Shown piece by piece: positions 1 through 64,000 of a DNA stretch of 64,000 nucleotides. The notes below the pieces were generated by a model. It was not told the origin of the DNA. It did no database searches and worked only from the letters and a program-made list of their open reading frames with translations. The DNA comes from Melampsora larici-populina 98AG31 (Eukaryota > Basidiomycota > Pucciniomycetes > Pucciniales > Melampsoraceae): NCBI RefSeq assembly GCF_000204055.1, contig NW_006768766.1:652706-716705 (forward strand), in the 5' to 3' direction. The translations under genes were made by a program, and so were the position numbers. Position 1 is the first letter of the stretch; the number at the start of each line of letters is the position of its first letter.

Positions 1-1
1 A

Positions 2-462
2 ACTCTCGCTCCTAGGGTCGCAGGATATCACCCTGTTACTATGTTCTCTCCTCAAACCCGACTCGTCATCGAACGCGCGAAATATGTTGCACCCGGCTTG
101 AGTTCTCTACTGATCCCACTAGAAGATCTTTCTCCAGAAAAAATAACTCAAATTGAAGAACTCAATCCTCGTATCAAAAGGAAAATCGGAAAGGAATTTC
201 AAGAGATTCTCGGGATCGAAATGACACCATTGTCGAACAAGACTATATTTCGATTATTAATTCAATTCTTCAGATTTTGGGTTCAAGATCATCGCTGTAG
301 TACTCAATCAAGGTATGTAATCTTTTTTTTTCAATTCATGGAGTGTTGCTTTGTATAGTTCTGACTCTGTATTTTTCAATTTGTCAATGTTCTAGGGACT
401 TCATTCGAGAATATCTACATGATTCAGATGTCCTCTCATTAATGGAGGAATTCGATCTTTAG
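2..462 (+). CDS. 3' part of an unidentified protein gene
   Basis: The frame is open from base 2. An ATG at 41 is in frame, but upstream codons also read through, so this is probably the end of a longer gene cut by the window edge. Exon 1 ends at 312 before a GTATGT donor, and an acceptor TAG ends at 395. The second exon starts at 396 and closes with TAG at 460-462. The joined product ends in an acidic stretch (SLMEEFDL). It has charged helical segments and no signal peptide or membrane segment. I do not recognise the family. The splice junction keeps frame, which supports a real gene. Confidence 0.6.
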
Positions 463-515
463 ATCATATCGTCATTCACTCAATCACATCTCAATTGGAT
501 CCCCTCAATCGACTG

Positions 516-1105
516 CTTCTCTTCTTGTTTGTTTTGTTAAAATTTCGGGTATTACTTCATCATGTCTCATTATATATCTATATCATCTACTTCACATACT
601 CTCTTTTTCTTTATTCTTACAGGATCCTTCCATCCTTGCTTCTCCACTTATGGAAGAGCAAGATGTCTACTCCATATCTCCTGGTGGTGAAGGAATGCAC
701 CAGGATTATAGATGTTTACTCAATCTATCTCCAGATGATTATATCAACTGAAGATGTGATGATATCAACTGCTTTATACACACTCCTTGTATTCAAAATT
801 ATACCTTTATCTTCTCTTCTTGTTTGTTTTGTTAAAATTTCGGACATCACTTCATCATGTATCATTATATATCTATATCATCTACTTCACATACTCTCTT
901 TTTCTTTATTCTTAGAGGATCCTTCCATCCTTGCTTCTCCACTTATGGAAGAGCAAGATGTCTACTCCATATCTCCTGGTGGTGAAGGAATGCACCAGGA
1001 TTATAGATGTTTACTCAATCTATCTCCAAATAATGATATCAGCTGAAAATGTGATGATATTAACTGCTTTATAAACACTCCTTGTATTCAAAATTATACC
1101 TTTAT
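516..1105. repeat. 295-bp tandem duplication (2 copies)
   Basis: Two head-to-tail copies, 516-810 and 811-1105, each begin CTTCTCTTCTTGTTTG and end ATACCTTTAT, with about 5% substitutions between them. The first copy starts about 50 bases after the stop of the preceding gene, so it may lie in its 3' UTR. Each copy has a pyrimidine tract followed by AG, but no supported coding function. Confidence 0.9.
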
Positions 1106-2235
1106 GTAAAACACCTTCCATCTTCTTTCAACTGTCCATCACTTATAAATACTTGTATCGGAATTCTCTTATCCATTTTGGGTCATCTTTATCAAAGATT
1201 TGGGATATAAATGTTCATACTTGAGTCTCGACAACCTTGTATGTTAAATGATTTTCCCAGTTAAGCTTTGTCTGGTTAGGATTCTCCTAGCACTAAACTG
1301 GCCCAAGTAAACCCCTATATGAGAAGTTCACTGCCAATAGTGGATGTGTTCTTCCGCGCCCAGATGCATATTCATTACAAGCGCAAATAACACACTGAGA
1401 AGCTATAACCAACTGTGTATCGAAATGAATATGAGTCAATCTCCAAAGTTTTCAGTTGCATATTGAAATTATTGTGCGTTTCAATACTTGTGAGTTCTCC
1501 TTCACCATCCATTTGGATCAACAGATCAAATGATGATATCTTCCGCCAGTCACCTACTATTCATATCTTCCTTGTTTTGTTTTAACAACATGGGTAGCAA
1601 AATTTGATTCTTGCAGTAGCCCCCAATGGTCATACACTACATTTTTGGATTGCAATGGACTTTTTGGTGTTTCTGCTTTACCCATCAACTATGCAGGACA
1701 AAGATACAGTGCAAAAGTGGTCCTCAAATACAAACTTTGGTATATCATGACACATGCAATTTGCATGTAGGATCCAAAGCAGAAAATTGATTCTAGATGT
1801 AATGCGACAAGTCAATGGATGTCTGATTATATTTTGCAGATGTGGAGCCTACTTTGGTAGAGCCTTCCAATCTTTTACGCCTTTTGCCATTGTATTTACT
1901 CGGAGAGACTTGGTGATTGGACTGATTGATGATTGAGCATATCAAATTGATATTTCTAGTAGTAAGGTCTTGAAGAAAAAAAATGGACCAGACAAAGGCT
2001 TAACAATTTCCTGGGAAGATCATGCCTATGATTTCAGGTCCACTTCAAGATCATTTGGGTACATGTATATGTACTCAGGGCTGACAATGATGTATAGAAT
2101 TTGTACACATTTCACCTTAGTTCTAGATCCCTTAGGTGCCCATCCTAAAAGTCCCAAACCAATGAAAACAAAAATAAACAATGACATCAGCTGGCGTATG
2201 AATCTTCATTGACCTTTTATCTCAGATTGAGGACA
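1106..2235. other. AT-rich intergenic DNA, no supported gene
   Basis: Short open frames here have no recognisable domain. The sequence may be worn transposon interior ahead of the LTR-like block that follows, but I could not identify a retroelement motif. Confidence 0.5.
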
Positions 2236-2755
2236 TGTGATAAGCATTATTGATGATGTTTGGATTCACTGTCATCACCTCAGTGTACGTCTCAGTTTGT
2301 ACCTCACCTTTTGAACCAAATTATGCCTTAGCTCCTGCCAGATCTGTGGTATATAAACCAGCTTCAGCTGGACTCAATTTCTCAGCTCAAATCACTTGAT
2401 CCCGTTTTGGTGAAGCTTTGTATCTTCAAATCACAATTTCTCCACTGTTTTCTTGCCTTACTACCTTTACAATCTTCAACAATCTATCAGCTTTTATAAC
2501 CAACTAAAAATCTTTAAACACTTTCTATTCAATCCCTATTTTGTCAAACTATGCTTCTTCCCCTGTTTGCTTGCCTTACTACCTTTTCAATCTTCAACAA
2601 TCTGTTAGCCTCTTTGAGCAACTCAAACTATCTAGCTACCTTCTATCCAAGCCTCATACCTTCTACCTACCTTTCTTCTCCTGTTTGGTGGTGTTCAATC
2701 TACATCAAAGAATCAAAGGTCAATTTCTAGTACTTTCTACATTGTAAACTGAAAA
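2236..2755 (+). mobile_element. possible solo LTR or LTR fragment
   Basis: The block begins TGTGATAAGC after a purine-rich run (GATTGAGGACA). It contains a TATATAA box near 2350 and a pyrimidine-rich leader. Inside, a ~50-base segment containing CTTGCCTTACTACCTTT is repeated 118 bases apart (2445 and 2563). This resembles the promoter and leader of an LTR. No second LTR or clean CA terminus was found, so the right boundary is a guess. Confidence 0.3.
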
Positions 2756-3874
2756 TTCAAAGATCATCCTTGAGAGTTTACTAGAAAGCAAAAGATTTAT
2801 CTCCCAAACCACACTATTAAAATAAATGAAGAGAATTAACAATCAAACAAGTAAATTATTCAGTTTCTCTATGACTTTCAAAGATCAATTGAAGTTTATC
2901 AACTTGTTTGATCAAGTAACCAAGAAAAACTTCACAATCTTTATTTATCTCTCATCCATCAAGAGATTCTTTTTAAAGATCTTTTCAAGTTTGTAGTCAA
3001 GATTCATCCTTCACAACAAGTCAGGAACTGAATAGTTATCTTCTTTTTTCAATCAAACTTACCAAGTGAATAATTTAAAATAGGACAACCATGTTCTTAA
3101 CTCTTTAAGTCAATCATAAAGTACTGATAAGATTTTTTTTGAATGTTTTGTTCTGGAAATTAGTTACAAAGACTATAAAATTCAAACAAATATGCAGAGA
3201 TATTTTTTGTCACCCTTTTTTATAAATTCATCAATTAATTTGAACCTTATTAAAATAAATCAAATCTTTCATCACTACCAAAATATGAATCAATGCTTTG
3301 TCTTTGTCAAAATTTATGATTTCTTTGCTTTTGCTATGCACTATCCAGATATGATATTAAATCTTTAATTTGGAATGAGTTGTATGATTGGATGTCATCC
3401 TTCTGAAAAACCAGAAAGAGATCTGTGCAAACAGATCATCAAGATATTTGGTATAATTAATCAACTTGAATTCTAAATCACCATGCACATGATTAAAGGG
3501 ACAGAAATTCATACCTAAATAGAGCATGAGACTTCCACCTTCTATTTATGAGACATAGCTAGTCAAGAGAAAACCTTAACCTTAGCTAAGAAAACTCCAC
3601 ATGTTTTATTCTAAAGAGATCAGAAATCCAGGAATTTATAAAATTGAGAGTTAAATCAAGTGAGTTTTATTGTTCTTGTTTTAGTTTATACACAACAAAA
3701 TGGGAAATTCTAAAATTCAAAGGTGTTAAATAAATCCAACAAAAATAAACAAACACTATTATTCATACAAAAACCAAAAAAACCAAAAAAAACTAATGCA
3801 AAAAACACACACACATCAAAAATGAAACCTTTAAAAAACTTCAACCAGAAAAAGAGATTGATTTTGATTTGATT
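2756..3874. other. AT-rich intergenic DNA
   Basis: No supported gene. The last part (about 3730-3870) would be the 3' UTR and terminator region of the minus-strand MAPR gene and holds A-rich runs. Confidence 0.5.
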
Positions 3875-4736
3875 TCAAACTGCACCACCTTCTAATTTAG
3901 GATCACAATCTTTTGGTAAAGGTACATTTGGATCAATTTTAGGTAAAATCACCGTACCAACTTTAGGATACTTTGGAGAATTTTCAAAAAACCCACTCCA
4001 ATGATCTAAAGCCTAATATCAAAAAACCCAAAACCCCCCAAACCCAATCATGAGAATGTTAAATGAAATTTGATCAAAAGATAAGAAATTGACTTACTTT
4101 TTTCTGTTGATCATTAAACCCTCTTGTATCATAAGTTAAACCCGATTTAAAACAACCCGTCACAAAAGCTCTAGAAGCGTCTTTACCAGCAAAATGATGA
4201 TAAGTACCACCAGGACCATAGATAGCTTTATTAGCATTCATATTATAAACGTTTCCATTGATAGCTAATAAGATAGGTTTAGTTGGATCTTTGATTCCAT
4301 CGTAATTTGATAATTCTTTTAAAGTATAAACCGTTTTATCTTTCTGCAGAGATCAGTAAATTTCAATTAGTTAGTTTGGGATGAATTGGATAGGTTGGTA
4401 TTTGTAACTGACTGGTAAATAATAATTTAATTGAACATATTTTCCTTCGTAACCCCAAAACCAATGTTCCATAATCATTCGACTAAGTCCAAAACTCAAT
4501 AAGAGCATTAAGATTGAATATTTCAAAGTAGAACCGATGAAAGAATGATTTGAAGTTTTTGATGATGATGAATGAGATTGAGCTCGTTGATCTGATTTTT
4601 GTTTCATGATTTTATAATTTTGATGTACAAAGTAAGGTGAGTTTGATTTTTTGAGTAAGACTGATTTACCTTTGAATTGAACTCTTTTGATTCCGATTAG
4701 TTCTGATGGTGAAGGTGGTGAAGGTGTTGGTAACAT
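3875..4736 (-). CDS. cytochrome b5-like MAPR/Dap1-family protein
   Basis: Three exons: 4413-4736, 4098-4343 and 3875-4012, joined in frame to 235 residues. The donors are GTCAGT and GTAAGT; a CTAAC branch-like motif lies before the first acceptor. Residues about 72-88 form a membrane anchor. A cytochrome b5-like haem/steroid-binding fold follows (YTLKELSNYDG, then AINGNVYNM, then GPGGTYHHFAGKDASRAF), the pattern of membrane-associated progesterone receptor proteins. In yeast, Dap1 binds haem and supports the sterol P450 Erg11; a similar ER role is inferred here. Met44 just before the anchor is an alternative start. The gene is divergent from VPS16. Confidence 0.88.
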
Positions 4737-4973
4737 TTATCAATTCAGAACTCATCGATCTTCAACTTGGATTGCTGAACATGGATTTAGAACGGTGGAT
4801 ACTTAGGATTAAGTTAAAAGTCTTAAATGTTAAGGTCAACTTAAGTGTTATGTACCTTAACCTACTCCCAATTCGATCGATCAACCAATTCCAATTCCTT
4901 TTTCAACCAACTAACCAACTATCATAGCAATACCAATCAAACAGTCACCATCAACATCAGAATCAAGCTCAAA
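4737..4973. promoter_or_regulatory. shared divergent promoter, MAPR gene and VPS16
   Basis: These 237 bases separate two start codons facing away from each other, so both core promoters must lie here or overlap the first exons. I see no clear TATA box. Confidence 0.6.
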
Positions 4974-7900
4974 ATGAATCATACATTGGCTCCAAATAGT
5001 GCAGATTGGGATTCAGTGGGTGATACTTATTATAGAAAACAAGAAATCTATAAAATGTCATGGTCGGTTTCCGATCTATCTTCTTATAGAGTAGTGGGGG
5101 CTTCACTTGGTGGTCCACTCGGTGTGCCCAAGAGCAATTCAATCTAAACCAAAGAAAAGATCTAACCAAAACTAATCAAAATCTGATGTTTACTTTTTGA
5201 TTTTTGACAGCTATCACTTTAGATACTTCAAAACCCATTGCATTGATTGGTGATAATATTAATATTTCTTCAACTAGTAAACCTAAACTGTTTATTCATT
5301 CTTCTTCTGGAAATTTATTATTTACTATCACTTGGGATCATCCTTCTCGATTGGTTTCATTTGGGTTTACTAAATCAGAATCTTTGGTGACTTTATCATC
5401 AGATGGGTTTTATAGAATTTATCCAATCAATTCAACTTCAACTACTTCAACTTCAACTTCAACTAATTCTGATTTAGTTAGTTTTACTCAACATAGTTTA
5501 GGTTCAGTAACAGAAGAACTGGGTGTGATTGATGGTCAGATTTGGTCAGATGGAATGTTAGTCATGAGATTAGATTTAAGTTTTGTTCAAGTTAAAGGAT
5601 GGCCAGAAGAAATTGAAAGTTTTGAAGAAGATTCAATTAATTTTCAATCTAATTTAACTTCATTTAATGATCCTTGGATGGGTTCTAAAGATTCTCAAAT
5701 CCCTTCTTTGGTAGGTGATTCTACAAGGTTACCTATTGATCAAGGTGGTGGTAGGTTAGATTCAATCGAATCTGGTGGTTTAATCGATCGACCCAATAGT
5801 TGGGCAGTCATCCCACCTAAATCAAGTAACACCGGCGTAGTCCAAATCTTAGTTTCTAGATCAGATTCAATAGTAGTAATAGATCCTATGGATTCAACCG
5901 ATCAAAGATTATCATCTAAAGGACCCTACGAAAGAATCTTACCTTCACCTAATGGTAAATTTGTAGCACTCTTAACTTCGGCTTCTAGTCCTTCTCCTTT
6001 TACAGTTTGGGTTGTTTCTTCGGATTTCAGTCGAGAATTGAGTGAATATTCTTTACAAGATCAACATTCAGATGATTTATTGATGGATGGACCTCCTACT
6101 CAGATGGTTTGGTGTGGTGGTGATACAGTGATTGTGGGTTGGGAGAAAAGTTTAGTCATGATCGGACCTTTTGGTGCTTCATTTAGGTAAATTCATCAAT
6201 CAAACTCTTCATCAAACATTCAAGTCAACTTACTTGAATGATTTGATCTGAATTTGAATCCGATTTGGTACAGGTATTCTTTCACCGATCCGATTCATTT
6301 AGTTGGAGAAATCGATGGAGTTAGAATCATTACATCTCATACATGTGAATTTTTATCAAAAGTAGGACCATCAACTATATCAGTTTTCAGACCAGGATCG
6401 ACTTCACCTGCAGCGATTTTATTTGATGCATTAGATCATTTTGATAAAAAATCAGCCAGAGTATCAGATGAACATTTGAGAAATATAAAGAAAAATTTAA
6501 AAGAAGCCGTTAATATGTGTATCAAAGCAGCAGGTGATGAAATTGAAATCAAATGGCAAGAAAGGTTATTGAAATCGGCTAGTTTTGGGAAATCGTTTTT
6601 AGATGTTTACAATCCTGAAGGATTTGTTAGGATGGCTAAGACTTTGAGAGTTTTAAATGCGGTTAGACATTATGAGATTGGGATTCCTTTAACTTATGAA
6701 CAGTAAGTTTTATTAACAAGTTCTTTTGTCGAAGTGGAGTCTTTAACCCAAACTTTTTTTGATTCATTAGGTATATAGCACATCATCCAAGTCATTTAAT
6801 TTATCGATTAACAGCACGTGCACATTACCTTTTAGCATTGAGAATTACAGAATTCTTAGGATTATCACCAGCACCAGTCTTAAAACAATGGGCTCGATCA
6901 TTAATCATGAATACACATCCTAATTATGAAACTAATACTAATAAATCATTATGTGAAAAGATAGTGAAGAAATTAAAAGGAAAAAAAGGAATTGGAGCAT
7001 CAGATATAGCAGAGATTGCATGGAATTTAGGTAAAATCAAATTATCAATTCAATTACTTTCATATGAAATCTTACCTATTAAACAAATCCCATTATTAAT
7101 GAAAATGAATCAATTTGAAGAAGGATTAAAACAATCGATCAAAAGTTTAGATCCGAATTTATTATCATCTGTTTTATGGGAAATCAAATCAAAGAAATCT
7201 TTAGCTGAATTCTTAGGATTTGTTGAAGGGAAAGAAGAAGCTGTGAGTTGTATTAGAATTTGGGCTAAGAATGATATTGATAGAAAATTAAATTCGAATT
7301 TGAATGAAAAAGGAAAATTGATGATAATTAAACCGGGGAATGATTGGGATGTGTTTAGAGATTTTTGTTTTCAGGATGATAGAAGAACTGAAAGTGGTTG
7401 TTTATCATTAGAGGAAAGTTATTTAAATGGATGTGGATTTTTATCTTCCGCTCCTTCAACCAGTTTACAATTACCTAGTAATTGGAATGAGTTTTGGAAT
7501 TTAAAGATTTCGAAAATTAAGATTGGATTGAATTTTTTTAAAGAAGATTCTAATCGAATCTTTGAAGAAAAAATCTTAAAAGAATCCATCAGATTGATCG
7601 AATTTCAAAAAACTTTAATAGAAGATTTAATTAAATCGATTAACTCATCATCATCTTTGGAAGAAAGAAGTTTGAATGTAAAGAAAAGTTTTATAATTTC
7701 AATGTTATTTAAAGATGGAAAGATTATGAAATCGTTAAATGAAACTATTAAAGAATTAATTAAATTAGGATTAAAGAAACAAGCTGAGAAGTTAAGTATA
7801 GATTTTAAAGTGAATGAAAAAAGGTATTGGTATTTAAAATTAAAAGCTTTAGTTGAGATTAAAGATTGGGTTGAATTAGAAAATTGGTCAAGTAAAAAAT

Positions 7901-8249
7901 CACCTATAGGATATGAAGTAAGTGATTCTCATTCCTTTACAAACTTTTAATTTCAAAAATCAAGAAACTGATGTGTATTTGTATTGAATTGGGATTTTGG
8001 AAAACTTATTAGCCATTCGTACATCAACTTTTATTAATGGGTTGTAATCGAGAAGCATTAAAGTATATTAAAAGATGTGAAACTAAGAATCGAATCGAAT
8101 TATATATTAAATGTGGTGAATGGATCATTGCAGGAGAAGAATGTGCAGATCGAGGTGAAACTAAGAAATTGATGGAATTAAAACAAAGGTGTCCGAATCC
8201 ATTGATTTCAAATAGTTTAGGAAAAATGATTGATGAGTTAACGGTTTAA
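4974..8249 (+). CDS. VPS16: vacuolar protein sorting protein VPS16
   Basis: Five exons (4974-5121, 5211-6186, 6274-6702, 6771-7917, 8013-8249) join in frame to 978 residues. VPS16 is a core subunit of the HOPS and CORVET tethers that drive endosome and vacuole fusion. The N-terminal half matches the Vps16 beta-propeller-like region (SWSVSDLSSYRVVGASLGGPL near the start). The C-terminal half matches the Vps16_C helical region, with landmarks FDALDHFDKKSARVSDEHL, YIAHHPSHLIYRLTARAHY and ALKYIKRC. It is somewhat longer than the ~800-850 residues usual for the family, through low-complexity Ser/Thr and Asn/Lys stretches. Every exon junction preserves frame, so it looks intact. Confidence 0.93.
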
Positions 8250-8582
8250 GGGATTCTCTTTCATTTGGAAGGGAAGAAGATTGAATTGGTTTTTTTGGGG
8301 GATTTTTATTGAAGATTAGGTTTTGGAAAGGGAAGGGAAAAGGGGTTTGGAGATAGGATTGGGTTTAGATTTGTATGATAGATTATTATTTTTTGGGTTT
8401 CTTTTATTGTAATACGAGGTACTGGGCGGCCAGCCGCCCATTTTGAATTGCAACCTTGGCCTATGTCATCCCCATTGGCGTATGAATTACTACTACTATG
8501 CAGTTCGGGCTCTGTGTGCTGCTACTAACCAATCCTTGACACAGCACTCCTTCAACCAAAATATACTGTCACACACTCTGGG
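8250..8582. other. VPS16 3' flank and transition to mobile DNA
   Basis: T-rich 3' UTR-like sequence runs to about 8410. Base composition then rises sharply in GC. At 8423-8440 there is a perfect 8-bp inverted repeat (TGGGCGGC and GCCGCCCA) with a 2-base loop. No gene is supported. Confidence 0.6.
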
Positions 8583-8796
8583 AGCACCAGAGGATCCGGG
8601 GTTTCGTCCTGGGAATCTGGGACTGGGAAAATCGTGGGACCGTGGGAATACAGTAACCCCACTATAAGCATGCGAGTAAGCATATTACATGTGATGATAC
8701 AAATGTCCAAAACCCACGTACTTTTGACACTACCCAAAAGTACCAAAGTGTCACAAGAGCTACTGACCGCCAACCTTTCCGCAACATCTCCTACCA

Positions 8797-9034
8797 CACC
8801 TTTGCCTCATGACCAAAGCGGACGAACTCAACTATCATCCAATCCACCCAAGTGTATCATCAACCCAAAAGGGACAACGCGACATGGCAATTGTTATTAT
8901 CACACGTAAAACGAACATGATCGATTCAAGGTGGCAAATTTTTTGTGATCGGATTGTCAGCGCCAACGAACACGACTTCGAACATGGTTGTCGAGACACT
9001 CATCCACGAAAGGTACCAACTCATCAGCAACGGG
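8797..9034 (+). repeat. 238-bp direct repeat, copy 1 (copy 2 at 9075-9312)
   Basis: Bases 8797-9034 recur at 9075-9312, offset 278, with no difference I could find. Forty bases separate them. They lie at the 5' side of the plus-strand accessory genes inside the KDZ element and suggest a very recent local duplication. Confidence 0.9.
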
Positions 9035-9312
9035 ATTAGTTCTCGGACCGGGTGAAGCGACGAGCGCTGACCTTCACCTTTGCCTCATGACCAAAGCGGA
9101 CGAACTCAACTATCATCCAATCCACCCAAGTGTATCATCAACCCAAAAGGGACAACGCGACATGGCAATTGTTATTATCACACGTAAAACGAACATGATC
9201 GATTCAAGGTGGCAAATTTTTTGTGATCGGATTGTCAGCGCCAACGAACACGACTTCGAACATGGTTGTCGAGACACTCATCCACGAAAGGTACCAACTC
9301 ATCAGCAACGGG

Positions 9313-9786
9313 CATCTGCCAGAGCCGAAGAAAGGCGGCCTAGTCGGCATTCTCTGTCCAGAATGCCGAACACCTCTCCGTTTTCACTCGGCCAAAGAAG
9401 ATGCATGGCTCATTCATGTCGGCTGCCTTCAATCTTTCTCTCATCTCTCACGGGTGCAAACTAACCGTTGTTTTCCCCTTCGCCAGTGTCCACAACGCCC
9501 AAAGAATCGACACAACTGGCGTACGTGGCGATGTGATCAATACAATCACGAACGGGCCTTGATCAACGCCGGAGCCGCCCGACCCATCCTCTCGACTGCA
9601 GCCGACTGGGGCCCCCGAATATCACCCTCTGGGGTCATCCTTCCTCCAAAACGGATTGATGCAGACATTGATCCCAGTCTCAATCTACCACACCCTATTC
9701 GCGATGACCATCCGTTCTTGGGGCGAGTTGAACAGCAATTCATGCCCTTCGCAAACCAAGTCGACTCACTTGCCGGACCCCACTGA
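9313..9786 (+). CDS. transposon-borne ORF with a cysteine/histidine motif
   Basis: The frame is open from inside the second copy of the 238-bp repeat (about 9223) to TGA at 9784-9786. It has a possible metal-binding cluster (CPECRTPLRFH then HVGC) and a later RTWRCDQYNHERALI segment. There is no convincing ATG, so it is probably an internal exon of an accessory gene of the KDZ element. Its link to exons after 9966 is not resolved. Function unknown. Confidence 0.4.
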   Translation, partial: HLPEPKKGGLVGILCPECRTPLRFHSAKEDAWLIHVGCLQSFSHLSRVQTNRCFPLRQCPQRPKNRHNWRTWRCDQYNHERALINAGAARPILSTAADWGPRISPSGVILPPKRIDADIDPSLNLPHPIRDDHPFLGRVEQQFMPFANQVDSLAGPH

Positions 9787-9965
9787 ACCAAAGTCACTTA
9801 CCCGTGTCAGCGAACCTCACGTGGGCCAGTGGCCCGAACTCACCGGACGACAGGCAACAAAGGGTGTCCCCATCAGTACTGTCAAGCGGTTTGTTTAGTT
9901 GTTACTCATATCATCATCAAAAAAATGAAATCTGTTGAACAATTTATCCCCACTATCTGTAATAG

Positions 9966-11460
9966 TGTTGCCTCGAATACGGTTTAGGCCCGTGTCCCAA
10001 GCACCCCCGTCGCGACCAACCTGCTGCAGTCGTAATTCAAACAGCTCTCCAGCTCCCTACTGCGAGCACATCCACTCACGCACCAGCACCACCACCTCCT
10101 GCTAGGCCAACACCTTTCCAGCTGCCCACACCGAGCTCGTCTGCTTTAGCCCCTCATGCTAGGCCACCTTGTCTCCATCAGTGGGCTCAAAGTGTTAACT
10201 CACTGGGACACCGCCTGGGTCCGGAGGCGGTGTCAGCCATCCAAATCGACCGACGCAAACGTTACGAAGAGTTAGAACGGGCCAAAGCGGACAAATACGA
10301 CGAGAAGAAAGTCGTAACTATATACTTGTGGCTTGATGTGTGTTGGGTCAATTCCTATTACATACTCCAATAGCTTTTACTGACCAACTACCACAATCGC
10401 TATAGGCAGTAGAACCAAAGGTTATATCTGCCCATATGGATCAATGGCCTAAAGGAAGGCTGGACGAATCGCCGCTACTTATCCAAGCTTGCACGAAGAA
10501 ATTCGGAGTAAGTTGGAACCGCGCTCTTTGTATTTGGGATGGAAAGATCAACACTTGGGTCAGTTCTAATCTATAACTGATTGATTATAAGGGCTCGTTT
10601 ATTTAACGCAAAAAACGCTCACATCCTTTGGATTTTCAGCGCGAGACCATGGTGAATCTGCCGCATAGATTCCCTGCCCATCCAAACGAGATTGTAGTTC
10701 GGTCGCCAAATGTTGATCCCCGGACACCTGGCCTGCCAACGTCCAAGGCCAACTCATCAAACAGCACAGGCCACTACCATCAGGGAGCTCTCACACCTCT
10801 CCCACCAAACTCGTCACCTGATTCTGAACCCGATGTGATCGTTGTAAACGGGAACAGTACCCATCCCCTTCAACGTCTTAAACGTGAGGTCTCTGCGCAG
10901 CCCACCAAACCCAAATCGACCACAGTTCCTGAATCCAATGATTCAGGAACTGACGATCACATGGATTCCGATTCAGATTCCGACCTACCCGAATTCAATC
11001 CATTTGATGATCGGTCACACCCAGCCGAACCTTCACAATCCGGAACAGCTGACCAAGCTAAAGAAATAGTCAGTCCAGGGTACCCACATGATAACACCAT
11101 TGAGACTGATTTTGTTAAATGGTGTGCAACAGATAGTTAACACACCAACACCATCTCCTGTGTTGACCAATCCAAACGCCCCCCCTCAAGAAAAAAGGGT
11201 GGCCGTCGTCCACTATACTTATATCAGATCTTCTTGCGTGCTTTAAGGATTGTGAGACTCGCCCTGCTCCGGAGGCATGGAATCTAGCATTTGGCTACGA
11301 GTGGCGTTATGCTAGTTCCACAATGTATAGGTACAAGAAATGGATCGAAGAAGTAGAATATGAGCGATTTAGAGAAGAATACATTGACTCTCCGCGTGCA
11401 AATGTGGGTGCAGCACGAATCCGCTTCAAGGAGGAATTCAAAACGGTTGCAAACCTCTGA
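9966..11460 (+). CDS. multi-exon accessory gene of the KDZ element, unknown function
   Basis: Three exons keep one frame across plausible GT-AG introns: 9966-10310, 10406-10558 and 10640 to about 11136. A coding-like exon ends at TGA 11458-11460. The product is Pro/Ala-rich at first (APAPPPPARPTP), then has a charged helix (RRKRYEELERAKADKYDEKK), a WNRALCIWDGKINTW segment, and an acidic Ser/Asp run (DSGTDDHMDSDSDSDLPEF). The last exon has an aromatic, basic/acidic helix (YEWRYASSTMYRYKKWIEEV). I do not recognise a family. Codon use and GC resemble the transposon. The 5' exon and the splice into the last exon are unresolved. Confidence 0.45.
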
Positions 11461-11854
11461 ATGAAAATGATGTACACCCTGTTGGCTTCATGATTATACT
11501 TAATATCAAAACTATAAAGCAATCAGTATATAACTTTCACATGCAATCCATCACGTTTGGAGGACATTGTCCCTCCTTGTTGACTGTGTTTCTAAACTGA
11601 AGGTTACACGGTTTCAAACCTTTGAGGACCCTGTCCCAAAAAAATTTATATGTTGACAAAACACGAGGAAGTCCATCAAATTCCTCACGTTTTCAACACA
11701 TTCTTAGAAGTGGAGACCCTTAGATGATTTGACCCTGCCTACACCTACACGTCTCAAACATCATTCTTGTGGTGGTGTTCATCTCAGAATGTACAAATAT
11801 CAGCTGTTCCCTTGCGATGATGGTTGGTGAGCAAGCGCACCAACCATCACCATC

Positions 11855-12702
11855 ATGGCTACTCCGGATCTTACCGCAACCATCAATGCCATACTCACAA
11901 CCACTAGCGATGTACTACTTCCCATTTTCTTCAATTGTTTACCTTTTGACACCTCTTTTTCCTAACGTTTCCCTTACTTCCTTCCTCAGACGACTTTATT
12001 GCGCGCCATCTTGGCCGATGGCGGCGTAGCTTGGCACAAGACCGACGCAGTGCTCATTTTGAACGGTGTCGGAGGGCAGCACGTAACCTGGCCACTCAAA
12101 GCTTTCGGTTACCTCATGGCCAATGACGTACTCACCTGGGATTGGACCTATAATATACATGGTGATTTTGGTCAAGATTCCGAAAGCGGCAATGCTTTTA
12201 TCAAGCACAGCAGCCTTACTCAAAGTTTGGTAGCAACTGTCGCTCCTCAACCTCAAGAACTCGCGGGCAAAGCGATGATCAGTGGAATAGGCAAGGTTGT
12301 TAAAGTTAACATTGACCTGACCAAAGAAGACGACGGAGTATGGCACCTTACCGTTCATGCTGAACATGAGGTGTTTGACCCGGAAGTGAGTGCACCCCTG
12401 CCTGAGGTGTATATTGAATGCCACGCTGATCTCATTCTTGACTCCGGCAAGAAAAAAGAAGCAATTCGAGATCATTTATCGCTTCGGAAATTTCTCTCCT
12501 GAGTTATCCGAAATGAAGGACATCCAATTGGATTCTCTGATGTATTTTCAAGGTACTGTCCATTCAAAAGATGAGGAGTCTAAACATATCATTGTCCAGG
12601 TGTGTACTCTCATTTATAGGATCTCTATATGATAGAGAATTGACTTACTTTTCATCCAAAAATGTCTATCAGGTATTACACCATACTGTCGTATTAGTAT
12701 AA
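11855..12702 (+). CDS. second accessory gene of the KDZ element, probable frameshift
   Basis: ATG at 11855 begins MATPDLTATINAILTTTSD. A 78-base intron (11912-11989) is followed by a long exon (11990-12599) and a short last exon (12673-12702, ending TAA). The long exon reads RAILADGGVAWHKTD, then LILNGVGGQHVTWPLKAFGY, up to LILDSGKK. There the coding signal moves to another frame at an A-rich run (about 12450-12460) and continues FEIIYRFGNFSPELSEMKD to the intron. One base seems missing or extra. Family not recognised. It sits between the other accessory ORFs and converges on the KDZ gene. Confidence 0.5.
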
Positions 12703-13029
12703 AAAGGAGCAGTGGCTTAAGGCAGTGATGATGAGATAACTTGTATCTACTTGCGTGAAACACCCATCACATTACATTCTTTTCAAGCGATGAAATGCAA
12801 TTGATACATTTTACATTTTCATAACTTCATTTTTACAGAAGCTGCTCAGCTCTAGTGAAAATGAAAGAAATGTTTATACTTTGAAACATGTCATCAACTT
12901 GTATTTTCGTGTTTTCGTTTTGCAAAAGCAACAAAAAGCAACAGAGAAATTACAGAGTAAACATAAAGATTGTTATGTCGTTAAGATGATCAAAATTGAT
13001 TCTCAGTTCAGTTCAGACAAACACTCCAT

Positions 13030-15297
13030 CTAAATATTACCAATTCCCAAAAACTCCATCCCCGGGCGTTTGCTCAATTTCTTTGTGAGCCACATGTTCC
13101 TCAAATAAACCATCTCTTCCAGAAAAAAATTATATCGAAGGGAGTGCATGTTACGGCACATTGACGCAAAACCTCCGTACCAAATGTTTGTAAGCTCGGC
13201 AGCAGAAGCGTTGAATATCCACTGTCCATTTTCTTGTATATCCGGGAAGAGTTTCGGGTCGGTGAAGAGCTTGCAGAATTGGTCACTTTCGGCGTGGGAA
13301 CGGTGGTGGAAAGGATCAACCGGTATGACAGTTCCTTGGAAGCGTTGTGTTTCCCCAGATCCGTGGTATATATGTTCGGTGAGTCGACAAGCGTTGTCGT
13401 AAAACACTACCTCCGGCATACCTTGAGGAAAGGTATCCTCCAGGAAATGCTGCATGAAGAATGAATGAAGATTCATTAGTCATTAGCAATGTCGAACCAA
13501 ACCAAGAAATAGCTCAAACCTCACCTTCACTGCACTTACAGACTCTGCGTGATAGAATGTTTTACGTGCTAAAATAATTCCGCAACACCCGACTACGAGT
13601 TGGTCGTTGTGTGTCCGACACCTTGAAGTTACCAATTTCTTTCCTTGGCCACCATCACGGGCGCCCTCATGGGCTCGATTCGACTCGTCAGCTTCGCGTA
13701 CTCCTTCCAAGTCAATGAACTCGCCAGTTTCGGCGTCCAGGTGGACTGTTGGATCAGAGGGCAAATTGGATCCAGGGCGATTCAGGATAGCGGAGAGTGA
13801 AAAGTTCGATTTAACTCGTTCGGTGAATTTGGCCCATGCTTCTATGTGGGATGCATCGCCGCAAGTTTTTGAGTCTGAAAGCGAATCACTCCGGCACGGC
13901 TGTACGTGGCAACGATTCCCCAGACTCTTTTTGTGATAGGCACAAAAACGATCGTTAATATTTTCTAGTCGATTGGTGCAAGGGCCTTCAGGTGGAGGAT
14001 TGCCAGAAGCGGTGACCAGCTCTGTGAGCTGTTCCGTGGAAGCGCTGCAGCGCCAGTGACCGATGGTCAATCCATTGGTAACCACGGCTCGGATTCCTGA
14101 ATCAAATCAAAGATTAATGATTTTGGATTTGGGTATCTATCCATGGAAATATGGTATGCACCAGTACGCCAGTACATACCTATCAAAAGTTCTTCCCCTG
14201 TCTCAGGATCGACACCACCGGATTTGACGCGTACACATGAGCTGCAGTAGTGATCTCGAAACCGTGTCCCTTCAACATCGAGTCTGTCCAGGTGAGAGTC
14301 AATCGCCTCTTCAAAACGCACATTGTCGGTGCCGCTTGCAGGAACTGAAAGTTGCATATGTCGCCGATCCTCGTGAGCTATCAATGCGCGCAGTTCGAGA
14401 CCGTCAAAGCACACAGCCTCCGACATGGCGGGTCCGAATCCCTGTTTTGGATCAAACACGGGAACAGACGAATCTTCCACATACATCTTGTTGTACCAAT
14501 TGGTCAAGTTGAAGTGACTAACACTGAAATGACAATCACTTCAGCTTGATGGTACGGGAAAGCAGACTGTCATTGATGAACTGACTGAGCGAGCATCTGA
14601 ATCACACGGAACAGGTGGGCTAAACGGTTTGTGATGTAATAGTGACAGTGAACATGGAGTATCTCCTTGTCACGTCCCATCTCCGGAGTGTAATAGTGTC
14701 GGATCTGACTGTGGGTGTAATAGCTCGGCCAATATGAGGCTCCACACCCTGTTGTATATACGATAGTCAGCTGCTGCGATTTTGTTAAATGGATTCATGG
14801 ATAAATAGAACGGATCCTTCACCTGGGCAATCCAAGATGATGGTCTGAACTGGATGCACACCATCCGTGTCATAAAGGTACCCGTTAAGCCGGCTATGAA
14901 CGTGTAAATTGTGGGTTTTCGGGCAAACAACACATTGTGAAACAGGAGCGCGTAAGAAAAGTTCAGGAAGTTTCGTTTTCAAGTTGGGATCGAGTCCCAA
15001 GGTCCTGATGGTGGCCACAGGGTCGAATCGTGTTGAGGGTAAGTACGGAAAGCATAAGGTCCATAGATCATTGATTAGGTGTTCGGGAAACTTGGGTGAG
15101 AGGGCAGTGGTGAAGAAAGATATTACTGTTGGTCGGTTGGGAGGTGGTGGCTTTGGAGTGAGACGCAAGGCGGCTCCAGCGCGATGTTGCACCTCGGAGG
15201 CTAGGGAGATAAACTGAATGAAATCGTCCAAGGTGAGTGTTGCGCTGAGATGTGGACTGGTGGCGGAGATGTTGGCTACAAAGTCGTGGAGTAGCAT
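13030..15297 (-). CDS. KDZ transposase-type protein with CxC5/CxC6-like clusters
   Basis: Five exons (14823-15297, 14586-14748, 14180-14523, 13525-14096, 13030-13449) join in frame to 657 residues from ATG 15297. The CxC5-like cluster begins at Cys122/Cys125, continues through the LHVHSRLNGYLYDTDGVHPV segment to CPGCGASYWPSYY (Cys157, Cys160) and HVHCHYYITNRLAHLF. The CxC6-like cluster follows (GHWRCSAS, GPCTNRL, RFCAYHKKSLGNRC, QPCRSDS). The C-terminal part has the KDZ landmarks FYDNACRLTEHI, FHHRSHAESDQFC, FNASAAELTNIWYGG and MHSLRYNFFLEEM. KDZ proteins are predicted DNA transposases with an RNase H-like core. No stop or frameshift was seen, so the source copy may be recently active. Confidence 0.88.
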
Positions 15298-15639
15298 TGC
15301 AGGATGATTTCAGAGTGAGTGTTGACATTAGGCATGCGATCGGCAGAAGGTAAGAGGTAAGGATATGGGGGAGATGGGTAGAGGGCGACGTGCTATCACA
15401 CGCCTGTCGAAGGGTGTGTTAGATGAAGGACAGGGGCGGTGACACACCAATCACGGACAACAGGGACGCTTACCCTATGTCGAAAACTTGTAAGTCATAA
15501 TTGATGTGGCCGGTTATGTGGTGAGTATTACGTACGCGCAAACCCATATACTCATGGGTTACGACCGGTTTTTCCCAGAGTCCCAGAGTCCCAGAGGAGT
15601 CTCAGGCTACCCCCAGATCCTCTAGGCTACCGCACACTC

Positions 15640-17836
15640 TGGGTCTTGAGAGTACATTGAAATTCATTCATGTATATCTCAGCCATGCACTGCTACATAC
15701 ACATCTATCCTTCTCCAGGTCTTCCGCACCTTGGAAGTTGGCGGCACCACAATCTGCGCTACACTTTAAACATTAATTACATAAGACACTCACATACACT
15801 GTGTGTCACCACTGGTGTTCCTCTTGAAGATAGGAATGTACTGTCCTTTTCAGCTACATCTTGAGACTTTTGATCTCAAGCCAAATCTGCCAGATAATTG
15901 AATTCCAATTGAAGTGTTCTACTAATAATATTCTGGTGAACAAAAAGAAGAATGTGAGTATCCATTTGCCATTTATTGAAGGGGCAGAAGTATCAATGAA
16001 CTCATGTGGAATATGAACCACTGAAACCATCATTATCTTGATCAGCTTTTGCTTTACCCAGTTTACGGTTGTTCACAAAACTAAGGGATTCAAGTAGGCT
16101 ATCTTCCAACCAATCTGGATGTTAATTCAATTCATCTAATCCCTTTTGCTCACCACCAACAAAGTTCCTTGGGGTGGAAAATCTGAGGTATCCTCAGATG
16201 GCAATAGCCTTGGGCACAGTGTCTGAGGAATTGATTCAAGGCAATCTTTGTGGGCAAAGAAACCCTTGCATTAATTCCATGGACCCACAGTCCAAAGCAA
16301 TCTATATCCAAGGATACCCTGGATTTTACAATCCAAGGTATTTTTACTGGCAGTGACTAATCATATCAAAACTTGCAATGATCAACTTACAGTATCAAAT
16401 AGTCAAGAGTCAAGTATCTATATCAATAGATTTATCAAGATTAAGTCAATTTCTATCAGTAAGATGATAGCCCAAAGAAAGTCCACCCAAGACCCTTATA
16501 TTGGTTTCAAAGACATTGAAATCCCCATCAGTATCAAATCTTATCCCATTCTTGATGTACTCTCTTGGTCAAGCATTTATTTTGCAAAATTTATTCTTCT
16601 GAAATCAGTCTCCCTATCATTTAATGAACTCATAATTACTTCCAAAACTTGTTTTTGTTGTTTTAAAATAATTGGATCTCTTGTTCAACAAAAATAGCTA
16701 GAATATATAAAACTTTCATAAAAACTTCAAAAGTCAAAGACTCAATTTGTACTGAAATATTCCTTGATCATTCAAATATCAATCAGTTGTTGAGGCAAAA
16801 GAAATAAAAGAGAGATGTATAAGTGTTTGGTTTTTTGAATATGAAAAATCTGATTCTGGAAGGTACATGATCTTGAGGTCACAAAGATGGGAAATATGTG
16901 AAAACCAATAGAAGATCACTGAAATTTTGTAAAGTAATTTGTTGCTCAGATTTCAAACTATCCCACCTCATCAAAGCTGATTGATTGGATTTTTCTGATT
17001 TGATCTTCATGTTATCCTCACATGTCTATCAATATAAGATCTCATTTCAAGAATAAGTTTTGTAACAAACAAATCACTTCATGTAAAACTGTATGAAGAA
17101 TTGTTTGCAAAGTAACAAAAAGATATATTGAAGTAAAAGAAGAGGGTTTGTTGTGTAAATGAAAAAAGGAAGAAGAAAAGGCAGAACTTACCCAGATGAT
17201 TCAGGTTGTTTGATAGTGCACTCATCTTTATTCTTTACTCAATGATGTTCATCTAATAATGACCTTAATTCAAATCCTTCTTGTTTTTCTTTGATCTAAA
17301 ATCATCGTCAGGGATTCGAAGAGACACAAAGATACTCAAAAAAAGAAAGAAAACCCTTGAACAGAATTACATTAAGATCAAGATCTTCAACATATTTTCA
17401 AAGTTTTTTAGACAAAATTGAATAAACCTACACCTTGAAATGAATCTACACAAATGAATCAGTTTCAATCGACTTTGTCAAAATAGGTAAAGCTTGAAAG
17501 GGTTATAACTGGGCCAAGTATTTTGAATGTGGTGAAGAAGAAGTGGAAGTAAGATTGGCAGTTTTATTGTCATTTTCATTCCCGAATTTGTTTCGTTCAA
17601 TGATCGAAAGTCGTGGTGAATATTTAAAATTTGAAGTCAAACGATAAGGTGAGAATAAAGTAGATTGTATTGGATGTCGATGATTTCGTGAAGAAGATGA
17701 GAAGAAAGGGATTGAATCGGATTCTGATGAGTATATGAAAAATTGGGTGTATCTTCATCCGAGCATCGTCAGAAGGAGTACAGTCATATTGTGTCAAGCA
17801 GTGTTTCAAATCCATTTGCCTCAAGAACTCAGGGCC
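15640..17836. other. intergenic DNA, no supported gene
   Basis: AT-rich, with no motif I can name. The part around 16050-16360 looks like worn transposon interior. Short frames elsewhere are uninformative. Confidence 0.5.
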
Positions 17837-18234
17837 TCATTTGATGCCGTGGCGTGTAAGCGTACCACGGAATTCGTTATTTCTGCAATCACTACATGAC
17901 TCCAAATGTTCTTTTGTGAACTCGGCATTGTGAAATCGACCTTCAAAGACTAACAGAGCTCGTCCTAGCTTCGCAAAGGGTTTGGGTGGTTTTGCGGATG
18001 ATTGCGGACAAAGTAGGAGTGACCTACGAATGGTTCTGGATCCTTTGAGCTGGCCAGTACAGCTCGCGAGGGACTCGTTAAGTTTGGGTCTGGGTGGTTC
18101 CACAGACAAAGCGAGGTTAACTGAGAGCCTTGCGGATCAACCCAGGATCCTTGGTTGGCTATTGAGTGCAGCATGGAATGAGGATGAGGTAATGGGGTTC
18201 GGCCATGGCATACGAAACACTGCTTGGTTGTCAA
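17837..18234. other. GC-richer island with overlapping short ORFs
   Basis: Open frames exist on both strands across about 400 bases. The minus frame ending at 17837 has a Cys pair (ESCSDCRNNEFRG) and could be a gene fragment or old transposon exon. It has no splice-linked neighbour I could find and no recognisable domain, so I do not call a gene. Confidence 0.25.
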
Positions 18235-19287
18235 GCCTCGTGCCTTTATATTATAGATTTAAGTTTTTTTTATAATTTGATCAATTGAAATAATCATAAC
18301 ACTATATTTGACAAAATTAGTGTTTTGTTTTTGTTTTTATGAGTTTTTATAGAATTGTGCATTCTATGAAAACCCCAAGGATCAGATGGGTTTTTTAGAT
18401 GGGTTGAAATTGGCTAGATCTAATCACGTGTTTGAAAAAAATTGTTGGGTTTGACATAGACTCAACTAACCCTTCCTCACCAACACAACACATCCAGTTG
18501 AACAAAACACTCCCATGATAATATGTGAGTGATATCCAATATTATTGTCTGATTTGTTGTTGTTGCCATTATCATTGTCTTCCTCATTGGAATCATGAAG
18601 GACACCATCATTAAGCATGCAATTAAATTTGGATGGAAAGTTGAGGTAGTGGGTGAAGTCATGGTTGAGTTAGATGCAAGAAGAGAGATGTGAAATAAAA
18701 TAAGGTATCAAGATATGGTATGAGCTTGCTGTGGGCTGAGAGTCTAGTCATACTTTAGGATGGGACAGGACACTCAAACCTTTCTAGGACAACAAAAAAA
18801 CTGCATATGTTCAAATTTTATACATACTACATAGTACAGTGGATCAAGCCAAGAATGTGTAAGAATATTTCCAAAGACCCAAATCCCACAATTGTGTCTT
18901 TGATTTGGAGTTAACAAGATCTAAGCTCCAAATGAAAGACTGGGTACACAGTCTTAGCTGTAGTGTGGAGCCAAGCTACATGTACCATGGGAGGGTTTTG
19001 TGCCCAAAAATGGCCAGACAGATCCCAGAAAAGTTGGGCTGTACATATTAGCCTGTTGATTGCCTGAAAGCAGTGCCTGACACTGCAGGGATGATGTATC
19101 TTTTCATGATGAAAAATGATTGACAAAAGATTGTTTCTGAAATTGAGAGTTCAGTTTTGGTCTAAACTTCAGAAAAAAAATCTAGGGAGACACACAATGC
19201 CCTTTGTCCTGCAGCATTTTTTTGCAATTACTTGAGGCATTTTACTCAGTATTAACTCCGTAAGAAATTTCTGATCTTTTTGATAAC
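18235..19287. other. AT-rich DNA, possibly 5' part of the copia remnant
   Basis: No supported gene. No 5' LTR matching the possible 3' LTR at 21011 was found here. Confidence 0.4.
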
Positions 19288-21010
19288 TTGCAGGAGCTCA
19301 AGTCACTTATTTTAATTCTCTGTCAAATTTGTCCTACCAGAATAAAGGTTGCTTTGAAAGATTTCTGGGCACATCAGACTAGCCTCAGGAATGTAAGCTT
19401 TGGATCTTTAGTTCTCCAAGATGTCCTCCACTTACCCAAATTGACTGGGAATCTGATTCCAATTTGCCAGATCTGTGATAATGGGTATTGTGTGTCATTC
19501 AACATAAATATTGGCACTATCACTGACTAATCAGGCATTGAAGTCTTACAACTGAGTTGAAGCTCAACAACCAATAGCCTCTGGCTGCCTGAATGTGCTA
19601 TCAATTATCCTTTGGTTTTGTTTTCATACACCAATCAATAAAAGCTTGCTATGACATGGCATCAGCATTTAGGACATTCACATCCTGAAGGTGTTATTCA
19701 GTTTCTTTGTTGACAAAAAATCCTTTTACTTTCTGAGCAACATTTTGTTGCTTGTGATTCCTGCTCAATGCAAAAGCTTACTCATTCTCCAGCCACATCT
19801 TCTTTCCACCAATCACCACAATCATTCAACCTTGTACATAGTGAACTTCTTGGTCTTATATCTCCTGTCTCCAAATCTGCAATGAAATATGGCCTTTTTT
19901 TTATTATCATTCCCGTTATACTAGTCTTTATCTTCTGAAATCAAAAGATCAAACATTTTCTGATTTCAAACAGTATCAATCATTGATGGAGAAGAAGTAT
20001 GGCAACAAGATCATGAGACTTAAATCTGATTGTGGAGGAGAGTATTTTTGAAAGAATTCAAGAATTTTCTTAAGGAGGAAGGGATTGAAGAAGTGAAAGG
20101 TCCAGCAAATATGGCCAATTCAGTTTTGGGACATTATTTTCAAACACCACTAGGAAAGACTTGTGCTCAACTTCTTGAGAGCGGTCTTCCTCTATCTCTT
20201 TGGGGGGATGAGTGACATATTGCTCAATTCAGATCAATTGCTCATCTTATGTGACCCTCCAAAAAAATCCCCAATTGAAAATTTGAGTCACTGCTTCCAA
20301 ATCCTGGTCACACTCATCTGTTTGATGTGGACATTCCAAAACCATTTGGATGCTTATGCTTTGCTATGGATTGTAAATGCACATCCAAAGTTTCTCCAGT
20401 AGCAAGACAGTTTGTTTGTGTTGATATTGAAGACAGTGCCTGTGCATCACAGTTTTGGGAAAAGCAAAGAAGTAGTATTTTCATTACTGGTGAGGTTGCT
20501 TATTGAGAGGATGTATTCACATATCATCATCCTACTCTATTTCCAGATGTGGTCCACGACTTAATCACCCCCAAATACACTGATCAACTTGTTGGAAGCA
20601 ATCCTCCCCCTTCAAATCCTGACAACATACCATTGAGCAAGTCTAATCAATGAGAACAAGCTCCTTTGCCAACAGCAGAGGTCATTGAGTCACAGCCTCA
20701 GTCTTTTCATCCCAAGGTCCTCATCCCACTTTCTGCATCCATACATTATCTGCAAAGGGACAATGGTACATTAAATGTTGATGGATCATTCCAGGTAAAG
20801 AATATGCTGATAGCAATGAAACTAATTAATTGAAGGCATTAACAAATTCTCCTGATCTTTTTATTTTCATCAGTCTGGGTGATTGATTGATGATCTAACT
20901 GCTTGGAATATGTAAAGGAACTTTCTGAAATTTTTGATGAAGGCTTATTGGGTCTTTTTCTACTCTATTTTTCTGTTTGATTTAGCAAAGTGAAGGGGAA
21001 GAGTGGAGGG
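19288..21010 (+). mobile_element. degenerate Ty1/copia retrotransposon (integrase region)
   Basis: Plus-strand frames broken by stops and shifts retain copia pol landmarks in the right order: a post-protease block near 19420-19480 (LQDVLHLPKLTGNLIPI), the GAG-pre-integrase motif near 19650-19700 (TWHQHLGHSHPEGVIQF), the integrase start near 19745-19880 (CDSCSMQKLTHSP, then LVHSELLGLISPVS), and a block near 20050-20215 (EFKNFLKEEGIEE, then LLESGLPLSLWGDE). The reverse transcriptase and RNase H are missing: only about 500 bases separate the end of integrase from a purine-rich tract (GAAGGGGAAGAGTGGAGGG) at 20992-21010. The copy is dead. Confidence 0.75.
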
Positions 21011-21500
21011 TGTGACATTACTGTATGATAGGTTTTTCCATTATTTTGTTTTTTATTGTATATTTGAATTAAACACAAACGTTAAAAAATGGACAAAACG
21101 TCCTGAAACTACTCCTTTTATGTATCATCAGAATCATTTTACTCTGATAAATTTGCCTAAATCAGCTTGCCAGTATCAAGGTACCCTATGCTTCCAAAGT
21201 GAAGTATTTGATCAAGTATACCCCGGGCAAATTTTCCGTTTCTAGAAATTTGGACAGTCAAAATTCACTCAATACACAAGGTTTCCGTTGGGAAGTTGCA
21301 CACAACATGACAGATAACATTTGCCTGTGTCCAAGTGGTGTGGTGTCAAAAGAACTATAGCTTCAATCAACCAAAAGTGCTCAAACCCACAAGAACTTCA
21401 ACAGCTTTTATTCCCAATACTTTGGCCCAAAGCCATCATCAGGTACATCCATCAAGGCACAACCTTTGTTGTCACATCCATTTTTATAAATTGTGTTCCC
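21011..21500 (+). mobile_element. possible 3' LTR of the copia remnant
   Basis: TGTGACATTACTG follows directly on the purine-rich tract, as expected for the start of a 3' LTR. No matching 5' LTR and no firm right end were found; the end coordinate is approximate. Confidence 0.35.
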
Positions 21501-21549
21501 GGCCTGTTGAAATCATGTGAGGGTTTGTTCTTCCTTAGTAATGGTATAT

Positions 21550-24500
21550 TCAAATAAGTAAGGTAAAACTGACCCAGTTATATTCCTGTCCATTCATCTT
21601 GAAAGCAAAAAAGTATACCAGTCCAAAAATTGCAATACCAGCGGGTATTGCAGATGCTAGCACTACGGCATATTTTGCTATCAATTTTGAATCAGAAATC
21701 TATCCCATCACTATATCTTTCCTTGTGTTTCAGGTATAAGACTTGTTGCGACTTACCATACCAAAGCATGTACCATCTCTTCAGGTACCCTTGGAAAAAC
21801 AAGGATAATATAAAAGTGGGGCTAAAATCAACACAAGGGTGAAATCAAAGATTAGTAATTAAAAATCACAATGCTTCCAAGTCTTTGCTTTTTCGAATTT
21901 ATCAAACTTACGTTATGTATGCAAGATTGAGAGCCGGAAAGTAAAAACACCCAGACAGGATCACAGGCTATCATGATATGTCATGTAAGGATACTGGCAA
22001 GCTATTGATACAAGATAATTATGGTCAGAAGACTCACTATTTGCACGTATCGCCAACTAGAGTGGGGCCATCTTTTGGCGGCGATCCAGGGTAGAAAAGG
22101 AAGGATGGCTCCAATCCTGGATAGATAGATTTACTTTCACTAAACTGAAACCCTTAAAACACGTCAAGTTCATCACTTACAAGAATCCGTAGAGACACCC
22201 TTTGTAAAGTGCTCCTGGCTGGCTGAACAATCGGGCTGGACCTACAGCACCATACATGATTGAAGAGCTAGCCCCCCCAAAAAACTAGGTATCAGATGAT
22301 GAGAGATAAGAGGTTCTGAAAGGTGTGTAGAGCGAATGGAATTGATACCTGAAAAACTGAGAATACGCTAAAATGCTCAAAGGTCAAGATCACAGTCAGT
22401 GTGTGTTCCAAACGTTAATCAGATGAGCTTACTTCGACAAATGAGATGTTGCGGCTGATTGCGTTCGCAAAGATCAGGGAATGTTGTGATTTGCCAGTCA
22501 AGGACTGAGTAATCCAAAGAAGTCAGAAACAAAATCAAACTTTTGAGGTATGATAGACGTGAGCTCAACAAACCACCAATGGAGATCAATGAGTGAAGGA
22601 CAGTTGCAATTATTTGACAAACAAAAACCGCTTGAGGAGGTATCTGAAAGTCGAAATCATTGGTAATTTGTTGAAAGCCAACCCGATAAACTAAATAATG
22701 CAGCTAACCTTCATATAATGAGCAAACTAAGAGAGTATAATCCATCAATTGATTGTAAGTTTCTAAAATCAGGAAGAACGCACCTACTTTCATATCTGCC
22801 GATATTATAAGAGCTTTTGTTACGGTAAAGTGACTGTACGTTTTGAAGAGCATATTGCAGAGGGGTCTATCTCAAGAACCCAATCATCAGCCAGAGAGAC
22901 TTTTTTGTCTACCTTGACGAATATACTCACCGACCAGCAAAAGCGTATCCACCCACCAGCTCACCCAGAACCTGAAACAAATCTAATCAGCAATCAAGCC
23001 TTATTTTCTAGTCATGTATAAGGTCTAACATTGAGGGGTACTTGAACATAGGCAACTGCTCGCACTGTGAAATGAGATACAAATTTACATGAGATTTGTG
23101 ATTGAATTCTCATGTTTTGAAAAAAAAATGACACACTTATCCCTGCAGGAATAATGAACAGAAGAGAGATAGTAAGGCAGACAAACTGTTAGCAGATACG
23201 TAGCATGGTTAGAAATCTGATCACAACATATTTTACTACTAGACAAGATACGGAACGTACGAGACCCCACATAGCCAACTGAGTCTGGCTTAAAAAAGAA
23301 GCAGACATTCTGTCAGAAGAGGCGATTCGATATATGGAGGAAAATTTTCAAGCTTACTAGATTTCATTCATGAAGATTGCAAGAATGATAGAAAAAATGC
23401 CAATGACGACGAACCAAGAATTAGGCACTAAAGTGATCACACAAACCACGTAAGCCTCAGTGTTCTAGAGCTGATATTCATACATGCACTTTGATACTTG
23501 CCTCCTGGATAAGCTGTCATGAGTCGGTAGTGAATATCTGTGGCATGGTAGAGCTCTCCTGAGTTACACTGCCTGTTGCTCTTGAAACTAGGTGTCCACG
23601 ATGCTATATAGTGAGAGATCCCTCCAACAAGATGTTTTCTGTAGTAAATCATAGAATATACAATTACGCTACTATAAAGGGCAAGGTTACAAGTGTAACT
23701 AGGTTTTCGATTCGGGTTTTGAGGTCTCCATGAGCTGATCGCCAAAAACGTGCAAGATTGATGTAGCAGGTCTTGCTTACAATACAATCAAAGCGGCCGA
23801 CATGAAAGGTAGGCTATATGATTTGTACTTGGTCTGAATGAGATGTGATCGAAGTCAGATATAAAGGACTAAGAGAAATTTTAGTCGCTTGAATAAACGT
23901 ACCTGATCAAATCTACCAAGTTGATCAAGGACTCTGCTTGCATTGTAATGATTTCTAGATAGGATGACATCACTTATCAGTTTGCACCTTCGTATCTGCA
24001 CTAAAAATTCCTCTGCTCACGTACCCATGTCTATCGTACAGACCTATAATGGTACAGGGAAGGAAGATGAGATATATATCAATATCGCCCTTTTGATGTG
24101 ATCACGAATAAAACAAATCCCACCGCCACTATTGATAGGTATATATGCTATAAAGAGGAAATTTTTGAAGTATATCACACAGATAGCCACCAGGGCGCCC
24201 AATGCACCTATATACTCATTGCTCTGATAAAACAAGATATCAGAATGCATCAAGAACAGATATGTACTGAAAAGAACGCACTATAGACCACAATGGAGTG
24301 AAAATAGGACCTTGCATCATAAAGTTCCAGTCTAAGGTAGGCATCGGATTGAGACCCAGGCCGGTTACTGTTCCAGTGATTAGGGCTAGCTTGACGTTAT
24401 TCGGGTCAATCCAGGTTGTCCAGCTGCGCGGCAGTTTTGTCAGTACGACTACTGACACTATCTCAGAATACGGAATGAAGGGTTTGCACCCACTTGAAAA

Positions 24501-26206
24501 ATGAGAGACTCTCGAAGAATACACCCGGCAGGATAAAGTCTGAGTATAGGTATGGATATCATCATCTTGAGCTTGTGGTAGTAAAGTATACATTCTTGAA
24601 GCAACTCACAAATCCCGGAAGCAATCTGTGGAATGAGAAATGTCAGTATTAAACACATTTGAATCGCAGATCAGCCAACTCACTGCGCATATGATGAGGA
24701 ATCTCGTTTGTGTTATCTTCCAGCCGCGTATAGGTGGTAAATGGTCTTTGCCATGTAACGCTCGTAGAACAGTGATTTGAGGAAGGACCTCCCACCAAAC
24801 CTGCATTCATATCATGTGAGACCGGAAACTGATTCGGAGAGCTTCAGAGACCTCTTACCATTTCGCGATGATGGATCAGGAAGCTGATGGAAATAAAGAG
24901 CAATTCAACAGAGTTCCAAAGGAAAAGACTGTAGAGTGTTAATCACTTCACCTTCTGGTTACCCCAGCCAAAGCAAATCCCATCAGTTGCGTACTTGTCA
25001 CAAATGCAAGTTGGAAGCCAATCTTGGTCGAAAAACGTGTATCGTTGTAAAACGTTTTAGCTCTCAGTGCACCAATTACTCCTGTTGCCTGTTGTGTGGT
25101 TCGTGAGCTTTGGTAAAAATAAGGAATGCATGAGCATTTACACAGCTTACATAAGGTGAGGGAGAAGCATTGGCCATCTTGATATTATAGAGACCATAAA
25201 CAGCCATGTTTGCAGTATGAGCATTGACTCCCGTGCCATCAGAACATTCAAAAATAACACTCAACGATACTGATCAAGACGTGTTCTTTGATACTATAGA
25301 TTTACAAAGAAATCAATCTCAGGACGCATGAATCTATCACAATCGCGCAAAACGAACTGACTTGAATGGACCAGGATTGAAAGTGAATGATCGCTTGCCA
25401 AAATAGAAGACTCTGGTCGGTAAGACTTTGGCAAAGAAACCTTTGTGCAAGGAAAGAAATTAATTTTCATCACTTGATCCATAACACAAGCAGGATCAAA
25501 GAATCACACTGACGACCAATCGGATACGCCACTACTTGTACCACAGTATGGTCCAATACCATACCAGGGCTTCGGGCCAGGAAGAATTGATTGAAGGCGG
25601 CGGCCAGTGCTCCTAATGATAGTCCAATGATCCACATCCTGCCGTGGTACGTCGTGGATGCCAAATCATTTGGAAATGTGACAGTGAGATGGAAACGAAG
25701 ACTTACCGAAAAGTCATGGCTGGAAGTGCAGTATCATCAAAAGCGTCCACACAAGCCCGGACCTGCAAATACAAACATCAGCCGTTGACCTGACTCTTTG
25801 CGCATGTTGTACTAGACGCGGAGCTCACCCACCTCAGCATAAGGAGAATTGTCTTCCACTAGCTTCAGATCCGCTTCAGTCGCTTTTGCGATGGCTACTA
25901 CTTCTTGGTCCGGCAATCCGGGCTGAAGCGCTTTGGCTGCCTTGAGAAGAATCTCACTCGGATAATTGGGATCCCCCATCATGACATCCCTGATAGGAGA
26001 TGAGGTTGAACATCATCAGCTAGAGCCCCATCAAGGTGTATAAATATAGCACTAAGATGTCGGATGGTGATGGCGACCAGATCACGAGAGAAGAAATGAA
26101 CTCACTCGGTATCATCAACCACCTGACGCAAATATCGAATCACTCTATCCACATCTTCCCAATCGATCTTGGTCTCCTGTCCAGGTACTTGTTCGCTGTT
26201 TTCCAT
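21550..26206 (-). CDS. OPT-family oligopeptide transporter
   Basis: A many-exon gene (roughly 18-20 small exons). The start is ATG 26206 (MENSEQVPGQETKIDW). First exons in frame: 26106-26206, 25833-25989, 25707-25762, 25514-25638, 25362-25440. The last exon is 21550-21677. The OPT family imports oligopeptides or related compounds by proton symport through ~12-16 membrane spans. Landmarks in order: NSPYAEVRACVDAFDD, WIIGLSLGALAAAFNQFF, YPIGRFFAKVLPTRVF, NPGPF then NIKEHVLI, ANMAVYGLYN, LHGKDHLPPIRGWKITQ, WIDPNNVKLALITGTVTGL, HYNASRVLDQLGRFD, IPPQAVFVCQIIATVLHSL, LDWQITTFPDLCERNQ, MYGAVGPARLFSQPGALYKG, ILPFLPWIAAKRWPHSSWRY and VLASAIPAGIAIFGLVYFFA. A frame break seems present near 25260-25280. 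Middle exon borders were not all fixed. Confidence 0.85.
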
Positions 26207-26627
26207 ATTTTCTTTCGAATATGTACATACGAGGACTTGGTTTACTTCGAACGTTCATCCAGCAAAGCAAAACCAATCTCTCTGTACTGTACGTACTTAA
26301 TCCCAAAATAAAATATCGATGTGAGTCTTGAAGGATATCAGGCCCGCTCACATTTATCGAAGAAGCACGTGCATACATCAAAGCACAGCCCTTGCACAGC
26401 CTTGCCTTTATCCCCTCACAGAAATGGCAATGTATCTAAAGATTGAATTACCATCCCGAAATATGTATATACTTTTCTGCTTCAAATTTTCTGGTTTCAA
26501 ATCTGTATACCAATTTCTATGACTATAAAAAATTCGTTCCGTTCTTTCAAGTCTTTTGAAAGTAAAATTTCAAAATCCCATCCACATGAAAGGTTTGTAT
26601 ATCCTTCTTTCGAAAAAAACAATTATA
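26207..26627. other. OPT gene upstream region
   Basis: AT-rich; should contain the OPT promoter. No other gene supported. Confidence 0.5.
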
Positions 26628-27753
26628 CTACACAAAGTTCTTCTGAAACTTTTCCACAAAGGTTCCAGAACAACTTTTCCACGAAGCCAGAAATCCAGAA
26701 TACGTTCTGGCTTTCTGGACTTTGGGACATCCACCATCACAGCATGCCTGACAAGCTTCACCTCAAGTACCCCTTCAAGTAAATTTATCAACCACAAAAC
26801 AATCCCACAACTTTTCTCAAATTACTTCATTCAACCCCAAGATTCATCTGAAGAAATCCGAATCACTATTAATCAACTAATTCAACTTTTTAACAATCAT
26901 CTTTGAATTTAATCCATTTAATTCATAAACTTGCTCAACAATTAACATCATAAATTGACTTAGATAGATATTGATCTTGTTTAAGATACAAGAGCTTTTT
27001 TTGTATCATTGGATAGAACTTGTTCCTATCAATCTTTTGAATGTAATTGATTTAATTCTTCAACTGAGTCCGCAATTAACATCAGAGATCGATTCAAATC
27101 GATATCGATCTCGTTCAAGATCCAAGAGCTGATTCTATCTTTTTTGTACATATCATCAAATTGAACTTGTTCCTATCGATCTTTGAATGTGATCGATTTA
27201 ATTCTTGAACTCGGTCCACAGTTATCATCGGAAATTGATTCAAATACATAGGTATCGATCTTGTTCAAGATTCAAAAGGTTATTTCAATCTTTTTGTGTA
27301 TCATCGGATAGAACATTTTCCTATTGATCTTCAACAACAGCTAATCTCATTTGGATCATCGTCAGTTGAAGGATCAGACATTGATCTTGTTCAAAACGAG
27401 GATGTTCTTTCAAAAGATGTTCCTATCGATTTGTTTCTATTGATATTTTCATACACAAAAAAATATCAATATATTCATTCATCCTTTTCAGGCCATCGTG
27501 TGGTTTATGAGGACAGAGGTGTGGAAGTGAGGTGAAGAATGAGAGGTGGTTGAGGGGGGAGATGTAGAGGCCTCGATCAGCAGCTGCAGAGTTGAATGAC
27601 GCTGTCTTTTGGATCCTAGGGGCAAAGGGCATTCAAATTAGTTTTTTTTCCACAAGTCCACGAAGCCAGAACACAGCCAAAATTTTCTTTTCTGGCTTCG
27701 TGGAAAATCATTCTGGAACCTTCGTGGAAAAGTTCCAGGAGAACTTTGTGTAG
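26628..27753. mobile_element. 1.1-kb non-autonomous inverted-repeat element
   Basis: The left end begins CTACACAAAGTTCTTCTG and continues through TTTTCCACGAAGCCAGAAA. The right end, read in reverse, is CTACACAAAGTTCTCCTGG through the same TTTTCCACGAAGCCAGAAA. The inverted repeats are about 70 bp and ~85-90% alike. No coding frame with a transposase was seen. I could not define a clean target duplication. Confidence 0.75.
26917..27330 (+). repeat. degenerate ~135-150-bp tandem repeat inside the inverted-repeat element
   Basis: TTTAATTC starts recur at 26917, 27051 and 27197. Each is followed by an AACATCA/ATCATCG motif, a GATATTGATCTTGTT-type motif, CAAGAGCT or similar, and GAACTTGTTCCTATC. 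A weaker fourth unit runs on to about 27430. Confidence 0.65.
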
Positions 27754-28046
27754 GACAAATCTACTCATTCTGGTTATGATTTTCTTTGCCATCGTTATCT
27801 TACTTTACATATATATATAATAGGTCTATTAGGTATATACATCTTTCATTCATTCGTTCCAATCAGACTCTAAATAGAACGTTTCAGTTAATCTTGAGTT
27901 TGGCTTTACTAGATTTCCAAAGATCATTTTCATTTTCATTTTTGCATTCAAGTGGGTTTAGTTTTTTGATTTGAAACAATTAAGCTCTTGTAAGCACTAA
28001 CATCCCCGTAGCTGAAAAAAAAACAAAAAAACACATTAGCGATGAT
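27754..28046. other. GCN20 3' flank
   Basis: AT-rich intergenic sequence; nothing else seen. Confidence 0.5.
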
Positions 28047-30997
28047 TTATTGATTTTCAACAGAAAAAGCATCAAAAATCACTAACAATTTCTCAGCTTT
28101 TTGATTTGCAACCACCCAAAGTTCTTTACAAACAGTATGAATAAATCGACTATCGTGAGAAACGACAATAACCCCACCATTCCATTTAGAAAGTGCATCC
28201 ATTAAAGCATCAAGACCTTCGATATCTAAATGATTAGTAGGTTCATCAAGTACCAAGATATGAGGTTGTTGTAAACTTAATAAAGCAAAAGCCACTCTAG
28301 ATTTCTGACCACCTGATAAAGTAGAGATTTGTTGAAGTCCAGTCAAACCTGTCAAACCGAAACTACCTAGATGTGATCTGTACTCTTGATCTGATTTGCC
28401 TGGCATCCTTGAAGCTAAGAATGAAACCGGTGAAAGATTTAAATCTAATTGATCTACATGATGTTGTGCAAAATAACTGATCCTTAATCGACTATTCCGA
28501 TTCTGTTGTCCACTTGTAGGTTGTAGTTCTCCAATGAGTAATTTCAAAAGTGTAGATTTACCTGGTTTGATGATTTTTCATTAGATCTTCTTTTCGTATG
28601 ATATCAATCTCAAGAGTAAAATGACAAACCAGCTCCATTAGGACCAATCAAACCTAATCGACTTTCCATCGTCACTGAAAAAGAAACAGATTCATTAAAA
28701 CTTAATTCCAAGAAAAAAAACTCAAAACACCCCATCATGAATACCTACCATCAATATTCACATCTTTCAAAATCATCGGTCTATCATCCGAATATCCAAA
28801 TGCACAATCATTCAATTGAAGTAAAGGAGGTGTTAATTTATCAGTCGAAGCAAATTTGAAATGAACCACATCATCATCTTCAGGTGGTTCAAGTTCAGGT
28901 AATTTTTCTAAAATCTTAATTTTACTTTGAGCCTGTGCTGCTCGATTCGCATTATAACGCCATCTATCAATAAACGCTTGGAGATGTGCTTTATATTGTT
29001 CTTGAGCTTCGAATTCTCTTCTTTGGTTCTTGGCTCTTTCTGATTTAGTTGCATAGAATTGAGTAAAGTTACCCTTATAGTCTAGAGGAGAAAAATAATG
29101 TCAGATTTGATCAACTTTCGATTTGATGATTTGTGACGTTAGGTTCAAAAACTTACAATCCAGACGCTGAGAATGTTGATGAATGATATCTGTAGCCACT
29201 GCATCCAAAAATGCTCTGTCGTGAGAAACCACAAGTAAAGATCCAGGCCAAGTTTGAAGATAATCTTCTAACCAAGCCAAAGCGTTCAAATCCAAATTGT
29301 TCGACGCTATCAAAAGGTATCCCATAAAGATCAGCCTTATAACTCACTCTGTTACTGAACAAGTTTTGTTGTGAATAGATACTGACGTTCATCAAGTAAT
29401 AGTAAATCTGGTCGACAGAACAAAGCACGTGCAAGACTCAATCTCATCCTCCAACCACCAGAGAAAGTTTTGGTAGGACGACCTTGATCGTCAGCTGAAA
29501 ACCCTAATCCAGCCAAAAGTCTAGAAAAAAAATCATCAACAGATGTAAGGCATAGATAGTACTATCTTCTGAGTGAGTGAGAGGTAGACTTACTCAGCAG
29601 CTCGACTTGGTCCAGTTTCTGCATCGATATCAATCAACAATTGATGAACTTCTCCTAATCTCACAGCCGCCAATTCTCGTTCTCTACTTGCAGCCCTAGC
29701 TTCTGCACTATCAGCTCCACCTGGAAGATCAGGAGCAGATAAAGTAGCGTTTAATTCGGTTTCTTCTGTTAACAGCCTTTCTCGCCAAACATCAGCTTTT
29801 AGAACTGAATCGATAGCAGATGTTTCATCTCCTAATACTTCTTGTTCGACATATAAAATCGTGATATGTGTACTTCAGTCATCGATTAGAAAAAGTATAA
29901 TTAGTTTGTATAACAATCAAGTAAAGGGTTAAAAGATATAAACCAACGGAATTGCCACTTCTCGTAATGCCATGTTTCGAAGTAAAGTCGATTTTCCAAT
30001 ACCATTACGACCAATCAAACCATATCTTCTTCCATATGCCAAATCAAGTTTAGCATTAGATAAGATCTTGTTGGAACCAAAGTTAACACTTGAATAGGAA
30101 ACCAAAAATCGGATCAGTGATGATTAAATCAAATTGCGGGTTTTATGTTGAAATTTTTTGATACGTACTCAATGTTATCAACATGAACATCTTTACTTTT
30201 TCCTTTAGCAAGAGCAGCTGCATTAAGAGGATTAACTATTCCACAAAAAGAAAAAAGTTTAATCAATAATCTCAAAAATAAGAATTTTGTTTATATGAAA
30301 GAAGAGAGAGAGAAAGAAAAATACCTTCTAAGAACAATTCTTCATAACTCTTTTGAGCGTCTCTTGCTTTAACTAATCTACTCTCTTCAAATTCCACAAA
30401 CTTATCTTTCTTTTTTTCTCTTTTAGCTCGAAGTTTAGCTTCAGCTTTAGCTAATTTAGTTACATCTACACGTGAATCTCGGGCTTTGACTGTACTTTCG
30501 ATATCTACTGTTGTACCCATGAGAGCTGTCTGATCCAAAGAAGAAGAAAAAATTCACAAGTTAGAAAGATCCATCTTCATGAGGAAATGAAAAAGGGGTT
30601 TTGAGAGGGTATGATGAGGTACTAACTTTTGACATGGCGATTTGAGATCTCATATGAACTGCCTGTAACCAAAACGTAAAAAAACCAACAACATCATCAA
30701 TATGAACTCAGAAACCATAAATGTGTATCTCAAAAAACCGTATGAAATCTTCTATACCTGATCCAAAGTTTTAGGTCCATCATGAATAGATTTATGAACT
30801 CCACGTTCGTTAAGGATCAATTGATTAATGTTTTTACAAATCTCTTGAATTTGATGTTCTTCAATCCCTTCGGTTTCTAGCAAAGGTTTTATAAAACTTT
30901 CTACTGGATCTTCGTCTTCTTCTAAATAACCTTTTAAATAATCTATAATTACGTCGTCTAAGTTCGGGATTACGTTGGTGATTAGGTTACATGCCAT
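28047..30997 (-). CDS. GCN20: ABC-F ATPase GCN20
   Basis: Eleven exons (30758-30997, 30627-30662, 30325-30529, 30169-30235, 29948-30088, 29594-29872, 29387-29520, 29157-29306, 28749-29081, 28630-28674, 28047-28561) join in frame to 714 residues (yeast Gcn20 has 752). Start 30997 gives an MA-type N-terminus like the family; an upstream in-frame ATG at 31063 is less likely. Soluble twin-ABC protein with no membrane segments. ABC1: Walker [10 protein letters not shown] at 209-217, signature FSGGW, Walker B LLLLDEPSNNLDL. ABC2: Walker A GPNGAGKST at 539-547, signature LSGGQ, Walker [12 protein letters not shown]. In yeast, Gcn20 with Gcn1 lets ribosomes activate the kinase Gcn2 in amino-acid starvation. 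All key residues are present. Confidence 0.95.
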
Positions 30998-31149
30998 TTT
31001 TGAGTTATCTTGAGGGTTGTTTTGGGTTGTGTGGTTTGTCGATGGATCGAAATGACTGATCAATGGTGTTTGGAAGTTAGAAATTGGTTGGAGGCTAGCA
31101 AATTACACAAGAGTTTACACTACCGCGGACATCAGTACCACTCGGGCTT

Positions 31150-31380
31150 CTAGCTGGTTCGCTGTCCCTCGAGTCGGATCGTTGAAAGAAAACCAGCTTT
31201 GAGATCCTTCTTGAGCATTTTCATCTCATTTGTCTCCTCTTCATCTTTTGCCATGGAACCTCTAGAAAATAATATACCCATTCTCTCTTTTGTTAGAAAT
31301 CTATTCAGGAATGGATTACTTGAAAATTTAGTGATCAAATCATACAAAGAATGAAAATCCTCTGGGTCAATATGACACAA
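31150..31380 (-). pseudogene. isolated coding-like fragment
   Basis: A minus-strand frame with good coding character (DFHSLYDLITKFSSNPFLN, then MKMLKKDLKAGFLSTIRLE) but no recognised family and no joined exon. It lies just upstream of GCN20 and looks like a transposon gag or gene fragment. Confidence 0.3.
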
Positions 31381-32162
31381 GTATCTGTGATGAAGTTGAT
31401 CTGTTCAGACAAAGATGTAGGTGCTCGGATTTATCAAACCATCAAGGCTCTGGAATCTTTTGAGGGATGTACTAGTTAAATATTCTTTGCATCATTGAGC
31501 ATGACCCACCAGAGGAAGCTAAACTCTGGTTCCAATGATACTGACAAGATATCCTTTGATTGGAGCAACTTACTCCATTAATCACTTTGCGCTATATTTT
31601 ATAAAACTGCTCTTCATAATATATGTGTATAGTTAGTAAAGAATGTCCAAGATTGCAGCATGAGTTGTTCACTGATTTTTGAAGTTCATGATCTATTTTT
31701 TCTTTGAAATTGTAATGAACATTTTGGACTTGAAGTTTGGATGTGGTAGATTTTTGTTTGATAATTATTTTTTTTTGGATGTGTTGTAGTTCCAGTGGGA
31801 TAAGAAATGAATGATGTTGGAAGGAATCAAGTTATGAATCATTGAATGAAGTACTGTTGATAAGGAAGAAGGAAGCAAAACATGTACACAAATGAAGTTG
31901 ATAAATAGCAAGTTGGTTTATTTTTTTATTTTATTTTTTGAAAATTTGGAAATTTGAAATTTGACCAATCAACCTCAACTCAGCATCTGAAACTATCAAA
32001 CCATCAAACCATCCAAAGCAAAAGAAAACAAAAGAAAACAAACCATCCAAGGAAAGAAAAGAAAGAAAACATCAAGATAACTGAATGAACAATCAAATCA
32101 AATCATCATAAATCACATTCAAAATTCAACAAAACAATATCACCACTACCACCAACAATACT
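31381..32162. other. upstream region of AFI1
   Basis: AT-rich, with a pyrimidine/AAAC-rich stretch just before the AFI1 start that fits a 5' UTR. No gene supported. Confidence 0.5.
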
Positions 32163-35100
32163 ATGAATGGAAATACAAATGGGATCAATAGCGAAACCAA
32201 TTCACCTGCCTCAAATTCAATTCTTCGATCAAGTCGATCAGCTTCACTTTCATTCGAACCCTTTCAATCTCCTCGTACTCCTCCTTCTTTCATTCAAGAT
32301 CTTTCTTCATCACCTCCTTCAAATTCTTCTATCGGTCCACATGCTGCTTTTGTCTTATTGGCTGAATTCGATATTGATACTGGTTCTGGTCTTAAACATC
32401 AATATCCACGTCCTACTGGAACTTCAGAACAGTAAGTAATTTAAATCATAAATCATTCTTATTATCAAACTAAATTATTTGAAAAAACATATGGGATCAT
32501 TTTAGTATGTTGGCAGATTTGATGTTACCAGATGGAGCTCATGATCGAACAGAAGATTGGACAGTTTTCTTTCTAAATCAAACTCCAAGATTAACCATTG
32601 AAAACGATTTATCTACATCCAAAGAAGAAATCTTAATCACCGATCCTGATAAACCAGACGAATCTGAAACTCATCTTTCACCTAAGAAATCATCGATACT
32701 TAATGATCCATCTACTCCTAATCTTGATTCAAAAAAACCGGATCATGATGATGATGATGATGAAAAGAATGATGATCTTGAAACAAATGAGAGTAAGTTA
32801 CTTTATGTGATTAGTTTGGTACGTACTAAGAAAGATAACACAGTACGCAGGTGAGTGTTTCTTTGGTTTTCACTTTATCAGTTTGATTTGATGGGTTCTT
32901 TTGCTGATGTTGTCTTTTCTTGTTCTCATATACAGAGGTGCTATTTGTAAAGCAATGGCAGTCTGTTCTCCTCACCCTTATATTCAAATCTTCAAGGTAA
33001 GTAGCTCATCAGTTTCTAAGCTAGATCCCATCAGAGCTGATATCGAAGGATTCCTTTTCAGCCGATTCTTTTGCTTGCTCTCGAAGATTACTTTGTCAAT
33101 CCATCTATCGATTGTCTTGCGAAACTCTATGATGCACTTAATACGATGGACATCAGTGGCATGCCTCGACTCTCTCATTTCGAACGTATGATCCTAAGGT
33201 GTTCAGAGCGACCTGATATGTTTGAAGAAAAGTTTTCATTCCCTACCCTCGATTCGAGTGAAGTCTCACCCCACTTTGCATCTAATCGAAATAGTCATGC
33301 GAACCTTGGTTCACTTTCATCACCTCCTTTGCCTTCGAGTGCTAGTATGAACAAACGACTCAGTGGTCCTCTTTCTCCTCATCCTCAACCCATGCCATCT
33401 TCCTCTTCGTTCATGTCTTCTGATCGGAAATCACTCTACTCCACTCGTACTCGTAAACGTTCTTCCTCATCTGGTTCTTCCTTCGAAACCGGTCAAGAAA
33501 CCTATCCAACTACGAACCCTCATAGTCGAACGCCTAGTAATATTATACCCATCATCTCTGACGAAATGAATGTTCGAGCACCACCGTATGCGCACGCTCT
33601 CGTTTCTAATCACCCTTTAACCGATCTTCTGTCTGATCCATGCAACCCTCTCGTTTCTAGTCTCTCCAATCCTTTGGTGTCTCATGCTTTAGTTTCTAAT
33701 CCTTCTAGTTCTTCAACAGCTCCTAAACGTCCAAAAGATACCCATTTCTATGATACCAAGATTAATTATTCGGGTAAAAGTATTCCGGTTCGAATCCCAC
33801 TTCAAACCTTTCCTGAAGAAGTTGGAGAAGTGAGATCCTTTTCATCTCTCTCTAATCCTTTATTACACAGACTGATGCTTCTTGATGATCGTAGTATTCT
33901 TTAATCCAACTCGTTCAAACGTTTTCTTCTCCTAATGCACTCAACTATAACGGTCCCTTACATCCTCATTTACATACTAGTGGTGTTCTCACCCATCCTA
34001 TCATTCTCCTCTTCAACGCACTCGTCACTCAAAAACGTATCATGTTCTTAGGACACGGTTTACCTGCTGGGGTAGTCGCTCAGATGGTCTTGGCGGCTTG
34101 TGCGCTGGGGAGTGGATGTGGTGGTGTTTTGGAAGGTTATGCAAGAAGAGCGTTTCCTTATTCTAATCTAACGATTTATGAAGATTTCAAAGCTGTGTAA
34201 GTTTGAAAGAAAAACCTCTCTGAGAAAAAGGTTTTCTTGCAAATCAAAAATGGTTAATCTTGATATTCAAAAAATTGACTTCTTTCTCTTTCCTTTCCTT
34301 TTTCTTCTTGATCTAGTCCTGGTTATATAGCTGGTGTTACAAATCCGATTTTCGAATTACACACAGAAGCATGGGACGTGTTTTGTAATATTGAGACAGG
34401 CAAGATTACGATTTCGAAAGATATTACAATGTCTTCTCAACCCATGAGATCATTTTCGCCTATCCCACCTGAAAGATCTTTAACTGAAATGACCTTAACT
34501 ACTGGAGTTGCATCTACTAATTTGGCTAATAGTACCACTAAAAGCGGTGGTGGTGGTGGTGGTGGGGTGGGTTTAGAAGATGGCTCGAAGAATACGCCTG
34601 TGATTGGTGGGGTCGTGCTTTCTCATGCTACTCTTACTGGTGCTAAGAATGAGTTGGTCAGAGACTCAGTGGATCATAGTTTTATGGATGATGTATGTAT
34701 TTTTTTATGATTTGAAGTGGGATGATCTTATTCCAAGGGAGGAGATACCATGAATGACTCACATGGGTTTGGTTGGATGTGTTATTTTTTTTCTTCAGAT
34801 TATCTCAGCTATTACTTCACATTTAGGTGAACCGATCATCCGAGCAAGGTTTACAGATTATGTGAGTAGGTTTGTAAGAGTAGCCTCTAGATGGGAAGAA
34901 GATCATTTGGGTACATCTTCAATTGCACCGAATACGAAACTGTTTACGATCCCATCGACTTATTTGAATACCAACACTTTGGAAGAGAAGATTGAGATGT
35001 TGGGGTCGGGACCGGTCTTTGCGGATGAAGTGTTGATGAAACGTGAGCTGAGTGCTAATTCGGCTAGGATCGAAGGGTGGAGAGAGACTAGATCTTATCA

Positions 35101-35909
35101 ATTACATTGTCAGGTTAGTGGATTCTTTTTCATCAGAAATACATATGGTTCTGGTTCAAACCTTTTTTTGTTGGATTACTTTTGTGTTTTTTCTTCAGAG
35201 ACGTGCACGTGGAACAAATACGAATTTTGGGTTTGATGCTCATCATCAGTTAAGTCGATTAAGGATGTCACAAAGGATATCGGAAGTTGAAGTTCAAGCT
35301 ATGCATGAAGTCTTGGTAGCAAAAGTTCAAACTCATCAAGAAATCATTGAGGTGAGTTTCAAAAGAAAGAAAAAACATATGATTGAAACAGGTAACCCCC
35401 CCCCGCAAAAAGAAGAATCACTGATCTTTGTACGATGTGTGTGACGTAACACATTCTTTTTATTCTTCAAAATCTAGATTCTTTCATATGCACCGCATTA
35501 CCTAGGAGGACTTTCACCCTTCACATATGGATTATTTCATTCATCTGAAATCATTAGATCATTATGCGTTGAATTCATTAGAAGAATCGAATCACATCCG
35601 ACTGGACAAAAGTTTTTTCAAGGATTAAATACGTTTCATAAGTTAGCTTATCAAAGGTTAGCTCATTATATGTATAAACGAATCTCAGGTAGTTTTTTGG
35701 TCAATTCCAATACCAATACCAATACCAATGGGAATTCAAATGGGGTCTTGTCGAATTATGGATCTCCTAATCTTTTACAACAGTCACAGATGGGGAATGG
35801 GACTGGAGGTGGGGGTAATGAGTATGAGGTTCAAGATCAAAGTGAGGTGATGGAACAAAGTTTATTTGATAAAAGACATAGTGGTAGTTATGTGATTTTT
35901 GAAGATTGA
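32163..35909 (+). CDS. AFI1: AFI1-like DENN/SPA-domain protein (Arf3-interacting)
   Basis: Nine exons (32163-32431, 32506-32850, 32936-32996, 33062-33829, 33895-34196, 34317-34692, 34799-35113, 35199-35351, 35478-35909) join in frame to 1006 residues. The N-terminal docking domain starts near residue 58 ([39 protein letters not shown]). The SPA (stabilisation of polarity axis) DENN-like core includes [40 protein letters not shown] and [20 protein letters not shown]. Yeast Afi1 binds the GTPase Arf3 and helps set cell polarity at the plasma membrane. An Asp run, a Gly run and Asn/Thr repeats are low-complexity insertions. The gene appears intact. Confidence 0.92.
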
Positions 35910-37479
35910 ATATAAAATTTGGGAAATGAGAAGGATTGGGTTTTTTTTTTAAGAAATTGCTTTTTTGTTTAAAATTGAAGATTGGATAGTATAGAAACTT
36001 TTGGTATATGTTTTTGTTTTCAAAAAAAAAAGAGTTTGAAACTTATACAGGTTTGGGTTACGGTTTAGGTTTGTTGTGATTAGTGTATGTATAGTGTAAT
36101 TATATACGAAAGAATCAATTTTTTTCTCTTTTTTTCTTTTTTTTTTCAACCAAAAAAATCAAAAAATCATTTATCACTTTTGTCTCTTCTTCGATTTCAA
36201 ATCTTGTTGTAAACAAACAAAATGCATTTCCTCTTTTTTTCTACATATTGAATCGTTTTATATATTTTTTGCATTTGCATTGGTTTAATTATGATTCAAA
36301 GATTTTTGAATCATATATTTAAATTGAAAGAAAATTCACAGTAAAAAATATGTTTTTTAAGATATAAAATTTGCACCAGACTTGTTGCATAAGTCTTGTT
36401 TGATCTTGTTTGATCTGGTTCATTTTGCATCAGGGTAGTTTTGATGCTTTTTTTCAAGTTCAGTTTGTGATTTTTATGTTTTGGTTTTCTTTGTATTTGA
36501 GTTACCAAGTCTGTGATCATATTATGGTCTGTTATTGCACAAGGGTGTGTTTCTCACCTCTTGGACAAGAAAGGAAACCACATCATCCACCTATTTTCTC
36601 CCCAATACTTTTCAAAAACATTTGAAATGTCCTTATCAAAACTCTCAGGTGATCAAAACAACAATCTCCTTCTCATTTGGAATCCTTGGATGAGGATGTA
36701 TTCTCAAAACTCTCCTTTATTCAGTGAGGGTCTTTCAACATTGGGTAGTGACATTGGCTAATTATCTTGCTGGGTATGTGGTTTTACAGAAGGTAAAACA
36801 TACTTCTACATATACAATTATCTTGAAAGAGATGATTTGCATTATTGATCTTAACATGGCAAAGATGTATGGATCTTTAACAGAAGAGGTCCCAAGAAGT
36901 GCCTAATACAATGCCCTTGGACTTCCAGAGTTCTTGGTTTGGAAACAGTTTGAAAGCTGAAATTTGGTCAAAGGGATTCTCTTCAGTTTCTACAAATAAA
37001 ATTATCACCTTTGAGCTTGGGTAATACAATTAGTAATGATAAGGGAATACCTTTGGTAATGATAAAAGTTGAAAGTTTTGACAGCTTGTTTGATATTTTG
37101 TGGTGTAAATTGCCTGTCATTTCATCTCTGGTAGACAGATAAAATAAGAGTTGTGAAAGATTTTTAAAACTTGTAAAGTAGTGGAAATAGTCACATTCAG
37201 GACCAGGCCATGTAGTCAGATGAGGTAAATCTGGGAGTGAAGATCAATCACACTTGAGGTGGACGTTCAAGAGGTTATCTTCTGGTAGAGGTTGGGAAAG
37301 GTGACCAAATTTGAAGTCCAGATGAGTGAGACAAGGCACCCAAGAGATCAGGAGACTTAAAGGGCTGTGGAAGCAATGAGGCGGCTCTCAAAATGAGAGT
37401 CTGATCCGGCACAGTCATATGCATTAGATTTTATCATTTACAGTACTTTTATCACAATTTTTTTGGTACACCAAGGGCC
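35910..37479. other. intergenic DNA with unrecognised worn sequence
   Basis: AFI1 3' flank to about 36200. The 36500-37430 part has discontinuous coding-like frames (LSKLSGDQNNNLLLIWNPW near 36640) that I cannot assign; it may be old retroelement DNA. Confidence 0.4.
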
Positions 37480-38678
37480 TAAGGGCCCGTTCGGCTGGAT
37501 TTCGAAAAAATCGTTACACAAAAACGATTTTTCAATCTGCCCCTTTTTCGAGGGGCGGATTGAAAAACTCGGAATTCGGCTTTTACGTTGACCAAACAGT
37601 CGACCAAATAGGTCAACGAAAGATCGAGATGGAGGGGCAAACAGGGCAAAAACACTTTTTGGTCTCAAAAACAGCCTCAGGGCTGTTTTTCAAAATTGAA
37701 GATTTTTTGATCAAAAACCGTTTTTGGTTTTGATCAAAGACCGTTGCCGAACATACGGAAGCCGTGACGTGAAGTGACCGCCACCGTTTTTTCAAAACTT
37801 CGGTTTTCGGTTTTCGGTTTTTGGTTTTCGGTTTTCGGTTTTTGGAATTTGGGCATTTCCTTCAATTTTTTTGAAAAGCAACCATGCCTCCCTCTCAATT
37901 TACAGTGAGTCGGTCAAACTGCTCGACCGATTCAACTCTTGTGCCTTCAAATATCCAGACTTTGACTCAATCAAACCACATCTCAAATCTTATCAACTTC
38001 AATCGTATCAATCAATACCAAAGTATTGTAGTTCAAATTAAACTAATAGATCCTACTACACATCACAGTCGAATTGGCGAGCTCTTATCTCAACACCTGT
38101 TGTGTTAACCTTTTAAATTTCTTTGTCAACTTCATATCGAACCACTAATGTTTAAACTACCCATTGCATCAAAAAGCTCCATCGGCTTGCTCTTATCTCA
38201 ACAAAAAATTGATCCACTCGATCCTACTACACATCACAACTAACTCTGAAAGCTCTTATCTCAACACTCATTGTGTTCACCTTTGAAGTTTCTTCTTTAA
38301 CTTCTTATTGATCCATTAATTCTTACACTAACTACACATCAAAATGCTGAATTGGCTGGCCCTCATCTGAACAAAAAATTTACATAAGTATCTTCGAATT
38401 GCAAAGAGTATAATCACAAATCATGGTGATTACAATCTGGAACCTGATCATTTCACAGAGTTTGTATCACTTACTTATTGATTGTTTTACACAACTTACA
38501 ACATTTCAATCATGAGGCTGTTTTAAAAAATGTATGCCAAGTATTTTTGATTATTCTGAGTTCTCAAACAATTGAGGTTGATCTTGACAATCACCTCCTC
38601 AAAATTCAACCTATTTGGAAAACCAACAGTTTCTTTGATCAGAAAGGTTGTTGATTGATTGAGGGGTAAGGTGATTTG

Positions 38679-38775
38679 TGACTGTAAATGATACCAAGTT
38701 GATTACAAGTTTATTGACTGTGAATGATACCAAGTTGATTACAAGTTTATTGACTGTAAATGATACCAAGTTGAT
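38679..38775 (+). repeat. 36-bp tandem repeat, ~2.7 copies
   Basis: TGACTGTRAATGATACCAAG followed by TTGATTACAAGTTTAT recurs at 38679, 38715 and 38751 inside the inverted-repeat element. Confidence 0.9.
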
Positions 38776-38824
38776 TGAGTGAGTGATAATTGAAACAAGT
38801 CTGGACTTTGATAAAAGATACTCA

Positions 38825-39010
38825 AGCTGGGTGGTGGTGGTGATAGCTAGATTGGTGAAAAGACAAGTGTGAAAAGATAGCTCGGTGGTGGGTGGTGATG
38901 TTCGTACATAGCTAGCTGGTGGTGAAAAGACAGATGTGGAAAAAATGCTCGGTGGTGGGTGCTGAGTGAAAATACGAGTGTGGAATAAACCCTTGGTGGT
39001 GGTGATGGTG
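38825..39010 (+). repeat. degenerate GGTGGTGG-rich tandem repeat
   Basis: Three to four units of about 60-70 bases combine GCTCGGTGGTGGGTG with a GTGAAAAGACAAGTGTG-type segment, inside the same element. Confidence 0.7.
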
Positions 39011-39270
39011 TCAGTTGGTGTTCTCGGTGATGGTAGCCCGTGGTGTGTATCAAAAATTGAAGGACATGCCCAAATTCCAAAAACCGAAAACCGAAAACCG
39101 AAAACCGAAGTTTTGAAAAAACGGTGGCGGTCACTTCACGTCACGGCTTCCGTACGAACACCTGTGTTTTTCATGAAAATCAAAAACCGTTTTGACCCAA
39201 AAACGGTTTTTGGCTTTGGTGGTGTTTTTGACCAAAAACCGTTTTTGGGTTCCAGCCGAACAGGCCCTAA

Positions 39271-39958
39271 GCTGGTTAAGCACTTTCAATCACAATTGGA
39301 TTCCAAATCAACCTGAGCCCACATAGCTTTGAATACTGCTTGTAGAGCATGCTTGTACACACCCTTCTTGCTTATTCTTCTGAATCTAGTTTTGCTTTTT
39401 CACCACTTTCAATTACAGATGCTTAACCACCAGGCTTTGGCTCTGCCTTGACAAAACAATTGTAACAAACATTTTTAAAACTACAGTACAATGCCTTTAC
39501 CACATCCAAATGTGACAACCCTTGTCCAAATCCACTTGCACACCTACACAACCCAACCTCTGTTTTTCTCATCTATCTGTCCATGTGTATTATATCCAAT
39601 CTTAATCATTTTACCAAAATTCATCCATCCACAATATCACATTTCACTTATCCATTCATGACCACATAGCATCTGCCATGCTTGGCAAAGAATTGATGGC
39701 CCAGCTCTCAATGCTGGATCCCAAATCACACAAGACGTGAACATTGAGTCAGCTGACAAAGTTCACCAAGACATTTGTCTACTGTGTCACACCTGGTAAT
39801 GTCACACTGTGTCTATGTTGTTTGTGTTGTTCTGGTGTCATGGGTAGTCCTCAATGAGGGTACCCAGATGGGCAATGACTTTTGGGTACAACAGCTTGTA
39901 CCGTCCTACTTGTTACATTTTGGGTGTGTGAAAGATTATTGCCTTGTATGACAACCAG
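39271..39958. other. intergenic DNA
   Basis: No gene supported; short low-scoring frames only. Confidence 0.5.
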
Positions 39959-40471
39959 TCTAAGCTTAACTAAACCCCTCTGTTCCAACACTGTCATGTC
40001 TGCTCTCGAAGAGGGGCTTATGACTGACTAAAACATTTGGCCTGAGCACAGCAGGATTTTCACATGCTTTTGCTTGAAACCTCATTTTGAGAGCTCTAAA
40101 CAATGTGCAACCTCACAAAAAATTGAACACATGCTTGTGATAAGCCTCTTACACATGTTTGTGCCACCTTTAGCACATGTTTTATTTGATCAAAGTGACA
40201 CAGTTGAACTTGAGCTTGTGCACTTGAACCTTTCAAAATCACTTTAAACTTACAGTTCAATTTCACTGGAAATCCACCACTTGAGACATACAAAGAGTGG
40301 TGCTAGGAGACACATAAAACCTTGGAAGAAGCTCCTCTTGAGATTCTTGTGAGGTTGCAAGCAAAACTGCTTCAAAATCGGCTGCACTCAGGCCAAACCC
40401 GTGGTTTTAGTCAAAAACCCCTCTTTGGTCATGGCTGCTTTGGAAGGGAAGCTTAGTTAAGCTTAGAACTA
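39959..40471. mobile_element. 0.5-kb inverted-repeat element with AAGCCCCTCTT-type hairpin
   Basis: TCTAAGCTTAACTAA at the left matches the reverse of TTAGTTAAGCTTAGA at the right. Near the left end is a hairpin (about 39971-40020) ending AGAGGGGCTTA around a CATGTCTGCTCT loop. It is shared with sequences at 48299-48350 and 62983-63030. Confidence 0.65.
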
Positions 40472-41338
40472 GGCTGTCTGCCTCTGCAACCCTTCAAATG
40501 CCCTCAGAACATCAAAGCAGAGAAAAGTAGTGGTAGAGAAGCAATGAAAACGTCTGCATAATTTTTTAAACTTCAATAAGAGGAATCTAACTCACCTGTC
40601 AAATGATAGATCTACGAATAAAATAAAATCTTTTGATTCACAACAGAAAAAGATCAAAAACTAGTGAGAATTAGGAGATTTAGGAGTCTAGAGTTGATCA
40701 TAAAAAGATCTTGTCCTGATCCATATTTCGTGATGGACTACAAAGTTTTCAGTTTACGATTTTGTTTAGCTTCTGATAGACCAGGATGATCAATAAAAAA
40801 GGTACAAGTACAAGAATCAAAAGAAGAACTTTGGCTACGTAATCATCCACTAATCTGATCTTCATGAGTCTTGGACGAAGTTTTAGTTCTAGGAAGTGAG
40901 TCTGAGCGATCAGTAAAAACTCTTCGAAATTCGTCTTCATTTACACCTGAGGTTCATTGCACAAGATCATTCAATTGTATCCTTCATCATCATCATCAAA
41001 ACTTCAATTCGATTTATCCCAAGACCAATTCCTAAACCAATCCAAATCCAAAAACCCATTCACCAAATCCACAATTTCATAATTTCATAAGTTGGTTCAA
41101 AACGATATCACAATACCACACACACATAAATTTATTCATTTTTTGAGACTTTCAAATCGAGTTTTTTGTTGTTTTGAAAAATAAAACAGAATTATTCAAA
41201 TCATAAACACCTTGAAGTTGCAGGGAAAAAACAAAAAAAAACGAGATAATCAAATCAACCAAACATATCAAAAAAAATACCAACAAATTTTATCATTTTC
41301 ATCATCTCATCATGTTTTTCCCCACTTGCACCGCTTCT
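40472..41338. other. intergenic DNA downstream of MSH6
   Basis: AT-rich. Apart from the small ORF at 40749-40940, nothing is supported. Confidence 0.5.
40749..40940 (-). CDS. small predicted membrane protein, 63 residues
   Basis: ATG at 40940, stop TAA. An amphipathic, basic N-terminal half (LELKLRPRLMKIRL) is followed by one strongly hydrophobic span at about residues 37-57 (VLLLILVLVPFLLIILVY). It resembles a single-pass or tail-anchored micro-protein, but it could be chance in AT-rich DNA. Family not recognised. Confidence 0.3.
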   Translation of the reverse strand: MKTNFEEFLLIAQTHFLELKLRPRLMKIRLVDDYVAKVLLLILVLVPFLLIILVYQKLNKIVN

Positions 41339-44300
41339 TCAATTCCTCGATTGTTTTTCCTTAACAAACCCTAATTTAATCCGATTCAAAACTTCCAATC
41401 TATGCATCCATAAACTTTGATCGTTTCCATCCATCTTCTTCTGATGATCATCATTCTTCAATAAATTCAAATTCGATAAACTTTTAATCAAATATGAAAT
41501 ATCGGCTTGTAAAGTTAAACTGATCTTATTAATCTTATGATTTTCGATTTGTTTAGATTTCGATTTTAACTCGAATTCTTCACTAATCATGATCGCTCGT
41601 TTCACAATCTCATCCGGTATTCCTCCCATCTTAGCTACATGTGGTCCATATGATTTAGGTGAAACTCTATTTATAAAATCAAATCAAATCATCAATAGAA
41701 ATTTCAATGATGATCAAAAGATGACAAAACTCTTGATGAAAAACTTACCCATTTGTAAGTTTATAAAGAAACAAAACCTCTCTTGTTTCTTCATCTACCT
41801 TTGTTAACATATACTTTGAAGCAATATTAGGATGATGAGCGAAATCTTCATTAAGAGCCGAATAATGAGTCGCAAAGAATCCTAAACAACTACAATGAGT
41901 TGCCAATCGATGACTTCATCCATCCATCCACAAATCAGTTCTGATCCCAAAAAACTTTCATCAAACAGGATTTTTTCCATCACTCACAGTACTGCAAAAG
42001 CTATGGCATGTCCATCAAAGGTACTTGTACCCCTTCCAAGCTCATCAAGGATCATCAGCGACTTGGGTGTAGCTTCGCTGAGAATCTTTTTAGCATCATC
42101 CATCTCGACTGAGAAAGGAAATCATGATCAGATTCGTCCATCAATCACTCCTAAGACCTCAACCTGATCGCAATCGAAAGATATGATCACCTTTAAAAGT
42201 ACTCGCATGCGCAAAGATGTGATCACTACAAAACCATCAAAACCATCAATCTCAGTCATATCCCCTCTAAACATAAATCTACATCTAAGAGGAAGACAAA
42301 CCTTGCGCCCATCCTGGTGCAAATCCTATCAACAGGTGAGATCCGAGCACTCGTAGCTGGAACATAACATCCTAACTGAGCCATGATGACAGCTACACAA
42401 GTCATCCTCAAGAGTGTTGATTTTCCAGCCCTAATGAAACCCAAACCCATTCAAGTTAACTCTTCAATCATCTATTCATAAAAATTTCCCAAATTACGCT
42501 CACATGTTAGGTCCGGTTAAAAGGATCATTCTACATTCATCACCTCCTACAATCACATCATTCGCAATAAAATCAGATTCATCACGTCCCACTGCACATG
42601 GATGTCTTAAAGATTCAAATCCAAGTTCAGCTTGTGGTAAGTCTAGAATCTCAGGACGACAACTCGGTTCTCCAATCGCCATTGAAGCTTGTGCTAACGA
42701 AATCAAACAATCGATCTCGGCTACGGTTTTGACGGTCAAAAGCCAATCGGGATAACTTTGGTCAAAAAGTGCAAAGACCTTTTTAACAAGTTTTCGAATC
42801 AGAAGGATTAGTCCAGATTTCTTTCAATCTTCCAATTCACATTCAATCTAGAATCTAAACTTACTCTCAGATGAAAATCTTTCAAAGCCGAAGTTTTCTT
42901 TTCTCTAGCTTGTTTTAATTTTTTAACCAGTTGAGCAGATTGAGGACTATAATACCTTGCACAATCTTTCGTACCTGACATCTTAGTCCAATTAGATGGT
43001 GCTTTGATTTTACCAGGTACTTGAATTTGATAAATATCTTTAATTCCAATATGTTTATATACCACATCTTTTGATCTATATTCGAATGCAAAAAAAATCT
43101 AAGTCTTGGTTTTTTGGAATTCTAGATGAAACATAGTGAGGAAAAATCTACAAACTTGAGAAGTTTTTTCGCTGCTTCTAATTCATCATCTAAACTTCCT
43201 TCAGCTTCTCTTTCTTCTTCAATGGCTGCATCATATAATTCATCTTTACCTTCTAATGGAAGTAAATCTTTCTTTTCTTCATCTAATGTAAACATTTCTT
43301 CAATATCAATGATCAATTGAGCCACATCAGGTACTTTTTTAATAAGTTCTTCAAGAATCTTAGGTGGATCATCTCCAATCGTCGTTTTTAAAGTTTCAAG
43401 TGTAGTTTGAATCTTTGAAAACGATTTTAAGACTTTTAAAAAGTTTTTCACCGTACATGATCCTGCATGAATTCGACTGATTAACCTTTCAAGATCTGGT
43501 AATCCAGTTAGGGTACCAAATTGATCCACAAAGTCTGGATGTTCAATCAAATATGTAACAGAGTCTAATCTCATTTCGATCGCACTAGCACTTTGAAGAG
43601 GTGAGCATAACCAATGTCGAAAGAGTCTTTTACCTATATGATAAGATCAACGACAGACGAGATAAGGATGAGTGTTTTATTTGATTAGGATGGATAAAGT
43701 TCAAAATTGAGCATACCGAAAGGAGTGATACATCGATTGAGAAGTTTCAAAAGACGGCTATCTTCTCCAAGGTCACCTTGAAGTAGTTCAAGATCCGAGA
43801 TCGTTTTACCATCGAGTTGCATAGTTTCCGTTGGTCGAAAGACATCCAGTACTTTCCTGTTGGGGAAAAAACAAATGATCATAAGACATTGGATTTACAT
43901 AGACAATCATCCAGATTTAACCACTCACACATTATCACAGCTAAGCAACTCTTTATCCAAATTAAGTTGTCCAAGATACCATAACAAACCTCCCAAAGCC
44001 ATCATAGTTTCAGGTTTCGAATGAAAAGCAGAAATAGCCTCGGGAATCGGTTTGTTAACTTCTCCAAACAATTCAGAAAGTTTCTCCATACATTCATCAA
44101 TTTGTAAAAATTCATTGGATTTCAAAATGGTCCAAGTACAATCTGAAGATGCAATGTTTTTTAATACTCTAATGGTAGAAGTCGTTAATCCGGATTTCTC
44201 ATGAACGATTTCTTTAGGTCGAAATCGACTCATGATCGTTTCTAGATGAGTTCGATTGGCTGAATCGTCAAAGTATGATAAGTTGAATTCAGCAGTTGAA

Positions 44301-46372
44301 GCATCCAAGATGACCACACCAAATCTATCAAAAGATTAGTTCAAATAAAGAAAAAAAGATCATCAAATGAGCTTAGTTGTGAGTTGATGAGCTCTTTCTC
44401 GACCAATTTTTTATCTTACATTGGTAAGCCAGATTCTCCTATGGTCTCCTATAAGATGCAAGATGAAAATACGGTAAGATTGGATACTTCAAAAAAGACG
44501 ATAAATAAATCTCTAAATACTAACTTTGATGGCCATAAGACAAGTAGCAGCATCATCAGTCAAGATATTCCCATCCACAATCGTACCCGAAGTCACCACA
44601 CTTCTCAATTCTCTTCGTACGATTTCCTTGGCACCAGGTTTAGGTTTAGGTTGTGATTTAGCAGATTTCGAACTCGGAAGACTTCCTTTGTTCCTCATTT
44701 CGGCTCCTAGAGCCGTTTCACATTGATCTACTTTACCTACCTTCGAAATTGAATTCGAAAGTTAAAGTTCTCCATATGACTTGGAAAGATTGATTGATCA
44801 CATACTTTGTATCCCTTTGCAAGAAATTTAGCGATCCAGAAATCTACGGATGTTTCAGGTACTCCCACCATAGACTGGTCAAATGAAAAAAGAGGTGATC
44901 ATGTGAAGCTTATTAGTCAGCTGATCAGTTTATTCAGACTTGAGATCAGAGTCCTACCATCTTGACACGTTTGGTGATCTTCAGATCAAATTCTCGATGA
45001 CCAATCATCGCATCACCTTCATAAAGTTCGGAAAATTTCCCTTTATAAAACAAAAAGAAAACGCTCAATTTGGATTCATCTTTGGAATTGGGTCTTATTG
45101 GATGTTTTGTAAGAAGATACGAACCTTTCTGGAAAAAGAGAACAGTATCAAAGTGCCCTAAAAAGGTGATCTGATTAATGAAATTACCCTAAAAAGTGGA
45201 TAAAAATGAGCTAAAGGATGAATGAGATGAGGTAGACTGACTTTGTTTGATTTCCCAAAATTGGGTTTCAAAAGGTGTCATCGCTTTCCAATCTTCTTTT
45301 GAAATATAAAGAGTCCTTGGATCATATTCAGGTGATCCAACAGGATTTTGATCTGCCTAGAGAGAAAAAAAGCAACACGTCAAATTAAGAATTGATGGAT
45401 TTCAGAAGACAGTTTGGTCTTGGAAAAGTCAAAAGTATGTATCCTTACATCTCGTATATCTCTAAGAAATTTCCAAGGAGCTTGTTTCGATTCGTTTTCT
45501 GATTTCTCTTGTTGTTTTTTCTTCTCAGCTGTTGTCCAAAGTGAACTGGAAGATGATTTGGTGTTTGAAGTTTTGTTTGATTTAGCTTTAGAGACTCGTT
45601 TGACTGAAACTTCTTGATCGGATTCTTGATCTTCAAATGAAGCGTCCGCTAAAGAACATGATTGGTATTAGAATTCTGATAGGTTTGAGAAATCTGGTAT
45701 GGAAGACAAACTATCTAGATCGTCCAAGTTACTAGAAACTTCTGTGTGACTGTAATCTTCAGATTGAGAAGTGGCTGATGCGTTAGATCCACGAGAGTAA
45801 CGTGGTTTTTTGGCAACATTTGACGTTTTCTTAGCTTTAGGAAAAGAAAATCGATCGATTTGACAAATCAGATAATTAGTAATGAGCTGATTGGTTTGAA
45901 AAAGATGTTCAATTTGAAGAGGAATACATACAATTGGTAGGTTCGTCAATTTCAGAAGAGTTAGGTGAGTGATTCATGACTACACTTTTTCGTTTGTTAG
46001 GCTTTCTTGTAGTCATCATTGGCATCTCTTCATCTTCATCTTCATCCATGACGGATGGAGGGATTGATGTAGTTTCGCTGACTTGATCGCTTACTACTGG
46101 ATCAGATTTGGTATCTGGTTTAGATTTGACCGTCGTACTAGAACTCGGTGTAGACTTTGGTTGAAAGAAGGACTGTTTAGGATCAGAAAGAACAAATGAG
46201 TTAGCTGAAAAGTCAATGATGTTCATGATAGGGAACAAGACAGTCAACTGACGCCTAAAGTAACTTGTTTCATCTTGGCCTTTTGAGTTGAGCTAGAATC
46301 CCCTTTATTATTGCTGTTTGTAGGATGATTTCGACTTTGAGAGTTTAGATTACTTTTAGGTGTTGGTGGCAT
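41339..46372 (-). CDS. MSH6: DNA mismatch repair ATPase MSH6
   Basis: About 15-17 exons, order and content matching MSH6, which pairs with MSH2 (MutS-alpha) to recognise mismatches in the nucleus. Seen in order: ATG 46372 ([12 protein letters not shown]); a PCNA-box-like KQSFFQPKS in exon 46204-45932; an acidic/basic linker; the mismatch-binding domain ([40 protein letters not shown]); connector and lever ([18 protein letters not shown], RRxLxxx-type [13 protein letters not shown]); clamp; and the ATPase with Walker A GPNM/AGKST split by an intron (about 42430-42505), then [41 protein letters not shown] and [12 protein letters not shown]. The end is TGA at 41339. Exon 1 (46253-46372) does not join exon 2 in frame through a GT donor; a GC-AG intron or a later start is possible. 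Confidence 0.9.
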
Positions 46373-46806
46373 TTTGATTTGATGATGATGGATTTCTTGT
46401 GAATCTGATTGGTTTGATGTTCGAAATGGTAAACAGACTCAAGTCATCAACCAAGATTCAAGAAATTGGAAAACCGACAAATCTTCAATTGACCATCAAC
46501 CTGTAAACCTTGATCCAGTTCATATTTCACGGTCATTACAAGCACACTCAATCCACTTCGTCATCAAAGGAATATCATAGCCTATCGTCAATGATTACCA
46601 GGCTTATGTCCTTTTCGAATCAGCTTCCAGTAAACCAACTTCAACCAAATGGAAACATCAAAACCAAGGATGGTTTCTTGAAAGAAGGGAGGAAGAGGCA
46701 CGTGTGATATAAGGATATGTATGCGAAAAGTGAGTGAGATTGGTGTGATCACGTGACAGGGTTGAAGTCGCGTCAAACTATTTCAGAGAGAGACTTGGGT
46801 CGCGTT
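46373..46806. promoter_or_regulatory. divergent promoter of MSH6 and the LRR-like gene
   Basis: The 434 bases between the two starts contain two CACGTG E-box motifs, 46699-46704 and 46750-46755 (the latter inside TCACGTGA). The second is conserved in the duplicated copy at 60711-60716; the first is changed there to TACGTG. Regulation by a bHLH factor is inference. Confidence 0.55.
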
Positions 46807-48201
46807 ATGTTTCTGAAGTTGACCATCATCATGAGCTCACTAAACCATTCAGCAAGAACATCAACTTCACAAGAAATCTCAACATTAACTCAAACTTGTA
46901 TTCGAATCATATCTCAATTCATCTTAAACATCATCACTGAAAAACAAAATCAACTTCAACTTCAATTTGATCTAATCTTTAATTTCATATTTGATCACAA
47001 TCAACATCAACCCAAGATCACTTCAGAACAATTCAAACCAATCATTCAATCTATCTTAACAACCATCAATCATAATCAGAACTCTCATCATCATCATCAA
47101 TTACCATTTCCACTCTATGCTTCTATTTTGAAAACTTATCAAGATTTGACTATCTTTGATTTACAAAATACATCCAACTTGAACCGACTACCATATTCGG
47201 ATCTAGTCTTAAAGGATGAAACCAAATTCAACATCTTATTCAATCTAAATCCAAACCCAACCTTACCTTTAAATTTACTTACTATTTTGAATTTAAGTTG
47301 GTATACTACATTTTCAGATCAAGATTTAAATATCATTCACTCATCATTGAAACATTCATTAATTATTCTTAGATTGGATTACACTTCGATCACTGATTTA
47401 GGTATCTTTAATTTATCTCGTGAAGTCAATTTAAACAAACTTGAACCATTCGGATCTGGCCTTGAAGAAAATGATTTAAATTATCTAAGAATGGATGAAC
47501 GATCGAATTGGAACAAACTGACTGTTTTGAGTCTTAAAGGTTTAAAATTAATCACCGATAAAGCTTTGGTTTATTTATCTAGGTTTCCAAACTTAGGAAT
47601 CATTGATTTAAACTCGACCTCTTGTACTCTTGCTTCTTGTCAAATCTTGAACAAATCTATCATGAAAACGTACCAAAAACTTCATCCGCATCCACCATCT
47701 ACTTCTCATTCGTCTGTCGTCTTAAAACAATTTCATCATCCGACATCTAAATTCCAACTTGATTTCTTTTCAGGTCAATTCACTTTATCTGAAAAGTTTT
47801 TCCGGTTTATGAAGTGGTTAGAACCTGATGGGTTTGATGATCATCGGTATGAAGTTTTTCAAATTAATTGGATAGATCAGGATGATCGACCAACAAATCG
47901 ATTCCAATCCACTTATCAATCTGCTAAACTACATGAACATAAATCGTTTTTTCATAAATCTATTCAACTTAAACCTTTGGACACTTTAATTGATCCTTCA
48001 CTTTGTTTGATCATTGATTATCCATTTAAATCAATTCAATTGAATCATACTGAAGTTTCTGAAACTACTTCAAGACATGTTGATCATCAAGTTAAAGTTA
48101 AAAGAAATTTAAAGGCTTTGGATAGGTTGGGTCTGGATGATGATTTATCTTTACTTGAATCTTATAAATCTAAAAAAACTAAAACAATTCATCATCCCTA
48201 A
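46807..48201 (+). CDS. LRR-like (F-box/AMN1-type) protein of unknown role
   Basis: Single exon, 464 residues from ATG 46807; Met at 46831 is an alternative. Frame upstream to 46753 has only GTG. Asn/Gln/His-rich N-terminal part (NHNQNSHHHHQ). Residues in the middle show leucine-rich-repeat character: LLTILNLSWYTTFSDQDLNI, LIILRLDYTSITDLGIFNLS, LTVLSLKGLKLITDKALVYL, NLGIIDLNSTSCT. This is the cysteine-containing LRR style of F-box adaptor proteins, but no F-box is obvious. Basic tail (KSKKTKTIHHP). It shares a promoter region with MSH6. A broken second copy lies at 60768-62737. Confidence 0.8.
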   Translation: MFLKLTIIMSSLNHSARTSTSQEISTLTQTCIRIISQFILNIITEKQNQLQLQFDLIFNFIFDHNQHQPKITSEQFKPIIQSILTTINHNQNSHHHHQLPFPLYASILKTYQDLTIFDLQNTSNLNRLPYSDLVLKDETKFNILFNLNPNPTLPLNLLTILNLSWYTTFSDQDLNIIHSSLKHSLIILRLDYTSITDLGIFNLSREVNLNKLEPFGSGLEENDLNYLRMDERSNWNKLTVLSLKGLKLITDKALVYLSRFPNLGIIDLNSTSCTLASCQILNKSIMKTYQKLHPHPPSTSHSSVVLKQFHHPTSKFQLDFFSGQFTLSEKFFRFMKWLEPDGFDDHRYEVFQINWIDQDDRPTNRFQSTYQSAKLHEHKSFFHKSIQLKPLDTLIDPSLCLIIDYPFKSIQLNHTEVSETTSRHVDHQVKVKRNLKALDRLGLDDDLSLLESYKSKKTKTIHHP

Positions 48202-48298
48202 GCTTCTTAGTTTCTTTTCATATCATTCATGTGTGTATTTCTAAATGATCAAGTGTACAAAAAAATGTCTCATTCTTGTACAAACTGACAAGGTCAAC

Positions 48299-48350
48299 TA
48301 AGCTCCTCTTCCTTCTGATATGGCCATGTCTGCTCTTGTAGAAGAGCTTA
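48299..48350. repeat. hairpin repeat, AAGCTCCTCTT/AAGAGCTTA type
   Basis: Inverted arms around TGATATGGCCATGTCTGCTCT. Followed to about 48440 by a block containing CTGGCCTGAGACCAGCA and GATCAGGGCTCTAA. The same two blocks occur at 62983-63117, and a diverged form at 39971-40115. Confidence 0.75.
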
Positions 48351-48538
48351 TACCCCAACTCTGGCCTGAGACCAGCAAGAATTTCAAGAACTTTTGATTG
48401 AGCTTCCTTTTTTGATCAGGGCTCTAAATGTCATGAAACCTTGCAATAAATTTGGTAGCAGAGCTTCTTCAAGCTCTTCTGCTTCTCCTCATACTATCTT
48501 CAGCTTGTTACCACTTGATCAAGTATAAGGGCACCTTC

Positions 48539-48672
48539 ACTTAAGCAATTTCTGGTGAGAAATCACATTCTGCAAAATTTAAAGTGTTTATTTGGTGGTG
48601 CATGGTTCATTTTTGCATTAAAAAAATTAAAGAGTGTGATTTGTGGTCAGAAATTCCTTTGGAGGTGAAATC
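48539..48672. mobile_element. worn copy of the ~145-bp TAA-type MITE
   Basis: Begins after TAA with GGGCACCTTCACTTAAGCAA and shares TTTCTGGTGAGAAATCACA and the central TTTGGTGGTGCATG with the element at 62828-62972. Its right end is diverged. Confidence 0.75.
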
Positions 48673-50242
48673 ATCAATTTTCACCACATCAGATGTTACA
48701 AATTTGAAGTTTTGAAGTTTTGATTTTTTAAATTCTTGAACTTGACCTTCACATTTAAAGGTCAGATCCAACAACTTCTTGTAGATCCCCCTGTCTGGTT
48801 AACTCTATTCCCTTTTCACATCTTTTGATTCATTTGATCTTATCAAGAAAAAAGCTCTTCAAAGATATCATTTGAAGTTCAAAATTCTTGTTTATCAAGG
48901 TGGATCAACATAGGAGGAGTGTTTTTGGCTTTTGTTTGTTCTTTAGTTATGTTTTTTTTTAAATTACATCAAATTAAAATTGAAGTTCCACCACAATCCT
49001 GAGATCTGATTTCTTAACACTACTGCTTGAGAGAGAAAGCACTAGCTGCCAAACCCCTGACCCTTGGGGTGGCTACAAGTTAGAGTTATCAAGATACAAA
49101 AACCTATAATACATATGACTTTAAGCCTTTTTGGGAGGGACAGAGGGTTTCACAAAAAAAATTCACTATTAATAGAATTGGAATGATACTGTATTGATAG
49201 AAAAGATTTTTTGTTGATGATGGAAATAGATGAACTAATTAATACAATGATTATGTTAGGGACCAAAGACTTGACTGGTACAAGTACTGTAGATAACTAG
49301 CATACTTCCCTTTTGCTCCATTATCTCATGTCTTGTCAATCTCCTAAGAGATGAACCCTGTCTCTTGCCCAGTTTAATTACTGGGCAAGCAAGGATATTA
49401 TGTGGGCTAGAAGCTCTCTCAAATCATGAGATCATTTGAGAGGGCCAGTTTCCAAGAGGAAGCTGTTCTTCATGTTTGCCAAGAAGGGTTTTTCTGCCTT
49501 CCACCAAACATAGAGGAATGGGTCCTCTTATAAAGACAAGAGCAAGGAGAGCCAGAGTCTCCCAACAGGACACTGTGCCCGTGGAGAGCGCCCCAGACGT
49601 CGGGGGCTCCAACAAGTACAAAGGCTTCCCTCTGTACTCTTGAGGGCCCCTGACGTCTAGGGCGCCCTCCACGGGCACAGTGGGAGACTGGTGCTCTCCT
49701 GTTATTATATAGGGAGGGCAGGTTGGAGAAAAATTATCTTGTTAGCTAGTTGCTAAAGAGTTCTTGTTAACTCTAGAAGTAGGGGATCCTTACAAAACTA
49801 AGATATGGATAATTTCAGTTGTGCTTGTTATGATTAGTTAGTGGAAGTGAAAGATGTAAAGTGAAACGGTTGGGAAAAGGAATGAAATATATTATGCTCA
49901 GCATGGAGCTTTATACATCACCTACTAAGTGTATGTGCCACAACTGTAGAGTTCTAATGATGTAAGACACTCTAATATTTCCCGTAAGACCGCAGTCAAG
50001 AGTGGGAATTTGATATGTCTCTTTTGGGAAATAAACGGACAGGCCATTCTTTTCCTCTTTTCCATTTTATCATCCTCTGTCTTCACGGTGCATGCCTTCA
50101 TGGACTTGTTCCACACATTGTGCCTTGTGTAAATTCCTACGTACTGCACATCTTCTCAGACTGGATCTTGTGGTATGTCTTTTTACATCTCCTTCTGATT
50201 TTCAGATGAATGTCTTAACCTCACTTCTGCCTACTCAATATC
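48673..50242. other. intergenic/mobile DNA before the palindrome
   Basis: No gene supported. It contains the GC-rich foldback at 49545-49700 listed separately. Confidence 0.5.
49545..49700. repeat. 156-base GC-rich foldback (hairpin)
   Basis: Arms of roughly 65 bases: AGGAGAGCCAGAGTCTCCC and then CACTGTGCCCGTGGAGAGCG on the left pair with GGGCGCCCTCCACGGGCACA and then GTGGGAGACTGGTGCTCTCC on the right. The tip is GTACAAAGGCTTCCCTCTGTAC. It stands out in AT-rich DNA. Confidence 0.9.
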
Positions 50243-51632
50243 CTCAAGTCTCAACCATGTCCTAGCCCTGTGCCAGGCCCGCCCCCAAGACCCAATTGTT
50301 TTCCTTCTAGTATATAATGCCAAATCAATTTTTGGGTGTTGTTTTTGAGTTTTTTTCAAAAGAAATACTTCAGTGAGATCCTCAAAGTACTTGATATCAA
50401 AGTGCCCTACTGTCAGACTCCTAAGTCTTTGACCCAAAGATGATGTTCACTATAAAGAAAATCTGGATCAGATATGAGTGACCAAATTGTTTCTCAAAGC
50501 AAGACTCTATTATTAGACCAAACATGATGACTTATTACAATCCATTTATCAACAGGTTTTTGTTTGATAAAACTATGTTTTTTAAGATTGGCTACGATTG
50601 AGACTAGACTTGAGCAACTGTACCCTCTAATTATGTCATGAGCCAATGAAACCACTCACCATCATTGCCAGTTCAATCATGTATCACTTTCTGGATGCAA
50701 AAATATAAATACTTGCTCAAGTAATCTGAAGAGCCATCATTCTTCTTGTCAGGAATCTCTACAGAGACAACATAGAATTTCTAAAGAGTTTCTCTCTCTT
50801 GATCAAGATTTTGAATCAATAGCATTTTTTGACTGCATATTAACAATCTTGTCCTTTTGAAAGCAAAGTGTGTGTGATTTCTTTCCTTTTCCTCCGCTTC
50901 CCAAAAATTTGCTAGGTTGGTAAGATTCAAGAACAAGGATTGTCCCCTGATCAAAAGATCTGTGATGATGCTAAATTTGATTTTTTATAGTTGATAGGTC
51001 CTGTTGTCTAGGATTTGACACCCAAAGAACATTTCCTTGAGATTTGGTTTCTCAATTACACCTTTTTTCTACTTCTCCAATCCTTTATTTCATCTTTTCC
51101 ATTAATTACTGCTTCTAATTAGAGAAACGTCAGACTGACCAACTCTCACAATTGATTTTGTTTCAAGTCTTCAATATATAGAAGGTTATCTGTTGTGGAA
51201 GATTTATCACCAATCACAAGCTTTTTGGAAGTATCTTTTCAGGTAAGTTTTCAGAAACTTGAGAATCATCCATTGATGAGGCTCTATCCAATTTGAAGTA
51301 GTCCATTCAAATACTGATCCACGAAATAATGTGAGCTTATAGGGATGTTTTACAAACCTTATGCTACATTCATTATCTTGATGGTCATGCATAACATCAC
51401 AATGGGATCTGACCCTCCAGTGGAGGATTGTCACTGTGGTTTTCCCCGAACATTTCTTGACTATTACCCACACCAATGTGATCAACTTCTTAGGTGTACC
51501 TGTGATCCACCTCGAGTTACTAAAACAACTAGTTGTGAAGCAGATATCATCATAAAGGAATTTTCTTGCTCAAACCCAAGGTGTGGTAGTTTATACAACC
51601 AGAGCAATTGTCAATCAAACCATATAAGTGCC
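50243..51632 (+). repeat. left arm (1390 bp) of a long palindrome
   Basis: Reverse complement of 51902-53291 with identical length. By eye only one difference was noted (G at 51323 against the complement of T at 52211). Outer border at CTCAAGTCTCAACC, inner border at CATATAAGTGCC. Confidence 0.95.
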
Positions 51633-51704
51633 GATATTGAGTTTGAAAAAAATCTTTACTGGCCTCATCTTGTATCAGAAAAAATGAACAAAAGATTTCC
51701 ATAA
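51345..51704 (+). CDS. predicted small secreted cysteine-rich protein, copy 1
   Basis: 119 residues from ATG 51345. Residues 1-21 look like a signal peptide with a hydrophobic core (YATFIILMVM) and a likely cut after ITMG. The mature part has nine cysteines at 29, 31, 45, 51, 53, 64, 75, 80 and 89, with C-x-C pairs. The first 96 codons lie in the palindrome arm; the last 23 residues (ADIEFEKNLYWPHL and on) come from the spacer. Small size, secretion signal and cysteine richness fit a candidate effector or adhesive/structural secreted protein of a fungus. No known family was recognised. Single-exon model; an unnoticed intron is possible. Confidence 0.6.
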   Translation: MFYKPYATFIILMVMHNITMGSDPPVEDCHCGFPRTFLDYYPHQCDQLLRCTCDPPRVTKTTSCEADIIIKEFSCSNPRCGSLYNQSNCQSNHISADIEFEKNLYWPHLVSEKMNKRFP

Positions 51705-51877
51705 ACTATTTTCAGATTCATTGGTGAATTCTTACAAGAAACTTTTCACTAGCCAAAGTACTTATCTAGGATAAATGAAAAGTAATTCAATCAATTCAAA
51801 ATGCATTATTACCACTAAATTGGTTTTGTTTTATAGAGATTAGATCAATTCAACTTTGACACTTGAGGGATATATAT

Positions 51878-52189
51878 TCAACCATGATGAACAATACTAC
51901 AGGCACTTATATGGTTTGATTGACAATTGCTCTGGTTGTATAAACTACCACACCTTGGGTTTGAGCAAGAAAATTCCTTTATGATGATATCTGCTTCACA
52001 ACTAGTTGTTTTAGTAACTCGAGGTGGATCACAGGTACACCTAAGAAGTTGATCACATTGGTGTGGGTAATAGTCAAGAAATGTTCGGGGAAAACCACAG
52101 TGACAATCCTCCACTGGAGGGTCAGATCCCATTGTGATGTTATGCATGACCATCAAGATAATGAATGTAGCATAAGGTTTGTAAAACAT
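51878..52189 (-). CDS. predicted small secreted cysteine-rich protein, copy 2
   Basis: 103 residues from ATG 52189. Residues 1-96 match copy 1 exactly as translated, including the signal peptide and all nine cysteines. The frame then leaves the palindrome arm and ends after seven different residues (CSIVHHG). The two genes point at each other across the spacer. Which copy keeps the ancestral C-terminus cannot be told from here. Confidence 0.55.
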   Translation of the reverse strand: MFYKPYATFIILMVMHNITMGSDPPVEDCHCGFPRTFLDYYPHQCDQLLRCTCDPPRVTKTTSCEADIIIKEFSCSNPRCGSLYNQSNCQSNHISACSIVHHG

Positions 52190-53291
52190 CCCTATAAGCT
52201 CACATTATTTTGTGGATCAGTATTTGAATGGACTACTTCAAATTGGATAGAGCCTCATCAATGGATGATTCTCAAGTTTCTGAAAACTTACCTGAAAAGA
52301 TACTTCCAAAAAGCTTGTGATTGGTGATAAATCTTCCACAACAGATAACCTTCTATATATTGAAGACTTGAAACAAAATCAATTGTGAGAGTTGGTCAGT
52401 CTGATGTTTCTCTAATTAGAAGCAGTAATTAATGGAAAAGATGAAATAAAGGATTGGAGAAGTAGAAAAAAGGTGTAATTGAGAAACCAAATCTCAAGGA
52501 AATGTTCTTTGGGTGTCAAATCCTAGACAACAGGACCTATCAACTATAAAAAATCAAATTTAGCATCATCACAGATCTTTTGATCAGGGGACAATCCTTG
52601 TTCTTGAATCTTACCAACCTAGCAAATTTTTGGGAAGCGGAGGAAAAGGAAAGAAATCACACACACTTTGCTTTCAAAAGGACAAGATTGTTAATATGCA
52701 GTCAAAAAATGCTATTGATTCAAAATCTTGATCAAGAGAGAGAAACTCTTTAGAAATTCTATGTTGTCTCTGTAGAGATTCCTGACAAGAAGAATGATGG
52801 CTCTTCAGATTACTTGAGCAAGTATTTATATTTTTGCATCCAGAAAGTGATACATGATTGAACTGGCAATGATGGTGAGTGGTTTCATTGGCTCATGACA
52901 TAATTAGAGGGTACAGTTGCTCAAGTCTAGTCTCAATCGTAGCCAATCTTAAAAAACATAGTTTTATCAAACAAAAACCTGTTGATAAATGGATTGTAAT
53001 AAGTCATCATGTTTGGTCTAATAATAGAGTCTTGCTTTGAGAAACAATTTGGTCACTCATATCTGATCCAGATTTTCTTTATAGTGAACATCATCTTTGG
53101 GTCAAAGACTTAGGAGTCTGACAGTAGGGCACTTTGATATCAAGTACTTTGAGGATCTCACTGAAGTATTTCTTTTGAAAAAAACTCAAAAACAACACCC
53201 AAAAATTGATTTGGCATTATATACTAGAAGGAAAACAATTGGGTCTTGGGGGCGGGCCTGGCACAGGGCTAGGACATGGTTGAGACTTGAG
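51902..53291 (-). repeat. right arm (1390 bp) of the long palindrome
   Basis: Inverted copy of 50243-51632, separated from it by a 269-bp unique spacer (51633-51901). Just outside its outer border the sequence TGTACCCTCTAAT resembles a site inside each arm (near 50612). Confidence 0.95.
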
Positions 53292-55183
53292 ACTAGTGTA
53301 CCCTCTAATAATCATGTAATGAGGTGTGTTGTGATGTTCATATGTCTATTAATACCTAACATTCCCCACCATTATAAAATTGTACAATTCCTGTGCAGTT
53401 GTTTTATATTTACTTATCTCTTCATTTTGAACACAATGTTTCACAATTGGGCCCTATTTCAAATGTACATAACTGGGGGTAGTGTGAGGCGTCAGCAAGC
53501 ATTGGGCTATCTCTTCACTAAAGGTTTGAAGTGATGACAATACACAGGGGGAATAATAGAAGCTCACATAGAGGTGAGAGTAATGAGTTTCACAGTGTCA
53601 TTTTACTAGTCAGTGGCAGGCCAGTGAGTTCCATTCACCTCAATCCAATCTCAATTCAATGTCAGTTCAATATAATTTTGACCTCCAATTCTGTTTGAGT
53701 GGGGGATATGCATGGGCTGCATAATCACTCAAACCTTCCAGACATTCTGACACCTTCATGTGTGGACATGCAACCAAACTTTATTTCAGTTCATTCTGGA
53801 AAGTTGTTTGTCTGCTACTCTTGGCCAAACATTGAGATTGGATTGATATTGAACTGACATGGATTTAAGATTGGATTGAGATTGGATTGAGGTGGTTGTC
53901 CAGTGAGTAGTAAAATGACACTGTTTGAAGGTTTCTCCAAGCTTTCTTCTGGTTTGTTTCCAGATTTCTTGCTGTTTTTCTCCTGTTTTCTCCCAGTTCA
54001 TCAGCTGATTAATTGGTCAACATGGCTTGAGAAGATGAGCCAGGCTTACCTCAGGCTTTATCCACTAGCCAAGAAGAAACCTGAGGGAGGAGGACAAGCA
54101 GCAAAAATTGTCACAAGGTCCTCAAAGTTATGGACTTTAGGGCAAAATGTTGGCTATTTTTCCCCTTCCAGAAAAATAGCCAACTTGACCAAATCCCTCT
54201 TGGATGAACAAGTATTCAAGAGAGGTACTTGTACCTCATACCACGACTTTGGTGTATGAGCCGGATTTTTTTTGCTGGGAACCTCATCAATCCTCCATAT
54301 CTCCGTAGCCTGCATACAAATATCCTCTGGACCAAAGAAAATCCTCTGCGCTTGATCATCCTATGCACACATGTCTTGTCAAATCTCTCCCTTGCTGCCA
54401 GGAAAGCACTTAAAAACAGAAGAATAGCTTTTTGTGTAACATTTCAGTGCATTTGACGTGAGCTTTTGACAGCACTATCAACATATTTACCTCATATCAA
54501 AACATGCAAGGTATCCTTGGATCCCAACCCTTGAACAGAATCTTTTCAAGGTTTTGATCTGAGGTAATTCTCAGTGCAAAAGAATACCTTGGATCAAAAC
54601 CTTGGACAAAGTCTGTCCAAGGATTTGCCTCTGATGATGCCTCAGATTTTTCAACCATGTTGGCATTGCAGGTTGGTCAGCTTTCTGCCTGATTTGGGTG
54701 TTTTTTGCAAACTTCACAATTGCATTGATCTGTAAGTTTTGAATCAGATGAGAAGTAGGATGGCAGACGGTACCCAAAGGCACAACGGTACCGTCATTTT
54801 CCACAACACGGGGCGATATCAGGCTATGGGTGCATTGGAAGTGTCCTGGTAGCAAGGGTACTCTTCCAGACGTGTACAGGAAGGGAAACTTAGAAAGTGA
54901 AAAATTTTCATTCCATTTATTTTCCTTCCGCACATCAAATTTCCCATCCTCAACTATCCCACGCGGCTTCTGGAAAATACTCAATCTCTCTCTTTCTCTC
55001 TTGATTCAAGCTCAGTAGCTAGAATAATCTTTTTTGGAATTGATTAAATCATACTTCATTCATCAAGTAATAATTCATAAGAATAAAAGAGCTCAAAGGA
55101 ATAAAATTGCAAAATGTCAAATAACAAAAAATTGACGAATACTGAAAACTTTAGATAAATGATGAAGAGATCTAGTAGTAGGT
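53292..55183. other. mobile-element-rich DNA without a supported gene
   Basis: It contains the inverted-repeat element at 53593-53924. A coding-like plus-strand stretch of unknown origin lies at about 53900-54460. Repeated CAAAACCTTGGA/TCCAAGGTTTT-type motifs occur at 54500-54630. Confidence 0.45.
53593..53924. mobile_element. ~330-bp inverted-repeat MITE
   Basis: ACAGTGTCATTTTACT at the left pairs with AGTAAAATGACACTGT at the right. Inside, CACCTCAATCCAATCTCAAT and ATGTCAGTTCAATAT are also mirrored. No coding capacity. Target duplication not clear. Confidence 0.75.
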
Positions 55184-55583
55184 TGAGGGGTGGGTCTGTC
55201 CCGCCACCAGACTCAGAACCCGTTGTACCACAACCAAATATCAGAAGCCAGTTTGGCAGAGGTAGAGGATGAGGTGGTCAAACTGGAACAAGCTCAAACA
55301 GAACAGGCGCAAATTTGGAACCATTGTCAGAAAAACCCCTGGCTGTTACGCTCACCACTCCAAAAGAATCTAACAATTCATTGCTAGCACCACCTTCTGG
55401 TTTAGAACAAGAGAACACCTCAACCTCTTCTCCAACAAGCAATTTGATTGAACCAAGCTCCGCTGTTACTGGTAGTGAACGCTCTGGAACGTCTGTTGTA
55501 TATTTGGGACGATTAATTTTCAGAGATGATGTGATTGCTGAGCCAAATTGTAAGCCTCAATGTTTAAGATTGTTCCACATGTA

Positions 55584-55757
55584 CAGTCAACTCCCTCTAA
55601 TCACATACAGTTTGGCGGGTGGTTTTTTCATGCACTTAAAGGAATATGCACCTATAGACCTCATTTTGGCTGGCAAACCCCATTTTGGCAGCAAAAAATC
55701 CTATGCACATAGAGAATTATGCACTTACAGGGATATCAAGTTAGAGGGAGTTGAATG
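55584..55757. mobile_element. 174-bp Tc1/mariner-like MITE in the gag region
   Basis: CAGTCAACTCCCTCTAA at the left and, in reverse, CATTCAACTCCCTCTAA at the right, each flanked by TA (55582-55583 and 55758-55759). Inner bases also pair (GCACTTAAAGG-type with TTATGCACTTACAGG). Confidence 0.8.
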
Positions 55758-55959
55758 TAGTGATGCCACTTCGCAACGTACGAGTTGATATCCACTGAGG
55801 TGATGCCACGTGAAGTGAAGCCTTGCCTAGAGTAGAAATGTTCACGTAACTGAAGTTTGTTGGACTTTCCTTTCTTCAAATTATGAAGTCAATTCCCCTG
55901 CTTGCAGAAAGACAACCTCAGCAGTTGGAGAAAGCCCCCCAAAAGGTTTCCATTCTTGG

Positions 55960-57134
55960 TTGTTGGCCAATGGTTTATTGGTGGTAAATAATACAGGTTC
56001 ATCAGCTTCTACGGTTCAGAGTTTGACGTCAGCATTAACTCAGAAGGGTCAAGGAACATCACCATTAGACTCAACTACGAAAGAAAAGACGCAAACATCT
56101 GGCAACAAAGCTACATCTACTGCACACAAGACCAAGAAAGTAGTCGACCTGACCAAAGAGGATTCTGATGAAAAGAAGAAGGTTGAAGTGGGTGAAGCCG
56201 GGATCACAAAAGGCCTAGTTGGCTTATCAAAGTACTTTGAAGATAAGATGCAAGCAATGAAGGGTTATGTTCCATTGTCCATTTTTAATGTCATGTGGTC
56301 AAAACAAGGTCTCATCCATCAGTCAAATGGCACCAATAATAAAAAGAGTAAGGATGAAAATTGCTACAATGGCTTACTGGTTCCAGACAAATGGAGAATG
56401 ACTTTTGGAGAGTGGGTGACTGTGTCTGACCTCTTTGTGGCCTATGTGCAATACTATGGACATGGACCCACCACCAATAAATTTGTGATTCATAAACAAA
56501 AAGTCTTTGCTATATGTGCCAAACAGATGTCCTGGCCCATGGCTTTCCGCTACGACCAAGCAATTTGAACCTCCGTGATGACCTTTCAGAACCCTGATGG
56601 CAAACTCGCCAACCCAGCGGTGCAAGACAAAACCATTCAGCGCAATGCCAGACTCAAAACTGAATGTCTTGGCAATTTCCAACCACGGTTTGCGGATGAG
56701 AACCCTTACACTGAAGGACAATCCAAAGCACACATTCACCCTATTACAGGAGAGACCAACTACACCATGAGTCAAAACGCCTGGACCCAAGGTGCTCATC
56801 AGACACTCAACTCCTCCATGCACCATACCAGCCACCCAAGTAAACCCAATTCCAGATCTTGGGAGTTCACGAATCAACCGGCTTACAACGGACCTGGTAG
56901 TGCTAGCTCCTAAAGTTACAATGATAGAAGAGGCGGAGGTCATGGAGGAGGTTGGACGGGTTATGGAGGTGCAAATCATGATGCCGGCCCATCAAGTTGT
57001 AGAGGAAACGACTATTATGATTCTTGCAGAGGCAAGGGAAGTGGAAGTTGGAATAATGATAGAAGAGATGATCGTAAAAACAAAGATTGTGAAGGAAATG
57101 GTCCAAAATATGGTCGAGGAGGGAAGGCGAAGTG
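55960..57134 (+). pseudogene. gag-like protein of the DIRS/Ngaro-like element, broken
   Basis: A plus-strand frame opens in a Ser/Thr-rich part (TSALTQKGQGTSPLDSTTKE), then a Lys-rich stretch (KKVVDLTKEDSDEKKKVEV) and a globular block (RMTFGEWVTVSDLFVAYVQY, then PMAFRYDQAI). A TGA stop at 56566-56568 interrupts it. The same frame resumes with MTFQNPDGKLANPAVQDK and runs into a Gly/Arg/Asp-rich tail. It is probably the nucleic-acid-binding structural protein. Confidence 0.6.
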
Positions 57135-57699
57135 ATCCTCTAGGATACTTGTTGTTCCTTACGATATCATAAAAAAATGGTTCCTTTAAAAAGCACACCT
57201 TAGTATCTGGTGTTTTCTGTACCTGCTTGATTTGTATTGTGCTGTCAGGTCATCCCTAGTGTTGAGATTGTTTTCTACTCTTCTTTTGTTGTTGGGTTCT
57301 GCTCTAACATAGAATATGGACAAGTGAAATATATGCCAATGGCATTGGTTTGATCTACTTCTAACTTATGTTTGTTACCTTGTCCCATTCACGACACGTG
57401 TAGGTTTGGCTGGCAAGAAGAAGCAAGAGGTCATAGGTTGGTTCCACAACTAAGAGTCACACACAATTGTGATCCTGTGAGAGAACAGCTTGTCCATTAT
57501 AAAAATTCAGGTGGAGACTTTGACAATCAGTGGCCTCCTGAGAAGGCGGTCTGTGATTTGAACTTGGCAAAATGGGAATCTCTAGTTGCATTGAATAAGA
57601 TTGAAGGAGATGATACTGAGGTGATAGAAGGGTGATGAATTGGTTTTCATCAAGGTATCCCGGATTGTACCTTGGGTTGACGGAGATGGTTCACTCCAG

Positions 57700-58688
57700 A
57701 AAATCATGCTTCAGCAAAATTAGCGGCTGAGAAAATTGAAAATACGCTTGCAAAGGAGAGGCGTGCAAACCAGATCTTTGGGCCGTTCAGTCACAAGGAG
57801 GTGTTCCAGACGATTGGCTTTTTTTCCTCAAGCCCAATGGGTAGCATGATAAATGCAGATGGATCATTCCGGATTATCAATGACCTGTCGTTCCCGCAAG
57901 ATGATTTATACACACCATCAGTAAATAGTTTTGTAGACAAGAAAGAATATGCCACAACATGGGATGAATTCAAGATTATCCCGGGATTCTTAAGAGATAA
58001 CAAAGGAAGCTACTTACTTGCCATCTTTGATTGGGAGAAGGCGTATAGGCAAATACCTATACACCCATCTCAGTGGCGTTATCTCTTTATTCTAGACCTA
58101 CGAAATCGGCTATGGTTGGACTCTTGAATTCAATTTGGAGGTGTTGCTGGTTGTGGTGTGTTTGGAAGGCCCGCAGACCTGTGGAAGAAGATTGAGGCTG
58201 AAATGTTTAAGTTAGCAGCTGCCTTTTGTTGGGTAGACAATAACCTATTGATAAAGGATGTTACAAACAAGACTTTGATTGGAGATATTGTAAAACTTAG
58301 CGATGAGATGGGGGTAGCTTCAAACGTAGAAAAAGTCCATGAGTTTGCAGAAGAACAGCGCTATATTGGATTCATTTTGAATTCCAAAGAAAGACCTGTA
58401 CGCTTACCAATTAAAAAATTTGAAGAGCGACGTCAACAGGTGGATGACTTTCTAGTTCCCAATGCCTCGTTTGATCTAAAGATGGTTGAAAAGTTTGTCG
58501 GCCGGTTGGTACACACAACACATATTGTTCCTCACTTGAGGTGTTATTTATCAAGCCTTTATAGATGGGAGCATAAATGGCAAGTACCATCAGCTAGAAG
58601 GAAGATACCAGAAGACGTTAAAGAAGACTTACTAGAATGGCAGTCAGTGATGAAGACGTTAAAACCCAGAAGAATTATACCAGACTAG
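57700..58688 (+). pseudogene. reverse transcriptase of the DIRS/Ngaro-like element, broken
   Basis: RT landmarks: FFSSSPMGSMINADGSFRII, the A-box SYLLAIFDWEKAYRQIPIHP, then after a stop near 58127 a FGRPADLWKKIEAEMF block and the C-box as FCWVDNNLLIKDV. The second catalytic Asp of the usual VDD is Asn. LKMVEKFVGRLVHTTHIVP follows in the connection. In-frame stops show the copy is dead. Confidence 0.75.
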
Positions 58689-59159
58689 GTACTGGTTGAC
58701 CTGGAATGGGTAGGAGATGTGTTGATGAAAGGTATAGGTATCTTGGTAGGAACTAACTGGGGACAATTTGACTTGTTGGAAGGTAGGAATACAATGGTCA
58801 CATTAAGAGGGAAACAGAATATTGCATGGGCAGAAACTGTTGCAATTTGTCTAGGATTGATTCTGATCAGTGAATTTCATGAGGTAAAAGGGAAGTCATT
58901 TCTGGTACTTGCGGATAATACCACGTCTCAATCAACAGTGGACAAGAAAAAGTCCAAAGATAAAATGGTTAACGAAGAATGGAAACACTTACAGAAACTT
59001 TTAGAAAACTTATATTGTGATGTGGTGGCTCACAGGGTGAAAACAGATGACAATTTAGCTGACCTTTTGTCAAGAGGGAAGGACAAATGGTCAAGCAAAG
59101 ATATGGTTGTGATAGAGGTCCCAGTAGATTTAAGATTGGTGGTGAAACAAGTGTTGTGA
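58689..59159 (+). pseudogene. RNase H-like region of the retroelement
   Basis: After a stop at 58686-58688 the same frame continues with GIGILVGTNWGQFDLLEG, NIAWAETVAICLGLILIS, LVLADNTTSQSTVDKKKS and VVAHRVKTDDNLADLLSRG. The Asp-Asn-Thr and NLADLLSRG motifs are typical of the RNase H part of DIRS and related elements. Confidence 0.65.
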
Positions 59160-59228
59160 AATGTGGTGAAACAAGTGTTGTGAAATGTGGTGAAACAAGT
59201 GTTGTGAAATGTGGTGAAACAAGTGTAG
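59140..59228 (+). repeat. 24-bp tandem repeat, ~3.7 copies
   Basis: Units starting TGGTGAAACAAGTGTTGTGA begin at 59140, 59164, 59188 and 59212, right at the end of the RNase H-like frame. Confidence 0.95.
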
Positions 59229-59419
59229 CAAAATAAAAAATTGTTGATTTGTCCCGTGCCTGTACGTCCCGGTACCTGAACAAATGAGAGTTGCCCCAAA
59301 AACATTGGGATGTGAGGGAAAAATTTAAAACATTTTCAAAACGGTCATCCACCTTGACATAACTTCATCTTGTATTGACCTCGTGATTGGGTAACTTCTG
59401 CTGGGAATTTGATTGTTAG

Positions 59420-59835
59420 TAAGAGATGGAATTCTTAAAAGGAGAAGATGGACTTGACACAACCAAGGCTGATTTAGTAAAGACTTACATGAAAAGTGGG
59501 AGTTGGTCGACTGCAATAATTAAACATTAAAACACTGAGGTTTCCAAATTAGTGGTGTTTGCAACAGAGAAGGGTATACCTTGTACTTCATTGTTGCCAA
59601 TTGATCCCAACGTGTTGTACTACTTTGTTGTTTGGGCTGTACTTTAATTACCTGATGTTGTTCTCAATCAAAATCCAATACCTACCAAATCAAATACAAT
59701 ACGGACGTACTTATTGGGAGTAAAAGCATGGCATCTTTTTCATAATTCCAAATACCCCCATAATGTCACCCCACAAATTGAGGCAATCTTAACTGCTGCA
59801 AAGAAAATTGAACTATTGTCGGAAGAATCAGTAAA
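59420..59835 (+). pseudogene. tyrosine recombinase N-terminal fragment
   Basis: Interrupted frames give KADLVKTYMKSGSWSTAIIK, VVFATEKGIPCTSLLPIDPN, LYYFVVWA and LLGVKAWHLFHNSKYPHNV. This fits the helical core-binding domain found in DIRS/Ngaro recombinases and phage-type integrases. It ends at TAAAKKIELLSEES, where the sequence joins the MSH6-like segment; no catalytic R-H-R-Y half is present. Confidence 0.6.
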
Positions 59836-60330
59836 GAGCTGATTGGTTTTAAACAGAAGATGTTCAAGTTGAAGAGCAAGACATACCATTGGTAGGTTCA
59901 TCAATTTCAGAAGAGTTAGGTGAGTGATTCATGACTACACTTTTTTGTTTGTTAGGCTTTTTTGTAGTCATCATTGGCATCTCTTCATCTTCATCTTCAT
60001 CGATGACAGATGGAGGGATTGATGTAGTTTCTCTGACTTGATCGCTTGCTACTGGATCAGATTTGGTATCTGGTTTAGATTTGACCGTCGTACTAGAACT
60101 TGAGGTAGAAGACTTTGATTGAAAAAAGGACTGTTTAGGATCAGAAAAAAGAAATGAGTTAGCTGAAAAGTAAATGATGTTGATGATAGGAAACAAGACA
60201 GTCAACTGACGCCTAGGGTGACTTGCTTCATCTTGGCTTTTTGAGTTGAGCTAGAATCCCCTTTATTGTTGCTGTTTGTAGGATTATTTCGACTTTGAGA
60301 GTTTAGATTACTTTTAGGTGTTGGTGGCAT
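59836..60330 (-). pseudogene. duplicated 5' fragment of MSH6
   Basis: Corresponds to MSH6 exons 1-2 and flanking intron (45884-46372). It keeps the KQSFF PCNA-box-like motif, the acidic DEDEDEE run and the [10 protein letters not shown] end. The downstream exons of MSH6 are absent, so no repair protein can be made. Confidence 0.9.
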
Positions 60331-60767
60331 TTTGATTTGTTGGTGATGGATTGGTTGTGAATCTGATGGGTTTGATGTTTGAAATGGTAAACAGACTCAA
60401 GTCATCAACCAAGATTCAAGAAATTAGAAAACTTTGACAAATCTTGGATTGATCAACCTGTAAACCTTGACCCAATTCAAATTTCACGGTCAATACAACC
60501 ACACTAAATCACTCAATCCACTTCATCATCAAAGGAATATCATAGGCTACCTTCAATGATTATCAGAATTAGATCTGGTTTAATTAGCTTCCAGTACGCA
60601 AACTTGAACCAAATGGAAACATCAAGGCCAAGGCTGGTATTGTGAATGAAGTGAAGGGATACGTGTGATACAAGGATATGTATGCAAAGAGTGAGTGATA
60701 TTGGTGTGGTCACGTGACAGGGTTGAAGTCGCGTCAAACTATTTTAGAGAGTCACTTGGGTTGCGTT

Positions 60768-62737
60768 ATGTTTCTGAACTTGACCATCATCATGAGCTCA
60801 CTAACTCATTCAGCAAGACCTTCAACTTCACAAGAAATCTCAAGACTAACTCAAACTTTAATGGAATCAGAGATTCCTAAGCAATCAAATAAACAACGCT
60901 ATCAGTCAAATATCCGTAAAGGATGATCAAGGAGAGTCCGGAGAGATGTTTGTGATGATAGTAGGTTGTTTTGTGAGAAAAACTTTAATGATGAATGAAG
61001 AAAAACATTAAAGCTATCTCAAGAGAAATTTGATAAACTAGGTGTGACGGTACAAGTCATGGTTAGGTTTGAGACAAAAGGTTTTGAGTGAAACAAGAGT
61101 GGTACAAATCACTATGTCTATATAAGTTTTAGTACGCACAAAAACAAAGAAAAGAAGTACAGCTGTTTCAACAAAGATTGTTTTTTTTTGAAAATCTCGC
61201 CAATGTGCAAAAGCTGGGTTTTGTCCTGTTTTGTCCCTCACTCAATTTTGTCTCTCCGCTAATTGGAAGAATACAGAAAAGAATAAACCTGTAAATCAAG
61301 TTTTGTCTCTGGTTTTACCCGCTGCGGAGACAACTTTCTCCAAAAAAAGTTGTCAACCTTTCTTGAAACGGCTGTAATAAAATAGAAATACTGCATAAAG
61401 CAAACACGTCTGTGATTTGGTTCCAACAAACTTGTATTTGAATCATATCTCAATTCATCTTAAACATCATCACTGCAAAACAAAATCAACTTCAACTTCA
61501 ATTTGATTTAATCTTTAATTTCATATTTGATTCTAATCAACATCAACCCAAGATCACTTCAAATCAATTCAAACCAATCATTCAATCTATCTTACAAACT
61601 ATCAATCATCATCATAACACTCACCATCGTCATCAATTACCATTTCCACTCTATGCTTCTATTTTGAAAACTTATCAAGATTTGACTATCTTTGATTTAC
61701 AAAATACATCCAACTTGAACCAACTACCATATTCGGATCTAGTCTTAAAGGATGAAACCAAATTCAACATCTTATTCAATCTAAATCCAAACCCAACCTT
61801 ACCTTTAAATTTACTTACTATTTTGAATTTAAGTTGGTATACTACATTTTCAGATCAAGATTTAAATATCATTCACTTGTCATTAAAACATTCATTAATT
61901 ATTCTTAGATTGGATTACACTTCGATCACTGATTTAGGTATCTTTAATTTATCTCGTGAAGTCAATTTAAACAAACTTGAACCATTCGGATCTGGCCTTG
62001 AAGAAAATGATTTAAATTATCTAAGAATGGATGAACGATCGAATTGGAACAAACTGACTTTTTTGAGTCTTAAAGGTTTAAAATCCATTACCGATAAAGC
62101 TTTGGTTTATTTATCTAGGTTTCCAAACTTAGGATTCATTGATTTAAACTCGACCTCTTGTACTCTTGCTTCTTGTCAAATCTTGAACAAATCTATCATG
62201 AAAACGTACCAAAAACTTCATCCGCATCCACCATCTACTTCTCATTCGTCTATCGTCTTAAAACAATTCCATCACCCAAACTCTAATTTCCAGCTTGATT
62301 TCTTTTCAAGTCAATTCACTTTATCTGAAAAGTTTTTCCAGTTTATGAAGTGGTTAGAACCTGATGGGTTTGATGATCATTGGTATGAAGTTTTTCAAAT
62401 TAATTGGATAGATCAAGATGATCGACCGACAAATCAATTCCAATCCACTTATCAATCTGCTAAACTACATGAACATAAATTGTTTTTTCATAAATCTATT
62501 CAACTTGAACCTTTGGACACTACAATTGATCCTTCACTTTGTTTAATCATTGATTATCCATTTAAACCAATTTGATGGAACCCTACTGAAGTTTCTAAAA
62601 CAACTTCAAGCCATGTTGATCATCAAGTTAAAGTTAAAAGAAATTGAAAGTCTTTGGATAGGTTGGGTTTGAATGATGATTTATCTTTACTTGAATCTTA
62701 TAAATCTAAAAAAACTAAAACAATTCATCATCCCTAA
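60768..62737 (+). pseudogene. duplicated LRR-like gene, interrupted
   Basis: Diverged copy of 46807-48201. The ATG at 60768 is kept, but a 568-bp insertion (60859-61426) splits the N-terminal part. After it the frame is largely kept (LLTILNLSWYTTFSDQDLNI and so on), with a premature TGA near 62573-62575 and a further TGA near 62646. It is not a functional gene. Confidence 0.9.
60859..61426. mobile_element. 568-bp insertion with 7-bp target duplication
   Basis: CAAACTT occurs on both sides (60852-60858 and 61427-61433) but once in the intact copy. The inserted DNA has no long frame; it contains a TCTATATAAG TATA-like box near 61115. Terminal inverted repeats are weak at best, so the class is unknown. 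Confidence 0.75.
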
Positions 62738-62827
62738 GCTTCTTAGTTTATTTTCATATCATTCATGTGTGTATTTCTAAATGATCAAGTGTACAAAAAA
62801 ATGTCTCATTCTTGTACGGATTGTTAA

Positions 62828-62972
62828 GGGCGTGTTCACTTAAGCAATTTCTGGTGAGAAATCACATTCTGCAAAATTTAAAGTGTTTATTTGGTGGTGC
62901 ATGTTTCATTTTTGCATTAAAAAAATTACAGAATGTGATTTCTGGTCAGAAATTCCTTAAGTGAACGTGTCC
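62828..62972. mobile_element. 145-bp TAA-type MITE, best-preserved copy
   Basis: GGGCGTGTTCACTTAAGCAA at the left and, in reverse, GGACACGTTCACTTAAGGAA at the right, followed on both sides by AAATCACATTCTG. TAA flanks each end (62825-62827 and 62973-62975). Too short to code; likely mobilised by a PIF/Harbinger transposase (inference). Confidence 0.9.
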
Positions 62973-62982
62973 TAAGCTTTAC

Positions 62983-63117
62983 TAAGCCCCTTTTCTGATA
63001 TGGCCATGTCTGCTCTGAAAGAGGGGCTTAGGGATTACTTATATGCCAACTCTGAGCTCAGACCAGCAGGACTTCCAAGCACTTTTGTTGGAGATCCCTT
63101 GTTGATCAGGGCTCTAA
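62983..63117. repeat. hairpin repeat block between two MITEs
   Basis: TAAGCCCCTTTTCTGATATG pairs with GAAAGAGGGGCTTA (62983-63030). It is followed by the CTGAGCTCAGACCAGCAGGA and GATCAGGGCTCTAA block also seen after 48299. Confidence 0.75.
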
Positions 63118-63250
63118 GGGCGGGTTCACTTGAGCAATTTCTGGTCAGAAATCACATTCTGTCAATTTTTTAATGCAAAAAAGAACCATGCACCACAAAA
63201 TAGAAACTTTAAATTTTGCAGAATGTGATTTCTCAACAGAAATTGCTTAC
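63118..63250. mobile_element. second MITE of the same family, inverted interior
   Basis: After TAA it begins GGGCGGGTTCACTTGAGCAA. The interior runs in the opposite direction (AAGAACCATGCACCAC), and the right end is truncated after AGAAATTGCTTA. Confidence 0.8.
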
Positions 63251-64000
63251 AGCTGTTGTGAGAACTATTGGTAACTTTTCAGGTGATGTGTGTTGCCAAG
63301 TTTTAACTCGTCAGGCAAAAACTGGTTCAAAACTTGACTTTGGACTCAAACTTTGCTGACAGTCATTGCGTACAAAAGCCAGCTGTATTGACAGCTGTCA
63401 AACTCCCAACTGAACTGGCCCAAGCTTTGTCTCGCACGCTCTCATATGTTCTCAATGTGGGCTCTGAGTATATAATTCTTCTTAGAGTGTGTTTTCAAGC
63501 TTATGTTGTACTGTGGTTAGCACCTACGGTTGCAATGTATACGCACTGCTTGCAGACTCTTGTGTTTGAGTCCGGGTGACCATTGTTTTTAAAGACTCTT
63601 TCCCTTGATTTTAATCCAAAGTCCAAGTCATCATATATTTTAGTTTTGATATGGTTGTGCTTTTGTTTGGGGCGTGAAGAAGACATTTTGAACTTGTTTA
63701 CCACTGCGTCAAAAATTGTCTTATGAAAACAGTTGCAACATCAAAACTTAAAAAATGTTGCATTAGAGGTTTGAACCCCAATATAGTCAGAGGTCTCAAC
63801 ATGGAAGTCAACACGCTCTGCAGCAAGACAAGCTAATTGGTTGTGAGAGCAGGGCATTTAGAAGTATATGATCTGTTAAAAACTTAGCATCATGCGGGCC
63901 AAAGGGCTGGCATGTTCAACTCAAAGTTTGACAGCTGTCAACATACTGGCATGAGTATCAACAAAGTTTAAGTCAAAAACTGGGTTTTGCAAAGTAATGA
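63251..64000. other. no gene seen
   Basis: Repeated CAGCTGTCAA-type motifs occur (63391, about 63930) but no coding region, RNA gene or element border could be supported. Confidence 0.5.

Follow-up and report, generated by a model that had tools for sequence, protein, structure and literature searches.

The window analysed here, a 64-kb stretch of the genome of the rust fungus Melampsora larici-populina 98AG31 (C2:652706-716705), contains a 3-kb inverted repeat made up of two indel-free arms of 1390 bp each (50243-51632 and 51902-53291) and a spacer of 269 bp (51633-51901). With the window at 0.65-0.72 Mb of a 3.85-Mb contig, the palindrome is internal. Its arms are 99.86% identical over 1390 bp, far above chance, and the near-perfect palindrome of the original prediction was thus borne out in arm length and spacer length. 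The same prediction had counted one difference between the arms, at 51323 versus 52211; a second, at 51129 versus 52405, had been missed. Both differing sites read CG in the left arm and CA in the right arm (on the left-arm strand). An inverted-repeat search lengthened both arms by 7 bp through mismatches, and the borders used throughout are those of the 1390-bp arms. At a minimum length of 100 bp, the runner-up inverted repeat in the window measured 136 bp (88% identity), and six other stretches of ∼10 kb together yielded a single one (133 bp, 90%).

Each arm carries the first 96 codons of a small gene, with nine cysteines, and ends inside the reading frame, as had been predicted. Beyond the arm end the left frame runs on to a total of 119 amino acids and the right one to 103. 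The two genes are convergent, with 173 bp between their stop codons (51705-51877). The features of the locus and its surroundings are as follows.

45874-48659, plus strand: upstream part of an older tandem duplication, counterpart of 59826-62958; its open frame was called LRR-like by eye.
49316-50139, plus strand: dispersed left-flank repeat enclosing a 112-bp foldback (49571-49682).
50233-50242, plus strand: final 10 bp of the left flank, which match the spacer start as its reverse complement.
50243-51632, plus strand: left arm, added by inverted copying of the right arm; it comprises 1.1 kb of upstream region plus 96 codons.
51345-51704, plus strand: left gene, a hybrid of 119 amino acids with nine cysteines and a 23-amino-acid tail from the once-antisense spacer.
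51633-51901, no strand: spacer of 269 bp, within which the right gene completes its frame (last 7 codons plus stop) and the left gene acquires its new tail.
51633-51642, plus strand: 10-bp spacer start, inverted match of 50233-50242 and exact limit of similarity to the downstream unit.
51878-52189, minus strand: right gene, complete, 103 amino acids with ten cysteines and the C-terminus CSIVHHG, as in the downstream paralogue.
51902-53291, minus strand: right arm, the source of the copy, still in place and collinear with the downstream unit.
53283-53323, no strand: imperfect inverted repeat (41 aligned columns, partner at 52892-52928) containing the outer border of the source arm (53291/53292).

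Comparison of the C-termini distinguished the two genes. The right gene and the paralogue in the downstream unit both end in CSIVHHG, and a distant paralogue on contig C20 (MELLADRAFT_106925) ends in CYIFHG. Ten cysteines are common to these three, and since each of the three C-termini contains the tenth, that cysteine is ancestral among these genes. In the left gene the 96 shared codons with their nine cysteines are followed by 23 codons of spacer, which had formerly been antisense DNA downstream of the gene, and the tenth conserved cysteine is lost; ∼1.1 kb of DNA 5' of the start codon is retained. The left gene is thus a hybrid and the right gene complete, the two lying tail to tail. The pair had been described as twin genes, which the differing C-termini and the new tail of the left copy contradict. 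Expression of the hybrid is presumed here, and any effect of it on the fungus would be conjectural.

The gene family comprised three copies plus the one distant paralogue on C20, with proteins 32-34% identical to the C20 member. The right gene by itself matched nothing in the protein database searched, and a profile built from it and its downstream paralogue matched the C20 protein MELLADRAFT_106925 as sole hit. For this reason the right gene and its downstream paralogue, the genes covered by these searches, may be missing from the annotation. The C20 paralogue is itself among the members of the secreted-protein profile. The N-terminus looks hydrophobic by eye, and the proteins are on that ground apparently secreted and of the candidate effector type: they are small and cysteine-rich and share a conserved cysteine pattern. 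Small, cysteine-rich proteins are also typical of the secreted protein families of M. larici-populina described in PMC4678189, one of which has 111 members with a YxC//CxxY//YxC pattern, compared with the three copies and one distant paralogue seen here. Positive selection was considered and found to be unsupported, the dN/dS of the right gene versus its downstream paralogue being 0.69, indistinguishable from 1 (dN exceeded dS in 0.21 of 1000 bootstraps). A Pfam scan of nine window frames gave no family for either gene (the right gene was entered from codon 2), a profile search of the PDB gave no match at E up to 1, and a single-sequence structure prediction for residues 23-103 of the right protein was useless (mean pLDDT, 36.5). 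Scans of the window for tRNAs and for Rfam families (gathering cutoff) gave none. The literature search on inverted duplication of avirulence or effector genes returned nothing on point, and that for 106925 in Melampsora matched only a cacao paper. A stretch that is promoter-like by eye (50678-50747) is 74% conserved over 70 bp at L021:4242-4311, these segments lying 5' of the gene and of the C20 paralogue, respectively, although the proteins themselves share only 32-34% identity.

A third, related copy was found 15.7 kb downstream (C2:720022 onward). This downstream unit is collinear with window positions 51633-54145, i.e., with the spacer, the right arm and ∼850 bp of the right flank, and the collinear alignment contained no counterpart of the left arm. 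Because the collinearity covers only these three parts, it is the right arm that stands in its original place and the left arm that was added as an inverted copy. The original prediction of an inverted duplication that copied a small cysteine-rich, apparently secreted gene was thus supported and gained a polarity, from right to left. The two arms are equally distant from the downstream copy, each with 126 mismatches over 1365 aligned columns. At site 51129/52405 the downstream unit has the left-arm state and at 51323/52211 the right-arm state, adjacent bases at the latter differing as well. The unit is part of an older tandem duplication (45874-54145 versus 59826-69901, in coordinates extended beyond the window), which also includes the LRR-like open frame; across 48660-51632 the two tandem units show no collinear similarity. 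In the genome searched (98.3 Mb in 243 contigs; the published assembly has 462 scaffolds and 101 Mb), at least three long copies of the arm were found among at least four matches, all of them at the palindrome locus or the downstream unit. The suggestion that the duplication had been a source of gene amplification accordingly stands for one extra copy at the palindrome, beside the older tandem duplication, and for no more than that one.

Inspection of the junctions revealed no target-site duplication at the left arm (0-bp direct repeat) and a microhomology of 0-1 bp at the left-arm borders. The last 10 bp of the left flank are, as listed above, an inverted match of the first 10 bp of the spacer. 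None of 200,000 random pairs of window positions reached such a match (the best, 9 bp, occurred once), and its analytic chance was 1.7e-6. The alignment with the downstream unit breaks off precisely at 51633, where the left arm stops too. At the other end of the source arm, the imperfect inverted repeat that contains the outer border extends over 48 columns in the downstream unit and could form a hairpin; 5 bp past this border, the alignment with the downstream unit has an 11-bp gap. A 449-bp inverted-repeat block at the outer arm end was considered as a mobile element and rejected, there being no genome copies of it beyond the two units and the left arm.

The spacer was far closer to the downstream unit than its surroundings were. 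A genome search with it returned, besides itself, a single match, in the downstream unit, to which it was identical at 264 of 268 aligned bases; divergence was thus 4/268 (1.5%), compared with 128/1369 in the arm and 71/845 in the right flank (spacer versus arm, Fisher P = 9.7e-7). The best changepoint, from 98.5% to about 90% identity, fell at 51904 (95% set, 51876-51949), 2 bp from the arm border at 51902; the stop codon at 51878 lies inside the same set. Segment 52641-53120 was also rather conserved (18/464). Windows as conserved as the spacer numbered 188 of 2134 in the LRR block and 0 of 1947 in 51902-54145. The high identity of the spacer could reflect constraint rather than conversion.

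Taken together, these patterns point to a recent inverted duplication, which probably arose by break repair with inverted templated synthesis, either by fold-back or by sister fusion. The copying direction, the junctions and the hybrid frame can be read from the bases; the break, the enzymes and the order of the steps we infer from them. Before the event the order would have been left flank, spacer, gene (right arm) and right flank. The broken ends may have lain close to the spacer's left edge, at codon 96 of the gene, or at both places. During repair, a 1390-bp stretch of the gene region would then have been synthesized anew in inverted orientation, either by fold-back or by fusion of sister chromatids, the spacer serving as loop or filler; the distal end of this copy would have been joined to the left flank with loss of the DNA previously there. 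The spacer itself may also be a copy, made from the related unit 15.7 kb away at that time or before. The outcome is one complete and one hybrid gene, tail to tail. This reading is favored by the restriction of collinearity in the downstream unit to the spacer, right arm and right flank and by the C-terminus of the right gene, which agrees with both paralogues while that of the left does not. It is also favored by the absence of a target-site duplication, the 0-1 bp of microhomology, the 10-bp inverted match between the flanks and the position of the outer border inside an inverted repeat, as well as by the loss of downstream-unit similarity at the left-arm end and the jump in divergence next to the inner border of the right arm. 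In the sister-fusion version the spacer would be filler from the downstream unit, which would explain why both of its edges coincide with changes in similarity. With its polarity and base-precise junctions, the locus illustrates how a single repair event could furnish a rust fungus with an additional, altered gene of the secreted type.

Some observations speak against this account. Divergence between the arms is 0.14% and that of the spacer from the downstream unit 1.5%, which under one age and one rate has P = 0.0007; a single event would therefore need later arm-to-arm conversion. The unequal divergence could be due to such conversion, to an earlier exchange of the spacer or to constraint on the spacer, and the data favor none of these. 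Moreover, the microhomology at the inner border, 0-1 bp, is below the 2-8 bp of inverted microhomology in 13 of 21 sequenced inner junctions of fold-back inverted duplications, as reported by Hermetz et al. (2014; PMC3907307), where long repeats accounted for 3 of 21 and insertions for 5 of 21.

Comparison with these fold-back duplications revealed likeness as well as difference. Shared with the junctions of PMC3907307 are the inverted copy, a single-copy spacer between source and copy (here with a diverged extra copy in the downstream unit) and a short inverted sequence at the boundary. Their spacers, however, measured 766-70,466 bp in all 21 sequenced junctions, and the rearrangements described there are large and lie next to terminal deletions, translocations or rings, whereas the present duplication covers 1.4 kb with a spacer of 269 bp at an internal locus, with neither a terminal deletion nor a translocation adjoining it. 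At the junction of spacer and copy the inverted microhomology falls short of 2 bp, and the 10-bp match instead links the left flank with the spacer start. Templated or foldback inverted insertions at breaks in yeast, as reported by Yu et al. (2024; PMC11724301), offer a second parallel: they likewise use a local inverted template, with an inverted match of ∼10 bp and low microhomology at the final join (0-5 bp in yeast, 0-1 bp here). The nearby inverted source and the missing target-site duplication at our locus agree with an insertion of this type. The local insertions in the yeast data were mostly 5-34 bp long and reached >150 bp, compared with 1390 bp here; in yeast the two inverted 10-bp copies sit on the same side of the break, whereas here they link the outer flanks of the inverted copy. 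The locus is accordingly a known kind of rearrangement, an inverted templated duplication, and not a new kind of system, and we assign it no named mechanism.

A variant of break repair would place the inverted copy at the center of an existing perfect 20-bp palindrome, cleaved as a hairpin, with no loss of flanking DNA and with independent loss of the left half in the downstream tandem unit. It would account for a 10-bp inverted match lying exactly at both left-arm borders; the price is a second independent break at the same base in the downstream unit, and the 20-bp palindrome was not found in the genome searched, which is weak evidence. We regard this variant as unlikely. It is compatible with the preferred break-repair origin, as is the hairpin-RNA reading taken up below, and our confidences in the several readings for that reason do not sum to one.

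Slightly less likely again is an assembly artefact, as the original prediction had allowed, in which a second allele or a chimeric clone was placed in inverted orientation beside the real copy. According to the account of the assembly in PMC4164029, the source was a 6.9x Sanger assembly from dikaryotic spores, with scaffolds chimeric for two haplotypes; 86,877 Illumina SNPs in about 101 Mb are given there, and 40,001 of the SNPs listed for the initial assembly were confirmed. Our division of the SNPs in PMC4164029 by 101 Mb yields a heterozygosity of 0.09%, to which the arm difference (2/1390, 0.14%) is close, and a misoriented allele was considered for this reason. Elsewhere in the genome, RdRP matches of nearly equal score (C25:108236-110088, 438.3 bits; C108:32136-33988, 437.7 bits) suggest uncollapsed haplotypes or recent duplications. 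On the other side, the anatomy of the junctions makes an artefact unlikely. Misjoins at repeats reshuffle existing flanks and make no new ends, so that by this reasoning each of the four distinct arm borders would need a read of its own; nor would a misjoin be expected to produce the 10-bp inverted match or a border that falls just where similarity to the downstream unit is lost. The window contains zero N, and the 269-bp spacer should fit within a single Sanger read. A simple inversion difference between the haplotypes was also considered; it would not, by reasoning, yield the observed junction between arm and spacer start. A form with the spacer flipped may exist as well, since short reads cannot fix the direction of a spacer between identical arms.

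Since the genome encodes Piwi, RdRP and RNase III domains, a hairpin RNA from the palindrome could be processed, and RNA-hairpin silencing, which the original prediction had also suggested, is possible at the level of sequence. As a working hairpin-RNA locus, the palindrome would give rise to double-stranded RNA by read-through and silence the gene family. With 173 bp between the stop codons of the convergent genes, their 3' ends may overlap, and a read-through transcript could form a stem of up to 1390 bp. The genome-wide domain search gave six Piwi matches on three contigs, four of them above the cutoff, two RdRP loci, and a single 830-amino-acid open frame with paired RNase III domains. The best Piwi match, however, is interrupted by stops or introns, and the copied upstream region and nearly whole frame are what any duplication would be expected to bring, with no sign of selection for a hairpin. 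A working silencing locus is, on balance, improbable. For the question whether convergent inverted gene copies give rise to small RNAs in rusts, the locus is a compact test case.

More speculative, and very improbable in our judgment, is a palindrome that maintains itself. Spacer and arm would have been written in one repair event templated by the downstream unit, so that the 1.5% divergence of the spacer gives its age, and arm-to-arm conversion would hold the arms at 0.14%; the spacer would flip, giving either gene the new tail, and overlapping convergent transcripts would feed Dicer. If true, the locus would be a natural switch, at once producing a hybrid secreted protein and silencing the family to which it belongs. 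Movement of a 1.4-kb element by transposition or retrocopying, for which the sharp ends and the common repeats nearby might speak, was rejected, given no target-site duplication, no dispersed copies and ∼1.1 kb of copied DNA 5' of the start codon, unlike a retrocopy; with the long copies found (at least three) confined to the palindrome locus and the downstream unit, the arm does not resemble a transposon family.

Several further repeats were observed in the neighborhood. The dispersed repeat of the left flank has partial copies on C1, C2, C29, C77 and C85; its foldback consists of a 54-bp stem (83% complementary) with a 4-nt loop and is missing from the C29 copy. Directly left of the downstream spacer copy lies a 1.3-kb element with terminal inverted repeats by eye (L005:2933-4244), the end of which matches 12 more places in the genome over 42-45 bp. 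The LRR-like segments of the older tandem duplication (45874-48659 and 59826-62958) are 89-96% identical, with frames, stop to stop, of 487 codons in the first and 377 in the second; the LRR-like open frame had no Pfam match. Farther upstream, an exact 238-bp direct repeat (8797-9312) lies in a GC-richer block at 8-16 kb that is transposon-like by eye, one open frame of which was scanned without a Pfam match, and a 295-bp tandem pair (96% identity) occupies 516-1105. A neighboring Vps16 frame matched proteins of Puccinia striiformis (43%), Phakopsora pachyrhizi (two, 39-40%) and Acaulospora (30%) and three others at 52-55%.
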